From Owenia fusiformis (taxonomy: Eukaryota > Annelida > Polychaeta > Sabellida > Oweniidae), in contig CAIIXF020000009.1 of the NCBI GenBank assembly GCA_903813345.2, positions 38,433,759 to 38,497,758 on the forward strand: DNA of 64,000 nt, given 5' to 3'. Numbering within the stretch: the stretch's first letter is position 1; every line of letters starts with the position of its first letter. This document shows positions 1-64,000 of the stretch, piece after piece. Position numbers and translations under genes: made by a program. The notes under the pieces were generated by a model, which saw nothing but the letters and a program-made list of their open reading frames with translations, had not been told where the DNA came from and did no database searches.

Positions 1-567
1 CCATTTTATTTTTTCAAGCCAAATCATAATTTATTGGCTTTTAGAAAATAAAATGAAATTCTAAAATATATTTATTTGAATGTTTCTACAATAAGCTGAC
101 TCAACAAATTTTATTTTCATGTTGTTATCTGCGCTTTGCGAATTTTTCTCACTTTAGTTAATTAGCAGTACACTACACGATGTCTTCTTACAGATTTGTT
201 AATCTCAATCTATATGTTGCAACTCACCAGGAACAAACTGATGCCAAATTGTCAGAGACTAACATCACTATGAAAACACTGTCGCATAAATATTGGCTGA
301 ACTGAGCGCTGCTATAATTGTAAACATAGCCTTTGATGCAACCCTTTTAACCATATCCTTCAAAGTTTCGCTGTCAAATCAATACAACTTTGAAATGTTT
401 ATAGTAAATTTAAAAATTGCTGGTTTTGTATTTTACGTCTTATTTAATTCTTTCTCTAAGTCCATATAAGTGTATTTTGGAGGTTGTGTTGAGGTTGGGT
501 TGTGTTGAAGGCTGTTGCTGCTTTGCTTTGCTGCGTGCATTGAGAGTGTTTTGTGTGTGTTGTGTAG

Positions 568-3500
568 GGAGCCATGGGAGTACCAGGTCTGAAAGGTGAA
601 GAGGGTAAGACTGGAGGACCAGGAGCATCAGTAAGTACAACAAATACTAAATATTCTTTCAAAGAGGTTCACTGCATCTTCACTCTAAAAATTAGAGATG
701 ATTATTTGATCTATATTCATATTCCCAAATAAAGTCATGAAATGTGCATTTGAGATTGTTAAGATCCATCTATCAGAAATGTAAAATCATGTATTATTGG
801 TCAGAGGGTAGTGTGGCTTTGGCATCTGATGGCATTCGGATAAACAATCATTGAGTATCGATGATCAGAAAAATGATCCAGGGATACAAGAAAATACAGT
901 TATGGTAAAGTTTAATACCAACCCATACATTCAATTCAAGCACTATTTCAGTTCTTATAAAAGTATTGTGTACTGTTTCATTTCTTATAAAAATAGGCAT
1001 GAAAACAGATTTTGAAATATTTAATAGTTTAAAAGTAAATGAGGCATCACATAATGTGATTGAATACATTCATTAATCCAATGAATGTACGTCTACATTC
1101 ACTCAGCTTCCATCGGTCTTAACACTTGGAAGACCAGCAAGTGAAGATGATGAATTCATGGAAGAGTCTATTATTTCAGGGACCACCAGGGCCTCCTGGA
1201 CCTAAAGGGGAGATAGGTGTTGGTGAGAAGGGAGACAAGGGAGACACAGGGGTGCCAGGACCAAGGGTAAGCTGGAAATCTGATTCTTCATTCTTTATTT
1301 AAACTTTCCCTATGCTTCAAATGCTTATTTATCAAAACAGAAATTGCATTTTAATTTTATAATACTCCACAACAACTTGTTTCTATCGACATTATTGCAG
1401 AATGCTTAAAATTGTCCTATCCTAGAGCTGTAGTGTTAAGATGTTCTTGTAGATCCTATTTCTGCACCATAATATTCTTCTAAGATACCACCCTACTGCT
1501 GTATAATGCTTATAAATTAAAAAGTTCTTATTGTAAAGCTTTTAAAGTAAAGAATAATCTTATTGGTGAAGCACAATATAAGGCAATGCCTAAGCAATCA
1601 AATGCTTTCTGTCTATGTTATCTAGGGGCCAGAAGGTGCCAGTGGCAGTTCAGGATTACCGGTGGGTACAGCTTGCTTTCTTTCTTCTTACCACCTTAAA
1701 AATGTTATAACATATTCAATTATTATCCCATCGAACAAAATCTGAAGAGGATATAGTCCATCCGGCCATCCATTCTTGTGTTTAGGCATGGGCTTTCAAC
1801 TAGACTAGAAGGGTAGGCAACTTCCCATATTTCATACAAAAGCATTGGGTTCTAGTTGAAAGCCCATGGGTTTTCAAATTGGAGAATGTACACATTCCAA
1901 GAAAATCTTATTTTGTACTTTTTATGGATGATTTAAAGAAATAACTCAAAAATAAAAACATGATTATCTGCATACATGTTGATAATTTAATAAAAAATGG
2001 AATTCATTATAATTATGGCAATAAAGAAAGTGAACATTCTCCCACAAATTATGTTTATTGGAATGTGTTCTTGAATAATTACCCATAATGCAATACTCCA
2101 TGAGAAACTATTGAGACCTGTTATTCTTATTGGTCTTTTTGTTTACTTTTACATGAGATTGAACATATTTTATGCTTTAATCATATTGAAAATGGATTTT
2201 TATCCAAAATAATACTCAAACATATACATTTATAAAATACTTTTTGAAATGTCATTATCATAAAAAGGGAAACATGGCTTATTTTGAAGGTCTCATGTTT
2301 ATTACACAGAGTTGCATACCCTTCTAAAAAGCCCTTCTGAAAAACCCTTCTTGAAAGCCCATCCTAATTGAAAGCCCATGGTTTAGGCAATAACTCATAT
2401 ACTTGTTGACAGATTTGATTCAAAGTTTATAGGCTAATGCCTTATGGGTGTTGGACTGCTGCTCGAGATGGAATTTTCAATATGCCCTCTCAATTCGTAA
2501 TGGCCACCAATTTTCCTAAAAATGTAATCTTTGATACCAGTAACTCAAATACTAGTTGACAGATATATGCTGCTACCCAGGGACAAAGGAACTCAGTGGT
2601 TCAAATTTGTTTACTTTGTGATGTGTTTACATAAAAAAGTGTTCACATTGATGTTTAGATAGGACTGGAATTATGTCAGCCTGGAAGAAGTACAGGGTGA
2701 GCTAAAAAATGGTAACCCAAACAAATATTAATAACTCAGTCATCCAGTATGGGTTTTAAGTCGTATTAAATATATTTGAACCTTGTTTGATGTTCTTTCA
2801 TTTTATAAAGTTTCATTAGTCTTAATGTTCAAGATTTCATGGCATTTTACAAAACATGTTCCAAATGCCAAAACATACCAAAATCACCCAGAGGCGTAGC
2901 TAGCCCATTTTGCGAGTGTACGCCTGTATGATTTCCCGGTTTTATCAAAATTAACAAAACGATGGTTCCATAAAATAGGAAGATCCTGGGTGTTCAGAAG
3001 ATAGGGGACACTAAACACTCTTAATTCAATGAAGGAAATATGTATTGTTTGATCATTTTGACATAGCTTTTTAAAGGGATTGAATTAACAGATAATATTC
3101 GGGAAACAAAATACACAGATTCTATATAATCATGCCATCGGCGATCGAAGCCGTCTATCAAGGCGATTTTATTTTTTAGGCTACCTAAAACTGTATGTAT
3201 GAGGCTCATTGTTTTAAGCTTTTGTGGTCATTCTCCATGAAATATTATTATTTTTTCTGTGTTTGTTTTTATCTAGCTCACAAGATGATTAACAATAAAA
3301 GAACAGTTACACGACCGTCTCAACTCCATTTCGGATCTTAACAATCTGTACGTGATTCTATAGAATAAATTCTATCTTTCTGTTTTTTTGCATTTGCGAA
3401 CATGTCAATAACAGTATCAATGTTTATATCCTGTTCCCTATGGATATGTATCATGGCCAAGGAAGAAAGTCTTTCCTCGTTTATTGTGGAACGCAAGTAT

Positions 3501-6500
3501 TACTTAATGCGTTTCAAACTGCTCAAGCTTCGTTCAGCCACGCAAGTGGATACTGGCAATGTTAGCAGCTGGACCAAACACGTGTAGACATCGGGGTAAA
3601 CTACAATGTCAACTGAACTGAAATGAAATAAAATTCTCTAATTATCAGTAGCTAACTGATTCAAAACAAAGAAATAATCGAGAACTTTTTTATTTATTAA
3701 CACGAGTCTTCATAGATCTCCTATCGATTTCTATCTCTTGGTAAAATATTTATTTTTCATCACAATTAATCAGGTAAATTTTATTTTTCCTTAAAATTTG
3801 AGAGTTCGCCTGGGCGTACTTGGCGTACACTTAGCTACGCCACTGTCACCTAATATGAAACCCTGGCATTTTGCCTTACAAGCATCAGGGAGTTGAAACA
3901 AGAGATTGAAGGCAAATGAGAGCCATTACACAAGATATCTGTGAGCGTATAATCAGAAAACTTCTGATCCGTTCAAAATTTGTAAAATAGCCGGAAAATC
4001 TTGACCATTTGGAATAGACCAATAAAAATTAGGTGAATGACAGAACATTGAACAAGGTGCCAAATACGACTTAAAACCCATACTGGATGACTGAGTTATT
4101 AAGATTTGATTGGGTTACCTTTCTTTGGATCACCCTGTATGTTCTGACATGTTCACATAATGTTTTGTTCGTGACAGGATTGTTTCACATGTTTCATCAA
4201 TGGAGTTGTGTTTGTATTCTTTCACATGTTATGTCAATGGAGTTGTGTTTGTATTCTTTCACATGTTATGTCAATGGAGTTGTGTTTGTATTCTTTCACA
4301 TGTTATGTCAATGGAGTTGTTTTTGTATTCTTTCACATGTTATGTCAATGGAGTTGTTTTTGTATTCTTTCACATGTTATGTCAATGGAGTTGTGTTTGT
4401 ATTCTTTCACATGTTATGTCAATGGAGTTGTGTTTGTATTCTTTCACATGTTATGTCAATAGAGTTGTGTTTGTATTCTTTCACATGTTATGTCAATGGA
4501 GTTGTGTTTGTATTCTTTCACATGTTATGTCAATAGAGTTGTGTTTGTATTCTTTCACATGTTATGTCAATGGAGTTGTGTTTGTATTCTTTCACATGTT
4601 ATGTCAATAGAGTTGTGTTTGTATTCTTTCACATGTTATGTCAATGGAGTTGTGTTTGTATTCTTTCACATGTTATGTCAATGGAGTTGTGTTTGTATTC
4701 TTTCACATGTTATGTCAATAGAGTTGTGTTTGTATTCTTTCACATGTTATGTCAATGGAGTTGTGTTTGTATTCTTTCACATGTTATGTCAATAGAGTTG
4801 TGTTTGTATTCTTTCACATGTTATGTCAATGGAGTTGTGTTTGTATTCTTTCACATGTTATGTCAATGGAGTTGTGTTTGTATTCTTTCACATGTTATGT
4901 CAATGGAGTTGTGTTTGTATTCTTTCACATGTTATGTCAATGGAGTTGTGTTTGTATTCTTTCACATGTTTTGTCAATGGAGTTGTGTTTGTATTCTTTC
5001 ACATGTTATGTCAATGGAGTTGTGTTTGTATTCTTTCACATGTTATGTCAATGGAGTTGTGTTTGTATTCTTTCACATGTTATGTCAATGGAGTTGTGTT
5101 TGTATTCTTTCACATGTTACATCAATGGAGTTGTGTTTGTATTCTTTCAGGGTCCCAGAGGGAAGAGGGGCAAGAAGGGGGTGAAAGGAACAAAAGGAAC
5201 ACAGGTATATTATAATATTATAGTGGGATAATTATTATAACTTTCACATATTATTCAAGATGCCAAAATGGTACATTGATTAATTTCTTTACCAGCATAA
5301 TGTTAAATTCAAACATAAGTGCAGTAGGCATACAGAGGTGGAAAGAAGTGGAGTTTTTCACCAATTGAATAAAACTTTGTGTTTACAGTAGTATCAGTTC
5401 AAACTGATGTGAGCTATTGTATGCCTATGTCATACTTGATGATCACTTGATTCTATTTATGAAAGGTTTAGGTAATATCATACAACAAACAAACAAATTG
5501 ATTACACTTTACAATTCAACCAATTCGTGTACAGCATCCAGATTCCAGATATTCACATTTTTCTATCGTAAAGTAGTTGCCTCTTTCTCTTGGTTGCACA
5601 TATAGATTGTTGATTTTAGGGCATTCCGGGTCTAGATGCACCATGTCCCGTAGGAAGTGATGGTCTTCCACTACCGGGTTGTGGGTGGAGACCCCAGAGG
5701 AAGGTAGTCTGATGACTCAATTATTGCCTGTTAGCATGGCAACCCAATATGCCCTGTTGGCATGGCAAGCACAAGAACCATAGAAGTGTTGGCATAGCAA
5801 CCATTAGTATTATAATGTGTTTGCATGACAACCACAAGCAGCATTGGCATGGCAACCATTGATGCTGACATGGCAACAATGAATCTAGAGATTGTACTAG
5901 TACAGTTTTCCCGTAATCACTGGCTAATAATGAAATGGCAACCTCATTATTAAAATCTCATTGGCATGATAGCAGTATCCTGACATTTTATATAGTTGTC
6001 CTGTTTTTTCAAATTTTTATGTTGCATGAATATTCCCAGATAATCATTCTTGCTTTAATCTTCAGTTAGTACAAGTCACAGAACAGTGAAGCATTTCTAA
6101 CAGTGTATGATTGACAAATATAAAAATTTGTCACTAAAACTTAGAATGATGAAATCATCGTGGATACCACTTTCTTTCCCATAGTTGCACCTTAAAATCT
6201 TTTGTAGGCCCAGCATGAGTTTTTCTTCTATATGAAGAAACCTTACCTCATTTGATTTTGCATGCTTGTAATATTTCAGCCTTTTTCAGTGAGAGCCCAC
6301 ATGGGGTTTGTTAATATACTGACTTACAGAAATAGACTGGAAACTCCTCTCAATTGCATGGTTTCATTCTACAAAAACAGCGATACCATTTCGTAGATTC
6401 CAAAACAACATAAGTAGATAAGGGGACAAATGATACCATTGGATCATTTAGGCTTAAAATCTCTATATTTATCAAAACTTTTTGTAAAGCCTTGAGTTTA

Positions 6501-7425
6501 CCACATACTGGCCATATTTGAAATACTATTTTGAAAATAATAGTTTGACATACTGTTAACATACCAATTTGAGATTAAAATATTCAAAAAATCACAAGCA
6601 ATCTTATTTACACAACATAAAAGGCAGAATTACATGTCAGTTGGTATCATTTATAAAATGATTTCTGCTTTTGAATTGACAAAATATGTTCTGAGCAATA
6701 AGATAGGGTGAGTTCCCAGTTCATTTATGTAAACCCATGGTTGATTCACATGAACATGATACTATGCAGAGTGTGTTCCAGATTCTTCTTAACTGTACTT
6801 ATATTTTAGTTTATCTTATAAAGATGGCGCTAAAAGAGACGAGGGATCTCTATATAATCTAACTTACTTGGGATTGATGCAATTACTAATGTTTTCTAAG
6901 TTTGATAGATGTCACCAATCATCACCTATTAGCACACACCAAACTTAATTGTCCTCAGCAGCATTGTTAGATAATTCAGTGGCATAGCAAAGCATGAGGC
7001 CAAAACTTATTTATGATAAAAGAAATTCACTCACACTTGAATGAAGTTCATTGGAGGGATTTTCTTTTCTTTTTTGACCTCACTTGGCTTGCCTACTTCA
7101 AGATGTTTGCTATGGCACTGGATATATATCAGAAAAGCAGCTGATTTCTCTTCACCTAATTCTTTATATTTTGTTGATGTTTGTTTTGAGTTTATGACAC
7201 GGATGTAGTTAACTAAAGTGGTGAATTTTACTTTTTTATTGATTTGCATGTAAGACCTAATTTGTTTGTTCCTAGGGAGCCCCTGGACTGGATGCTCCAT
7301 GTCCCATTGGTCCAAATGGTTTGCCTATCCCTGAATGTGGGGTCGCCAGTTATATTCCAAAATCTTGCCTCGACAACCAGGGCAATATAATCCCAGGATG
7401 CATGGGACACAATCAAATACCATAA
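568..7425 (+). CDS. Collagen gene, 3' part (six exons; 5' part lies before the window)
   Basis: Exons read from the sequence: 568-630, 1180-1266, 1626-1661, 5151-5204, 5620-5703 (or to a stop at 5712) and 7276-7425. All are flanked by AG/GT, all begin with a Gly codon and all are in phase 0, as in most collagen triple-helix exons. The lengths 63, 36 and 54 are multiples of nine. The 87-bp exon carries one short interruption where Gly-X replaces Gly-X-Y. The translation is continuous Gly-X-Y (for example [11 protein letters not shown] and [18 protein letters not shown]) ending in a Cys-containing non-helical tail. The product should be a secreted extracellular-matrix collagen chain. The GLDAPCP...GLPLPGC tail looks like the short C-terminal tails of non-fibrillar or FACIT-type collagens from memory, but there is no fibrillar C-propeptide, and I cannot assign a type. 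Intron 1662-5150 holds nested transposons and a minisatellite that ends at the acceptor of exon 5151-5204. Confidence 0.9.
1722..2612 (+). repeat. Interspersed repeat (ATCCCAYCGRAC end), split by a MITE
   Basis: 1722-1786 and 2381-2612 together match the first part of the larger element at 13182-14483: the ATCCCATCGAAC end, the TCCRTCC stretch, then the ATAACTC...GGTTCAAAT blocks. The copy is interrupted by an insertion at 1787-2380. It lies in the long collagen intron. Confidence 0.7.
1787..2380. mobile_element. TIR element (MITE-like), nested
   Basis: The ends are CATGGGCTTTCAACTAG and its near-complement CTAATTGAAAGCCCATG, flanked by a direct GTTTAGG (1780-1786 and 2381-2387; 8 bp if the next C is counted). 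It sits inside another repeat whose uninterrupted form exists at 13.2 kb, which confirms a clean insertion. Internally the end motif recurs near 1850-1870, so 1787-1868 forms a smaller hairpin of its own. The 7-8 bp duplication would fit a hAT-type element, but no coding remnant is seen. Confidence 0.7.
2889..3845 (-). mobile_element. hAT-type DNA transposon remnant, nested
   Basis: The ends are CAGAGGCGTAGCTAG and CTTAGCTACGCCACTG, the hAT-style CAGNGGCGTAGC terminus. The direct repeat TCACC (2884-2888 and 3846-3850) touches both ends. This is shorter than the 8 bp usual for hAT, so the duplication has decayed or the ends are slightly different. It sits inside the mariner-type element at 2693-4137. 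A transposase C-terminus survives on the minus strand. Confidence 0.7.
3388..3565 (-). pseudogene. hAT transposase C-terminal dimerisation domain, relic
   Basis: The minus strand from 3565 reads [21 protein letters not shown], stop, [27 protein letters not shown]. This is the conserved hAT C-terminal dimerisation block (CVAERSFS.LKRIK.YLRSTM...RLS.LALLHIHR) of the BED/Tip100-like transposases. An in-frame TAA (complement of 3505-3507) and the lack of the rest of the protein show that it is dead. Confidence 0.75.
4185..5150 (+). repeat. 37-bp minisatellite abutting a collagen splice acceptor
   Basis: About 26 copies of a 37-bp unit containing TGTATTCTTTCACATGTTA and TCAATGGAGTTG. The units are nearly identical; a G/A variant (CAATGGAG or CAATAGAG) alternates in the middle of the array, indicating higher-order amplification. 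The last unit is cut at TGTATTCTTTCAG, which is the acceptor of the exon at 5151; internal units have CAC in place of CAG. Because 37 is not a multiple of 3, long open frames appear by chance in all three frames and are not genes. Confidence 0.95.
5620..5712 (+). CDS. Collagen C-terminal module exon, copy 1
   Basis: The exon opens after a TTTTAG acceptor and encodes [20 protein letters not shown], then CGWRPQRK. It can be read two ways. It may splice out at AAG|GTAGTC (end 5703), a weak donor without G at +5, and continue in phase 0 into 7276-7425. Or it may read two more codons (VV) to TGA at 5710-5712 and be a terminal exon. No AATAAA lies between 5713 and 7275, only ATTAAA variants, which slightly favours splicing on. 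Its first 22 residues align without gaps with the next exon, so the two arose by exon duplication. Confidence 0.8.
5713..5960 (+). repeat. Degenerate TTGGCATGGCAACC repeat cluster (X-box-like)
   Basis: About eight imperfect copies of a TTGGCATGGCAACCA motif lie within 250 bp after the exon at 5620. The best are GTTAGCATGGCAAC (5730-5743) and GTTGGCATGGCAAG (5756-5769). These differ by two or three bases from the palindromic RFX X-box GTTGCCATGGCAAC. The cluster may be a decayed short repeat rather than a regulatory array. The rest of the intron to 7275 shows no other structure. Confidence 0.45.
7276..7425 (+). CDS. Collagen C-terminal module exon, copy 2 (terminal exon)
   Basis: After a TTCCTAG acceptor the exon encodes [20 protein letters not shown], then a Cys, and a longer tail (about 28 residues, two more Cys, ending HNQIP) to TAA at 7423-7425. 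It is paralogous to 5620-5703: GLDAPCP, GLP and the module-ending Cys are shared. It is a normal last exon; the first AATAAA downstream is at 7959-7964. It follows the exon at 5620 either in one transcript, giving a tandem repeat of the module, or as an alternative end. Confidence 0.85.
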
Positions 7426-10400
7426 CAACAACAAATTAGTGATTTGCGACACTTTGTGCATGTACACGTAAGGCATGATAGTTTACGCATTGATTTTCTG
7501 TGATTATGTTCTTTCTTCATTCTTCACATCATTACACATTTTTAGACCTGTCAAACATTTTAATTAAAGGTATGCTCAGGTAAAATGTAATGCAATTGAC
7601 TCTTCCCTATAATATTGCTACTAAATGGTGAATTTTTCTTAAAATTATTTAAAATAATCCCATTGATATTTCAAAATTCTAAAATCGGGAAAAGGTTGCC
7701 TTATTTAGTAGGTTTGCAAAAACACATTTTACTCCAAAAAGGTTACCTGAACATACCTTTATCCTTTGTTTTAAAGTAGCAAATTGCTACACAGTCTGGG
7801 AGTAATTGATTGATTGATCGATTGATTGATTGTCTACCCCCTCCCCTTCATACAATACTGAATTAATCATTAATTAATTTTTTTATTACAAAGTGACATC
7901 TATAATTTTATAATTAAACTCTGGATATTTTATCCATCATTTCTTCCATCATTGTAACAATAAATCATTTCACCTTGTATGCTTCATTTTTCAGAAGTAA
8001 ACTCCAGCAACAGTAACTATAGCAACAATTAGATGTACATATTCTTGTATCAGAGAAAGCTGTAATATAAGAGAGAACACAGATGAATAAAGAATATGAA
8101 GATTATAATAGTGAATGAGACTACACAGATAAATAAAAACATACAAATAACATTTTGCCCAAAAAGATATACTTATTGTGAAGAAATAATTTGAAAAATA
8201 GTGTCGCTCAAAAGAGAGACTTGAGAGAGACATGTGGTACTGGAGGCAAAGAAATATGAAAGTCTTGAAATGGAGACAATACAGATGAATAAAAAGTCTG
8301 AAAATTAAAAGTATCTAACCAAAATTGAAGAGTTTGGTTAATTATGCAAATGAGGAAATGCAATATAGAAACGATGTAAACTGCATGTACACTTATCACC
8401 AAATATGGGCATATCAGTTTTTTTAAATTAACTGCCAAAAACTCGAGATATATTCAACTTAACATTTTGTTAGGTGACACTTGTTTGTGATCTTGTGTTT
8501 TTAATCTTTTATGATTTGATGTTTGCAGAAAAAGTTAACATCAAATCATGGTAGTAATCGGAGAGAAATATGTCTGTTTTCGAAATGTAAGCCAATTTAA
8601 AACATTATTGTTAAGTTGTTTATTGCATTATTGTGTTGTTGGCAGAAAATATAAGAGATAAATTATAGTTGCATTAGAAAAACATGTTCACTATCTTGAA
8701 AAACAGGGCCACTCTGACATTATAATGTAAATTATTAGAGGCAAAGGGTTCTTGAACTTTATGTAGAACAGATCATCTTTACCACATAATTGCACATTTG
8801 CATGTAGATTTACATCAACAAATTGTAAATATTATGAGATTATGTACATATTCTTTATGTACAATATATGTAGATTATTAGATCAATGTACAAATGCTTT
8901 CAAAGGGTGGTCAGAATTGTTTATGTTTTAAGTATTTTTATCATGAGGTCTCTGGTGCCCTTCACCCCTCTGTTTTTTCCCTATTGGGAGGGGGAGGGTG
9001 GTGTAGGGGGTGACACAGATTTGATGCTGGACTAGCTTCTGTACATACTGCAGCAATATACATACAGTACATATTATTTTAAAGTAAACAATTTTTAGGA
9101 TATTTATATCCAATTTTTAAAGCTTTGTATATGTATTTCTTGCAAAATATCAACCCACTTTTAGTACATATACATATTGTTTTCAGTCCTTTTATTCAGG
9201 ACAGATAGCTTCATAATGTATTGTTGTTGTTCAAAAAGTGAAAAAAATATGTTTACTATTGAGAATAGATGCTGTTTACGTGGAGTTTTGCAGTGAACAA
9301 CTAGACAGATCCTGATATCAACTGACATCCAGCATATTGTATTACAAGGACTAAGCAAATATTCTTAACAATACCTTAAATCAACTGTCATTAATGTTTA
9401 CCTATATGAGGGTTTAAGTCCAAGGACAATTAAATTTCTGCCTCTGTGGGGTAACCTTAGAAATTGGTTTAATTTGGGTGAATCGTTTTTTAAGTCTAAT
9501 GTCTAGTTATTAAGTTGAGTTCAAGGGAAACAAGACAATAGCATATATCACAGTTTAACTTATGTTTAAAAGGAGATGAACATGATACCTTTGTCTGGCA
9601 CCTCCCCCCACCACACTATATATCTCGTCTGTGTTAGAGAGAGGTGGTCTGAGTAACTTGAGGCAACATTTACAAAAATCAAGCATTATAATATGGAATA
9701 AATACATTCATATTTTAGATATTTTTCCATACAATATTCCACTGGAGTCCCTTGCTTTTGTGGTTTTAAGGTTTATAGCGCACAAAAAGTGAGTCTACTA
9801 TAGTCTGTGTTTGATATCCCCGACAGATTGACTACATACAGTAAAACTTGTTTTATGTGAACACTTCTCAAGACCATCTAAGTGTTAACTTTTTCACAAA
9901 AGGGTCTGAAAACATGATTGAGACATTTGATCAAAAATGTTCTCATATTTCATGGTGTCCAGTTACCGAGAGGAGAACACATATATAAGTTTAGCTGTTC
10001 TTGTAAATTAATGATGAATCCATGATTATTTTAGAATTTATTTTAAAAATTAATTCTTGAATTTCTTGTGTCCTGGGAGTGTGGGTGTGTTCAAGCATTG
10101 GAGGTGTGTCGCGATATCATGAAGGGAATAATCCAAGATTATTTGCACATAACTGAGTTTGTATTTGCTTTTGGCTGAACCGATATATGCAATGTAAGCA
10201 TGTATGGTTGCACAAGAATTATCTCAATGGTTCATCTAAACATACATTAATGCTTGGCTTGTTGGCTGTGTATATATTTGTAAAACTACAATGTAACGTA
10301 AAATATGTATTTCTGCTATCAACTTTTGTCCTGCTCATTTTGGAATAATTGATATTTCGAAAAACATGTTTTATGCTATGTTATTTTATTTACCATTTTT

Positions 10401-10976
10401 ACAGGATATGACTATGCCTAAATGTCATAATGTACTATTAAATGCAAATGCATAGTTAGTATTTTATGAATAGTAGAATCACCTAGACATCCAGCTGACA
10501 CCTTAATATCTAGCTGATGAAATAAAAATCATGTTTTATTGGTTTGTTTTTGTAAACAGAGATGTATTGATGACTTTTCTGTGTTAAAAGCACATTCAGG
10601 ACCAGACATTTATAGACCTTGGGAAAAATAGTCATTGTTCTCATGCCTGTTTAACAAATTTTGAAGAAATATCTTATTTTCTAATATGTTTGTACAATTT
10701 AAAAGTGCTAGCTTCATGCTTATTTACTTTATTCCTTGCTGATTTTTCCCTTTGCTACTTAACTTAATTTTAGAGTTGAAGATGTGACTGGTATGACAAC
10801 AGTCTGTGTCAAGTCAACTCAATGTAGCAAATAGATGTAAGATATTTTTAAAGAAAATGCATTATTAGCCATTTCTTCAAATGACCAATAAAAATATACA
10901 CTGTACAGTGAACATGTATTGAATATGGGCACCAATATTAAGTGAAGCATTTGACATTTACACACTTTAAGGGACA
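7426..10976. other. Collagen 3' flank, no gene seen
   Basis: AT-rich sequence with a short ATTG run near 7803-7831 and a G-rich stretch near 8985-9010. Reading frames are short and lack family features. Nothing else is supportable. Confidence 0.6.
7959..7964 (+). terminator. Candidate polyadenylation signal of the collagen gene
   Basis: This is the first AATAAA downstream of the TAA at 7425, which would give a 3' UTR of about 550 nt. Later AATAAA motifs exist, so the actual site is unproven. Confidence 0.35.
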
Positions 10977-11555
10977 TTGTAATGAAATGGCTATTGATTA
11001 CTTAAAGGATGAACACTGTAATGAAATGACTATTGATAACTTAAAGGAATACTGTAATGAAATGGCTATTGATTACTTAAAGGAATACTGTACTAAAATG
11101 GCTATTGATTACTTAAATGAATACTGTAATAATATGGCTATTGATTACTTAAAGGAATACTGTAATAAAATGGCTATTGATTACTTAAAGGAATACTGTA
11201 ATCAAATGGCTATTGATTACTTAAAGGAATATTGTAATCAAATGGCTATTGATTACTTAAAGGAATATTGTTGTAATGAAATGGCTATTGATTACTAAAA
11301 GGAATACTGTAATGAAATGGCTATTGATTACTTAAAGGAATACTGTAATGAAATGGCTATTGATTACTTAAAGGAATACTGTAATGAAATGGCTATTGAT
11401 TACTTAAAGGAATACTGTAATGAAATGGCTATTGATTACTTAAAGGAATACTGTAATGAAATGGCTATTGATTACTTAAAGGAATACTGTAATGAAATGG
11501 CTATTGATTACTTAAAGGAATACTGTAATGAAATGGCTATTGATGATGAATGTAA
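10977..11555 (+). repeat. 36-bp minisatellite (about 16 units)
   Basis: The unit is CTGTAATGAAATGGCTATTG followed by ATTACTTAAAGGAATA. The 36-bp period is a multiple of 3, so one frame stays open as a 12-residue repeat (CNEMAIDYLKEY) over two stretches, 10942-11298 and 11317-11559, separated by a stop made by a variant unit. The first units vary, the last seven are identical. There is no conserved domain and no splice context, so it is treated as non-coding. Confidence 0.9.
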
Positions 11556-13181
11556 ATAAAGGCTGTAATTTTCTCTAAAATCATAGGTGATTTATATTCA
11601 ATTTAATTATTTAAAATCTTAGAGCAAAATCCTGGTTTGGATTTTGGTCTTAGATGAATGTAGATGTATTACATGTTAATGACAAAATAATATAGTTTAT
11701 ACTGTATTACTGATGATTATCATTTGAGTACTGAACTCTTATTGGTCTGGACCATTTTGTTATGTTTTAATGTCACTAGTACTAATATTATTACCATTTT
11801 TGTGAACAGTGATTGGCATTATCTTTAAATCATGACATTTTATGTTTAATGCCTTGTTTGATAACATGGGTTTAGGATGAGTTGTTTTACTGGAAAAGTT
11901 CAAAATGGCATGATGATATCTTTAGACTGATGAGAGTTCACCAAGCGGTTTGCTAATAAAATCCAAATGTATTGCACCAAAATGCATTTCAATGGGTACA
12001 ATGCTTTTTGGTATTATGAGCTTAAATGTTAATGTTACTTTCTATAAGCCTGGAATATTGAATGAACCAATTTCTCATATACTTTTATAACTGTTTGTAG
12101 GTCCTCTTCCCAAGTGTGATAGGTTGTTCGTAAATTTTCACCTTACAATGGCACTTTGAACGTCTAGGATTGTTTGTTCTGTTATCCTAAAAAACATGAT
12201 CATGTGGACTTAGTTTGACATTTTTATGAGATAGTTTATGTGTGAAGGCAATTTCTAGATAACCTCTTTGAATTTATGTGCTGTTGAGTTTTTTATGCAT
12301 CTCATCAAAATTTGTACAAGTAAAATGTTTGTTCATTGTTTTATGTTAAGATTTTCAAGAAATAGACATTTATGGAAAATATCCAAAAATTAATATAAAT
12401 GGATTCAGTCAGATGATTACAACTAATGCACTTTAAAAGTGTACATTGATATGTGCTGAGAACCTGTTGTTGTAAACTTGTTATTATAGAAATTGAAGCT
12501 TATGAAATTATTTTTCCCAAAATACAAGTGAATGTCTAGTTCTATGGTCATGATTAATAAATATACAATAATGATCAATGAATTGTAATGCATTACATGT
12601 GTTTGTATAAAATAATGTATGTAGAAATGGTTAGTATTTTGGGCCTGGGAATAAAGTTCAGTAATAATATACAACATATTAATAAATTTCTGTTCATGGA
12701 GAGTTTAGTTTATAATGACAAAAAATTTCAACGAAGGCTAGTTGAACTTAAAGATCCTAGAGGGGGTAACTCAGGATCAACATGGGTTTCATTTTCTAAA
12801 GAAATAATGAGACTGAATCACAAAAAAACATATTTTTGTATTCATGCGGACTTAAAAATCAGGTGAGCATTTTATTATCTCCCTTATTCCAGGTTCGTAT
12901 CCTGTTAGGGTATGTGCCTGGGAGTTCTGCAGAAATCATTGTGCAGCCTACTTATAAAGCATTGAGATGCTGTCTAAATGTCAATGGCTGTAGGAAAACA
13001 AAGTTTATCCTTTAGTATTCTTTATTGGAAATTTAAAAGCATGAATATCATGTGTTTTAATCTGTTCTGCCACAGTGCATTATAAAGATGGTTTAGTTTA
13101 TCCATGAGTCATTTTAAGTCCAATAAAGAATGATACTATCACTTCTTTATAAAAAGGACATTAATGGCATTGCTCAGTTTA
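11556..13181. other. Intergenic, nothing recognised
   Basis: AT-rich unique-looking sequence. One frame at 12588-12866 (+) is open for 92 codons, but it has no recognisable family, no consistent splice sites and a low-complexity AT-rich composition. Confidence 0.5.
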
Positions 13182-14483
13182 TTATCCCACCGGACGAAGT
13201 TCAAGGGGGATATCGAGAAGCCGTCCGTCTGTTCGTTCATCCGTGTGTCCAGGTGATAACTCCAATACCGGTTGACGGATTTGGTTTAAATTTTATAGGC
13301 TTATGCCTTATGAGTGTAGGACCTCTGCTCGAGAAGGAATTTTCAATATGGCCGCTCATTTCAAAATGGCCACCATTTTTCGTAAAAAATGTAATCGTTG
13401 ATAACTCAAATACAAGTTGACGGATTTGGTTCAAATTTTATATGCTGATGCCTAGGGACAAAGGAGTTTCGCACAAAAAGAGATTTTCAAGATGGCTGCT
13501 TAATTTCAAAATGGCGGCCATTTTTCGTAAAAATATGTAATCTTTGATAACTCAAATACCAGTGAATGGATTTGGTTCAAATTTTATATGATGATGCTTA
13601 GGGACACAGTAGCTATGTTCGACAAAAATTTTTCAAGATGGCCGCTTAATTTCAGAATGGCAGCAATTTTTCGTAAAAAACGTAATCTTTGATAACTCAA
13701 ATACCAGTGAACAGATTTGGTTGAAATTTTATATGATTATGCCTAGGGACACAGTAGCTCTGTTCAAGAAATAATTTTCAAGATGGCAGCTGAATTTCAA
13801 GATGGCGGCCAATTTTCGTAAAAAACTTAATCTTTGATAACTCATATACCAGTGAACGGATTTGGTTCAAATTTTATATGATGATGCCTAGGGACACAGT
13901 TGCTATGTTCGACAAAGAATTTTCAAGATGGCCGCTTTATTTCAAAATGACGGCAATTTTTCGTTAAAAAACATAATCTTTGATAACTCAAATACCAGTG
14001 AACGGATTTGGTTCAAATTTTATATGATGATGGCTAGGGACACAGTTGCTTTGTTCAAAAATAAATTTTCAAGATGGCCACTGAATTTCAAAATGGTGGC
14101 CATTTTTCCTAAAAAGAAACATAAAACTCTAATACCAGCGAACAGATTTGTTTTAAATTTTATATGATAATGCCTAGGGACACAGTAGCTCTGTTCGAGG
14201 AAGAATTTTCAAAATGGCAGCTGAATTTCAAAATGGTTTCCATTTTTCTTAAAAGAACGTAATCTTTGATTACTGAAATACCAATGGACGGATTGGGTTC
14301 AAATTTTATAAGCTGATGCCAAGACACAAAGGAGCTTTGCTTAAGAAGACATTTCCAAGGTGGCACCTGATTTCAAAATGGCCACCATTTTTGGTAAAAA
14401 AACGTAATATTTGATAACTCAACTACCAGTGGATGGATTTTGTTCAGATTTTATATTTAAAACATTTTTTGTTCGGTGGGATT
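13182..14483 (+). mobile_element. Element with inverted ends and about eight 145-bp tandem units
   Basis: It starts at ATCCCACCGGACGAAG with a TCCGTC-rich stretch and ends at GTTCGGTGGGAT, an inverted match of about 12 bp. In between, ATAACTCAAATACC recurs near 13401, 13548, 13692, 13838, 13983, 14126, 14270 and 14415, a period near 145 bp. Each unit also holds GGATTTGGTTCAAATTTTAT and one or two AAGATGGCNGC motifs. A shorter copy of the family is split by an insertion at 1722-2612. No coding frame is recognised; it is a non-autonomous element with internal satellite-like expansion. Confidence 0.7.
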
Positions 14484-14730
14484 TGCTACTCCTTGGAGTT
14501 GCTGTTTTCTAGTTATGAAAACATATTGCACTGTGAAATAATGTTTCTGCTCAGGTGACCGTGAAATACTCAAATCTGATTGGCTGAGACACACTTGGCT
14601 TATTGACCTCCTCCATTCATAAAATTAAATTACACAACTGTTGCCATGACATTAAACTCTTCTTCATATTTAATGCAGTGCTGTGGACCCTGTGATTGAC
14701 CATGATGAGAACCATGGACCATGGGTGTGA

Positions 14731-15016
14731 TCGCAAAAAAGAAAAAAGCAACTTTGTAAAATTTGTGAAAAAAAATTAACAAATATAGTTTGAAATGCTT
14801 AGAATGCAACATATAGGCCTACAATGTAAATTTTAAAAATTTCCAGGGAAATAGCCCCCTTTTGGGGCTCATTTCGCAAAAAAGAAAAAAGCAACTTGGT
14901 AAAATTTGTGAAAAAAAATTAACAAATATAGTTTGAAATGCTTAGAATGCAACATATAGGCCTACAATGTAAATTTTAAAAATTTCCAGGGAAATAGCCC
15001 CCTTTTGGGGCTCATT
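14731..15016 (+). repeat. 143-bp tandem duplication
   Basis: 14731-14873 and 14874-15016 are almost identical, with a TTTG/TTGG difference and little else by eye. Each contains a CAAAAAAGAAAAAAGCAACT start and a CCAGGGAAATAGCCCCC stretch. The near-identity indicates a recent event. Confidence 0.9.
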
Positions 15017-17188
15017 TCACTGCAGTAATGCAAACCCCAAAATTGCACCCCCTCTTGTCAATTGCTGGCTACTCCCCTGATGGACAAATTCCTAACTTTA
15101 TGAGTCTCAGTTCCCTGGTCTCAGTTATGACCTCCAGGTACCCCATCTTGGGATTTCCAAGGTATGATGTGTTCATACCTGTGATTGAAAATCAAACTGG
15201 GAAACGAGTATGTAATGACTCCCTGATAATTTATTTTAGGAAGTACTATTCCAAAGTTATTCTATGGTTGGCCATTGTGTTTCTTAGCCTTTGAAAACTT
15301 TTGGAGGTGTGGTAATAGGTTAAAGTCAAGGTGATATTATCTGAATATAGAGAAGTTCTAGCTTCATGTAGGCTAGTGTGACCTTGCTGATTTATAATAC
15401 AAGTTCAGTGATCAGCTGTAACAACTTTTCATATCATGCTAGAGTAACTCAGGTATTAGTCTAGCGGTAGATACAGTAGGGGTCGTTTTGTAGTAGAAAG
15501 TTTTTTTCTTTGCATTTTTGGATACCTTATTGTGTCTACATAAAATATTAGGAAGATGCAAAATTGTGCAGGTTGAGCATTTTTTATAAAATGACATTGA
15601 AATTATGTAATTATTTCAGAGGTGGGCGTGGCACTTTACTTAACATATTGTCATTTAAAGGTTGTATTTTCACCTCAATAGACTGATATCTTAAAGTGTA
15701 AGCATGCTAGTAATAACTACAGATAGTTAGAAATGATTTATGAGCACAATGTAAAGCAATTAAATGATATATTACGTAACAATTTCAGGTGGATATGGCA
15801 ATTTTGCTTCTCTTTACTCATTTTCACTTTTTCAGCTGAGCTTAATATTTTTGTAACTATTCCTATTAAGAATAGAATATCCAAGTGTGCATGTTTATGC
15901 AGAAATATTAGCTTAATGCACATTTCTGCAATTTGAATATCTTTTTAAGTAGGCATTGACATTACGTAATTATTTAGGAAGGGGGTGTGGCACTATTTAC
16001 CTAACACTATCATATGAAGGTTGTTCCTGTACATGCAATAACCGTTTTTCAAAGGTAATGCCTGCTTGTTGTAACTATAGATACCTAAAATGAAATATGT
16101 GCAAAGTTAAATTATTCCATAATAAATTATGTAACAATTACAGGTGGGTGTGACAATTTCTATTTCCTCATCTTCACTTTTTCAGCAGAGCTTCCTATAT
16201 GATATGATATTTGTGTAATTCTACTATAATAATTATTATGTGAGTATATTTCATAACGAGCATTGGAATTATGTAATCACTCAAAAATGGGCATTGTAGT
16301 GTTGTTAATATACCAGCAGGTATGGGTTGGTTCGCACCTGGAATGGAATTTTTTTTTTGTGAATGGTTACTGTATCATATTCTAGATAAATTACGATTCA
16401 AATAGACATGGCAAATTATGAAATACACTAGTAGACTCAATATTCAGATTATATATTTCATAATGCATATTGCTTGATATTTCGAGATATGATACAAATC
16501 TGATGTTTTTAAATTTACTGTGCCTTCAAATATATATTAATCTACCTAATGTCCAAGAAATGAGTTTTAACATAACATTACAAGATTCAAAAGGGGCAAT
16601 CTTTCAAAGAAGGTGTGCTGAATTGTTGACTCGGTTTATAGTTAAATTTGGACAATATCATCTCTTTCATAATCATATGCCAACTCATCAAGATCTCTTT
16701 CTCTGAACTCATATTAGGATCCGATATAGTTTAATGAATACTAGGTTTGACCCGATAGCAGTATGCAAGTATGCGTTTTACAGTTTTCTGATATCCTGTT
16801 CTCCTAATTGTATGGTTGGAGTTTGCAGAGAAAGAGGGGTTGTTGGGATCAGGTTGTGGATTCTGTTTGCAGACATCTCTGTTGTCTGATGACTGTGTGC
16901 ATCCCTTTGGCAGTCTTCATAGCAACTCTCAAATAAAAGGTTGACATCAAGATCACAAGATCTTTGTTCAGCTGACTACACACGTTCAGACTATACTGTA
17001 TGTACAGATTTATGGTTCCTGGTTTCAAAGTTATTGTAACGCTTTGTCCAAATCCACACTTGATAAACATTGTTTTACGAACAAATCGGTCCACATTCAA
17101 TACCAGGCTTATCTAACATGCTACACTATCTAATATGCATTTTGGAGGCATTCCATGTCATTCAGATAAATAAGGGTCATGAACTGGG

Positions 17189-17305
17189 AGGTTTTGGATA
17201 TGGGGTTTATCCAGAGGGATATATGCATATCTACCTGAGGGACCGTAGGGACCGAAGGTAGATGTGCATATCTCATGAGGGATGAACCCTATATCCAAAC
17301 CGACC
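17189..17305. mobile_element. Small foldback element
   Basis: The arms are about 50 bp each, TTTTGGATATGGGGTTTATC... and its complement ...GAACCCTATATCCAAA, meeting at GGGACCGTAGGGACC. A related single arm with GGTTTTGAATATGGGG lies near 23900. Confidence 0.7.
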
Positions 17306-17670
17306 GTACATAACTGCTTCATCCTATACCAAGTTGAGTTTTCAGGGGCATATGGTCATTTCAATACTACAAGGTGTAAAAATATACAAATAATTCATAT
17401 GCAAAGTCATTTTATTGCATTAACGGAAGTATGGCGGGATATGGCGGGAGATATGGAGGTTCTGGATATGGAAACCTCAAAAAATAAATAACCATATCTG
17501 GCATAATTGATGTGACATGGGGAAGCATATCTTTAACTGTCCCATATATAGCAGCTACTCTGCCTCTCACTCAGCTCTTGTTAAAGTCATCATAGGTCAA
17601 TTCTAAGGTTCTGACTGCACCCAATGTTTAGGAGTGGGGCTTCTGGTTGTTTTTTATCTTCAAAATGGCC

Positions 17671-17980
17671 GCCCGTGTAGCTCAGTGGTAGCGCAGGTAC
17701 CTCTTACGCAATAGGTCCCGGATTCGATCCCCGGTTCAGGCAAGACTAAATTTGCTTGTTTGCGTGAAGTACTTCAGGGTGTTTGACTGAGTGGTCCGCA
17801 ACTCGTACAAAAGGCTGTGGTGTGTACTTATATGTCTATGTATAAGTGCACATAAAAGAACATAGGAGGTGTTTCTGGGTCTATCTTCCATGTTAATTAC
17901 GTAAATTACGACCGTATATATACGGGACATACCAAAGAGGTATTGGTCACCTTCATTGGTGGTAAACAAAATTCAATACA
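17671..17980 (+). mobile_element. tRNA-derived SINE
   Basis: The head is tRNA-like: A box TAGCTCAGTGG (17678-17688) and B box GATTCGATCC (17721-17730) at normal spacing. The acceptor, D and anticodon stems have mismatches and there is no good anticodon stem, so it is not a functional tRNA gene. A unique body of about 240 bp follows, ending in an AATTCAATACAATCAA-like tail. The exact 3' end and target duplication are not resolved. Confidence 0.65.
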
Positions 17981-19480
17981 ATCAACTGGATGAAGTACCA
18001 TTGCTCTGAAAATCATAGCTTAAATCTCTGAGCTTCCATCAATAATACCATTTTTGTTGTTAGTTTCATTGACTTCATAATGGGTTTGATATACAGCGAT
18101 GTAGTAAGCCCCTTATCTCTTGCTAACTTTGTATTGTGGCCACCATACTATGGAATGAATCTCCCTGTCAGATGATATCAAAGCCTTGATTCTGAGCATG
18201 TGTCAGTGGTTTGGTCAGGGAACATGTTTGTAGCATGGCACTGATTTATACAGCACCTGGGTTTTATATAAAATGATGTAATTTATGATGTAACTAATTA
18301 TAATTTTGCACATAAAATAATTTATAAATATCTGTAGTTGTACCTAGCATGCTTATATTTTAAAATATCAGTCGATTCATGTGCAAAGAAAACATTTATA
18401 TGGTGTTTTTAAGTGGAGAGAGTGCCACACCCCCATCTATAATGATTACATAATTCCAATGCCAATTTATGAAGAATACTCAACCTGCAGTATTTTGAAA
18501 CCTTGGTAATACCTTTTCAATTGATGAAGATATATATTTGGGACATACTTTAACAGTCACAAAAATATGAAGAAACTCTGCTAAAAAAGTGAAAACAGTG
18601 ACAAAATTGAACCTCCCACTTTAGATTGTAACGTCATGATGTCATTAATTAACATTTTACACATGAACCATTTATAGCTGTAGCTGAATTTATAACTAAC
18701 ATCCTAATTTCAATACACAAGTTGGTTTGTGTGCAGAAACAACCTTTATATTGTGGTTTGTAAAGTAAAGCACCATGCCCCTGGTATGTTGGCAAAATTG
18801 ACACACCCATCTTAGATTGTTACGTCATTAATTATGTAATTAATTAACATATTGCACATCAATCATTTATAGCTATCTGAAGTTATTACTAGCATGTTTA
18901 CACTTAAATAAAACACTTGGTTCTTGAGCAGAAACAACCTTCATATGATGGTTTTTGAAGTAAAGTGCCACGCCGCCTCCTAAAATCATTACATAATTTT
19001 AATGCCTAATTATGAAAAATAAAAACCTGCAGTATTTTGCAACTTGTTAATATTTTTTTCAATTGTTAAACATAGAATACCTGGGTCATATCTTGGGAAT
19101 TGTTACAAAAATATTAGGAAGCTCAGCTAAAAAAAGTGAAAATGAGTAGAGAAGCAAAATTGCCATATCCACTTGAAATTGTTACATAATATATCATTTA
19201 ATTGCTTTTCATTGTGCTCATAAATCATTTCTAGCTATCTGTAGTTATTACTAGCATGCTTACACTTTAAGATATTAGTCTATTGAGGTGAAGATGCAAC
19301 CTTTATATGATAATATGTTAAGTAAAGTGCCACGCCCACCTCTGAAATGATTACATAATTTCAATGGCATTTTATAAAAAATGCTCAACCTGCACAATTT
19401 TGCATCTTCCTAATATATTATGCAGACACAATAAGGTATCCAAAAATGCAAAGAAAAAAACTTTCTACCACAAAACGACC

Positions 19481-21618
19481 TTTGGTGTCTTTTTCCTATT
19501 TGGCAACTGGACTATATGGTTGTCCCCTCCTTCACCCTAGCCATAAAAACAAAATGTGACTGACACAAATAGATTTACAGCTACTTTGTTAATTGGCATG
19601 AGTATGAAAACAACTAATGAGTCACACAATACATGAAATAAGTGCCTTAAATGTATTTTCAGATTATACAATAATTGCACTTGTTAGATAAGAGTTGACA
19701 TTACATTGGACCATACTCTCATTAAAATTATAAAAATAGAAATAGAAAAATGATGAATGATTGTCTGTTAAAGGTCTGGTACAATGTGAAGATATGTTTA
19801 ATTATCCAAATATTAACTCTCCTGAATAAATAAGTTGTTTTAACATTTTTTCAAAACAAACTAAGTTCAAATATTGAAAAGGGTTGATGGCTTTTTAAGT
19901 TTCAAATATTTGAATTTCCCAAAATCATCAATTGAATCAAAAATAAATGAATTATGATTAAAAATTGATAAAAGTTATACAATTGATTTACAACTCGTAA
20001 AAGAGGAATATTTCTCAAGGATCATTATTAGCATTACTAACTTATTAAAAATAAATTCTAGTAAATGATCTCTAAATACCATAACATTTTAATTATAACA
20101 ATATTGTTAGATTTTTAATTTTTTAAGAAAACATGTATTATATTTACAATGTGCCCCATAAGCCTAAAATAGGCTGGGTACACTACGAGGCAATTTAATA
20201 AATATTCATACATGAACATACATACATGATTAATTGGCTTCATTGGATTCTATTTCGATTATAACCTAGGATGAAGTCAGAACTAAAATTTTAAAATGCA
20301 TTTCTATGAGGAATTTTAAAAACAGAAGTATCTCACATTTGATAACATTGAGTAAGACCATAATATGAGACAAAGTGGTCAAACATGTTACTATTCTGCT
20401 ATTCTTAATTAGTAATAGAAATAAGATTTACATCCTATTATATTCTCAAGTGCATGTAAGTGTTATCATTCTAAGTGGCCTTTAATCATTCAAAACTGCT
20501 TCCTGTTGACAATAAGTAGCTTAAAAATAGATTGATATAAAACACTGAACTCTTCATTTTTAAACCCAGTTTTTTGAAACCTTAGCATAATTAATGGCTA
20601 ATTGGATGTAATTCTCATCCAAAAGAACACTTGAAAATAAACCCTCTTTTCTGTAATAAGCTTGAAATAGATGGTTCATCTTTCAAATGTTAATAGTTAG
20701 AAGCATAAAACTAAATTGATATAAGCACCAAACTCTTGATTTTTAAAACCAGTTTTAAACCCTTTCTAAATTATACTTAAATATTGATAACTGCACATTT
20801 CCGGGATGTGGTTTATTCAATTAGAATCTACACACTTTGCCTTCAACCTTCCTTTCAGTAATAATTGACACTTATTTAATTCCACTACAGGTGAAAGTCT
20901 TTTATTTGATTTGGAATACATCCTCCTGCATGTTACTAAAAAGACACACATTATTTAAAAGACACACATTACTTAAAAGACACACATAACATGATAATCC
21001 TCATGGACAAAGACTTTTGATGTTCCAAAAATACAGTTAATTAATTTTTCATCAAAAGATAGTCTTAATATCAAATTCTTAAGAGAACAATCAAACCTAG
21101 CTTAGGTCGTTGATGATAATTTTAACAATAGACCCAAAACTACATTATAAACTAACTAATGTTTCATCAACTGATATATTCTAAACATCAAATTCATATA
21201 TAGAACAATCAAACTACATAATTGAGAAAATTATTTTTTTCTTTATTCTGCAGAAAATCAGCTTGAATATTAAAATCAAGTCCTTTGATGGAAATAGCCA
21301 AAGATAAATAACACAGTCTCTCATGTGAATAGAATTTGTGTCAATAACGTCACCAGATCATTTCAGTTCTTTACCATCAATCTTAGAACACAGAATAGTC
21401 ATATTTGCTTCAATGCGGAGTACTATCAGCATACAAATCTTATTTCAGGTCAAATTAGAAAAGAAAATCAATTCAAGGTATTAAATTCTTTCAAATTCAT
21501 TGTGGCTGAAAATTCTATCATCTGAAAACTCTATCATCAAGAGGATGATTAATGAACTATAATTAATTAATTCAAAGCAATATACAACATAATAAGCCAA
21601 AATATATTAATTATTAAA
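19481..21618. other. Intergenic, nothing recognised
   Basis: Very AT-rich sequence. The only structure is three copies of a 17-19 bp unit with AAAAGACACACATTA at about 20937-20993. No credible reading frame. Confidence 0.55.
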
Positions 21619-21995
21619 TTGACATACTAATTGATTTGCAATGTTTGTGGTTTCAATTTAAAGTTGTGTGCACTGTGCAGTGGGGGCCCACCACCCTCCC
21701 TTTGGGTGGGCCCAGAAAAAAAATTGGGCTTCAAAAAAATTTGGGGCCAAAAAAGGCCTTAAGGCTCCAAAAAGTGGGCCTTTTTGGTCATTACTGGGCC
21801 TTTTAAGGCCTTATTTTTTAATTTCAGGCCAAATTTTGGGTTTCAAGGGTCCTTCGGACTGGGGTGAATACACCTTCAGAAATATATACAGATATTCAAC
21901 TCCTCAGAATTCAATATTTGTACATAATTGACATACTCGTTGATTTGCAATGGTTTCAAAAGTTAGTTTTCAAAGTTGTGTGCACTGTGCAGTGG
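21619..21995. repeat. Direct repeat flanking a GGCC-rich palindromic block
   Basis: About 65 bp (TTGACATACTMRTTGATTTG to AAGTTGTGTGCACTGTGCAG) occurs at 21619-21683 and again at 21928-21995. Between the copies, 21684-21860 is a G/C-run block full of GGGCC, AAGGCCTTAAGG and GGCCTTTT palindromes, unlike its AT-rich surroundings. The block lies about 300 bp before the DDIT4-like TATA box. Confidence 0.7.
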
Positions 21996-22156
21996 TTTCA
22001 TATGCTTGCACCCCTCCAAGACGTCAGAACTGGAAGAGTCTATGTTCCAAATAAGGAGAATTCGGTCAACTCAAAACGAGGCAGGTCAGAGGTTACTCAA
22101 ATCAGCTGCAAAATCAGCTGGTCGTCCCTGGATAACACTGACATAAGATAGCTGCA

Positions 22157-22164
22157 TATATAAA
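22157..22164 (+). promoter_or_regulatory. TATA box of the DDIT4-like gene
   Basis: TATATAAA lies 157 bp before the ATG at 22321. It would put the transcription start near 22190 and a 5' UTR of about 130 nt. An ACGTCA CRE half-site lies upstream near 22020. Confidence 0.55.
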
Positions 22165-22320
22165 CCAAGATAACTCAAGATCAACACCACTTCAGTGGAT
22201 AAGTTCGGTAGAAAGAGTAGATGAATGTTCAAGGAAGAGACTTACATGACAATTTAAGGTGCTAGTCACAGGATAACTGTTACAAGAACGTTTAGTGTAG
22301 CTCTGAACAAAATAAAAACA

Positions 22321-25300
22321 ATGGCTGGTTTGGAAAAAGTTCTTGGAAAATTCCGGGAGCTTTACAAGCGAAAGTTAATCGCACAGACAATAGAAGGTGT
22401 ATTGGAGAACAGAGAGGTGATCGAAACAGACTATTGTAAAAATGCTGGTGAGTATTTTTATCTAAATCCTTGCGGTTATTTTTATTTGAACGAAAGATTT
22501 TCTGGAATTTTCCCCAGGATTTGCTGAAGTTGCAAACTGTCAACCTAGAATTTACTCGACGAACTCCAATGCAGTGTCTCGGTATAGACACTGCGGCGGG
22601 CAGATGAAGCAAATCCCCAAAACTTGGGGAAAATAGTTCCCCTTTTCATCGCATATGGGGTCAATTTTCACACAACTTATAAAATATGTATTCATGAATG
22701 TTCCCCAAACATTATTTTGTCAAAATATTTCAAAATTATTGAAATATGAGAAGAAATCACCGCGGAAGGAATTCTGAGTAAAAGTTTTGTTGATAATAGT
22801 TTACCGCACGTGTTGTTTATTAGTTAATACGCGCAATTCAACCAATGAAATTGTCTAAATTTTACAATCACGCGACCTGAGCATGGGACTAGAACCAATC
22901 ACGTCAGTTGTTTATTACGAAGTTACCATGCTTACGGTGAGATACCTGCCAGCCGCAGTGATATATCACTGCACGGGAGTTCGTTTACTCGAGTCTCTAG
23001 CTTACAGCTAGACGAAACTTCATGGATTTCGTATGTACTGTGCTACACGCACCTACACGCACCTAGAACTCATTTTTAATAAATTTATAAATATTTTTAA
23101 GAATATTAATCATATTTAGGATGAAGCGTTGCTTGTCTGGATTTAGATATTTCAAAATTTCATTTCGGAGTTTGACACATGGTGAAATTTTCTCGCTGTA
23201 GCTAAAAATGGCTTCCGGTTCTGGACGTGAATAACATTTGAAATTATTCTCGCTTAAAGAAATCAAATATAACAATAGATTCAGACGGGGATGTGAGCTG
23301 ATGTTCTTCAAATCTATACATAAAGGTATATTTCATATTATTATGCCATATTTACTGTGCGTGTGACACAATGATTTACAATATTTATAATACCAAGGCA
23401 GCTCAATCTTCCTCCTCAAAGCCGGAATATAGAGAAGGCTTTGGACCGAAGTAACCTAGAATAACCTGTAGCCCAATTATTGACAATCAATTTGATCATG
23501 CATCTTATACCTAGATATGATTAATATTTGGTGTAACTTAATAAATAGTAAGGTTTATGTTCATTCTTCTTTTTCTTAGGTAGCTCCCTTCAATTATTCA
23601 TTGTTCCTTTTTGGCCTAGACTCGCATCTCCCTTGACCCCCGGGCCTTGACCCATGAAGAAGGTATCGCCCGAAGGAATACACTGGTTAAAGTATGCTCT
23701 AGGCTTTATACATGCGAGGGTTTTTCTTTTTGCAAGCATTAATTGTTACATTAGCATATGTGATGTTTGTAGGCCTACTGGATGAAAAATAAGTCGGATT
23801 CATTGTATTTTCATTGTTCCAAAACCCAGGATTAGGCCCATCTTCGAAGATGGAGTAAACTAGCAATTATGAAACATATAACGGTCGGTTGTATACCGGA
23901 AGGTTTTGAATATGGGGTTATCTCAAGGGAAATATGTTGGAGATTAAAGAATATCGAGTTTGAACCCTGGCTTCCAATCCTCCTTGCCCTCCTTGCTAGA
24001 ATTTATTACTTGTAGGAAATGTGTCATTTGCTAAATGTATGTTGGTCAGAAGTGCTGTTGTTATCCTATTAACCAATAAAGATCCCCATCATTTAAATAA
24101 GTATTTACTATTTCTGCCAGAAATTCATGGAGAAGCAGCTAAAAATATGCATTTGTAAAATGTCATTTGGGCTATGACTTGGAAGCTTTTATGTGCTATT
24201 TAAGCTACTTCATATGCCTGGGCAGACTTTTTGGCATGTTTGTCCCTTTCAGTGCATTATTCTGCTTTAAATGGACCAATAAAAGGTAGAGGATTTCACT
24301 ACCTAAATATTTTTTTAAACCGACAAATAACTTGAAAGCAGTTTAAAAATTGTAAACATTATGTTTTGACATACCTGATAATACTATTATTAATAGGATG
24401 TAATAGTGCTTTAGATAGATAGGATGCTATAATTAGTGTCCTACTTCACCCACAAGTCCAAGGACATGAAAAGTAAAGTCATATGATATGAAGATTAATA
24501 TGTAGGTCAGTCATGATAGACATTAAACTTTGCATCGGCTGATTCTGACACGTGGCTCCATTTTTAAAAATCTCATCATAATTTAAAATAATCTTAAGAT
24601 AAGCATAAAAAGAGAAATAGGAGTTTTTTCTGACACAGAATTATCGTTGGGTCCCTTATACTTACAATTATTAAAACTTGGTATCAATTGATATTTTTCT
24701 TGAATTAATTTTATTTATTTTTGTAGTAATGATCTTTGGCCTACTTCACTTTTAAGTGCTACTTAAACCTAAGTATAAGAAAAGTTGTAACAAGTTTGTA
24801 TGACTCATTGATGCCAATACTTGATCAATAACCGTTGGTCATGATTTTTGTCACATGATGTCATTTGGTATTTTAGTGATCATGTCACCCTGTATTCAGC
24901 ACATATGTTTTAGACACCTGTGGATCTCATTGTTTAGAATCTAACAGCAGTTACATGTATTGATTGTAAGGTGGAGCACAATGTGAATATTAGTCATGAG
25001 TTTAAACTTTGGAAATTGAGTTAGAACAAAGGAATCAACATACTGCAATTTAGTTATTGAAAAGATGGGTAAGTAATTGTTAAAAGGATTAATTTATCTT
25101 TGTAACATGTCATTTTAATAACGCATATGTGACTAGTTTCACCACCAGGTGGCTCATTCAGGTCAGATAGCATGGTGGATTTAGTAGAAAGTTCACTTTA
25201 ACTAAATTACATCTGTTTTAGTGGTTAAATTTTCATATAACCCTTATGCATCTAATAGTTATGCTTTAAATTAAAATATGTCCAGTAAAAGAAAATATTA

Positions 25301-28300
25301 TCTGTCCAATCAAGAAAAGATATTTCACTTTTTGTGATTTTGTCACATGGGGTCTATGGGGAATCAACCCGAACTAGAAGTCTCATTTCAAAAAAAATTA
25401 AATTTTCAAAGTTGATGAACAATTTTCGAAACCATATTTCTAGATGTACTTTTTCATGTATATTTCAAATGTGACATCATTTTGACTTTGACTGAATCAT
25501 TCAATTGCAATTTTTTACTAAAAAAAAGAGTTGATAAGTAAACTTCAGGTTTGTAATTTATTTTTTTATTAAGAGTTGCTCCATAGTGATATCAATGATT
25601 TGAAAAATCTTTTTGTGTGATATCATTACACATTTGTACAAGTAAATACATTAATGTTCCAAACATGCCCTGGTACATGTGTTCAAAATCTAGGCTATTG
25701 GCCATGAAAGAGTAAAAACAACATTATTTGGTTCAAGGTTGCTGAAAAAATGTTTACCTCCTAGTTAATTGATGAGGCTAGGATAAGAATCACAGATGCC
25801 CCCCTAACAGTCTAAAAACTTGTACGTGCAAAATAACTTTTCAGTCATAACTAAGGCTATTACCTCTTAGTTCATTTACATTTTCCTAAGTCACTTAGTT
25901 TTATGAGGTGATTTGTCTTTACTTCGTATTTTGTTAATGCGCATGTTTTTGATTAATCTCAAAAATCCTACAAATCAACTTTACCAGCATTATACAGTTT
26001 GGAACATAAATAAATGACAGGTCTATTTGCTGAAGTGAGGATTTCCCATGTTAAAAATAAGAGAATTTTCAAGAGGCCATACATCACTGGATGAGATTAT
26101 ACAAAATGCAAAATATACAAATTTTAAGGGATATGTATCTAGGCAATATTGGAAAGTATGGGGTTTCAGACGACCATGATTAGGAAATGGTGATAGAAAA
26201 TCGACCTGTCATTTATTTTTGTTCCCAACTGTAGAAGTTTTCCAGAAACCTTTCTATAAATAAATAAATATTGAGACTCAATCAAGATCTTGTTAATTCT
26301 TGTTCAATTCAATGAAAGTACACATAGGTTTGTAGTCTTTGTTGAATGGAAATAATTATTAAATGGATTATAGAAAACATATGGATACATTTACCAGTTT
26401 GTTGTAGGGATAAGTCTTAAAGTACACGGTTGCACTTGTGGTTTCACTGTTGTTGATTGCAAAATGCACTGATGACCTTCCTGCAATAAATCATATGGAA
26501 GTGTACCTGGGGAAAGAAGTCCATATTCCAAGAATTATGGCAACCTACACTGGACACACATGCTAAGTGAATGTAGTGCTTATTGCAAAACAAGGAAATC
26601 TTTTGAGAAGGCCATACTGATCATGAAAATTAAAAATATATATACTTTATGAACCAGGATACATTAAGCCGGTATTTGATATATTTCCCAATAGTACGAG
26701 ATGGTCATAGTCATAGATGCCGGTATGCACGTATCTCACTTCATGATATCCTCATATATGTCATCATTGTGTCAAAGTAACCTAATAACCACATAATGAC
26801 TTATTTGTGCACTGAAAGACTTTGTGTGAACAATCGTCTGTGGAACAACACTTTAATGTCTTCATTTCTGTCTGAGATCAGGTGACGAAGATTGTAGCAT
26901 GTAGGAACTTGGCTTTAATATTAGATCAGTCAATCTCCTCCATTTCACATATGGTAAATGGAATTATAATAGATGTTTCATTGTGGGATCCACATTCTCT
27001 GAACACAGGCCTCCAGAAGAAGGAGGTATTAGTTCTGGAGACCTTTGTTCAGAGTATGGGATCCATGTACTATATCCCTCTCAAGCATAAGATGAAGAAT
27101 GGCTCTGGTAAATCAAAATGTGGATGTTTTGTTTAAACTATAATTTGCAACAAATAACTTTTTGAATAACTGAATAATAATAATTTAATTATTAGTAACA
27201 TTTTGAGATGTATATTGATATGGACCTATTGTGTATGTATTAAGTGTACCACGTGTGGCGCATACACGTGCTGATGATCAGGTGCAGTGATTGCCATGTG
27301 TGTTGTATATTTGGCCATTCTTTCTATTTGTATTGTTTGGATTGTCCATGCAAGGAATGTGTATGTATTAAGTGTACCATGTGTGGCGCATGCACGTGCT
27401 GATGATCAGGTGCAGTGATTGCCATGTGTGTTGTATATTTGGCCATTCTTTCTATTTGTATTGTTTAGATTGTCCATGCAAGGAATGCATGTAAGTCTTT
27501 ACTATGGACTGGCAATAAGAATGTCCAGCTCACGTGACAACTTTGTTGTTGATAGTCTATATCTTGGAGTATAGTTAGAAATCATGCAGAATGTCATCCA
27601 ATCTGTATGTGTCCTCAGATTAATAAGTTTATAGCAGTGAAATTATTGACTTTGATCTTGATTTATCCTCCAATAACCAGAATCTTTATCATGACATGAC
27701 TTGTTTGTTGTCTCGTCTACCTCGTTATTCTCCTCTTGAAGTTGGGCTTTTTGGCATCTTCAAAATTTAGGATAATTCTGTGGGTGATAGGTAAAATGCA
27801 CAGTACATGTACATGCAATTAGATGTTGTCCAGTGCATGTATTTAGATGACGTCCAGTGCATGCACTTGGATGATGTCTTGATAAGAAAATATATGTCCA
27901 GGGTATCATTGAGATATGCTTCACCTGTTACCTTCTGTGTGATATGTTTTTTTACCACGAGTTGATATCTGATTTGCAGCTCACTTTCAAGATCTATCTC
28001 TGAACTGGGTATGTTCAGAGTGCAACATACAGTTTCTAATGCACAGGTGCATACACATATTTTGTACCCTGGAGTTGTTACCTCAGATCCTGTTGACGTA
28101 ACAGATTATCATGAAGCGCTTGTTTACAAACAATTTTAGGCTTATATATAATCAACAACATGTGTTAGCATTCTCACTTAACATGTTCTCTATCTATTGG
28201 GCTTGTTTTGCACTGAACTTACACCTTGCTTGCGTCAGTATTAAGTTTACTTAGTAAATCTTTATGCACAGTACCTATATGTCCTGTTTATTAACATTGT

Positions 28301-28961
28301 TTCGTACTGTAACCTTTGTTAATTTTATTGGCTTATTTTTTCACATTTTGAAATTATTATGCAAGTAAAGTGAAATTGTTGTTGATTCTGATGTACCAGA
28401 ATGTATTGTTATTTAAACCAAATTATAGAATGAATGACTAATTTAACTTATTTTGTATTTTCAGAAGATCTGATGGCAATGTTAGAAGATGAACGAAATA
28501 GCTATGGGGTTTTCGAGCACCAGACAGAGTTGAAACAGTGTGTGGAACTAGCCCATAAACTCTATGCCAGTCTGCACCAGGCTAGAGTCAATACTCTAGA
28601 GTGCGAAATTCTCATTCCCAGTCAAATGCTTCGAAAAATCTCACAAGACGTCATGAGAATGTGCGCTAATGAACCTTATGGCTGGAGGGGTTGTGTTTTG
28701 TATTTGACTTTGGAGGAGAATAATCTGAAAAAAACTGAACTTGCCAGAATTGAACTTGATCCAACAACAGTAGCGACGTTTGAACTTTCGATTACGATTC
28801 ATGAAGAACCGAAATTCCATATTAGGAAAATCTTACCAAATTTTCGACAGATGCGAATCGGGTGCTCAAGATGGGGAACTCTTGTACTTAGCCAAGGTTT
28901 CACAATCGCAAAACATAAACTGTACATCCACAATAGCAAATGGGAAACCTATTCCCATTAG
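22321..28961 (+). CDS. DDIT4: DDIT4/REDD1-like (RTP801) stress-response protein
   Basis: Two coding exons: 22321-22447 (ATG; 127 nt; donor CTG|GTGAGT) and 28465-28961 (acceptor TATTTTCAG; TAA-type stop included). The phase-1 junction rebuilds one Glu codon, and the total is 207 aa, within the family range (human DDIT4 232, DDIT4L 193). The second exon carries the conserved REDD1 block: CEILIPSQMLRKISQDVMRM, RGCVLYLTLEE, LDPTTVATFELSI, and near the end GFTIAKHKLYI, aligning with human LIP..LLRRVSQDVLR, LDP..VPTFQL and GFRVIKKKLY. Family role: an inducible cytosolic inhibitor of mTORC1 acting through TSC1/TSC2 under hypoxia, energy or DNA-damage stress. The N-terminal exon (MAGLEKVLGKF...) is not conserved with vertebrates to my eye. 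DDIT4 and DDIT4L are vertebrate duplicates, so this is probably the single invertebrate co-orthologue (Drosophila scylla/charybdis family). Confidence 0.88.
22540..23060. promoter_or_regulatory. CpG-richer segment with CCAAT and CACGTG motifs in DDIT4-like intron 1
   Basis: The segment stands out from AT-rich flanks by clustered CpGs. It has CCAAT at two places (near 22840 and 22896, the latter followed by CACGTCAG) and CACGTG at 22807-22812 within GCACGTG, a possible HIF or bHLH site. It could be an intronic enhancer or an alternative promoter. No transcript evidence is available. Confidence 0.3.
23061..27230. other. DDIT4-like intron 1, main part
   Basis: Apart from the family A repeat at 25130-25490 this is AT-rich with no exon. 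A frame at 26882-27136 contains ACRNLALILDQSISSISHM, which faintly resembles the RNLGVIFDSSLSFSSHI block of LINE reverse transcriptases, possibly a tiny LINE relic; not enough to call. Confidence 0.5.
25130..25490 (-). repeat. Interspersed repeat family A, copy 1
   Basis: Reverse-complement relative of 40238-40575 and 62622-62915. Shared landmarks are GTCACATTTGAAATA-like, AAGTGAAATATCTTTTCTTG, GACAGATAACATTTTCTTTT and TTTGCATAACTATNAG. It lies in the DDIT4-like intron. No terminal repeats or coding remnant are recognised. Confidence 0.7.
27231..27486 (+). repeat. 128-bp tandem duplication with CACGTG motifs
   Basis: 27231-27358 and 27359-27486 are near-identical. Copy 1 has CACGTG at 27250-27255 and 27265-27270 in a near-palindrome around TGGCGCATA; copy 2 keeps one (27393-27398), its first having mutated to CATGTG. 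The duplication lies 1 kb before exon 2 of the stress-gene homologue. Confidence 0.9.
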
Positions 28962-29780
28962 TCTGATGCCAAACATTTTGAACTCCGAATTTCCAGTTCT
29001 GAAGTGCTTAAACTGAAAATACTTTGGACAATCTCAGATCTCATTATATATGCTTATAAATGCTTTATCTGGCTGAACAAGTGCCACTTGGTGTGAATCT
29101 TGACAAAATGTTTTTCATTTTTATATTTTCAATATGAATGAGAGGTGAAAGTGAAAATGCTTGGAAGATGATAAGTGGAGTTATTAAGCTTATCAAACAG
29201 ATTTAAATTTAGTAGTACACTGTACATATTAGTAAACAAATTACATCCTGTTTATTATCAGTTTATAATGCATACAAGAAATTCTTAGTGTAGTTGTGTA
29301 GCAAGATAATTTTGTACTGTGATAGAGGTTACACATTGACTGAGTGGAAACATAATGTATTTTATACTGTAGGATACTAGATAGGATACTTTAGTGAATT
29401 AGTTTTATAAAAATGTGGGTAGATATGCCCTCTATTGATTCGTATCGAGTCAACACAGAAATGCATTTATTGCAGATGAAGAACAGAATATGTTTGCATT
29501 TATTTCAACTTTTGAATTGGAGATCAAGATCTTTCCAGCAGTTATGCATTTTATAATTATTACAATTGGAATGAGTAGAAAACAATAATATGTTTTGGGA
29601 AGTAAAATTATGCTCTTATTGAGCGTAACTAATTTCTCCTCAAAATTTGATGCATTTCTATTCTTTATGTACCAAAAGGCATTGTAGGATAAGCCCTATG
29701 AAATATGCATTTCTTCCAATTGTTTTAATCTGCATTTTTAATTCAACTACTTTTCTAATTGGATAATTAATTTATTGTAC

Positions 29781-29786
29781 AATAAA
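29781..29786 (+). terminator. Candidate polyadenylation signal of the DDIT4-like gene
   Basis: AATAAA lies about 820 nt after the stop, followed by a T-rich stretch, giving a 3' UTR of a length usual for the family. Confidence 0.45.
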
Positions 29787-32588
29787 AGTGGGTTGATGTA
29801 GTTTTAACATTCATTTATTTCCCTCTACTTTAGGTTCAAAAGAAGTAGGCATATGTGTATAATTAGTCATAGGTTGATGTTAAAATAAAAAATCTTCAAT
29901 TCATTTCATGTGCAATTTAGAGAACAATGAGATTTATTGATAAGGTCTGTATATAGGTAGATCACATTTTATCTGGTGCATCCCACCTTTATTTGATCCA
30001 GGTTAACCAATTTTGATTTCATACTTTTCAGCACTTGTAGATTGAAACCCATACTAAGATTTTATGATGGTCTTCTGGTTTATGATGGAAGATCATGTGA
30101 AGTGGCAAAGCCATTGTATTTCTGTGAAGTAATCACAAAAGATTTACTTTAACTTTAAGCCAGTCCATGCATTTTTCTCTGTCAGTTGGGTTATACTAGG
30201 AACATATTACCATTTTGTGATCTTAGTTAGGGTCGTCATACTCAGTTCATTAAATCAACATATTTGTGTCATGTAATAATTTTAATTAATGATTGTGTTA
30301 ATTAGTGCCTGGATGAATCACCCTTGTCACCAGTTATAGATGATAATAATAGCCATAGACATTATATGTCTGCTTTACAAGTGTGAGGTTTGGCACAATG
30401 CATGCAATGTGTGCTGTTCTTAAAAATATCATTCAATGCAATATTAGGAAAATCTCTTCCATGAGTGTTTTGGAAAATAAATTGTTATAGTGAAGTTGTG
30501 CTGTATAGAACTACTGCGGTACATATATTTTAACTAAACTGAAGAGGTGAAGTAGTTTGCAAAACCTGTAACAGCATTTCAATTGGTCCTGAATTTTAGA
30601 ATCAGGTGCCAAGTTAACAAAATAGAATGTATGTAGTATATGTTGTAGATAGTATATGCAATTTCAAAAATTACAAAAAAGTTTATTATGGCAGTATTTT
30701 ACAGTATTTTGAAAAACAAATAAAAAATAATTCTACTTTGATAATTAAAAAAAAAGAATTATAGTTTTTGTTGCTTAACTTGTGTTATAATGATAGAATT
30801 TTGCATTGCCCCACCACCCAAATATATATACCATGAGCAGAGGGGGGTTCCCAAGGGGTATGTGACAAGGTGACCTGGCCTCTAAAAATGGGACTAAAGG
30901 GGTATTTAAAATCCCTAACCCATAATGATTGAATTTTGCATTGCCCCTCCCCCCAAAAATATGTACCATTAGCAGAGGGCTCAGAGTAGTATCCCATGTC
31001 AGACTTCAAAATCACAAAATGTAAAGAGTGATATGTAAACCATAGCTTCCCTAAATTGAATCAACTGTACTTTCTGCATGGACAGTGTCATATATTTCTG
31101 GATTTCTCTTTCAGAACTCCTTGAATCTCAAATGCCAGTAAGGCATTCAGTTTTGAGATGCCCTCCCTCATAGTAATAGTCTATAAGGTCCCTGGACCTT
31201 ATTTTGGGATTTTGAAATAAAACCCCATGGGACTGTTATTTTGAGATTAGTTTTAACAAAATGGCCATGTAATGAAAGTGCCTCCATCCTTCATTAGGAA
31301 CTGGTACCCCTCCATAGACCTATAATGTCTTAAAATTGGCTTGAGGGAGGTAATATCGCATCGCCTGTTGACACTATGATCCCTTATCTCAATCTCACTG
31401 AGATTTAAATGGGTGCCATCTATTTTTGGTTAAAAAACATAAGTAGCGACATCTTTCAGAAAGTGAAATTGTAAATTTTTTCCCTGGACCTTATTTGATA
31501 CTAGGTCAAATTACATCAGAACTATACAAACACATAGTCTTGCTTCAAGACCCTAGACCCCCCCCCCTTTGAAGCAAGACTAACGAACACACCAATGCTA
31601 ATCCACTGAAATGAGTGTTAGAAAAGTCTGACATTACAATTTGCCAATATGAACTTGAAGTCTGTATAAGTGTTTCAGAATTTTGTTAGCTGGCTTCAAT
31701 AAGATATTGAAATGAGAGTTCTGTCAACTAGAGGGTTACTGGGGATTATATTGAATGTAATTTAGATCATTATAAAGACAATTCACAAATAATTCTCGAT
31801 TTTTTGCCTGCTATGTTCCAAAATACAGTAATTATTTATTTCAACCATTCACCTTAATAGCCACAGAACCATACTAAAATACCATAGACAATGATAACAT
31901 TACATAGGTGCACCCCTAGGATGGGCTTTGATGCATGTCAAAACTCACAACAACAGCAAGCAACAAGACTGCACTTCTGGTAATGAGGGACGATGTCCAT
32001 GCGATAGCCTGACAGTCGCCTTAGTGTATTTCAGTACAAAGGGACTTCCTAGGGTGGTACATTGGTTGGCCAACTGGCTAACCAGGGAGTTTTCTTTCAA
32101 TTTTGAAATGAGTTGTAGCCAAACCATAGATCTATTTTTAAATGTTAAGGATTGAACTATATTCTATTCAAATTATATCGCTTCTATTCTATCTATCTGC
32201 TTTAATGTCTTATTAGCCTTTTGCAGAATATTGATGTAGATATAGAAGATAGTCTACTCAGAAGATTCAGAGCTAGGGCAGCCCATCTTAGGATATCATC
32301 AGTCTGAACATGTTGACTTCCACAGGGAACTATTTACTCAGTTCTATGGTTTAGTGCTTTGTTCATTAAACTGTAAACCTTGAACACACAGCAGTGTGAA
32401 ATCAATCCAATGTTTGACAATTTAATGGATGATTATTCTAGCTTAGCTGATGGGCATTGTGTTTGTAATGCTGTGAAAAATATGGAAATTGATAGTTTCA
32501 TATATTTTATTTTGGAACTGTTCACTCATCAACATCTGTACTTTTGTTTACATCCGAATGACCTTGACATTCATTTTAAATTTTAAAA
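29787..32588. other. Intergenic between the DDIT4-like gene and DDX47
   Basis: Contains an imperfect tandem pair of about 125 bp at 30785-30981 (each with TTTTGCATTGCCCC and GAGCAGAGGG or similar) and a perfect 12-bp-arm hairpin, GTCTTGCTTCAA / TTGAAGCAAGAC, around a C-run near 31537-31580. No exon recognised. The DDX47 promoter should lie in the last few hundred bases, but no clear TATA box is seen. Confidence 0.5.
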
Positions 32589-35500
32589 ATGGCTACCGGA
32601 AGTGCTGAAGAGATTTCAAAATCCGAAGAAAATGATGAAATTACCACGTTTAAGTCCTTGGTAAGTGAAGTTTAGTACGTCCATTCTAATGATAACTCTA
32701 TAATTGTCACTTCGGTGTATTTTGTTTCTATTTCACTTATGTACCAATGGTATAAGACAACATGTTATTTCTGAAAAATTCACGTGTGATTTTTTCATGT
32801 TTTCACTGACTTTCAGATTACAATTTTGATTTGAAACATTTTCGTTAATTATTCATTCCCATCAAATGATAATAATGCCTTCATAGGAAGGAAGTATTTA
32901 CAATTATTTTCAGGAAGAATGAATCTATCGACTTTGAAATTGTTGAAAATTCTCAAGTCTGAAAAACCACAGATCAAGGATTTGAGTAAGTGTTCTGTGA
33001 AGGACAGGTATCAACTAGGCTTTAGGATTGGAAACAAGAATGAAAAAATAAAAGGTTATTCCCGAATATCATCTGATATTAGCTCATCTTGGTGACTGTA
33101 ACTTGCACAGCTGTATTGAGTAGAGTCTTGTCGTATCCAATCAATCAGCCTCAATTTAGGCTCAGCTGGAAAGTAACATTTTGGTAAAAAAATTGCTATA
33201 CATGCACATGTTATTTTCTGGTACAAAATTAAGTATGAAGGCAGATGTGTATTTCCTTGCTTTTTTCAGGAAAGTATCATTACACTGTCTACTTTCAGTA
33301 TAAAACTTGGAAACAGGTCAATGGTAGCTCCTGTGTTGTCTGGAAACTGAAAGAAAATTCGGAAAAATATAAAGTGTGAAATATCAGAATTTCCTGGAGT
33401 TCCCATTGAACTCCTACCAGGTATTCTAATTTAAGACAATGTAATGATACTTTCCTGAAAAAAGCAAGGAAATTGACACATGCCTTCATACTTTATTTTG
33501 TACCAGAAAATAACATGTGCTGGTATAGCAATTTTTTACCAAAATGTTATTTTCCAGCTGTACCTTAAGTGTTGTATTTTTGACATGATTTCACTGTTTT
33601 TTTATGTACTGGTACGATCCCAAAATGCAAATGGCACGATGGATGACCCTTGACCTGATTTTGATCTATGGTGATCACATAATAATCAATTTTATCTCAA
33701 CGTTGATTAGTTGAAATTTTAATTGGTTGGTAAATTTGAATTGATTTAACCTCCCGCTGGGGAACGAGAATGGTCACGTGCCAGAGCCGTCACATTCTTT
33801 TCAGTTGACCTGTCAATTATCGCATATCACAACAATTTTGGAGACAATATTTTATATCTACATAGATGATAAAGCATCTAAGATACGTAAAACTAGATGA
33901 ACAACTGAGGCAATAGTGATAAATAGCCCAACGTGAGTCGGTCTTGAAATATACTTGAATCTTGTTTCCAATCCAAAAGCCAAAGATTTTCGACATCTAA
34001 AAAATCACTTGACTTTTTAGCAAAAAACCTTCCAAAAAGTAACAGTCGCTTGAATTCACATTGTCGTACTTACAAAATGATCCACCACCTAACTTATGCA
34101 CCATCGAACTCGGTAACATTGTACACATAACTATTAATTACTGTATATTCCCATAAAAAACTGGGCTTGCTTTTCAACATTTCATGCGAAAATTCTCTAC
34201 TGCGCTTTTGTTTTTCTGACGTAATTTCTTCTAAGAAATCGGTGACGTGATAGGTTCAGTTTATCTTATTTCGAAAGGGGTGCCATCTATTTAGAATATT
34301 AATTTTCATCTTGTCCAGTCCTATATACAACCTGCCCTTATCCTTTTCGCTTGTAAAACCGCGTAGTAATGTTGAAATTATGGAATAGGTTCTCTGAGAG
34401 TGGCGACATGTCTGCATCTCTACCATCTTGAGTTTGACACCCTTCGTTTTGGGCGAGTCCAAGAAAACTGCACATCCGGGTGATTAGAAAAGGGACATTT
34501 TTTTAAGAATCTAGCGGCAACAAAGATACTTCTGGTCAAACTGAGTTTATGACGAAACTTATGAAAGAATCAATAAAAGGTAAGTGGTATACATTAGGCG
34601 GATGCCAAAAATTAAACGTGGCGCCAATTTGAAACTTCAGAATGCTTTCTGTTATTCAAAATCACAAAAAAGTCGAGTGACTTTTTAGATGTCGAAAATC
34701 TTAGTTGATACCTATCCTTCGCAGAACACTTACTCCAATCTGTGCGATAGATAGAGACTTCTCCCATACTGCTTTCAAAGCTTTCGTAAACAGAGAAAAC
34801 ATACCACATAAGTGTTGCAGTGTTGTCAGGTTTTGGTTTTGAAGAATCTTGAAGCGTATATAATATATTTTGACCTTGTTCCTCCCAAATTGCCCCTCTT
34901 GAAATCCCTGGAGAGTGCAACGATTGATATCTACACCGTTGCTAGTTTATTCAGTGCATTCAAAGCGACCACTGGGTATGGTTGGTGTCATTGTATTGTA
35001 CAGTAAAAATAATCTGTATTGATATGCTGAAACTGAGAATGATGAACATAAGCAACTGATTCAAAAAATACATTGGGAAGAGGTTAAATGTATCACTAAA
35101 GACCCAAGTAAGCAACTATTTCTGTTATATCCTTTTTATTAGGTGTCAAAAACACATTAATTGTCATAATTGAAGACCCAACAGTTCTCCCAAATTCTAA
35201 TTTCAAAAATGACCATTAATTCTACACTTCCCAGTCCCACTCATGTTATCCACACTTGCTAATTTCTGCACAGTCAGTCTGCATAGGTGATGCTGCCATT
35301 TTGTTTTTTTCCATGATAACGACTTTTTGTTTCTGGTTAGGATACTTTTTTCACTCTAAGCTGGAGTTTAAGTATGCATCAAATCTCGTGAAAAAGCACA
35401 AAATACAGGGTGGGCCAAAAAAGGTAACCCATGGCCAAACAAATGTTTATAACTCAGTCATCAAACATTGGTTTAAAATCATATTTGATACAATTGAATA

Positions 35501-38500
35501 TTGTAAATTCTACTAAGTTTCATTGGTCTGTTTCAAATGACCATGATTTTATGGCTATTTTACACCAAAAATTTTAATAACAAAAGAGGATTTTCGGCAA
35601 AGGGAGTTTGCACGAGCCCCACAAACCCTCTCTTACTATGTCCATTCTTCTAAACTCTAGAGTTGTAAGTGTGGACATCAATATCTTTGAAATAGCTCCA
35701 AAAATAAAAGTTTGGGGATTCATATCGAGTGATTTTTGGCATGTTTCCTATTTTGAGCATGTTTTCTAAATGGCCATAGAATGAAAATAAGCCTTATAGA
35801 CAAACATAGAGAATAGAGAATACCCACTCCTTTTGCAACTTCACTGTAGCCTGTATCCCTTTTAAACGTGGTCACATGGTAGGGAAGAAGTACATGCATC
35901 TTTTTCCATTTAAAATATTATCATGTACATTGTATTTATATTTTTGATAATAGATGTAGATATTTACTGAAAGGCTTAATGTTTTGTAGGGTGTGGTAGA
36001 TGTGCTATGTGAAGCATGTGAATTACTCAAGTGGAAAACCCCCAGCAAAATACAAAAAGAAGCTATACCAGTATCTCTTGAAGGTTTGTTTACTCTTAGA
36101 TGTACATTGCTGCTTAATTACCAGTCTGACAACAGTTTGCCCTTTGCATAAATAGATATATGTAGTAGTACTATGTGTGATAATTCAATTCAATTCAATT
36201 CAATTTATTCATTCAAAATTACATCATACAACATTTCACCAATAACATGAAAAAGACACCTCAAGGGGCGTATATATTCCATGGGTCATAATTTTTAATA
36301 GTAATGTTTTAGTCATAGATCAAAAGCTAAATGAATCAAAATGAAAGAGAAAAATGGAAGCATAGATTATCATTGGTATTTACTGATAAGATCATTCTTT
36401 ATCAGTTTTTCGAATTTCTGAACATACTAAAGTCTATAGCCAGTGAGTTATATTGCATTCCTCCTCTAAACGCAATTGATTTTCGACCAGTTTCAGCTCT
36501 AAACCTTTTGATTGTTAAATTATATTTGTATCTAGTATCATGGGTGTGTATATCTGTTCTCTTTTGAAAAAAATGTTTTAAAATTAGGAAATGGAAAGTC
36601 TGCAGATTCTGTTACAGTTTTCTGCACAAAAGTGAGCATTTGAAATTTATATTTAATATCCATGCCCTTTGTATAAATAAATTCAGTGTATAATCCATGA
36701 ATCATCTCACATCAATCAACTTGTACAACGAGAGACTTGATGTGTGACCATCTTGTATATTCCAGGTAAGGATATCATAGGACTTGCAGAGACAGGCTCT
36801 GGTAAGACTGGGGCATTTGCTATCCCTATACTACAGGCATTGCTAGCAAATCCACAGAGATTGTTTGCCCTTGTCATGACACCCACTAGAGAACTTGCCT
36901 TCCAGATAAGTGAACAGTTTGAGGCACTGGGATCAACCATAGGCATAAAATGTGGTAAGTGGATATTGCATGCCTGATGTGATCGGCATGTGGTCATCTT
37001 TTAAAGTGTGAAACAGAGGTTAAAATATAGTACTAGGTTTTGTTGATTACTCAAAATTGTAATGCTACAACCAAGTTCATATGTTCTTCCTCTTTCACTT
37101 TGAAGAAGGAACTGATTCTGTTCATCAACTTTGGAGAATACATGAAAATATACTGGACCACATATTTTTATAATTTGAGATATATCTTTGTTCATTTCAG
37201 CGGTAATCGTAGGTGGTATAGACATGATGTCACAATCCCTGCTGTTGGCCAAGAAACCACATGTGGTTATCGGTAAGCATTGTTGTAAGGTTTTATGTGA
37301 CCACCAAAATGTGATGACATATTGTTACATTTGTTATGAGAGGTGTTTAGCCTTGGTGGTAAATGGTGACATTTTATGTGATATGCCTTGTCTAATTATA
37401 GAAGAGGCGAAATTAGCAGCACTAATACTTTTAGAATCGACAATAGTTTCCCAAGCTCATACAAAGTTTTATGATTCTTCATATTTGAGCTTGTGTATTT
37501 GGGTTCTACCTTCAGAGATAATTTGTCATTGTGGGATTCGTGGCCTGTGTCGTGAAAATAGATTTTTGGTCATCACTCGTCTCCAGAGGATTTAAAAAGT
37601 CTGGTGAAAAAGACCTGTCAGTGTGAACCATGCTTTATGGGGTTCATGGCCTGTTCTAGCCCTCTCAGGCATAGGGATTCATGGCCTGTACTAGCCCTCT
37701 CAGGCATAGGGATTCATGGCCTGTACTAGCCCTCTCAGGCATAGGGATTCATGGCCTGTACCAGCCTTCTAAGGTGTTAAATAACCAGAGACTCTTAATG
37801 GAGTCCTTGTGATGCCACAGTCCTACAAGTTCAATTTTAAGTTATTTAATGAAACATTTCATAATGCAATATTTTAAACATTACATAAAAAGAACACCTG
37901 ATTGAGTGTTTTAAATCAAAAAGAAAAAGAAAAATGGAATCACGAAGAATCGTTAGTGTTGATTAACAAGATCATTTATCAAACTGTGTAATGTGCTTTG
38001 TCTTTTAAAGTCTATTGCTAGAGAAGTAATATGATTGCACTTCTCATAGCAATTGACCCAGTTTTAATAAACAGGACTAAGAAAAGAAAAATATGAAAAT
38101 CTCTCTGGTAGGGAAATGTAATCAAAGGACCTGTTACTCAGGTTCTATTGGTTAATATTAGCTCTTTGTTGTTGTTTGTATTGATAATTAAATATTGTCA
38201 AAATAAAAAGCAAACAATAACATAGTATTCGTATAATTAGATTACAGATGTGACACTTCAATTAGTGTTTGTTTGGAGTAACATTTTTAAATAATTGATC
38301 AAATAATTTTTGGTATTATTAGAACTTAGAATAATATTTAATGAAATTAATTTTATTCACCTCACCTTCTATTACCATCATGTTAATGTCCTGTATTCTA
38401 TTACCATCATGTTAATGTCCTGTATTCTATTTCCATCATGTTAATGTCCTGTATTCTATTACCATCATGTTAATGCCCTGTATTCTATTACCATCATGTT

Positions 38501-41500
38501 AATGCCCTGTATTCTATTACCATCATGTTAATGCCCTGTATTCTATTACCATCATGTTAATGCCCTGTATTCTATTACCATCATGTCAATGTCCTGGATT
38601 CTATGACCATCATGTTAATGTCCTGTATTCTATTTCCATCATGTTAGTGTCCTGTATTCTATTTCCATCATGTTAATGCCCTGTATTCTATTACCATCAT
38701 GTCAATGTCCTGGATTCTATGACCATCATGTTAATGTCCTGTATTCTATTTCCATCATGTTAGTGTCCTGTATTCTATTTCCACCATCAATGTCCTGTAT
38801 TCTATTTCCACCATGTTGATGTTTGTTTGTTTGTTTGCCCTGTATTCTATTACCATCATGTTAGTGCCCTGTATTCTATTTCCATCATGTTAATGTCCTG
38901 TATTCTATTTCCATCATGTTAATGCCCTGTATTTTATTACCATTATGTTAGTGCCCTGTATTCTATTTCCATCATGTTAATGCCCTGTATTCTTTTTCCA
39001 TCATGTTAATGCCCTGTATTCTATTTCCATCATGTTATTGCCCTGTATTCCATTACCATCATTTTAATGCCCTGTATTCTAATATCATCATGTTAATGCC
39101 CTGTATTCTATTTTTGCAGCCACACCAGGAAGATTAGTTGACCACCTAGAGAACACAAAGGGTTTCAATTTGAGATCTCTGAAATATTTGGTAAGTGCAA
39201 TTTCTTTGTTATATTTAAGATGCTCTTTTCATCCAGTGCAGTCAGTCGATCCACAAAAATCAACTGTGAAGAGTGAACGTTTTGTTTAGAAGTGGGGATG
39301 TCTTAAAAAGCACATGGGTTGATTTATTGACCCATATAAAGCCATCAGAAATGTTTCTAGGTCATGGATGAAGCTGACAGGATACTTAATATGGATTTTG
39401 AAGCTGAGCTGGATAAAATATTGAAAGTTCTCCCGAGGGAGCGTAACACATATCTCTACTCTGCCACAATGACCAAAAAGGTACAAAAGTTACAAAGGGC
39501 CTCTCTCAAGGACCCAGTGAAGGTGGAGGTATCCAGTAAATATCAGACAGTCGACAAACTTCAACAGAGTTACCTGTTCATCCCTGTCAAATTTAAGGTG
39601 AGTGAATAGCATGTACTGTCAACTTGTATTCATTCTAAACTAACCTGTCAAAAGTCATATAAAGAAAAAAAAATATAAAGTTTACAACAGCTCTGTTGCT
39701 TTCACCATCAAGTGAAACATAATATGGATTGTGTTTTCGGGAGGAGAAATAAACAAATCATGTCTCAACTAACCATATATTACAGGACTGCTACTTGGTT
39801 TACATTCTCAATGAATTGGCTGGCAACAGTTTCATGGTCTTCTGTAGTACCTGTGCCAACACACAGAGGGTAGCACTGATGCTTCGTAACCTTGGATTCA
39901 CAGCAATACCACTTCATGGCCAAATGTCACAGGTAAACTTTTTCCAAAATTATAAGTACACTCAGTAATATCTGTCCAATTCAATTGCCTAGTGGCCAAA
40001 AGTGTTCAGATTGGCAGATGTTCAGATTTCATGTTCTTTACATGTGAAAATCTATGGCAGATTCTTAAAGATAGGACTAGAAAACGATCACATTGAAGAA
40101 TGTTCAGATTAAAGAGGTATCTGGATATACAGGTTTTACTGTGATGTTTGACTTGTATTATTTTATTCAGTAATTGCTCCTCATTTAGGAACATAGTTTA
40201 AAGTGGAAAACTTCTTTTATAGACTAGGTGCAAGAAAAATTAATTCAAAGTCAAAGTCAAAGTGATATCATATTTCAAATCTACATATAAAATTACACCA
40301 AAAATGTGGTTTTAAAACGTGTTTATCAACTGCGAAAATGTAATTTTCTTTGAAAGTGGGATCTCTAGGTGAAATATCTTTTCTTGTATTGGACAGATAA
40401 CATTTTCTTTTAGTGGACATATTTTAATTTGCATAACTATCAGATGAATAAGGGTAATATGAACATAGAACCACTAAATCTGGTGAATACTGGTATTCAA
40501 GGGAACTTTCTGATCTGACCCGAATTAGCCACCTGGTGATGAAACTAGTAATTACCTACTCCCATCTGGGTTACTGAAGCACCTGAGTGTATTTTGTAAT
40601 ATGTGAAATGTTAGATGACCAGAGAAATAATATGAAATTGCTTGAAATAAACCATATGATTCTCAGATCTCAGATCACAGTTATCTTCTTCATGGTTTCA
40701 TATATCACTGTTACAAAATGGGTTATCTGGTACTTCCTAGAAATATCAAAATATGGGCAAAAATGAATTAAATTACTTTTAATGGTTTTTTTTTTTTTTC
40801 AGTTTATTTATTTCAATTTCCTTGCTATTGATATACAAAAGTATGCCTTTGTTAACTTAATAACATTATCGGCATAGTAAATATTAAAAATATAATACAG
40901 GAAATACAAAATACAAAAACCACGTAGTATGTTCAGTCTATATGTATGCTTGCTCCCCATCCCACCCATAAGGTTCCCAAAGGAATTTAGAATGTTTCAC
41001 TGGCTGTTTAAAACTGTGATTGCTGTTGAGACATAGTGAGCCACGATTTCAATAATTTTGCTATTCATCACATCACTAAGGTTGGTATCCCCATACAAAA
41101 GTGTATCTGATTTCTTAGAGATTGTTAAATTTCTGAAATCTGGCAGACATTCCAGTTCGTCGAGTCCTGCAAGAAGCAATTCCCTTTCATTTATGAGCAG
41201 TGGACATTTGATTAGAAAATGAGAAGTGGTTTGATGAGCTGCACCACATGGACATTTGGGATCATTAATTGTGGCAAAATTGTGGGCATGTAAATGGCTA
41301 TTAAGCAAGAGTCCAGCTCTAAGTCTGTTGAAAGTAATTTCAGTTTGTCTTGGCATAGTATACTCCATTTTGGATGTGGGTAAGGATGCATGGCTCCTTT
41401 GCTTCCTGACTGATCTTTTAAATCTTGAGATTGGCTGCCCAACTCGGATAGTTGGTGGAAGCCCATTCCAAGCTGAGATGGCACTAAAGATTGTAGATTT

Positions 41501-43765
41501 TTGGGTTGAGACACTAGTATGTAATGGAATCTGATAATCTGGCTGATCTCTCAGCCTTCTAGTGTGAACAATTTCATAAGTTCTCACCACATCACAGATG
41601 AAGGGAGGTAAAGCATTAAAGCGTGCCTTAAAAATAAAAATTTTTAAGTGCTCATCTCTTCTCGATGCCAGCTTTTTCCAATTTAGAGAAGAAAGTACCT
41701 TATCAGAATTTGACCCATGAATAGCACCTGAAACTAGGCAGGCTGCTCTATAGTGCAGACTTTCGAGAGCTTGGAGCTTAAGAGCTGATGCTTTATTGTA
41801 AATTATGTCACAGTAATCTAAGTGGGGTATGAAGTAAGCATTGTAAATTGTTTCAAGATGTTTGCTTGATAACTTTTTACTAAGAGCCTTCAGTGGCCTC
41901 ATTAAAATTGTCAATTTGTTAATCAGTTGGTCAATGTGGGCATTAAAGTTTAAGTGTTTATCTAACACTATTCCTAAGTGCTTATGGGTATCTGTCATTG
42001 GTATTTGCTTTTAATGGTTTCAGTGATTCAAATATTTTCAACAGTTAAATTGGCTGTTCCAGTCCATTCCATCTTCCTTTTATACTCAGTTGTCCCCTTT
42101 AGGCATAACATCAAGATATACCTGAACTTGAAGTAACTCCTCCATAAACCTTGTATGTTTATGTTACTGTATTTCAGTCAAAGCGACTAGGATCCCTGAA
42201 CAAGTTTAAAGCAAAGAACAGATCTATTCTCATAGCAACAGATGTGGCCAGCAGGTATGTGCTAACAGAAAAGTATTGAACGATTATGGGTTTCCCCATC
42301 CCCCTGAAATAGGGTGGAGACTTGATTTAAGATTGAAGAGTTTAATATGTTTAAAGTAAAAATCAAAATGCAAGATCAATTTATTAGTTACAAATATTGC
42401 ATTTAAGGTTGAACTATGAATGAACTGTTAATGTAATAAAAGGCAATAGCAAACTATTCATCTGTATTGAGAATATTCCAGGGGAATAACCTTATTTTAT
42501 TTTGCAGAGGTTTGGATATCCCTCATGTAGATGTTGTGATCAACCTAGACATCCCCACCCACTCCAAGGACTACATACATAGGGTTGGAAGAACAGCCAG
42601 GGCAGGTAGATCGGGGAAGGCTATCACTGTTGTATCACAGTAAGTTTTTTTCAAAAGATTTTGTTGCTTCTAATTCATGTAAGTAACGATTATCATAATG
42701 TATAAGATCAAAATCAAATCAAGACCAAAAATGGAGAGAAAAATGATAAATGGAATAAAGATCGGTTACATGAATATTCGACTATAGATTGTAATGAATA
42801 TATGTTTTCATGATATGAACATGGTCCCATTGAATAGTAGAGTGTACATTTGAATAAATGAATATTTGTTTAATAAAATCAGAACAAACTTACAAAACGT
42901 ATTTCTATATGACTGTATCAAAGTCATATGGGAAATTGTAGTTTTACAATGTAATATAATTTCAGATATGATGTGGAGTTATTTCAAAGAATTGAACATT
43001 TAATTGGCAAAAAGTTACCCTTATATGAAACAGAGGAACAGGAAGTGATGTCATTAATGGAGCGTGTGACAGAGGCTCAGAGATATGCTAAGATGGTATG
43101 TACCGGGGTGCAGTTCCGCAATATTATTTCCAGATGTCGTTATCCTGGTCCATTTGTCATTCATTTTTGAAAGTATAAAAATGACATTTTGTAACTCATA
43201 ATTGAAATAGTAAGACATGTTCTTTATTTAACTGGAATAATATTCACATTTGATAAGACAACTTGTAATGCCATGATAAATAGATTTTTATTGTTTTATG
43301 TCCTGCCATCTTTGGTACACCCGTCAGTTGGTTTATTTGCCAGATTTATGATGTCATAGGTTATACTCGTAGTTTGTACATAGCCATTAAAAAAAATGCT
43401 GACATTTTTTTCTCAAAATAAGCAGTACATTAATCCTATTTCTGCATAATGTATCAGGCCCGTAGCCAGGGGGCTTGTGCACCCCCCCCTCTGACCAAAA
43501 ATTCTTTAAATCATGCAGTTTTTCGCCATTTTGAGCATTCTTTACATGATCAGGATTTACTAACATGATACATACATCTCTTAACTTTCAGGAGATGAAT
43601 GAGAGCCATGGTAAGAGAGGGAAAAGAAAGCCTGATGAAGACGACACTGAAGAATCTACAGGTTTTAGAAAGAAAATGAACTCTGGGAAAATGCACTCAG
43701 GAAAAACGAACTCTGGTGGAAAATCAAACTCTGGTGGTAAATTCAAAGGGAGGAAAAAATATTAA
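32589..43765 (+). CDS. DDX47: DEAD-box RNA helicase DDX47 (Rrp3), complete
   Basis: Eleven coding exons: 32589-32660, 35990-36083, 36766-36954, 37201-37272, 39120-39190, 39361-39597, 39786-39932, 42178-42254, 42508-42639, 42966-43095 and 43592-43765. All have AG/GT borders, all phases agree and the total is 464 aa (human 455). Motifs: Phe21 and Gln46 of the Q motif; Walker A AETGSGKT 63-70; PTREL 95-99; TPGR 144-147; DEAD 169-172; SAT 200-202; TDVASRGLD 315-323; [11 protein letters not shown] 344-354. Near-identity with vertebrate DDX47 in all core stretches ([37 protein letters not shown]). The tail is basic, with repeated NSGGK-type units ending FKGRKKY. Family role: an ATP-dependent nucleolar RNA helicase for 18S rRNA maturation (yeast Rrp3). 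Introns carry TIR elements (intron 1), a LINE-like repeat (2 and 4), a minisatellite ending at the exon 5 acceptor (intron 4) and an antisense LINE (intron 7). Confidence 0.97.
32932..33040 (+). repeat. Inverted paralogue of 33961-34740 (empty-site copy)
   Basis: From 32984 on, GAGTAAGTGTTCTGTGAAGG and the following 35 bases match, in reverse complement, the two flanks of the TIR element at 33985-34700. In translation it gives [20 protein letters not shown] and in the inverted copy [16 protein letters not shown], so the source may once have been coding. I do not recognise a family. It lies in DDX47 intron 1 and is not in frame with DDX47. Confidence 0.6.
33159..33564 (+). mobile_element. Long-TIR MITE, copy 1
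   Basis: The inverted arms are about 135 bp, starting GGCTCAGCTGGAAAGTA and ending TTTTCCAGCTGTACC, flanked by TTTA on the left and TTAA on the right (33565-33568). A TTAA target would suit a piggyBac- or Kolobok-type family. The inner ends carry CTTGCTTTTTTCAGGAAAGT and its complement. The unique centre is about 135 bp. A second copy in the opposite orientation ends at 56580. Confidence 0.75.
33985..34700. mobile_element. TIR element of about 716 bp with TA target
   Basis: The ends are AGATTTTCGACATCTAAAAA and TTTTTAGATGTCGAAAATCT; similarity continues for about 35 bp. The flanks rejoin as ...AAAGCC|TAGTTGATACC..., exactly the order in the reverse complement of the empty copy at 32984-33038, with TA (mutated to AA on the left) as target duplication. 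This suggests a Tc1/mariner-type non-autonomous element. A frame running through the right end (34920-34612, minus) crosses host and element sequence and is not a gene. Confidence 0.75.
35406..35570 (+). repeat. Solo end of the CAGGGTG mariner-type family
   Basis: CAGGGTGGGCCAAAAAAGG followed by AACTCAGTCATC and TTTCATTGGTCTGTTTCAAA matches the left and right arms of 2693-4137. No partner end is seen nearby. In DDX47 intron 1. Confidence 0.65.
36184..36500 (-). repeat. Interspersed repeat family B (probable LINE 3' end), copy 1
   Basis: It starts at a CAATT run (36184-36210), the kind of short-repeat tail seen at LINE 3' ends in antisense, followed by sequence related to 37850-38090 (GATCATT...TATCA, AAAGTCTATNGC, GCAATTGA). 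It lies in DDX47 intron 2. No reverse transcriptase remnant. Confidence 0.45.
37640..37770 (+). repeat. 35-bp tandem repeat (about 4 units)
   Basis: Unit TTCATGGCCTGTACTAGCCC followed by TCTCAGGCATAGGGA; the first and last units are divergent. In DDX47 intron 4. Confidence 0.85.
37850..38110 (-). repeat. Interspersed repeat family B, copy 2
   Basis: Diverged relative of 36184-36500, sharing GAAAAATGGAA, AACAAGATCATTTATCA and AAAGTCTATTGCTAG landmarks. In DDX47 intron 4. Confidence 0.4.
38372..39110 (+). repeat. 29-bp minisatellite abutting a DDX47 splice acceptor
   Basis: About 25 copies of TGTATTCTATTACCATCATG + TTAATGCCC, with variants (TTTCC/TTACC, GTCC/GCCC) in blocks that show repeated amplification, and one GTTT microsatellite insertion near 38822. 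The last unit runs into CCCTGTATTCTATTTTTGCAG, the acceptor of exon 5 at 39120. The unit core is related to that of the 37-bp array in the collagen intron. Confidence 0.95.
40238..40575 (+). repeat. Interspersed repeat family A, copy 2
   Basis: Shares GTGAAATATCTTTTCTTGTA, TTGGACAGATAACATTTTCT and TTTGCATAACTAT with 62622-62915 and, inverted, 25130-25490; also CACCTGGTGATGAAACTAGT with copy 1. In DDX47 intron 7. Confidence 0.7.
40789..42007 (-). mobile_element. 5'-truncated LINE (non-LTR retrotransposon) in DDX47 intron 7
   Basis: Minus-strand element: truncated open frame from 42007, 3' UTR 40996-40800 with an AATAAATAAA signal, and an A-tail (T run 40789-40799 on the plus strand). It is flanked by a perfect 13-bp target duplication CTTTTAATGGTTT (40776-40788 and 42008-42020). 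The frame, about 336 codons, starts inside the reverse transcriptase ([18 protein letters not shown]), passes the thumb region ([46 protein letters not shown]) and ends with a C-terminal [18 protein letters not shown] (Cys-Cys-His-Cys) motif. The layout suits the CR1/L2/Jockey group. The unbroken frame and perfect duplication mean a recent insertion. It is antisense to DDX47. Confidence 0.88.
40997..42007 (-). CDS. Reverse transcriptase C-terminal fragment of the LINE
   Basis: The frame is open from the truncation point to a stop at 40997; the Met at 41998 is internal, not a start. It lacks the endonuclease and the YxDD catalytic core, so it cannot be active. The C-terminal Cys/His motif (CPCG...H...CP) is typical of non-LTR ORF2 ends. 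Confidence 0.85.
   Translation of the reverse strand, partial: QIPMTDTHKHLGIVLDKHLNFNAHIDQLINKLTILMRPLKALSKKLSSKHLETIYNAYFIPHLDYCDIIYNKASALKLQALESLHYRAACLVSGAIHGSNSDKVLSSLNWKKLASRRDEHLKIFIFKARFNALPPFICDVVRTYEIVHTRRLRDQPDYQIPLHTSVSTQKSTIFSAISAWNGLPPTIRVGQPISRFKRSVRKQRSHASLPTSKMEYTMPRQTEITFNRLRAGLLLNSHLHAHNFATINDPKCPCGAAHQTTSHFLIKCPLLINERELLLAGLDELECLPDFRNLTISKKSDTLLYGDTNLSDVMNSKIIEIVAHYVSTAITVLNSQ
43458..43500 (+). repeat. Possible solo hAT end
   Basis: CAGGCCCGTAGCCAGGGGGC followed by a C-run resembles the CAGNGGCGTAGCCAGG ends of hAT elements. No opposite end is seen in DDX47 intron 10. Confidence 0.35.
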
Positions 43766-44834
43766 AATAGAAGAACTTATATATGGAAATAGAATGCAGT
43801 GATGTGTACAGCTGTACAGATGAATTATCAAGAATACCAGATTTTGATGATTCAAGATGTAAGAAATAATATCACAGTGATTTTGGATACTGAAATATAT
43901 AACTATACATACAACAATATATAGACATTGTTTAAGTTTTTTGCTGTTTGGTAATCAACCAGGAATCTGTTTTTGTTGTACTATTATATAAATTATGTTC
44001 TATTATTCGAGACATGGCTAATGCCAGTGCATAGTTGTTGCTTTGAATATTATCCCGCCAGCTGTCCAGGCAATGTCTAATGAAAAATTCACCACATTTT
44101 GGATTCACTACAATCCAGCTTTAACCAGAATTCCCTGCCAGTAATCGCTGATTTCTAGCAGACAATTCTATAAGCTAAGCCTGGATGAAATGTAAAATGT
44201 CACTCGACTTTGGTGATTTTGAAGCCATGTCTGCGGTTCAAAATCAACTTCTGTAGTAATCGGACACCACATTCTAATTTGCCCCACTGACAGACTGATT
44301 TATTGTTTCCCAAAACATATTCTCTCAAAATTAGGAAAATCGGGTGATGAGCACGAGAATTTTGTAGGGAATTTCAGTCACAAAAAATAATGAATGACAA
44401 CTTACACTTATTCCGAGTGTACATCCCATCTGCATCCAAAAAGAATACTGGAAGGTTGGAAATATGGGACTGAAGTGAATGTGTACAACTTTAACCTTCT
44501 AACAAAGCACCATATTTATTGAGGTGACACTGACGCAAAGGAATGTTATAGTTTTAGCTCAAATCAAGGCTGTACTTTTGTGTTATGGTAAAAGAGATTT
44601 TTTGTAATATGTATGGGTTATTTTGAATTTTTATTAAGAAGTCTGGTAGTCCACATGGCAACATACTAGTCAGTGCCTCCCCATGAATTTTTTGTGTGGA
44701 GGATTTTATTTTTTTGCGCAACATTTTATATAGTTATTTGTAATAGTTTTTGGACAGCATTATACGATTTTGTAGTTTTTGTGCAACATTTTAGAATTTT
44801 CTTTATTGTAAAATTTTAGGAGGCGCAGCGCATG

Positions 44835-45300
44835 TAATGGCATTGTGGAGCACTTTGGTTTTACAAAATACATACAAGTACTGCGCTTCAGAGATTTCAA
44901 TGTGAGGAGAGCACTGCTAGTAAATTCACTGGTTATAACAAAATGGATGAACTTCAGTTGGAGAAAATTTTCATCATTTTCACCAAGGAGGTCAATGTGT
45001 ATTCAAATATTTTACCCAAATGTGAATAGTAGCATACGGTTATTGAAAATCTAGGCCCGAGCAAATATTTCCATCAGCTCCAATAATTGAGTGAGAATTC
45101 CTCACTTCAATTACCAGAACATTATCAATGAATTTCATTATGTCCTGGTTGCTGAAGTGAGGAACTCTCACTCGATTATAGGAGCCCTGGGATGTATATA
45201 CTCGTGACTGATTCGCCATTCAGTATCCGGATGCTACTAATAACATGAGGATAAAATATTTGGATACAAAGGGGACATGCCATTAAGAGGCCATTCTCGG
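44835..45300. repeat. Imperfect foldback
   Basis: Arms centred near 45130: GAGTGAGAATTCCTCACTTC and GAAGTGAGGAACTCTCACTC are complementary, and outward ATTCAAATATTTTACCC pairs with GATAAAATATTTGGAT and AGTAGCATACGG with CCGGATGCTACT. Part of the left arm (44929-44990) recurs inverted at 47163-47224. Non-coding, MITE-like. Confidence 0.6.
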
Positions 45301-46557
45301 ACTTAGTCATTTTTTCAAAAGTGTGAAAATAAAAAACCTCATGAAAAGTTCTTAAAATGTTCTGAATAACAAGTTGAATATATATATTTAATGATGGGAC
45401 AAGCAAAAGTCTGAAAATTAACATGAAAGGAGGGGTTTTGACAGATGCAAAAGATGGTAGATTTGTGATGAAGAAATAGAGGTTTTTGCAGTAACAACAC
45501 AATTGCCTCAAAGTTATCGGTCATGAGAGGCTGAGGACTAAACTTGACATAATTTTCAATCTCAGATTATCAGTAGTATCTAACTTAAGCCGGACAGCCA
45601 TTCAAAATGTATATGGAGCCCATAAGATTCATTTTTCTCAATTGAAGTCACTATTTCTGTTTTTAGCTTCAGAAGATAGGAGGTACATGCACATGCTAAG
45701 TTTACCTAGATCACAAGCCTTACCACAAATATAAAGTATGTAGGAATAGAGTTGATATGTGAGCCGATTTCATTTGGGATGGGACTTCTTCACATGTGCA
45801 TGGATCTAAAATTGTGGCAGCCATCTTGGATTTGTCATATATGTGGACATGGTTTTGGTTGTGCTGAATTTGTTTCAAAATAAAATTTCTTGCATACCTT
45901 CGATAAGTGAGATAGGCATTTGAAATTAAATACAGATAGTATACTTGACATTAGATGCAGTAAACAGTAATACAATTCATTCTTACATAATAAGTGAGTC
46001 CAGACAAAAAGTTGTTATTGTGTTAGTTTAACTGGGCATAAATTACACTCATTGGCCTTGGTTTTCTTAATTGGCTTGGATAAAATGTTGTTCTATTTAT
46101 TCAGAAAAGGAGTATAGTTCAATATACAAGTTCACATTCATTCCATCCTCTTGTAGAAATGAATCTCATATTATTTCATCTCAAATATAGAACACAAAAA
46201 TAAAATAAAAGCAAGTTTCTATTAATTGCAAAAGTTAGCTTCTATGTCATGACTGAGTTTGGGTTCCGCTTCTAGGAGAAAGAAGATATTCCCTCTGGAA
46301 ATATCATATTGACCATTGCTATCCATATTTAATCCTCCCTGTAAATAACATTGATACACAGTATATATATGAGGATCTGGGGTTTGGGTTATGTGAGACA
46401 TGAGTTGCTACTTTTTGAATCTCATATTCAATATTCTTTCTTTAAACCCTCATATTTAATATTTTTGGAGTGGTAATTCAATTATTTACCTATTTGTTAT
46501 TCTTTATCCCATAGTTGGGTAACATGAAAACATATTTATGATATTTTGCAAATGCGT

Positions 46558-46846
46558 GGAAAAAGTGATATCTGTGGAATACGGAAAATATTTCACAGAT
46601 ATCACCTTTTGCCAGGGATTTGGAAACTACCACCAATATGATGTGTTTTGTTACATAGTGGTTTCATGACATCACGGGGATGAATGAATGAATGGATGTT
46701 GTTTTGATATGTTTTGTTTAGTTTTATAGGTAAACTATTGGATAAATGGAACATTCTATCAATTTTCATGATATCGTGTTAATCTACTTATTGATATCAA
46801 TATCTGCGCTAATTCGCTGTGCTAACTTGGCAAGATATTGATATCA
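46558..46846. repeat. Pair of hairpins with GATATCA-type arms
   Basis: GTGATATCTGTG / CACAGATATCAC (46564-46608) and TTGATATCAATATCT / AGATATTGATATCAA (about 46791-46842) are two separate inverted repeats in the DDX47-KDELR intergenic region. Confidence 0.6.
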
Positions 46847-49800
46847 ACTCGAAGATAAAATCATTTAAAATCATATGATATCCTGTACATATCCTTTACT
46901 GTGCCACAACTTTCTCATATGTTATATTTAAATTGGTTTATATTTATATATTATTTATTTAGACTACAATAAATAAAGATTTTTTTTGTAAAAACACCAA
47001 AAATGGTATATGATCTTTAAATGACTGTTGTGTGAACATCAAAGCTCAAAATTCGCTGAAATTGTAATTTTATAAAGCACAAATGATTTTTCTTCAATAT
47101 GATATGCATTATTATCAGATATCTTTGGGGGCTAAAAAAGGCCCTTAATGACACCCGTCCTTTACCTTCTTGGTGAAAATAAAAATTTTGTTCGACAGAA
47201 GTTCATCCATTTATAACCAGGTAGGGACCAGTGAAGTTATATACTTGAAATTTAATAGCATCTCAGTTCACAGTATGAGTATATTGGTTGTTTGCCTTTA
47301 TATCGGGAGTCATTGAGCATTATTTTTGGTAATAAACAAAATGGGAAGTACTGTTTTGGAAATGTATCATTCTTGTTGACAGAGAGAAAGATGGGTAGGC
47401 AGACAAAAGGTCACCAGTTAAGCTAAAAGTACGAACAGACACAAGAACTACAATTATCTTACACTTTATTCAGCATACAGCTTTTCTGAAAAGATATTTT
47501 AAATATCATACATTTTTCATGCACTTATACTATATTTCCTACAACTCTGCTTCAGGTCCTGACTTAAATAATTTCTAACTGTTAGTACTCAGTCTCTAAG
47601 AGTCGAAACTAGGCACATGTTTAATAAGAATACAAATATCAGCAACAGACATTTCATTTCCAAGGGACCATTTCACGAATAATGATGCACAATTCGTGAA
47701 AATTAGTAAAAAAAAGTTTTTATTATCCCTGTGCCTAGTATTCTATTAATAATTGTATTATTTCTACTTCTACCTAATATACTACGTAGGAGTCGACTCT
47801 CAAAGAGCTTTTTTATCTGTAATATTTACATTAATTTTTTACAATGCTTTACACTTCATCAAATCCTGCTCAAGCAGGGGGCCATTACTTTAGTGTATCT
47901 TCATGGTCTTTATAATGAATTGTTATATATGCCTTGATGATGCAATACAATAACATTTAACAAAAATTGTGAAACAAATTGATGATACATCTGGACATGT
48001 CATGACCCCCAGGACAGCCTAAGTTTGTACAGAATGATAAATAGATAGAATCAAACTTAAAGAATGAAACTGTGTTTTACAAGGCACATTTTCTGTGTTC
48101 AAACATGCGGTCTGCAGCATGTATCACAAATTTTAATATTATCCAAAATTACTTACATCAATAATGAATATTACTTTTTAGTCACGTCACTGCCTAAAAT
48201 ACAATGACCTTTTGACAACAAAAAAATTGTGCAAAAGTATCAAATATTATAAAGTTATACTCCTTCCTCAAAACCCGAGTTAAGATTTGTGTTGGTCTCC
48301 CTCTTTGATTAAGCAATACACCCCTTCAACCTGCTAAGCCAATCAAAGCATAGCTCTCTGATGACTCCAAAATAATAGATTTTTGTCAGAGTGTAGTGTA
48401 CTAGCCACTGAGCCCAGGGTACTTCTAAAAGTTATGATCCTTGATTTTAATTGTACAAAATGACTAAAAGCAAGAAATGTAATAAATGAATAAATGTGTT
48501 ATTCATTACCTGCATATGCGTTCGAGAGAAACAAAAAAGCTTAAACTGAAGCACCACTTGAATTGATTTTTTCATTAAAGATGCCAGATATAAATGACAA
48601 TCAGACAACATAGCCCATATACCCTGCTACCTCTCTACATCGTATATACCATATCACTAATGTACACATTCACATATAAAAAGATTTTCCACACTAAGTT
48701 CCTATTCATAAATGCAAACCGGTATGCTGTAGGCAGCCAAGCCTTCTTACAATTTCTGCATATTAGCCATCTATAAGCCAACTAGAGAGGAAAGGTAACT
48801 ATTTACAGCTGAAGGTGAAGTAGTTCATCTAGGCCATTTAATATTAAATATGAGATTTGCTTTCAACAGGATGTCAAACATATAATTGATAACCCTTCGA
48901 TTTTCATGTATGGATACAATCCAATAATTTCCAAATTTTGACCAAGCTTAAAAAAGCTAAATTCTAAGCTAATCGCTTTAACAGACCAACAGTAAAAGTC
49001 ATTGAATATCTCATAATATATATCTATATTTTGTACACTAATTTTGGAAGTGAATTTACCATAAATCCACCCAAGTTTATAGTTACATTGTAATAAAGCG
49101 CTAGAAGATAAGATATACATGTACTTGTAATATACAGTTTAAGGAAGGTATAACTCATTGCACAAATAAGGCATCTACCTGCCTATAATAACCAAGACTA
49201 CATTCAATTATGAATTATTAAATCTAACCCTTGTGAGACTAAATTGTTGGAAGATCGAGACACTTTCATTATCTCTTAGACGAACACTTATGCTCTGTAG
49301 TCACAATTTAAATAAATATGTGTAAAAACCAAAGCATGCTATGTAATGATACCATATATTAAAGAGTAGTTTATTGAGATTACCAAAATAGTTGAGATAT
49401 ATTGATTTCCAAAAAGGCCATAATCAGTAAGTCCCACAAGGGTTTAATAAAGTGTATTATTCAAACATCACAGGAATTAGCTAAGCCAAGATCCATGATA
49501 AAATGTTGACATTAAATACTCAATAATAGAAGGAAAATGAAATGCAAAATGAAAGCTATGCACCCTGAAGTGATAATGATGAAGATGAGCAATGATGATA
49601 TGTATAGTGACGATGAAGATTTTTGGATGACGACAGAAATGTGCAAATTACATTGAAGTATCCTTACACACATAAAATAGTCCCCTTTCCACACACATAT
49701 GGCAACCACCAGACATACATGACATAATTTCTATGTCATCATACAATTATCAAGAATATGGTCTTTGTACACAATACAAAACATGAATGACAGTTTATAC

Positions 49801-50183
49801 AAAATAATAATTTGAACTTCCATATGAACATTGACAGTCTGTTGCATGGCATCAAGAAAATAGTTAAGTGACCCATGTAAATATATGGCACACTGACCAC
49901 TTCTTGGACCTATGCTCCAGACTGTTAACAAATTTGGTGTCAGTTTAAGACCACATTTGGTTCAAATGACTACAAAATTAATACTTCACATATTTCTGTC
50001 ACAATAAATTTCAATATGGTGATGACGATTAGTTGATCCAACTACATGTAACTGTTCAATTGATGCAAGGTGACCTTGACACTTGCTACACGATACATCA
50101 AGATTACCTCCACTCATCATCTTGAAAATAACAGCTTTCATTTAATGAAAATCTTGTTTCTCAACATCATTCTGTATGATCCA

Positions 50184-50193
50184 TTTATTTATT
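50184..50193 (-). terminator. Candidate polyadenylation signal of KDELR
   Basis: AATAAATAAA on the minus strand about 270 nt after the stop at 50462. Confidence 0.4.
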
Positions 50194-50461
50194 TCTTAAC
50201 ACCAAAACAAATTAATCAAAAAATAAATTAAAACATATTTCATTCATAATTTCACCAATTATTGGATGATAAGAGGCAGTATGTGATTTTGATTGGAAGT
50301 TATTCTATTGTTTGCCTATGTTGCTTGTCTGGAGGTCACGGTTGTTTGCCTAAGTATTGTTGAGTTGAGTGTGTTGTTTTAAGGCCATTGTGTTCACTGT
50401 TAGGTTCAAGATGATGCTGTTACAGCAGAATGGCCAGGCATCCATTGTCCTATAATATACT

Positions 50462-53400
50462 CTAGGCTGGTAGACTTAGTTTCTTCCCATGCATCACTGG
50501 AACAATCAACAGAAAACAACATTTAATAGAACTTAATTTTAAACAGATTAAGTGTAACAGAGAGAGGAAAGTTAGATTCTATGGAAAATATAAATGTATT
50601 TGGGTTGTGCATTATCATACAAGTGCATAGTATTACACTATTACATAATTTATTATATGTCTGTGTAATCCATCTACCAAGTATAAACTATTGAAGTACA
50701 TGCATATCAAGGAAAGAGTAGTCAATGACCTCCCCATGTTTAAGCAAATAGGTGTTGAACCTCCTGAGATTTTGAAAATAAGTTTGAACCCACTTGAAAA
50801 GGGTGACTTTCTTGAAAATTCAACATGTATTGACAAATTTTGGTGAAAATTATCTTAATTTTGTATGCATTTTAAAGAAAACATTCATGGGAGACCAGTG
50901 ACTGTATGAGTGAACAGCTGCAACTTGCTACAATATGCAACTTTTTTACTAGAACTGATGTTCATTTTTTCTATCAAGAAATTATCTTTTCAAAATTAAA
51001 ATGTGCATATAATTAAAAATGTGTATCTATTTATATACAGGGTGATCACAAACACTGAATAGATAATATTTACACCCCCAAAATCCAATCTGATTTTCGA
51101 CGCCGTTTCGGCACCAATTGGACTGACTAGTCCGGTAGCAAATTTTGGTGTCAAAAGGTTTCTGTGCCGGAACGGTGTCGAAACAGTGCCAAACTTTTTC
51201 GATGCCGAAACGGCGTCGAATTATATTGGCTGTGTATATAGTGATCAGGCTGTATTACGATTATGTAGAAATAATAAGCATACATCATATGAGTACCTAC
51301 CAGGATCAAACCTCAGAAACCTGACTCAGAAATACTTTCAGTTTTTCTGTAAATATAATAATAAACACTACTTTCAAATATCCAATTAGTTAAAGACAAA
51401 TTAGATTATATCTGGGTCACCCTGTAATTTGGTTAGTAAATGAAAATGGATGATTTTATATAATAATAATAATTCCCATTATTTTTTCAGTGACATACAT
51501 TTCTGAGATTTACAAGAAATTCATCTCCTGATAGGTACTCCATACAGCTTATATGCTTTTAAAAATTACTACTAGATTTTAAATAAGGTAATAAATATTA
51601 TACCTAATTTTACTAAATCATTATGCTGGTAAGGTTATTTTTCGGCCTTTCAGCACTGCAACAAACAAACAACAAAAATGTCATTCAACAAGATGCATTA
51701 ATCCCATTCAATATGTTTGCATCAAGTCCACCACTGTCTAGCCAGGAAAGACTCAACTGAGACAAAAATATCAAGGTGGAAATTTGTAAAACTAGAAAAT
51801 AGATAAAACTGCAAAATGATTATTTCTGTCAAAAACTCATTTTGTCTCAGTTCTTATAGAAATCCTGGTTATGGCCTCTGAAGTCCTCTGTTCTCTAACT
51901 TTCCATTCCGTAAATCTGTAAGTTTCTGAGAAATAGAACAGAGGAGAGAGGAGTGTGGAGTTAATGCATTGACCCTTTGAATACCATTGATGATTATGGT
52001 AGTTAAAGGTTGGGATCATATTACAGGTTAGAGGAGGTGATGGGATGATGAGGGTTAATGGGGAAATGGGATCTAAAATGAACAAACTTTATTGATGCAA
52101 TGATTAATGTCTTCATAAAATATTTCTGTATTTGTCTTGCAGTATTTTAGTCATAAAAGTTATCTACTGAACATAATATTGGGAGGATATAGATATTGGC
52201 CATTGCCCTGTGGAACACATGCAGCATCAACCACAGTTCAGCATGATTTTACAAGACTATATTTATTAGCTATTCTCATGTTAATGTAACAAGCTGCATA
52301 AATATATAGGCTTCTGTTGAATATATCCATTTTCTGTAGCCTTGCTTATACGCTTATTCAAATGCTATTGCAGGGGTATTATTGTGTTATCATTTTAAGC
52401 TTAATGTCATAATGTTAAACAGGGCTCACAAACGTTAAGGTCTCAACACTATACTTCGTCCATGCAACACTGCAAAATATTACATCAACACTGATACCAC
52501 ACACTATATGGTAAAATATCATGAATTTTGGGACAGAGCATACATGGCATACTACTCAGTTGAACATACAGCCCCAAAATGAATATGATATATGGGCCCA
52601 AGAAAACAGTCATTGTAACTGATGTAAAGGTCACCTAAGTGAATGCATTTCTTGCAAGTGACGATAAGACTGCAGGTTCCATTCTATTTTCCCAATGTGT
52701 GTAAGGGGAAGAAAATCAAGGAAGCTAAGTGAAACACTGGCCAATAAAAGACTCAAGCTTTTAATGCATTTAGCAAATAACTTCTGAAAGTTACATTCAC
52801 AATGCATGTTATGCATTTTGAACTATAGTTCATAGAACTTCTCTCATGTGAAAACCATTTATTAAGGCAGACTATAAATGTGCATGCTGGAGTCTGTTGA
52901 GTTTGGAAACCATAGATGAGATTTATGTCCAAGAAAATGTGGCTTCAAAGTCAAAGAAATGCGTTCCTGTGAGACAAGCATGAACCAATGACTGTATTAA
53001 CAAACATTATCATTACATCATGTTTATTTATCATACTACATGTACTGGGAATTCTAGATTCTAGTTTAAACTATATGTAAATTGTCAATACGATGAAGCC
53101 ATTCATTCTAAGATTCTAGAACTACATTCACATTCAACTTAAGAAAAACTTAAGAATCCTCTTACCTTTAGTTACATACAAATAGAAGAAGTCACAATAC
53201 AATATGGTTTGTACACATCCAGCCACAATGGCAATAAGGTCAAAGAATCCCTCAAAATAATAACGGTAGACCCAATTAACTATGTACAGTGCCCTGTATG
53301 AGCCAAGGGCAAATAGATAGTGACTGGTGATGGTCTCGGCCTCCCCTGTTTTACTGATCATAAACAGCTGGGGCAGAATGGCTACAGACTCAAGGTAAAT

Positions 53401-56400
53401 GGAGAACGTCCACAGGATCTGGAATATAAAGCAATGAAATCATATTATTCAAGATACAATAAGTTTATATTTACACATCGCTCATCAGCTTAAAAACACA
53501 TGAACGTATATACTATAAAAAGATGACTGAATTTTTGAAATATGTATTAATTTAGCTTTTACGACAATCTTGTTGTATTAAGATGTTATCTCACCAAAAA
53601 TAGGGAGGTTGATACAGGAAAACTTAATAATGACCTACACAACATATCAGTGAATTATCAATATTTAGATACATGATAACATTTTTATTTCACCAATGTT
53701 AATTTACAAATCACTTCAACACATGATTAATTAGCCCATACACTTATGGTTAAAATGATACAGTGGCTAGCTACAACATATGGTTTCTATATGATTAATT
53801 AATAAGCTTTTTGATGAACCCTTTGGCTGCAGTTGATTGCAATGACTTAATTTAAGTACTTTTACTCCAGGAAGCAGAAAACATCTTGATTGTAAATTAT
53901 GACAACATCTGCTGTATGGCCAAAGACACTGAACAGAACAGAAACAGTTTTGTTCAAGCCTCCTCCCAACTCTTTCCCTTACAACAAATTGTACATTAGA
54001 TTCAACTTTATAAACTACCTGAATGGCTTACCTCCAGAGCAGTGAAATCATGGTTCACCAGGAACGCCAGTCCTCCAACTGGCACAATGAGAAACTCCAT
54101 ACGGAAAGTGTCATGATTACTATCATATGTCGCCTTGAACTTGAAATATATCAGGTAGATGGTAGCAATCGCTACGGCAATAAATATGGCTTTCATTGTT
54201 GTGTTGTATATGGATATAAAATTGGTAAAAAGGTCCAAGTAGCGAGTAATATAGACGAGTCCAAACATAATCTGACTTTTGCCGGACACACCTGCAAAAG
54301 AACAAAGAACAGGATTGAATTTATAGTTAATAAATAAGTATAGTAATAAGTATGTACAATTAAAATAATCTGAAGTTATTATGCATATATTCTGGTCTCA
54401 GTTACATCATTATAATCATGAAAATTCAGATTTGGATCGGTTTAATTTTCATCATGAACCAGGTCCATCTCTAGGACTCAAGAATAAAGTAAGAGGTTTT
54501 CAAACAGAAAACATGTACTTAATAAAATGGTCAAGTCTAAAAATTAGTCTATCCTTAAAAGCAGAAGTAGAAAAATCACATAGATGCATATCAGTGATTG
54601 CGCTAGGCCTTAGTAATTTTGAGTACTTCATACCCAGGTCACTTCAAAAAATGGGGTACAAATAATTATTTTGGGGTACTTTTTGAAAGTCGCTTCAGCG
54701 GGCTTTTGTGGTAAAAGAAACTGTTTATGTCACCGCATGTACTCATGCATTGCAAGTCATTCCTGTTTACCTTCTTCTGAGGCCTCCACAAAGTCCCTGT
54801 AACTTACCTTCCATGGCTAAGGTACATCCATGGAATCTCCCTCTCCCAAACACCCCAATATTGTTTCATCTTTCAACTTTAAAATTTACCTCTCGAGACT
54901 AAACTGTAGCTCAAATTCTAACATCATGAAAAAACATAAATCAAGGAGTCATGAACATCTGCAGCCTTCTGGATGTGCCACGCCCACCCTGAAGTGTGGT
55001 GATGTGGAACGGCACTTATTATTATCAATTTTTGATGCGAGTTTTACACAGATAACCTGCCTAAATAAATTCCTGAGTGTTTTAGGATTCTTTTTATGTT
55101 ATTGAATCTCCAATCAAAAAAGTTAATTGGCACAGAACGAAGAAATAATCCTTTTTTCATCGGCAGTTTGGCTATGGACGGGGAATCCCCTTATGACATC
55201 CGAGTATGGTGCCTTGCATCAGATTGCTGCAGTCGGTAGGCATCAAATAGCCGTGGTTATTTGAATGCAGTCCCACCGATTCAAGTGGCCATTCGAAATA
55301 TTTAAAAAGAATCTAACATGGTGACCATCTATATTACGGTTGATTGTCTCCATTTACCATGAAAAAGTTGATTCCTCACGGCTGAACAGTGCAGATTATA
55401 AAATAATCGATCAATTCACACGAACGGTCCAGCGGAAAAAATTCTGCAGCTATACCCTGTTTAGCCGCATACGTTTGCTACAAGAATTTTGATTGGCTTA
55501 ATAACCGGAAGACAAATATTATGCACGAATCAGATTGATCGTTATGTTACGCTGTTAGAGAGCGTGCTTAAGTTTTTAATTTTTGTTTTTTGGTTGTTTT
55601 TGGTATTATTTCATCGGTACATTTGGGGGATATGATTTTTGCGTACACGATACGTAAGATGTGTTGCAGTTTTGCGTGAAGATGAAATTAACTGCGTAAA
55701 AAACGCGAAAAACGGCGTTAACGCGAACGTAGCATATGGTAGGTTAGACATATATTGTCAAATAAAAATACATATGCACCATGTGACCACCTTCATAATT
55801 GTTCTGGTAAATTAGAGAACTTTCTAAACACTAAGATAATCATTGTTAATTTGAGATGTTGCAAGGAAGCACTAATCTAATAATAATCATGATATGCTGG
55901 TTTTAATTAAACCCCTAATGTAAAATCAGCTGTAACACGTTTAGTATCAGATGCTTAATCCCCTCCTCTTATTTCTGAACTATACTTGCATGTCTTATAC
56001 TGTATTCACATAGAAATGATATGCCATGATTTAGACATTCAACTGAAGAAATACAGGGGGGGGTAACAATTTTGTATTGTATTACTTATTTTCACATCAC
56101 ATTCAGTAATAAATCGTTCTATAGTAGCTACTAGTCTAGACCCAGAATAACACAGACCCAGAAGCATCTCTCTGGATCTAGACTAGTAGCTACTATAAAA
56201 ATTTATTACTGAATGTGATGTGAAAATAAGTACAGTGTAATACAATAATACAGTATAAGGCATGTGTCAATTTCCTTGCTTTTTTCAGAAAAGTATCATT
56301 ACGTTGTCTTCTTTTAGAATATCTGGTAGGCATTCCAGGAAATTCTGATATTTCACACTTTCTATTTTTCCAAATTTTCTTTCAACGTTTCCAGACAACA

Positions 56401-58179
56401 CAGGAGCTACCATTGACCCGTTTCCAGGTTTACTAAAAGTAGACAGTGTAATGATACTTTCCTGAAAAAAGCAAGGAAATACACACATACCTTCATACTT
56501 AATTTTGTACCAGAAAATAACATGTGCAGGTAAAGCATTTTTTACCAAAATGATACTTTCCAGCTGAGCCTTAATAAAACCTACAGTTAGATTTCAAAAG
56601 TAAAAAAATATCAGCGCTAGCCACCCATAGCCACGTACAAATCTCTAGGCCCAATACAAAGGATAAATATACAAATATTCATGGAGCTGATGCATTGACA
56701 TGTCAGTTTGAAATTGAGCCCCTTCAGAATTTCAGTCTACATACAGTTTATCGAGGTCCACAACTTACAAACAGTTGTGGGATCATTGGATCAATGATGC
56801 TATATTATTGCCTTTAACCAGTTTTATCCCCGTTCTGAACACCTAAATTACATACCTCAATACATTCTTGAACTCTAAATGATGCTTTTCTGTTGATCAA
56901 ACCCATTATCATCTTAGTTTATCGACAGAGCGATGAAATCTTCCTTTTTAATATTGAACTTATTTCAACTGTCAAATTCCTCCATTTAGTGGTACATCTG
57001 GACCCGGCATGCACCAGCCATAAGGGGAATCCCCTACTAAATCCAACGGCCATTTTGAAAAGTGATAGAATATCTATCAATGAAAAAACTAAATGACCTC
57101 GTTAAACCAATGCCTCCAAGAAGATTATGGATCAACTGAAAAGCATCATTTAGAATTCAAGAATGTATTCCAAGGGCCTTGATAACGCCTCGTTCAAAAA
57201 GGATTTTCGAGAAAACCCCTTTTGCGTGTCAGTGAAAGGCCTCTCCAGCTTATATTTTACAGACAATTCAAAAGTCTTGGCAATTCTCCTACCTTTCTTG
57301 TGTACTGTTGTAGAACTTTTAAATATTGATCTTACCACTCCATTTTAGAGTGATGCAAATATTTTTTAGAAATGTGACTTTCTACCACTGTTTGTGATTT
57401 TTTAATATATACTTTATTACTTGTCATTGACATTTTAGATGTGGATTGTTCTTGTTGTTTTGTGTGTTTTTTGTTATTGTCTTAAATTTTTAGATGTGTT
57501 TTATGTCGTTGTTTTTGGTTAATTTTCACTGTTGTGTTAAATGTTTAAATTTTTGTACTCCATGCTAAATGGGAAATAAAGAGATATAATAATATAATAA
57601 TAAACCAATGCCTCCAAGAAGATTATGGATCAACTGAAAAGCATCATTTAGAATTCAAGAATGTATTCCAAGGGCCTTGATAACATACAATATATGTCAT
57701 ACAGATACAGTGTGCGTGGTCACAGATCTACATAAACTGGTGCATTTCAAGCTAGCCTGTTTAAGTTACGCCTCTGAATTATATTAGAACACACTAGAAA
57801 TGTAAACTTTTAGTATTTGCAGCCCCTAGGATTTGTCAAGAGTAACTTTGGAAGGTGTAAACTAAATTCAACAATAATTGTTATATCTATGCGATACAAC
57901 AACTTACACAGGATGATAAAAACAAAAACTTAATCTCTGTATTGACAGTATAGGCTACAATACAGCAAAGATAGATACCTGATTTTAAATTTGATGATGT
58001 GGAAGTTTTGAAAAAATAAAAAAATACCGGTTTGTTTATCTGTCGTTGAGAAGAGATTGCAACATAAATATAGAAAATATGCACTTACCCGCACATGACC
58101 TGGTTTTCCATATCTTCCATAACAGAAGTAAAATAGCTAGAAGATGGGAAAGATCCCCAACAAGCCTAAAAATATTCAT
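50462..58179 (-). CDS. KDELR: KDEL receptor (ER lumen protein-retaining receptor), complete
   Basis: Four exons on the minus strand: 58179-58089, 54291-54032, 53418-53166 and 50496-50462, with consistent phases 1, 0, 1. The total is 212 aa, the exact family length. It starts [20 protein letters not shown] and ends [11 protein letters not shown]. Arg5 and His12 (pH sensor) in the first segment, [47 protein letters not shown] and YCDFF with Asp193 in the last segment are all kept; seven hydrophobic segments. Family role: a Golgi membrane receptor that binds C-terminal KDEL/HDEL of escaped ER chaperones at acid pH and returns them by COPI; the Lys pair near the C-terminus is the COPI retrieval signal. 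The last coding exon is only 35 nt and would be missed by ORF length. Intron 1 (54292-58088) contains three recognisable insertions. Confidence 0.97.
51038..51424. mobile_element. TA-flanked MITE with CAGGGTGA ends and an internal CpG palindrome cluster
   Basis: Ends CAGGGTGATCAC and GGGTCACCCTG with TA on both sides (51036-51037, 51425-51426), the same terminal signature as the mariner-type element at 2693-4137. Inside, TTCGACGCCGTTTCGGCA (51096-51113) and its perfect complement TGCCGAAACGGCGTCGAA (51203-51220) surround a third related motif, GTGCCGGAACGGTGTCGAAA (51164-51183). In KDELR intron 3. Confidence 0.75.
55140..55740. promoter_or_regulatory. CpG-richer segment in KDELR intron 1
   Basis: CpG dinucleotides cluster here (for example AACGCGAACGTAGC near 55720) with a reverse CCAAT near 55490, against CpG-poor flanks. 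This may mark an enhancer, an alternative promoter or a young repeat. No exon is visible. Confidence 0.25.
55994..56259. mobile_element. 266-bp foldback element with a 6-bp target duplication
   Basis: Ends CTTATACTGTATT / AATACAGTATAAG are perfect inverted repeats; GCATGT flanks both sides (55988-55993, 56260-56265). Inside, a second, longer inverted repeat (TTTTCACATCACATTCAGTA and GTAGCTACTAGTCTAGAC with their complements) makes most of the element a hairpin. Confidence 0.8.
56258..56580 (-). mobile_element. Long-TIR MITE, copy 2 (end-truncated)
   Basis: Reverse complement of 33159-33564. The right arm is complete, ending TTTCCAGCTGAGCC followed by TTAA (56581-56584); the left arm stops at GCATGTGTCAATTTCC next to the foldback element, so the outer 60-70 bp of that arm are missing. 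Confidence 0.75.
57103..57684 (+). mobile_element. 414-bp retroposed insert between 84-bp perfect direct repeats
   Basis: The same 84 bases occur at 57103-57186 and 57601-57684 (start TAAACCAATGCCTCCAAGAA, end AAGGGCCTTGATAAC). The insert, 57187-57600, ends with AAATAAAGAGATATAATAAT and further ATAATA repeats, a tail typical of LINE or retroposed 3' ends. The coding source is not recognised. A target duplication of 84 bp is far longer than usual. In KDELR intron 1. Confidence 0.8.
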
Positions 58180-58260
58180 TTTCACTGCGATCTGCTTTTT
58201 CCACGTTCCAATATGGCTGATGAAGACGTGGCGAGCGTTGCAAGATGGGAAGAATTGCAC

Positions 58261-58270
58261 CTTATATAAG
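58261..58270 (-). promoter_or_regulatory. TATA box of KDELR
   Basis: The palindromic CTTATATAAG lies 82-91 bp before the ATG on the minus strand, predicting a start near 58235 and a 5' UTR of about 55 nt. ACGTGG (58226-58231) sits just downstream. Confidence 0.5.
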
Positions 58271-58507
58271 TACATTACACCGCACGAAATAATTAACCCG
58301 GGAAATTTTAACTCTTGAAATTTCAGCCGGGGAACATAATCATTGTCTTTACTTTGCGCTTTAGAAAAAGTGGAATCCTGTTTTAGAGTTTGCTGTAATA
58401 TCAGGCCTGTCAGACACTTTTCTTCAAGGGGAGTACGGTAATTGGTTTTATATTTTGTATGAGCAAGCCGAAGGAGATTACTTCGTTGAGCTCAATTGTA
58501 CTTTTCC

Positions 58508-58517
58508 ATTGGCCACG
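58508..58517. promoter_or_regulatory. ERSE-II-like motif upstream of KDELR
   Basis: ATTGGCCACG followed by TG. ERSE-II is ATTGG-N-CCACG; here the spacer base is absent. It lies about 270 bp upstream of the predicted start of a gene whose vertebrate homologues respond to the unfolded-protein response. Spacing differs from the consensus, so this is only a candidate. Confidence 0.3.
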
Positions 58518-58840
58518 TGTTTTAGTTATGCCTTTCGGAGAAATGATAGGCAGTGCTAGAAGGGAAGCCTTTAATTACCTGGGAAACTGAACATTCAGTG
58601 ATTTCTGGACTTTCAAGCGTTTGAATCAATAGAATCAAAAATTCAGAATTCTTTCAATTGCGGTTTTGGGGGAGTGAAAGGGGAATGCCTCCGGAAAATT
58701 TTACTGAGTTCAAGAATTAGCTGTCTGGTTATTTAATGAGTAAATAAATGCTTCATGTTTTGGGTTTGGGGTACCAGGATTTCCGGGCACCTTTAAAGTG
58801 TTTAAATTAACAAACATAACTTCTAAAAATTCCAAATCAA

Positions 58841-59150
58841 AAGACAAGTCTCGGTTTGGAGAACGAAGTACATCAGTCTACTGTACGTTACGCCACGCCT
58901 GCTTTCAACAATTTTGATATTTTTACATATTGTAGATTTAAATGTCCTCTTTTGAATATTTGAATATCCATGATCTTATTTGGGTGTTATTTCTATATTT
59001 TTTATAAAAAAATTATCAGTGCAGTTGTCTGCTGAACTTCGTTCTCCAAAACGAGACTTCTTTTATTGAATCGGTCTACTGCACGTTACGCCTGCTTCGG
59101 CCAATTTTAATATTTTTACAGTGTAGATTTAAATGTCCTCTTTTGAATAT
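58841..59150. repeat. Direct and inverted repeat complex
   Basis: CTACTGNACGTTACGCC and TAGATTTAAATGTCCTCTTT occur twice about 205 bp apart (58875-58965, 59082-59150). Between the copies, CTTCGTTCTCCAAAACGAGA (59037-59056) is the near-complement of a site at 58848-58867. Origin unknown. Confidence 0.65.
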
Positions 59151-60114
59151 TCATAATTTAATTTGGGTGTTGGACAAAAATCAATTTTAATTGAAAGGAA
59201 GTGAGAAATCAGTTGTTTCCCCTCTCTCGGAAATTTGACCAATCCAATATAATACATTATGTTGGTGATTTATGAACAGTAGACAGTAAATGAAACTGCA
59301 AGAAAGCAGAAAACTATTTTCTCATTTTTTGGGAATAGAAGGCAAGAGAATTTTTCACTGGTTAGGAGTACACATTACTGTAGCCTATCAATAAGCTTGA
59401 TAAAACATTGATCAAAATCTATTTCTGAGAGTTAGGAGTACAGAATTGTTTTGTAATAAAATGATTGAATAAGTTTACGAAAAAGACCGACCCCGCCGGT
59501 CACCAACAAGTCGATGTTTTCCACAAGTGGCCTCTAAACAGGGTTTGAGGAAATTTAAGAGACGCTTAAGAGCTAAGAAATCAAACGTTTTACAGACAGA
59601 GAATTTACAGAAGAGTTTTTGTTATTTTCATACTGAACATTATGTAATCATGTCACGTGCGTTTTCTCATAATGATCCTAAATACCTTTCGGGAAATACC
59701 TATCCATAATAAAATTTGTCTTTTAACAACCGCAGAACCGAGACATCACTTAAAAGTATGACATTACAGACCACGACATCCTTGCTGCAAGGGTATTTTA
59801 CAAGTATATAATTTAGGCATAAATGAAGTCCTTTGAAGAAGGATGGACCACGACGACGTTACGTTTTTCGAGTTCGTTTTTCATCGTGATTTAAAATACT
59901 AAAATACTTAGTTTAAACACATTTTAACTAGCACGGCCTTGTAAAGGTACTATAGTCATTGGATTCCTCAATTTTGGTTTTATTTCCCCCTTCTAATTTT
60001 GCATCTGTTCATCTTTATGTAAACAGACAGGCTGATATTTAGGCCCGTATTTAGGTCACATCGTTTTAGTTCAAAGAGTCAATAAAAGATGTATACGCCC
60101 GGTGATCGGACAGA

Positions 60115-60163
60115 ATGAACGGAGGGGGTGCGGCGATTTCTGCAAGAAAATTCAACAAATCTG
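60115..60163 (+). CDS. Candidate first coding exon, unidentified
   Basis: ATG at 60115 in a CpG-richer patch encodes MNGGGAAISARKFNKS before a possible donor CTG|GTATAT at 60164. A TATA-like AATAAAAG lies about 30-35 bp before the putative start region. No family is recognised and no following exon is found in the window. Confidence 0.15.
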
Positions 60164-60389
60164 GTATATTTATTTACTTCTGAGCTTTTTTTGAATTGAT
60201 ACGCTTCTAAGGTATGATATCCATCGTAACTAACGTGTAAAGGTCAATGTTTTTGCTAAAATCAGCCAGCATTATTTATTACCCTGCGCGCAAAGCTAAA
60301 CTGCCTAAGACGAAGCTATCTTTTAAAGCCCCCGTGTTTTAACACCAATGCAAAGATTGAACAAAGGCCTTCAATAATAAAACGCAATA

Positions 60390-60455
60390 CTTAATATAAA
60401 AATATTTTGCAACCTAAGTGACTTAATATAAAAATATTTTGCAACCTAAGTGATA
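60390..60455 (+). repeat. 32-bp tandem duplication
   Basis: CTTAATATAAAAATATTTTG + CAACCTAAGTGA appears twice in a row. Confidence 0.85.
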
Positions 60456-60788
60456 TCATTATGGCTCACTCAGGTGGCAAAAGCCTTTTGAAAAATTGAA
60501 TTATTTTTCTATGTCAATCTTTTCTACATATGCTTAACTTCAAAAATAAACCAATGTTCATTGTCTAACCAAGATAAAAGGAAGAATATATAGTGTTTTT
60601 AGATATTATTGTACCATTGGTTTCTTTGAGAACTAAAATTTTGAAATACATTTTTCTTTGAACCATTTTCATGCATTGATGAGTTCATTTCTCGCTTATT
60701 TATGAACCGATTTCCTTAATTTTTTCGGCAAAAAACATGTGAGGATGAATGCTATGCATTGGTATGACTTATCGCTTATTGAAAGATA

Positions 60789-61057
60789 TGTCGTCCCATT
60801 TATACTTCCACATTGTTATAACTCACGTTTTACAGTTTTTGAGATAAGTATACTATCTTTCTCAATTTTTCACGAGGAATTCATTTCTGAGGTCCATTTC
60901 AATGGATCTCATCTCCACATTGTTATAAGTGCAAAATGAGGAAAAAAATGTAGGCCCATCTTGTCATATCCGTTTGGGTAGGCAGCAGAGCCAATCACAT
61001 ACATAATTTTGATCATGTGACCAATAGTTATAACAATGTGGAAATAATGGGATGATC
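60789..61057. repeat. Inverted repeat with CACATTGTTATAA core
   Basis: GTCCCATTTATACTTCCACA...TTGTTATAAC (60791-60820) pairs with GTTATAACAATGTGGAAATA...ATGGGATGAT (61026-61055); a third arm lies at 60909-60930, and a direct copy of the right arm recurs at 61790-61822. Confidence 0.7.
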
Positions 61058-62621
61058 TCTTACAAGTCTACATTGCAGGTAATTAACAAAGGAGATCACA
61101 AATCATGATACCATACATGTATTACAAACAAAAGAAAGCAGATTTGAGATTATTTGCAACATAAAAAAGTTTATTCAGTGAACTTAATCAATTACTGACC
61201 CTGTTTCCCTGTTATAGCCTTTTTACCTTTGTCATGTACCTTTTAAAGATCTGGTGGATTATCCAAAATATTTACAATTTTCGCAGTTAAGTTGTGTTGT
61301 TATGGCAACCACTTGACCAATCATGGTCAAACTTGGCATAGCAACTAATTATATATAGATACATAATCCCTAAAAATATGAATGTGATTGAAGGTATATA
61401 ACAGAAATTATTGATGATTATCATAGTACCCCCACATAAAAGTTTCCAAGGGGGTTTAAATGGCAATAATTCACAGATGCTGAAAAACTAGACCCTATTA
61501 TTTTCAGAATCAATGGGAAACGATATATTTCACATAATTAATATAATTAGAAAAATGCAATCCTGTAATCAAAAACATGGACCAAGCTCATCCAGTACCT
61601 TATCAGTCAAAATGGAACCATAAAAAAGATGAGTTTTATTTATTGTTAATCAGTGATTTTTGGTCTGCAAGGCCTACATATATATACATGATTACCTTTA
61701 CGAAAAAATAAGTTTTTAAATATTACCACTCAAAAGTTATGAAGACCTAAACTTCAACCTCTGATTTCTCAATATCAGCGAAAATGGAATTGTAACAATG
61801 TGGAAATAATGGGACGATGTGTGACCTCTAAAAATTAGTTTTAAATAAATTCATGATTTTTCGAACAAAAAGTCCTTCAAAAACAAACAAACAAACAAAC
61901 AAACAAAGCAAATTTTGGCCCCTTTCCTCTTGTTATCTTCCCCTGGAACAGGATCCTGCAAATTGTAAACTTTAAACGATACAAAAGGGATTTATCAATA
62001 CAGAAATGGCATTTTGTTGAAATACCATATTAGGGTACAAACATGACATCTGAACTGATGAAATAAAGTGAAAACATTATTGATTTCACAATCAATCTAT
62101 TATTCCATTAATATATCACAAAAAAACATTTGTCAAAGAAAGTTCTCTGGTTCCAATAGCCTTTTTAAATACACATCTTCTACTTAATAACTAGCGCAAT
62201 TACCTACATTATAGGCTTTTAGGAAAATCTGGACAAGTTATTTTTTGCAGATATCATGAGATCAAATCCTACTTCTAATATATGTCTGTTTTATAAAAAC
62301 AACATAGGCAACAACGGTTCAGAAGTACTAACTTATATATATATTAATGGTATAACCCTAAACTTTGGGTGATTTATTGTACACTGCACTGAGTAATATG
62401 TCATTGTGATTCCTCACTCTTTGATTGGTCCATATCCAACATGTGACTAAAAATAACAAACAATATTCAATATCAAAATTTAATGATTTTCACTAGTCCG
62501 ACTCAGTCCAGTGTTCTTTTCGTTTTATATATCCCGGAGTACATTGTTATGATTAATAGACTAGATGCGAATAGAAATAATCTTGATTTACGTCATTTAA
62601 TATTCAAAATTCAGTCAAAGC

Positions 62622-62915
62622 ATGGTTAAAGTGATGTCATATTTGAAATCTGCATGTAAAAGTAGATCTAAAGTATGGTTTCGAAATTATTTATCAACTT
62701 CAAATTTTTTTTTTAAATGTGACTTCTTGTTAGGGGAGATTCCCCATAGACCCCATGTTACAAAATCACAAAAAGTGAAATATCTTTTCTTGTATTGGAC
62801 AGATAACATTTTCTTTTACTGGACATATTTCAATTTGCATAACTATTAGCTTACATAAGGGTGATATTTCACCACTAGAACAGATGTAATTTTAGTTAAA
62901 GGGAACTTACTACCG
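62622..62915 (+). repeat. Interspersed repeat family A, copy 3
   Basis: Closest to copy 1 (inverted, 25130-25490): both have CCCCATAGACCCCATGTTAC or its complement, and TTTTCTTGTATTGGACAGAT is shared with copy 2. Confidence 0.7.
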
Positions 62916-64000
62916 CTGGAATATCACTTGTGAAAGATGCACAGGTATACAACTACGTAACTGGTCATGCAAATTATTGGGGGGGGGGGAGTAATCTCAA
63001 CATACAAAAAGGTATACACAATATGAACATTTATTTGAATGACAAAAACTATAAAATGACACCATTATGCTTCTTTGAAACATATCCAAATAAAATAAAA
63101 TTAAGCTAAAAAAATCAGCTAAAAACAACAACGATTACCTACAGAGCCAGTTAGTGTTCAGTAATTTTTAATGGCACTTGTATAAATTGTTACTGGTGTT
63201 ACCAGAGTAATCACTCCTAAACCTATTAACATTATTTCCCAGTTTGACCTCCCAAATACTGCAAACTGCTTCAATTTGGTGTTAACAAATTTTGTATGAC
63301 ATTGCTAATTTCAATCTGTATAATGGACATAGTAAACCACAATATCCTAAGGTATTTTCGATATACTTTCACAAAAAATGTCAAATTAAAAATAGTTCAA
63401 TTTCCTAAAAATAGTAAATTTTATGTACTGCCAAACTAAACTAATTTACAGTATTTCAATTAGCCATGATGGGTGTGCCCAAACTAATATTAATTGCCCA
63501 CACTAATATTTGTCTTGCCTTAAAGGTAGTGAGTGATGATAATCAAATTGGCAAAAATGAGAATATAAGACCACACTGGTATTTCCTCAAAATGTAATAC
63601 AAAACCAAAGAAATACATAATGCTGTTATTATGATACAATCCAATTATAATATTACTTCATTAAAATACAGCAACTTTTGGGTACTCTGGGTACCTACCC
63701 ACTATGATTGTGGATGCACATCTTTTTGGCATTTTGTATCTAAAATACATATACAGGTAATCAGGTGTACATTTACAATGTTACAACTTTAGCATCTAAA
63801 ACAGTATTTCTCTGTGATTTTTCCATGAGTTAAACTCCTGTGTGTTTTACAGTCTATTCTATAGAATAACACAAAAAAATAAGACCATTTTTTGGCCATC
63901 CTATATGTAATACTTGTACATTTGTAATATTTTGTGATCACCCTGTGGATAATACATCGATGCATACAGTACAGATTATTTTATTAATGCAAACTACAGT

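Follow-up and report, generated by a model that had tools for sequence, protein, structure and literature searches.

Introduction

Minisatellites, also known as VNTRs, are tandem arrays with a repeat unit of 10-100 bp, and one paper is said to have tandem repeats that alter the structure of human genes as its subject. The so-called mirages of amphioxus were reportedly first described by Canestro et al. in 2002. In those parts of the two source articles on which we draw, mirages are minisatellite-like tandem arrays of exon-intron boundaries in the genes for Adh3, the globins BflGb6 and BflGb9 and troponin C; repeats similar to mirages are given for amphioxus PGBD5, and the copy number of mirages is described as unstable while splicing is reportedly undisturbed (PMC3087553, PMC3902484). 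Our search of the literature, conducted mainly at the level of titles, yielded no paper that describes arrays of this type for annelids or treats them as a general class. The view, expressed in the original prediction for the DNA studied here, that no named element of this kind exists was nevertheless too broad, since the junction-spanning form has already been published as mirages (PMC3087553).

Here we analyze a stretch of 64,000 nucleotides from Owenia fusiformis (contig CAIIXF020000009.1), referred to as the window, with a GC content of 30-35%. All of its features described below lie on the forward (+) strand. Two of its minisatellites, A1 and A2, resemble the amphioxus mirages in being tandem arrays at an exon-intron junction: the repeats of A2 end at position 39113 in front of an exon that starts at 39120, and those of A1 end at 5149 in front of an exon that starts at 5151.

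Results

A 29-bp minisatellite forms the 3' end of a DDX47 intron

The exon at 37201..37272 joins in frame to the exon at 39120..39190, which is followed by a GT donor; the intron between them (37273..39119) comprises 1847 nt. That the gene is DDX47 and that its acceptor is real, as originally proposed, is borne out by two findings. When joined across the acceptor, the exons match human DDX47 (3ber; E 2.1e-54) in a single stretch that runs over the junction (query residues 1-107), together with a match to the Pfam DEAD family (E 1.2e-20), and the AG preceding position 39120 attains the top score (10.1 bits) of the 72 AG sites that we scored with a weight matrix in the region 37290-39120. The same intron contains an unrelated second minisatellite (35 bp, 3.9 copies; 37639..37774).

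A2 (38366..39119) makes up about 41% of the intron. Splitting the array into its units yielded 24 units (22 measuring 29 bp, plus single units of 27 bp and 45 bp), preceded by a partial first unit and followed by an 18-nt partial unit, TGTATTCTATTTTTGCAG, which constitutes the polypyrimidine tract and the AG of the intron and leads straight into the exon at 39120. The anticipated number of about 25 units of 29 bp ending at the 3' splice site is thereby corroborated. Tandem Repeats Finder reports A2 as two blocks of 29-bp repeats (38367-38822, 15.8 copies, score 737; 38836-39113, 9.6 copies, score 451), which are separated by the TTTG-repeat insertion carried by the 45-nt unit at 38796..38840. 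Three consecutive units recur in identical form at an offset of 116 bp, at which the array is 94% identical to itself. A 24-nt segment of the unit had 23 matches in the window when up to 3 mismatches were allowed, all of them within A2 and with an expectation of 0.

The register of the array relative to the splice site can be read from its final unit. Twelve nucleotides agree with the unit before TTGCAG replaces it; at the point where the intron stops and the exon, reading CCACACC, takes over, the unit would go on as CCATCATG. The 3' edge of the repeats thus lies 6 nt before the exon, within the polypyrimidine tract. Every unit has a pyrimidine-rich stretch as well as a word resembling TTAAT, the consensus unit is devoid of AG, and the four other AG sites found within A2 score at most 2.8 bits, as compared with 10.1 bits for the true acceptor.

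A 37-bp minisatellite terminates at a collagen acceptor

A1 (4179..5149) consists of 25 full 37-bp units plus partial ends, corresponding to 26.2 copies according to Tandem Repeats Finder, and it stops one base short of a 54-bp collagen exon (5151..5204) with GT next to it. Its terminal sequence, TGTATTCTTTCAG, is positioned immediately 5' of this exon, whose match to Pfam Collagen (21.3 bits, obtained with this short piece as the query) is under the cut-off of 27.2. Both arrays are hence situated at acceptors with approximately 25 copies each (A1, 26.2 copies; A2, 24 units), just as had been noted from the sequence.

Array ends and acceptors in genomic samples

We assembled a sample of 70 exons by Pfam matches, comprising 30 myosin exons in the order of the tool's ranking, 20 kinesin exons and 20 DEAD exons; the latter two groups were picked from the upper parts of the match lists, passing over matches whose frame was long or rich in stops, as well as the DDX47 gene of the window itself. 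Following removal of 21 acceptor and 24 donor calls with low or missing scores, for which we set the thresholds ourselves, 49 acceptors and 46 donors were placed. Some of the exons are neighbors within one gene and some loci overlap. The sample omits cases known to us, namely the DDX47 exon after A2 (among 52 DEAD matches), a tyrosine-kinase exon (L039; from a list of 158 kinase matches) and a kinesin mirage whose copies account for 18 of 144 kinesin matches but stood lower in the list and were therefore not drawn.

None of the 49 placed acceptors had a tandem repeat in the final 50 nt before it (upper 95% bound 5.9%), and repeat coverage rose from 0 in this interval to 8% at a distance of 350-399 nt. 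Downstream of the 46 donors, repeats covered 3% of the first 50 nt, a value that had risen to 12% at 350-399 nt; two arrays begin close to a donor, L104 13 nt and L052 23 nt past it. Inspection by eye of the list of p450 matches (106 matches) revealed no evenly spaced repeated exon.

Minisatellites are dense in this genome: 29 arrays (27 distinct) were present in 205.7 kb of sequence that includes the window and about 13 kb of overlaps. Acceptor-like sites were found at 3 of the 48 array ends tested, as compared with 5% of random positions, a comparison of small samples in which the random positions were taken from one strand only. The three sites belong to A1, A2 and, as a candidate site, L074. 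A reversed or complemented control gave 0 sites against the 3 observed, which speaks against a reading of pure chance. Beyond the window, which leaves 24 array rows, L081 spans an acceptor, its 3' end being too near the end of the locus for the end test, and none of the others was confirmed at an acceptor. Arrays touching an acceptor thus number 3 of 27 distinct ones (A1, A2, L081), and of the 5 merged arrays in the window, 2 terminate at true acceptors, a high share for random placement; both observations count against the explanation that we favor below. The enrichment of array ends at acceptors that would be expected from a recurrent process did not emerge over random in these samples (0/49; 3/48 vs. 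5%), both of which are small, so that a modest excess at acceptors is neither shown nor excluded.

The core common to the two units

The words TGTATTCT and CATGTTA are indeed present in both units, in the same order, and the best circular alignment of the A1 unit with the A2 unit reaches a score of 24. This score was equalled in 38 of 5000 dinucleotide shuffles, a figure that pertains to one hand-picked pair and is unremarkable, given that by our estimate about 10 array pairs in 2 orientations were available in the window. When TGTATTCT was left out, 176, 367 and 515 of 5000 shuffles were as good, depending on which of three versions of the A2 unit was used. The units of 17 other arrays (13 of them drawn from the TGTATTCT search described below) gave scores of 8 to 24 against the A1 and A2 units, with L010 reaching 24. 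The suspicion that the shared core might reflect chance in intron ends is upheld for what remains of the units without TGTATTCT (176-515/5000).

An exact-pattern search of the 498-Mb assembly for the tandem core (TGTATTCT...CATGTTA) resulted in 38 placements, of which 24 fell within A1 and the other 14 within A2, so that none lay outside these two arrays; the reversed pattern, serving as control, had 0 forward placements and 1 reverse placement. This genome-wide search thus found the core in tandem nowhere beyond the two arrays from which it had been derived. Genome searches with A1 and with A2 as queries, in which very common words are ignored, returned self-matches only. We therefore rejected a dispersed repeat family that carries its own 3' splice signal, one of the processes originally envisaged: no further genomic copies came to light by either type of search, and the remainder of the units is alike only at a level near chance.

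The degenerate word TGTATTYT (TGTATT[CT]T) occurs in the last 32 nt before 4 of the 49 placed acceptors and in 0.6% of a background of 6000 32-mers from the myosin loci (binomial P 2.2e-4); this enrichment is inflated and partly built in, because the acceptor caller rewards pyrimidines. The exact word TGTATTCT is present in this interval at 1 of the 49 acceptors, vs. 0.07% of the background. TGTATTYT is an acceptor-type word in the present genome. Judged from the sequences, the core common to A1 and A2 would most simply be a polypyrimidine word usual at acceptors here, plus chance, and not a sign of common descent.

Further arrays that abut or span acceptors

Arrays abut or span acceptors at six loci: DDX47, collagen, GUF1/LepA, a tyrosine kinase and two kinesins. 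The GUF1/LepA array (L040; 29 bp, 6.7 copies), at a locus with a partial lepA match (E 8.5e-27), is of the abutting type and ends with TGTATTCTTTGTTTTAG before the exon. At the tyrosine-kinase locus (L039; PF07714, E 2.3e-17), the 52-bp unit, present in 11 copies, extends over the acceptor into the beginning of the exon. The same holds for the 159-bp unit of the first kinesin, whose 17.9 copies are 97% alike; in the sequence stretches that we viewed, the last copy is the sole one to reach a donor-like GTGGGT. The second kinesin has a junction-spanning unit of 93 bp in 3.9 copies. Counting the real acceptor, the kinase locus has 9 and the second kinesin 3 acceptors within 2 bits of the real one; the first kinesin has 39 such sites, but their scores are low (4.3, as compared with 7.4 for the tenth percentile of the training set). 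Each of the intron-only arrays has a single good AG.

Several of these loci came from a genome search for TGTATTCT in tandem, which gave 195 forward and 202 reverse placements; with the pattern reversed, the numbers were 47 and 189. Among the matches listed, 13 distinct arrays on three contigs were recognized, and the 3' ends of all of them but L010 were read. Of these 12 arrays, L040 abuts an acceptor, L039 extends across one and L041 falls short of one by 35 nt, the exon in question being Pcf11-like (PF11526, 22.7 bits, below the cut-off). A fourth, L006, stops about 97 nt short of an exon through degenerate units, an exon recognized by eye and having no Pfam match. In the remaining 8, no convincing acceptor was visible by eye within about 210 nt. 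The GUF1, kinase, Pcf11-like and L006 cases form a biased set, found through a pyrimidine word that is enriched at acceptors, and we abandoned the TGTATTCT set as evidence for enrichment for this very reason. Both kinesin arrays were encountered without any search for arrays.

Discussion

We consider it likely that A2 is a locally born intronic minisatellite that was seeded at the end of the intron and is bounded by selection, and that its likeness to A1 does not reflect descent. The seed would have been a tandem duplication of about 29 nt that lay within the terminal ~45 nt of the intron and took in the beginning of the polypyrimidine tract, and the array would then have grown by unequal exchange or replication slippage, a process suggested by the three units that recur identically at 116 bp. 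The copy on the exon side may have stayed cut where the functional TTGCAG starts because changes to the AG or to the exon would have been selected against. Given that the consensus unit lacks AG, one strong acceptor is kept throughout, and splicing need not have changed.

Several observations point to a local birth of the array: within the reach of our searches, the unit appears to be confined to its locus, a single strong AG is present, blocks of units are repeated, the genome is rich in minisatellites and the exon-anchored samples show no enrichment at acceptors. By our arithmetic, approximately 27 distinct arrays per 193 kb correspond to some 70,000 genome-wide; with an assumed rate of about 1% of arrays located at acceptors by chance, hundreds of cases resembling DDX47 would result. 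Counting against this explanation, the genome search located the core in A1 and A2, 34 kb apart, and at no other site, so that a local transfer of sequence could have occurred.

A wider reading holds that tandem amplification preferentially affects the 3' ends of introns, for instance through slippage at pyrimidine tracts in connection with replication or transcription, and that a recurrent class of acceptor-locked arrays, intron-only or junction-spanning, exists. We regard this as rather unlikely, even though arrays abut or span acceptors at six loci, two of which, the kinesins, were met by accident as far as arrays are concerned, and near misses are present at the Pcf11-like exon (35 nt) and in L006 (~97 nt). 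None of the 49 placed acceptors has a repeat in its last 50 nt, with coverage increasing with distance; acceptor-like sites at array ends (3/48) are about as common as at random positions (5%), and the GUF1, kinase, Pcf11-like and L006 loci are a product of the acceptor-enriched search word. The original idea of recurrent arrays at intron ends thus fares well with regard to the layout, which repeats itself at GUF1/LepA, the kinase and two kinesins, but not with regard to enrichment, none of which was seen in the samples.

Still less credit can be given to the notion that A1 and A2 stem from one repeat or mobile segment that brought along a 3' splice signal of its own, changed place within the region and was amplified twice. 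The shared order of TGTATTCT...CATGTTA (38/5000 shuffles as good) and the restriction of the tandem core to two arrays separated by 34 kb are in line with it; the likeness is, however, confined to short words, is matched by 176 to 515 of 5000 shuffles once TGTATTCT is removed, and has no dispersed counterparts in the genome searches. It is least probable of all that A2 is a functional splicing element, in which numerous polypyrimidine and branch-site-like units would raise or tune the use of the acceptor and selection would act on their number. The pyrimidine-rich sequence and the word resembling TTAAT in every unit, combined with a consensus unit without AG, would suit such a function, but the scarcity of repeats near the sampled acceptors points to a constraint against them.

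A2 as a locally born array accordingly looks like an ordinary minisatellite at an unusual place, not like a new splicing element, in a genome that also has arrays of the mirage type. Its own significance is slight, that of a minisatellite in which a functional splice tract happens to lie. That mirage-like arrays are now present in a second animal genome is a modest but useful point. In the kinesin with about 18 copies of acceptor and exon start and one apparent donor, RNA reads would reveal whether the donor-proximal copy alone is used. We think it doubtful that amplification of intron 3' ends is recurrent here, with a gradation between intron-only arrays (DDX47, collagen, GUF1) and junction-spanning ones (kinesin, with ~18 near-identical acceptors and a single donor). 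If true, such amplification would provide natural experiments on the choice of one acceptor by the spliceosome and a way for new introns to arise outside amphioxus.

The unit of the amphioxus mirages spans the boundary and includes exon sequence, whereas the units of A1 and A2 stop before the AG; as they contain no exon, both arrays lie outside the mirage description. In A2, the unit does not extend across the boundary, its last copy diverging at TTGCAG, and AG is not repeated among the copies, one strong site (10.1 bits) standing against others of at most 2.8 bits. The kinase and kinesin loci of the present genome, by comparison, fit the description of amphioxus mirages. With 24 copies of a 29-bp unit, within the range of ~10-100 bp, A2 is a minisatellite, and it shares with ordinary intronic minisatellites and VNTRs the head-to-tail arrangement, the high identity of the units, block repetition and privacy to one locus. 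The block repetition is an indirect hint that its copy number may differ between individuals. It differs from them solely in its position, with a 3' edge 6 nt before the exon.

Arrays spanning acceptors in kinesin and tyrosine-kinase genes

At a kinesin gene elsewhere in the assembly (locus L076; G000:C2:23265900-23269900, minus strand), the array consists of 17.9 copies of a 159-bp unit that comprises the acceptor together with the start of the exon. An in-frame stop is reached when the consensus unit is read through, and within the stretches inspected a donor-like site is reached by the last copy only. A second kinesin gene (locus L081) carries an acceptor-spanning array of 3.9 copies of a 93-bp unit (positions 755-1119 of that locus); the acceptor spanned is that of the exon encoding YANRAKNIKNKPK, which overlaps the part of the protein that the L076 array repeats. 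Acceptor and exon start also lie within the unit (52 bp, about 11 copies) of an array at a tyrosine-kinase exon (locus L039, 1058-1627, reverse complement), downstream of which a 51-bp array is present.

Other repeats and coding features

The window also contains a minisatellite with 16 copies of a 36-bp unit (10964-11544); when array ends were checked for nearby acceptor-like sites, none lay within reach of either of its ends. Within a single unit of the DDX47 minisatellite, a (TTTG)n microsatellite has grown (38796-38840). An open frame of 337 aa on the minus strand of the DDX47 region (40997-42010) resembles, by eye, the terminal part of a reverse transcriptase.

Elsewhere in the assembly (G000:C9:37986009-37994334), one myosin-head exon (about 18-84 of the profile) is present in 12 copies among the matches listed. 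Their spacing is uneven (about 0.3 to 1.9 kb), and they are perhaps mutually exclusive exons.
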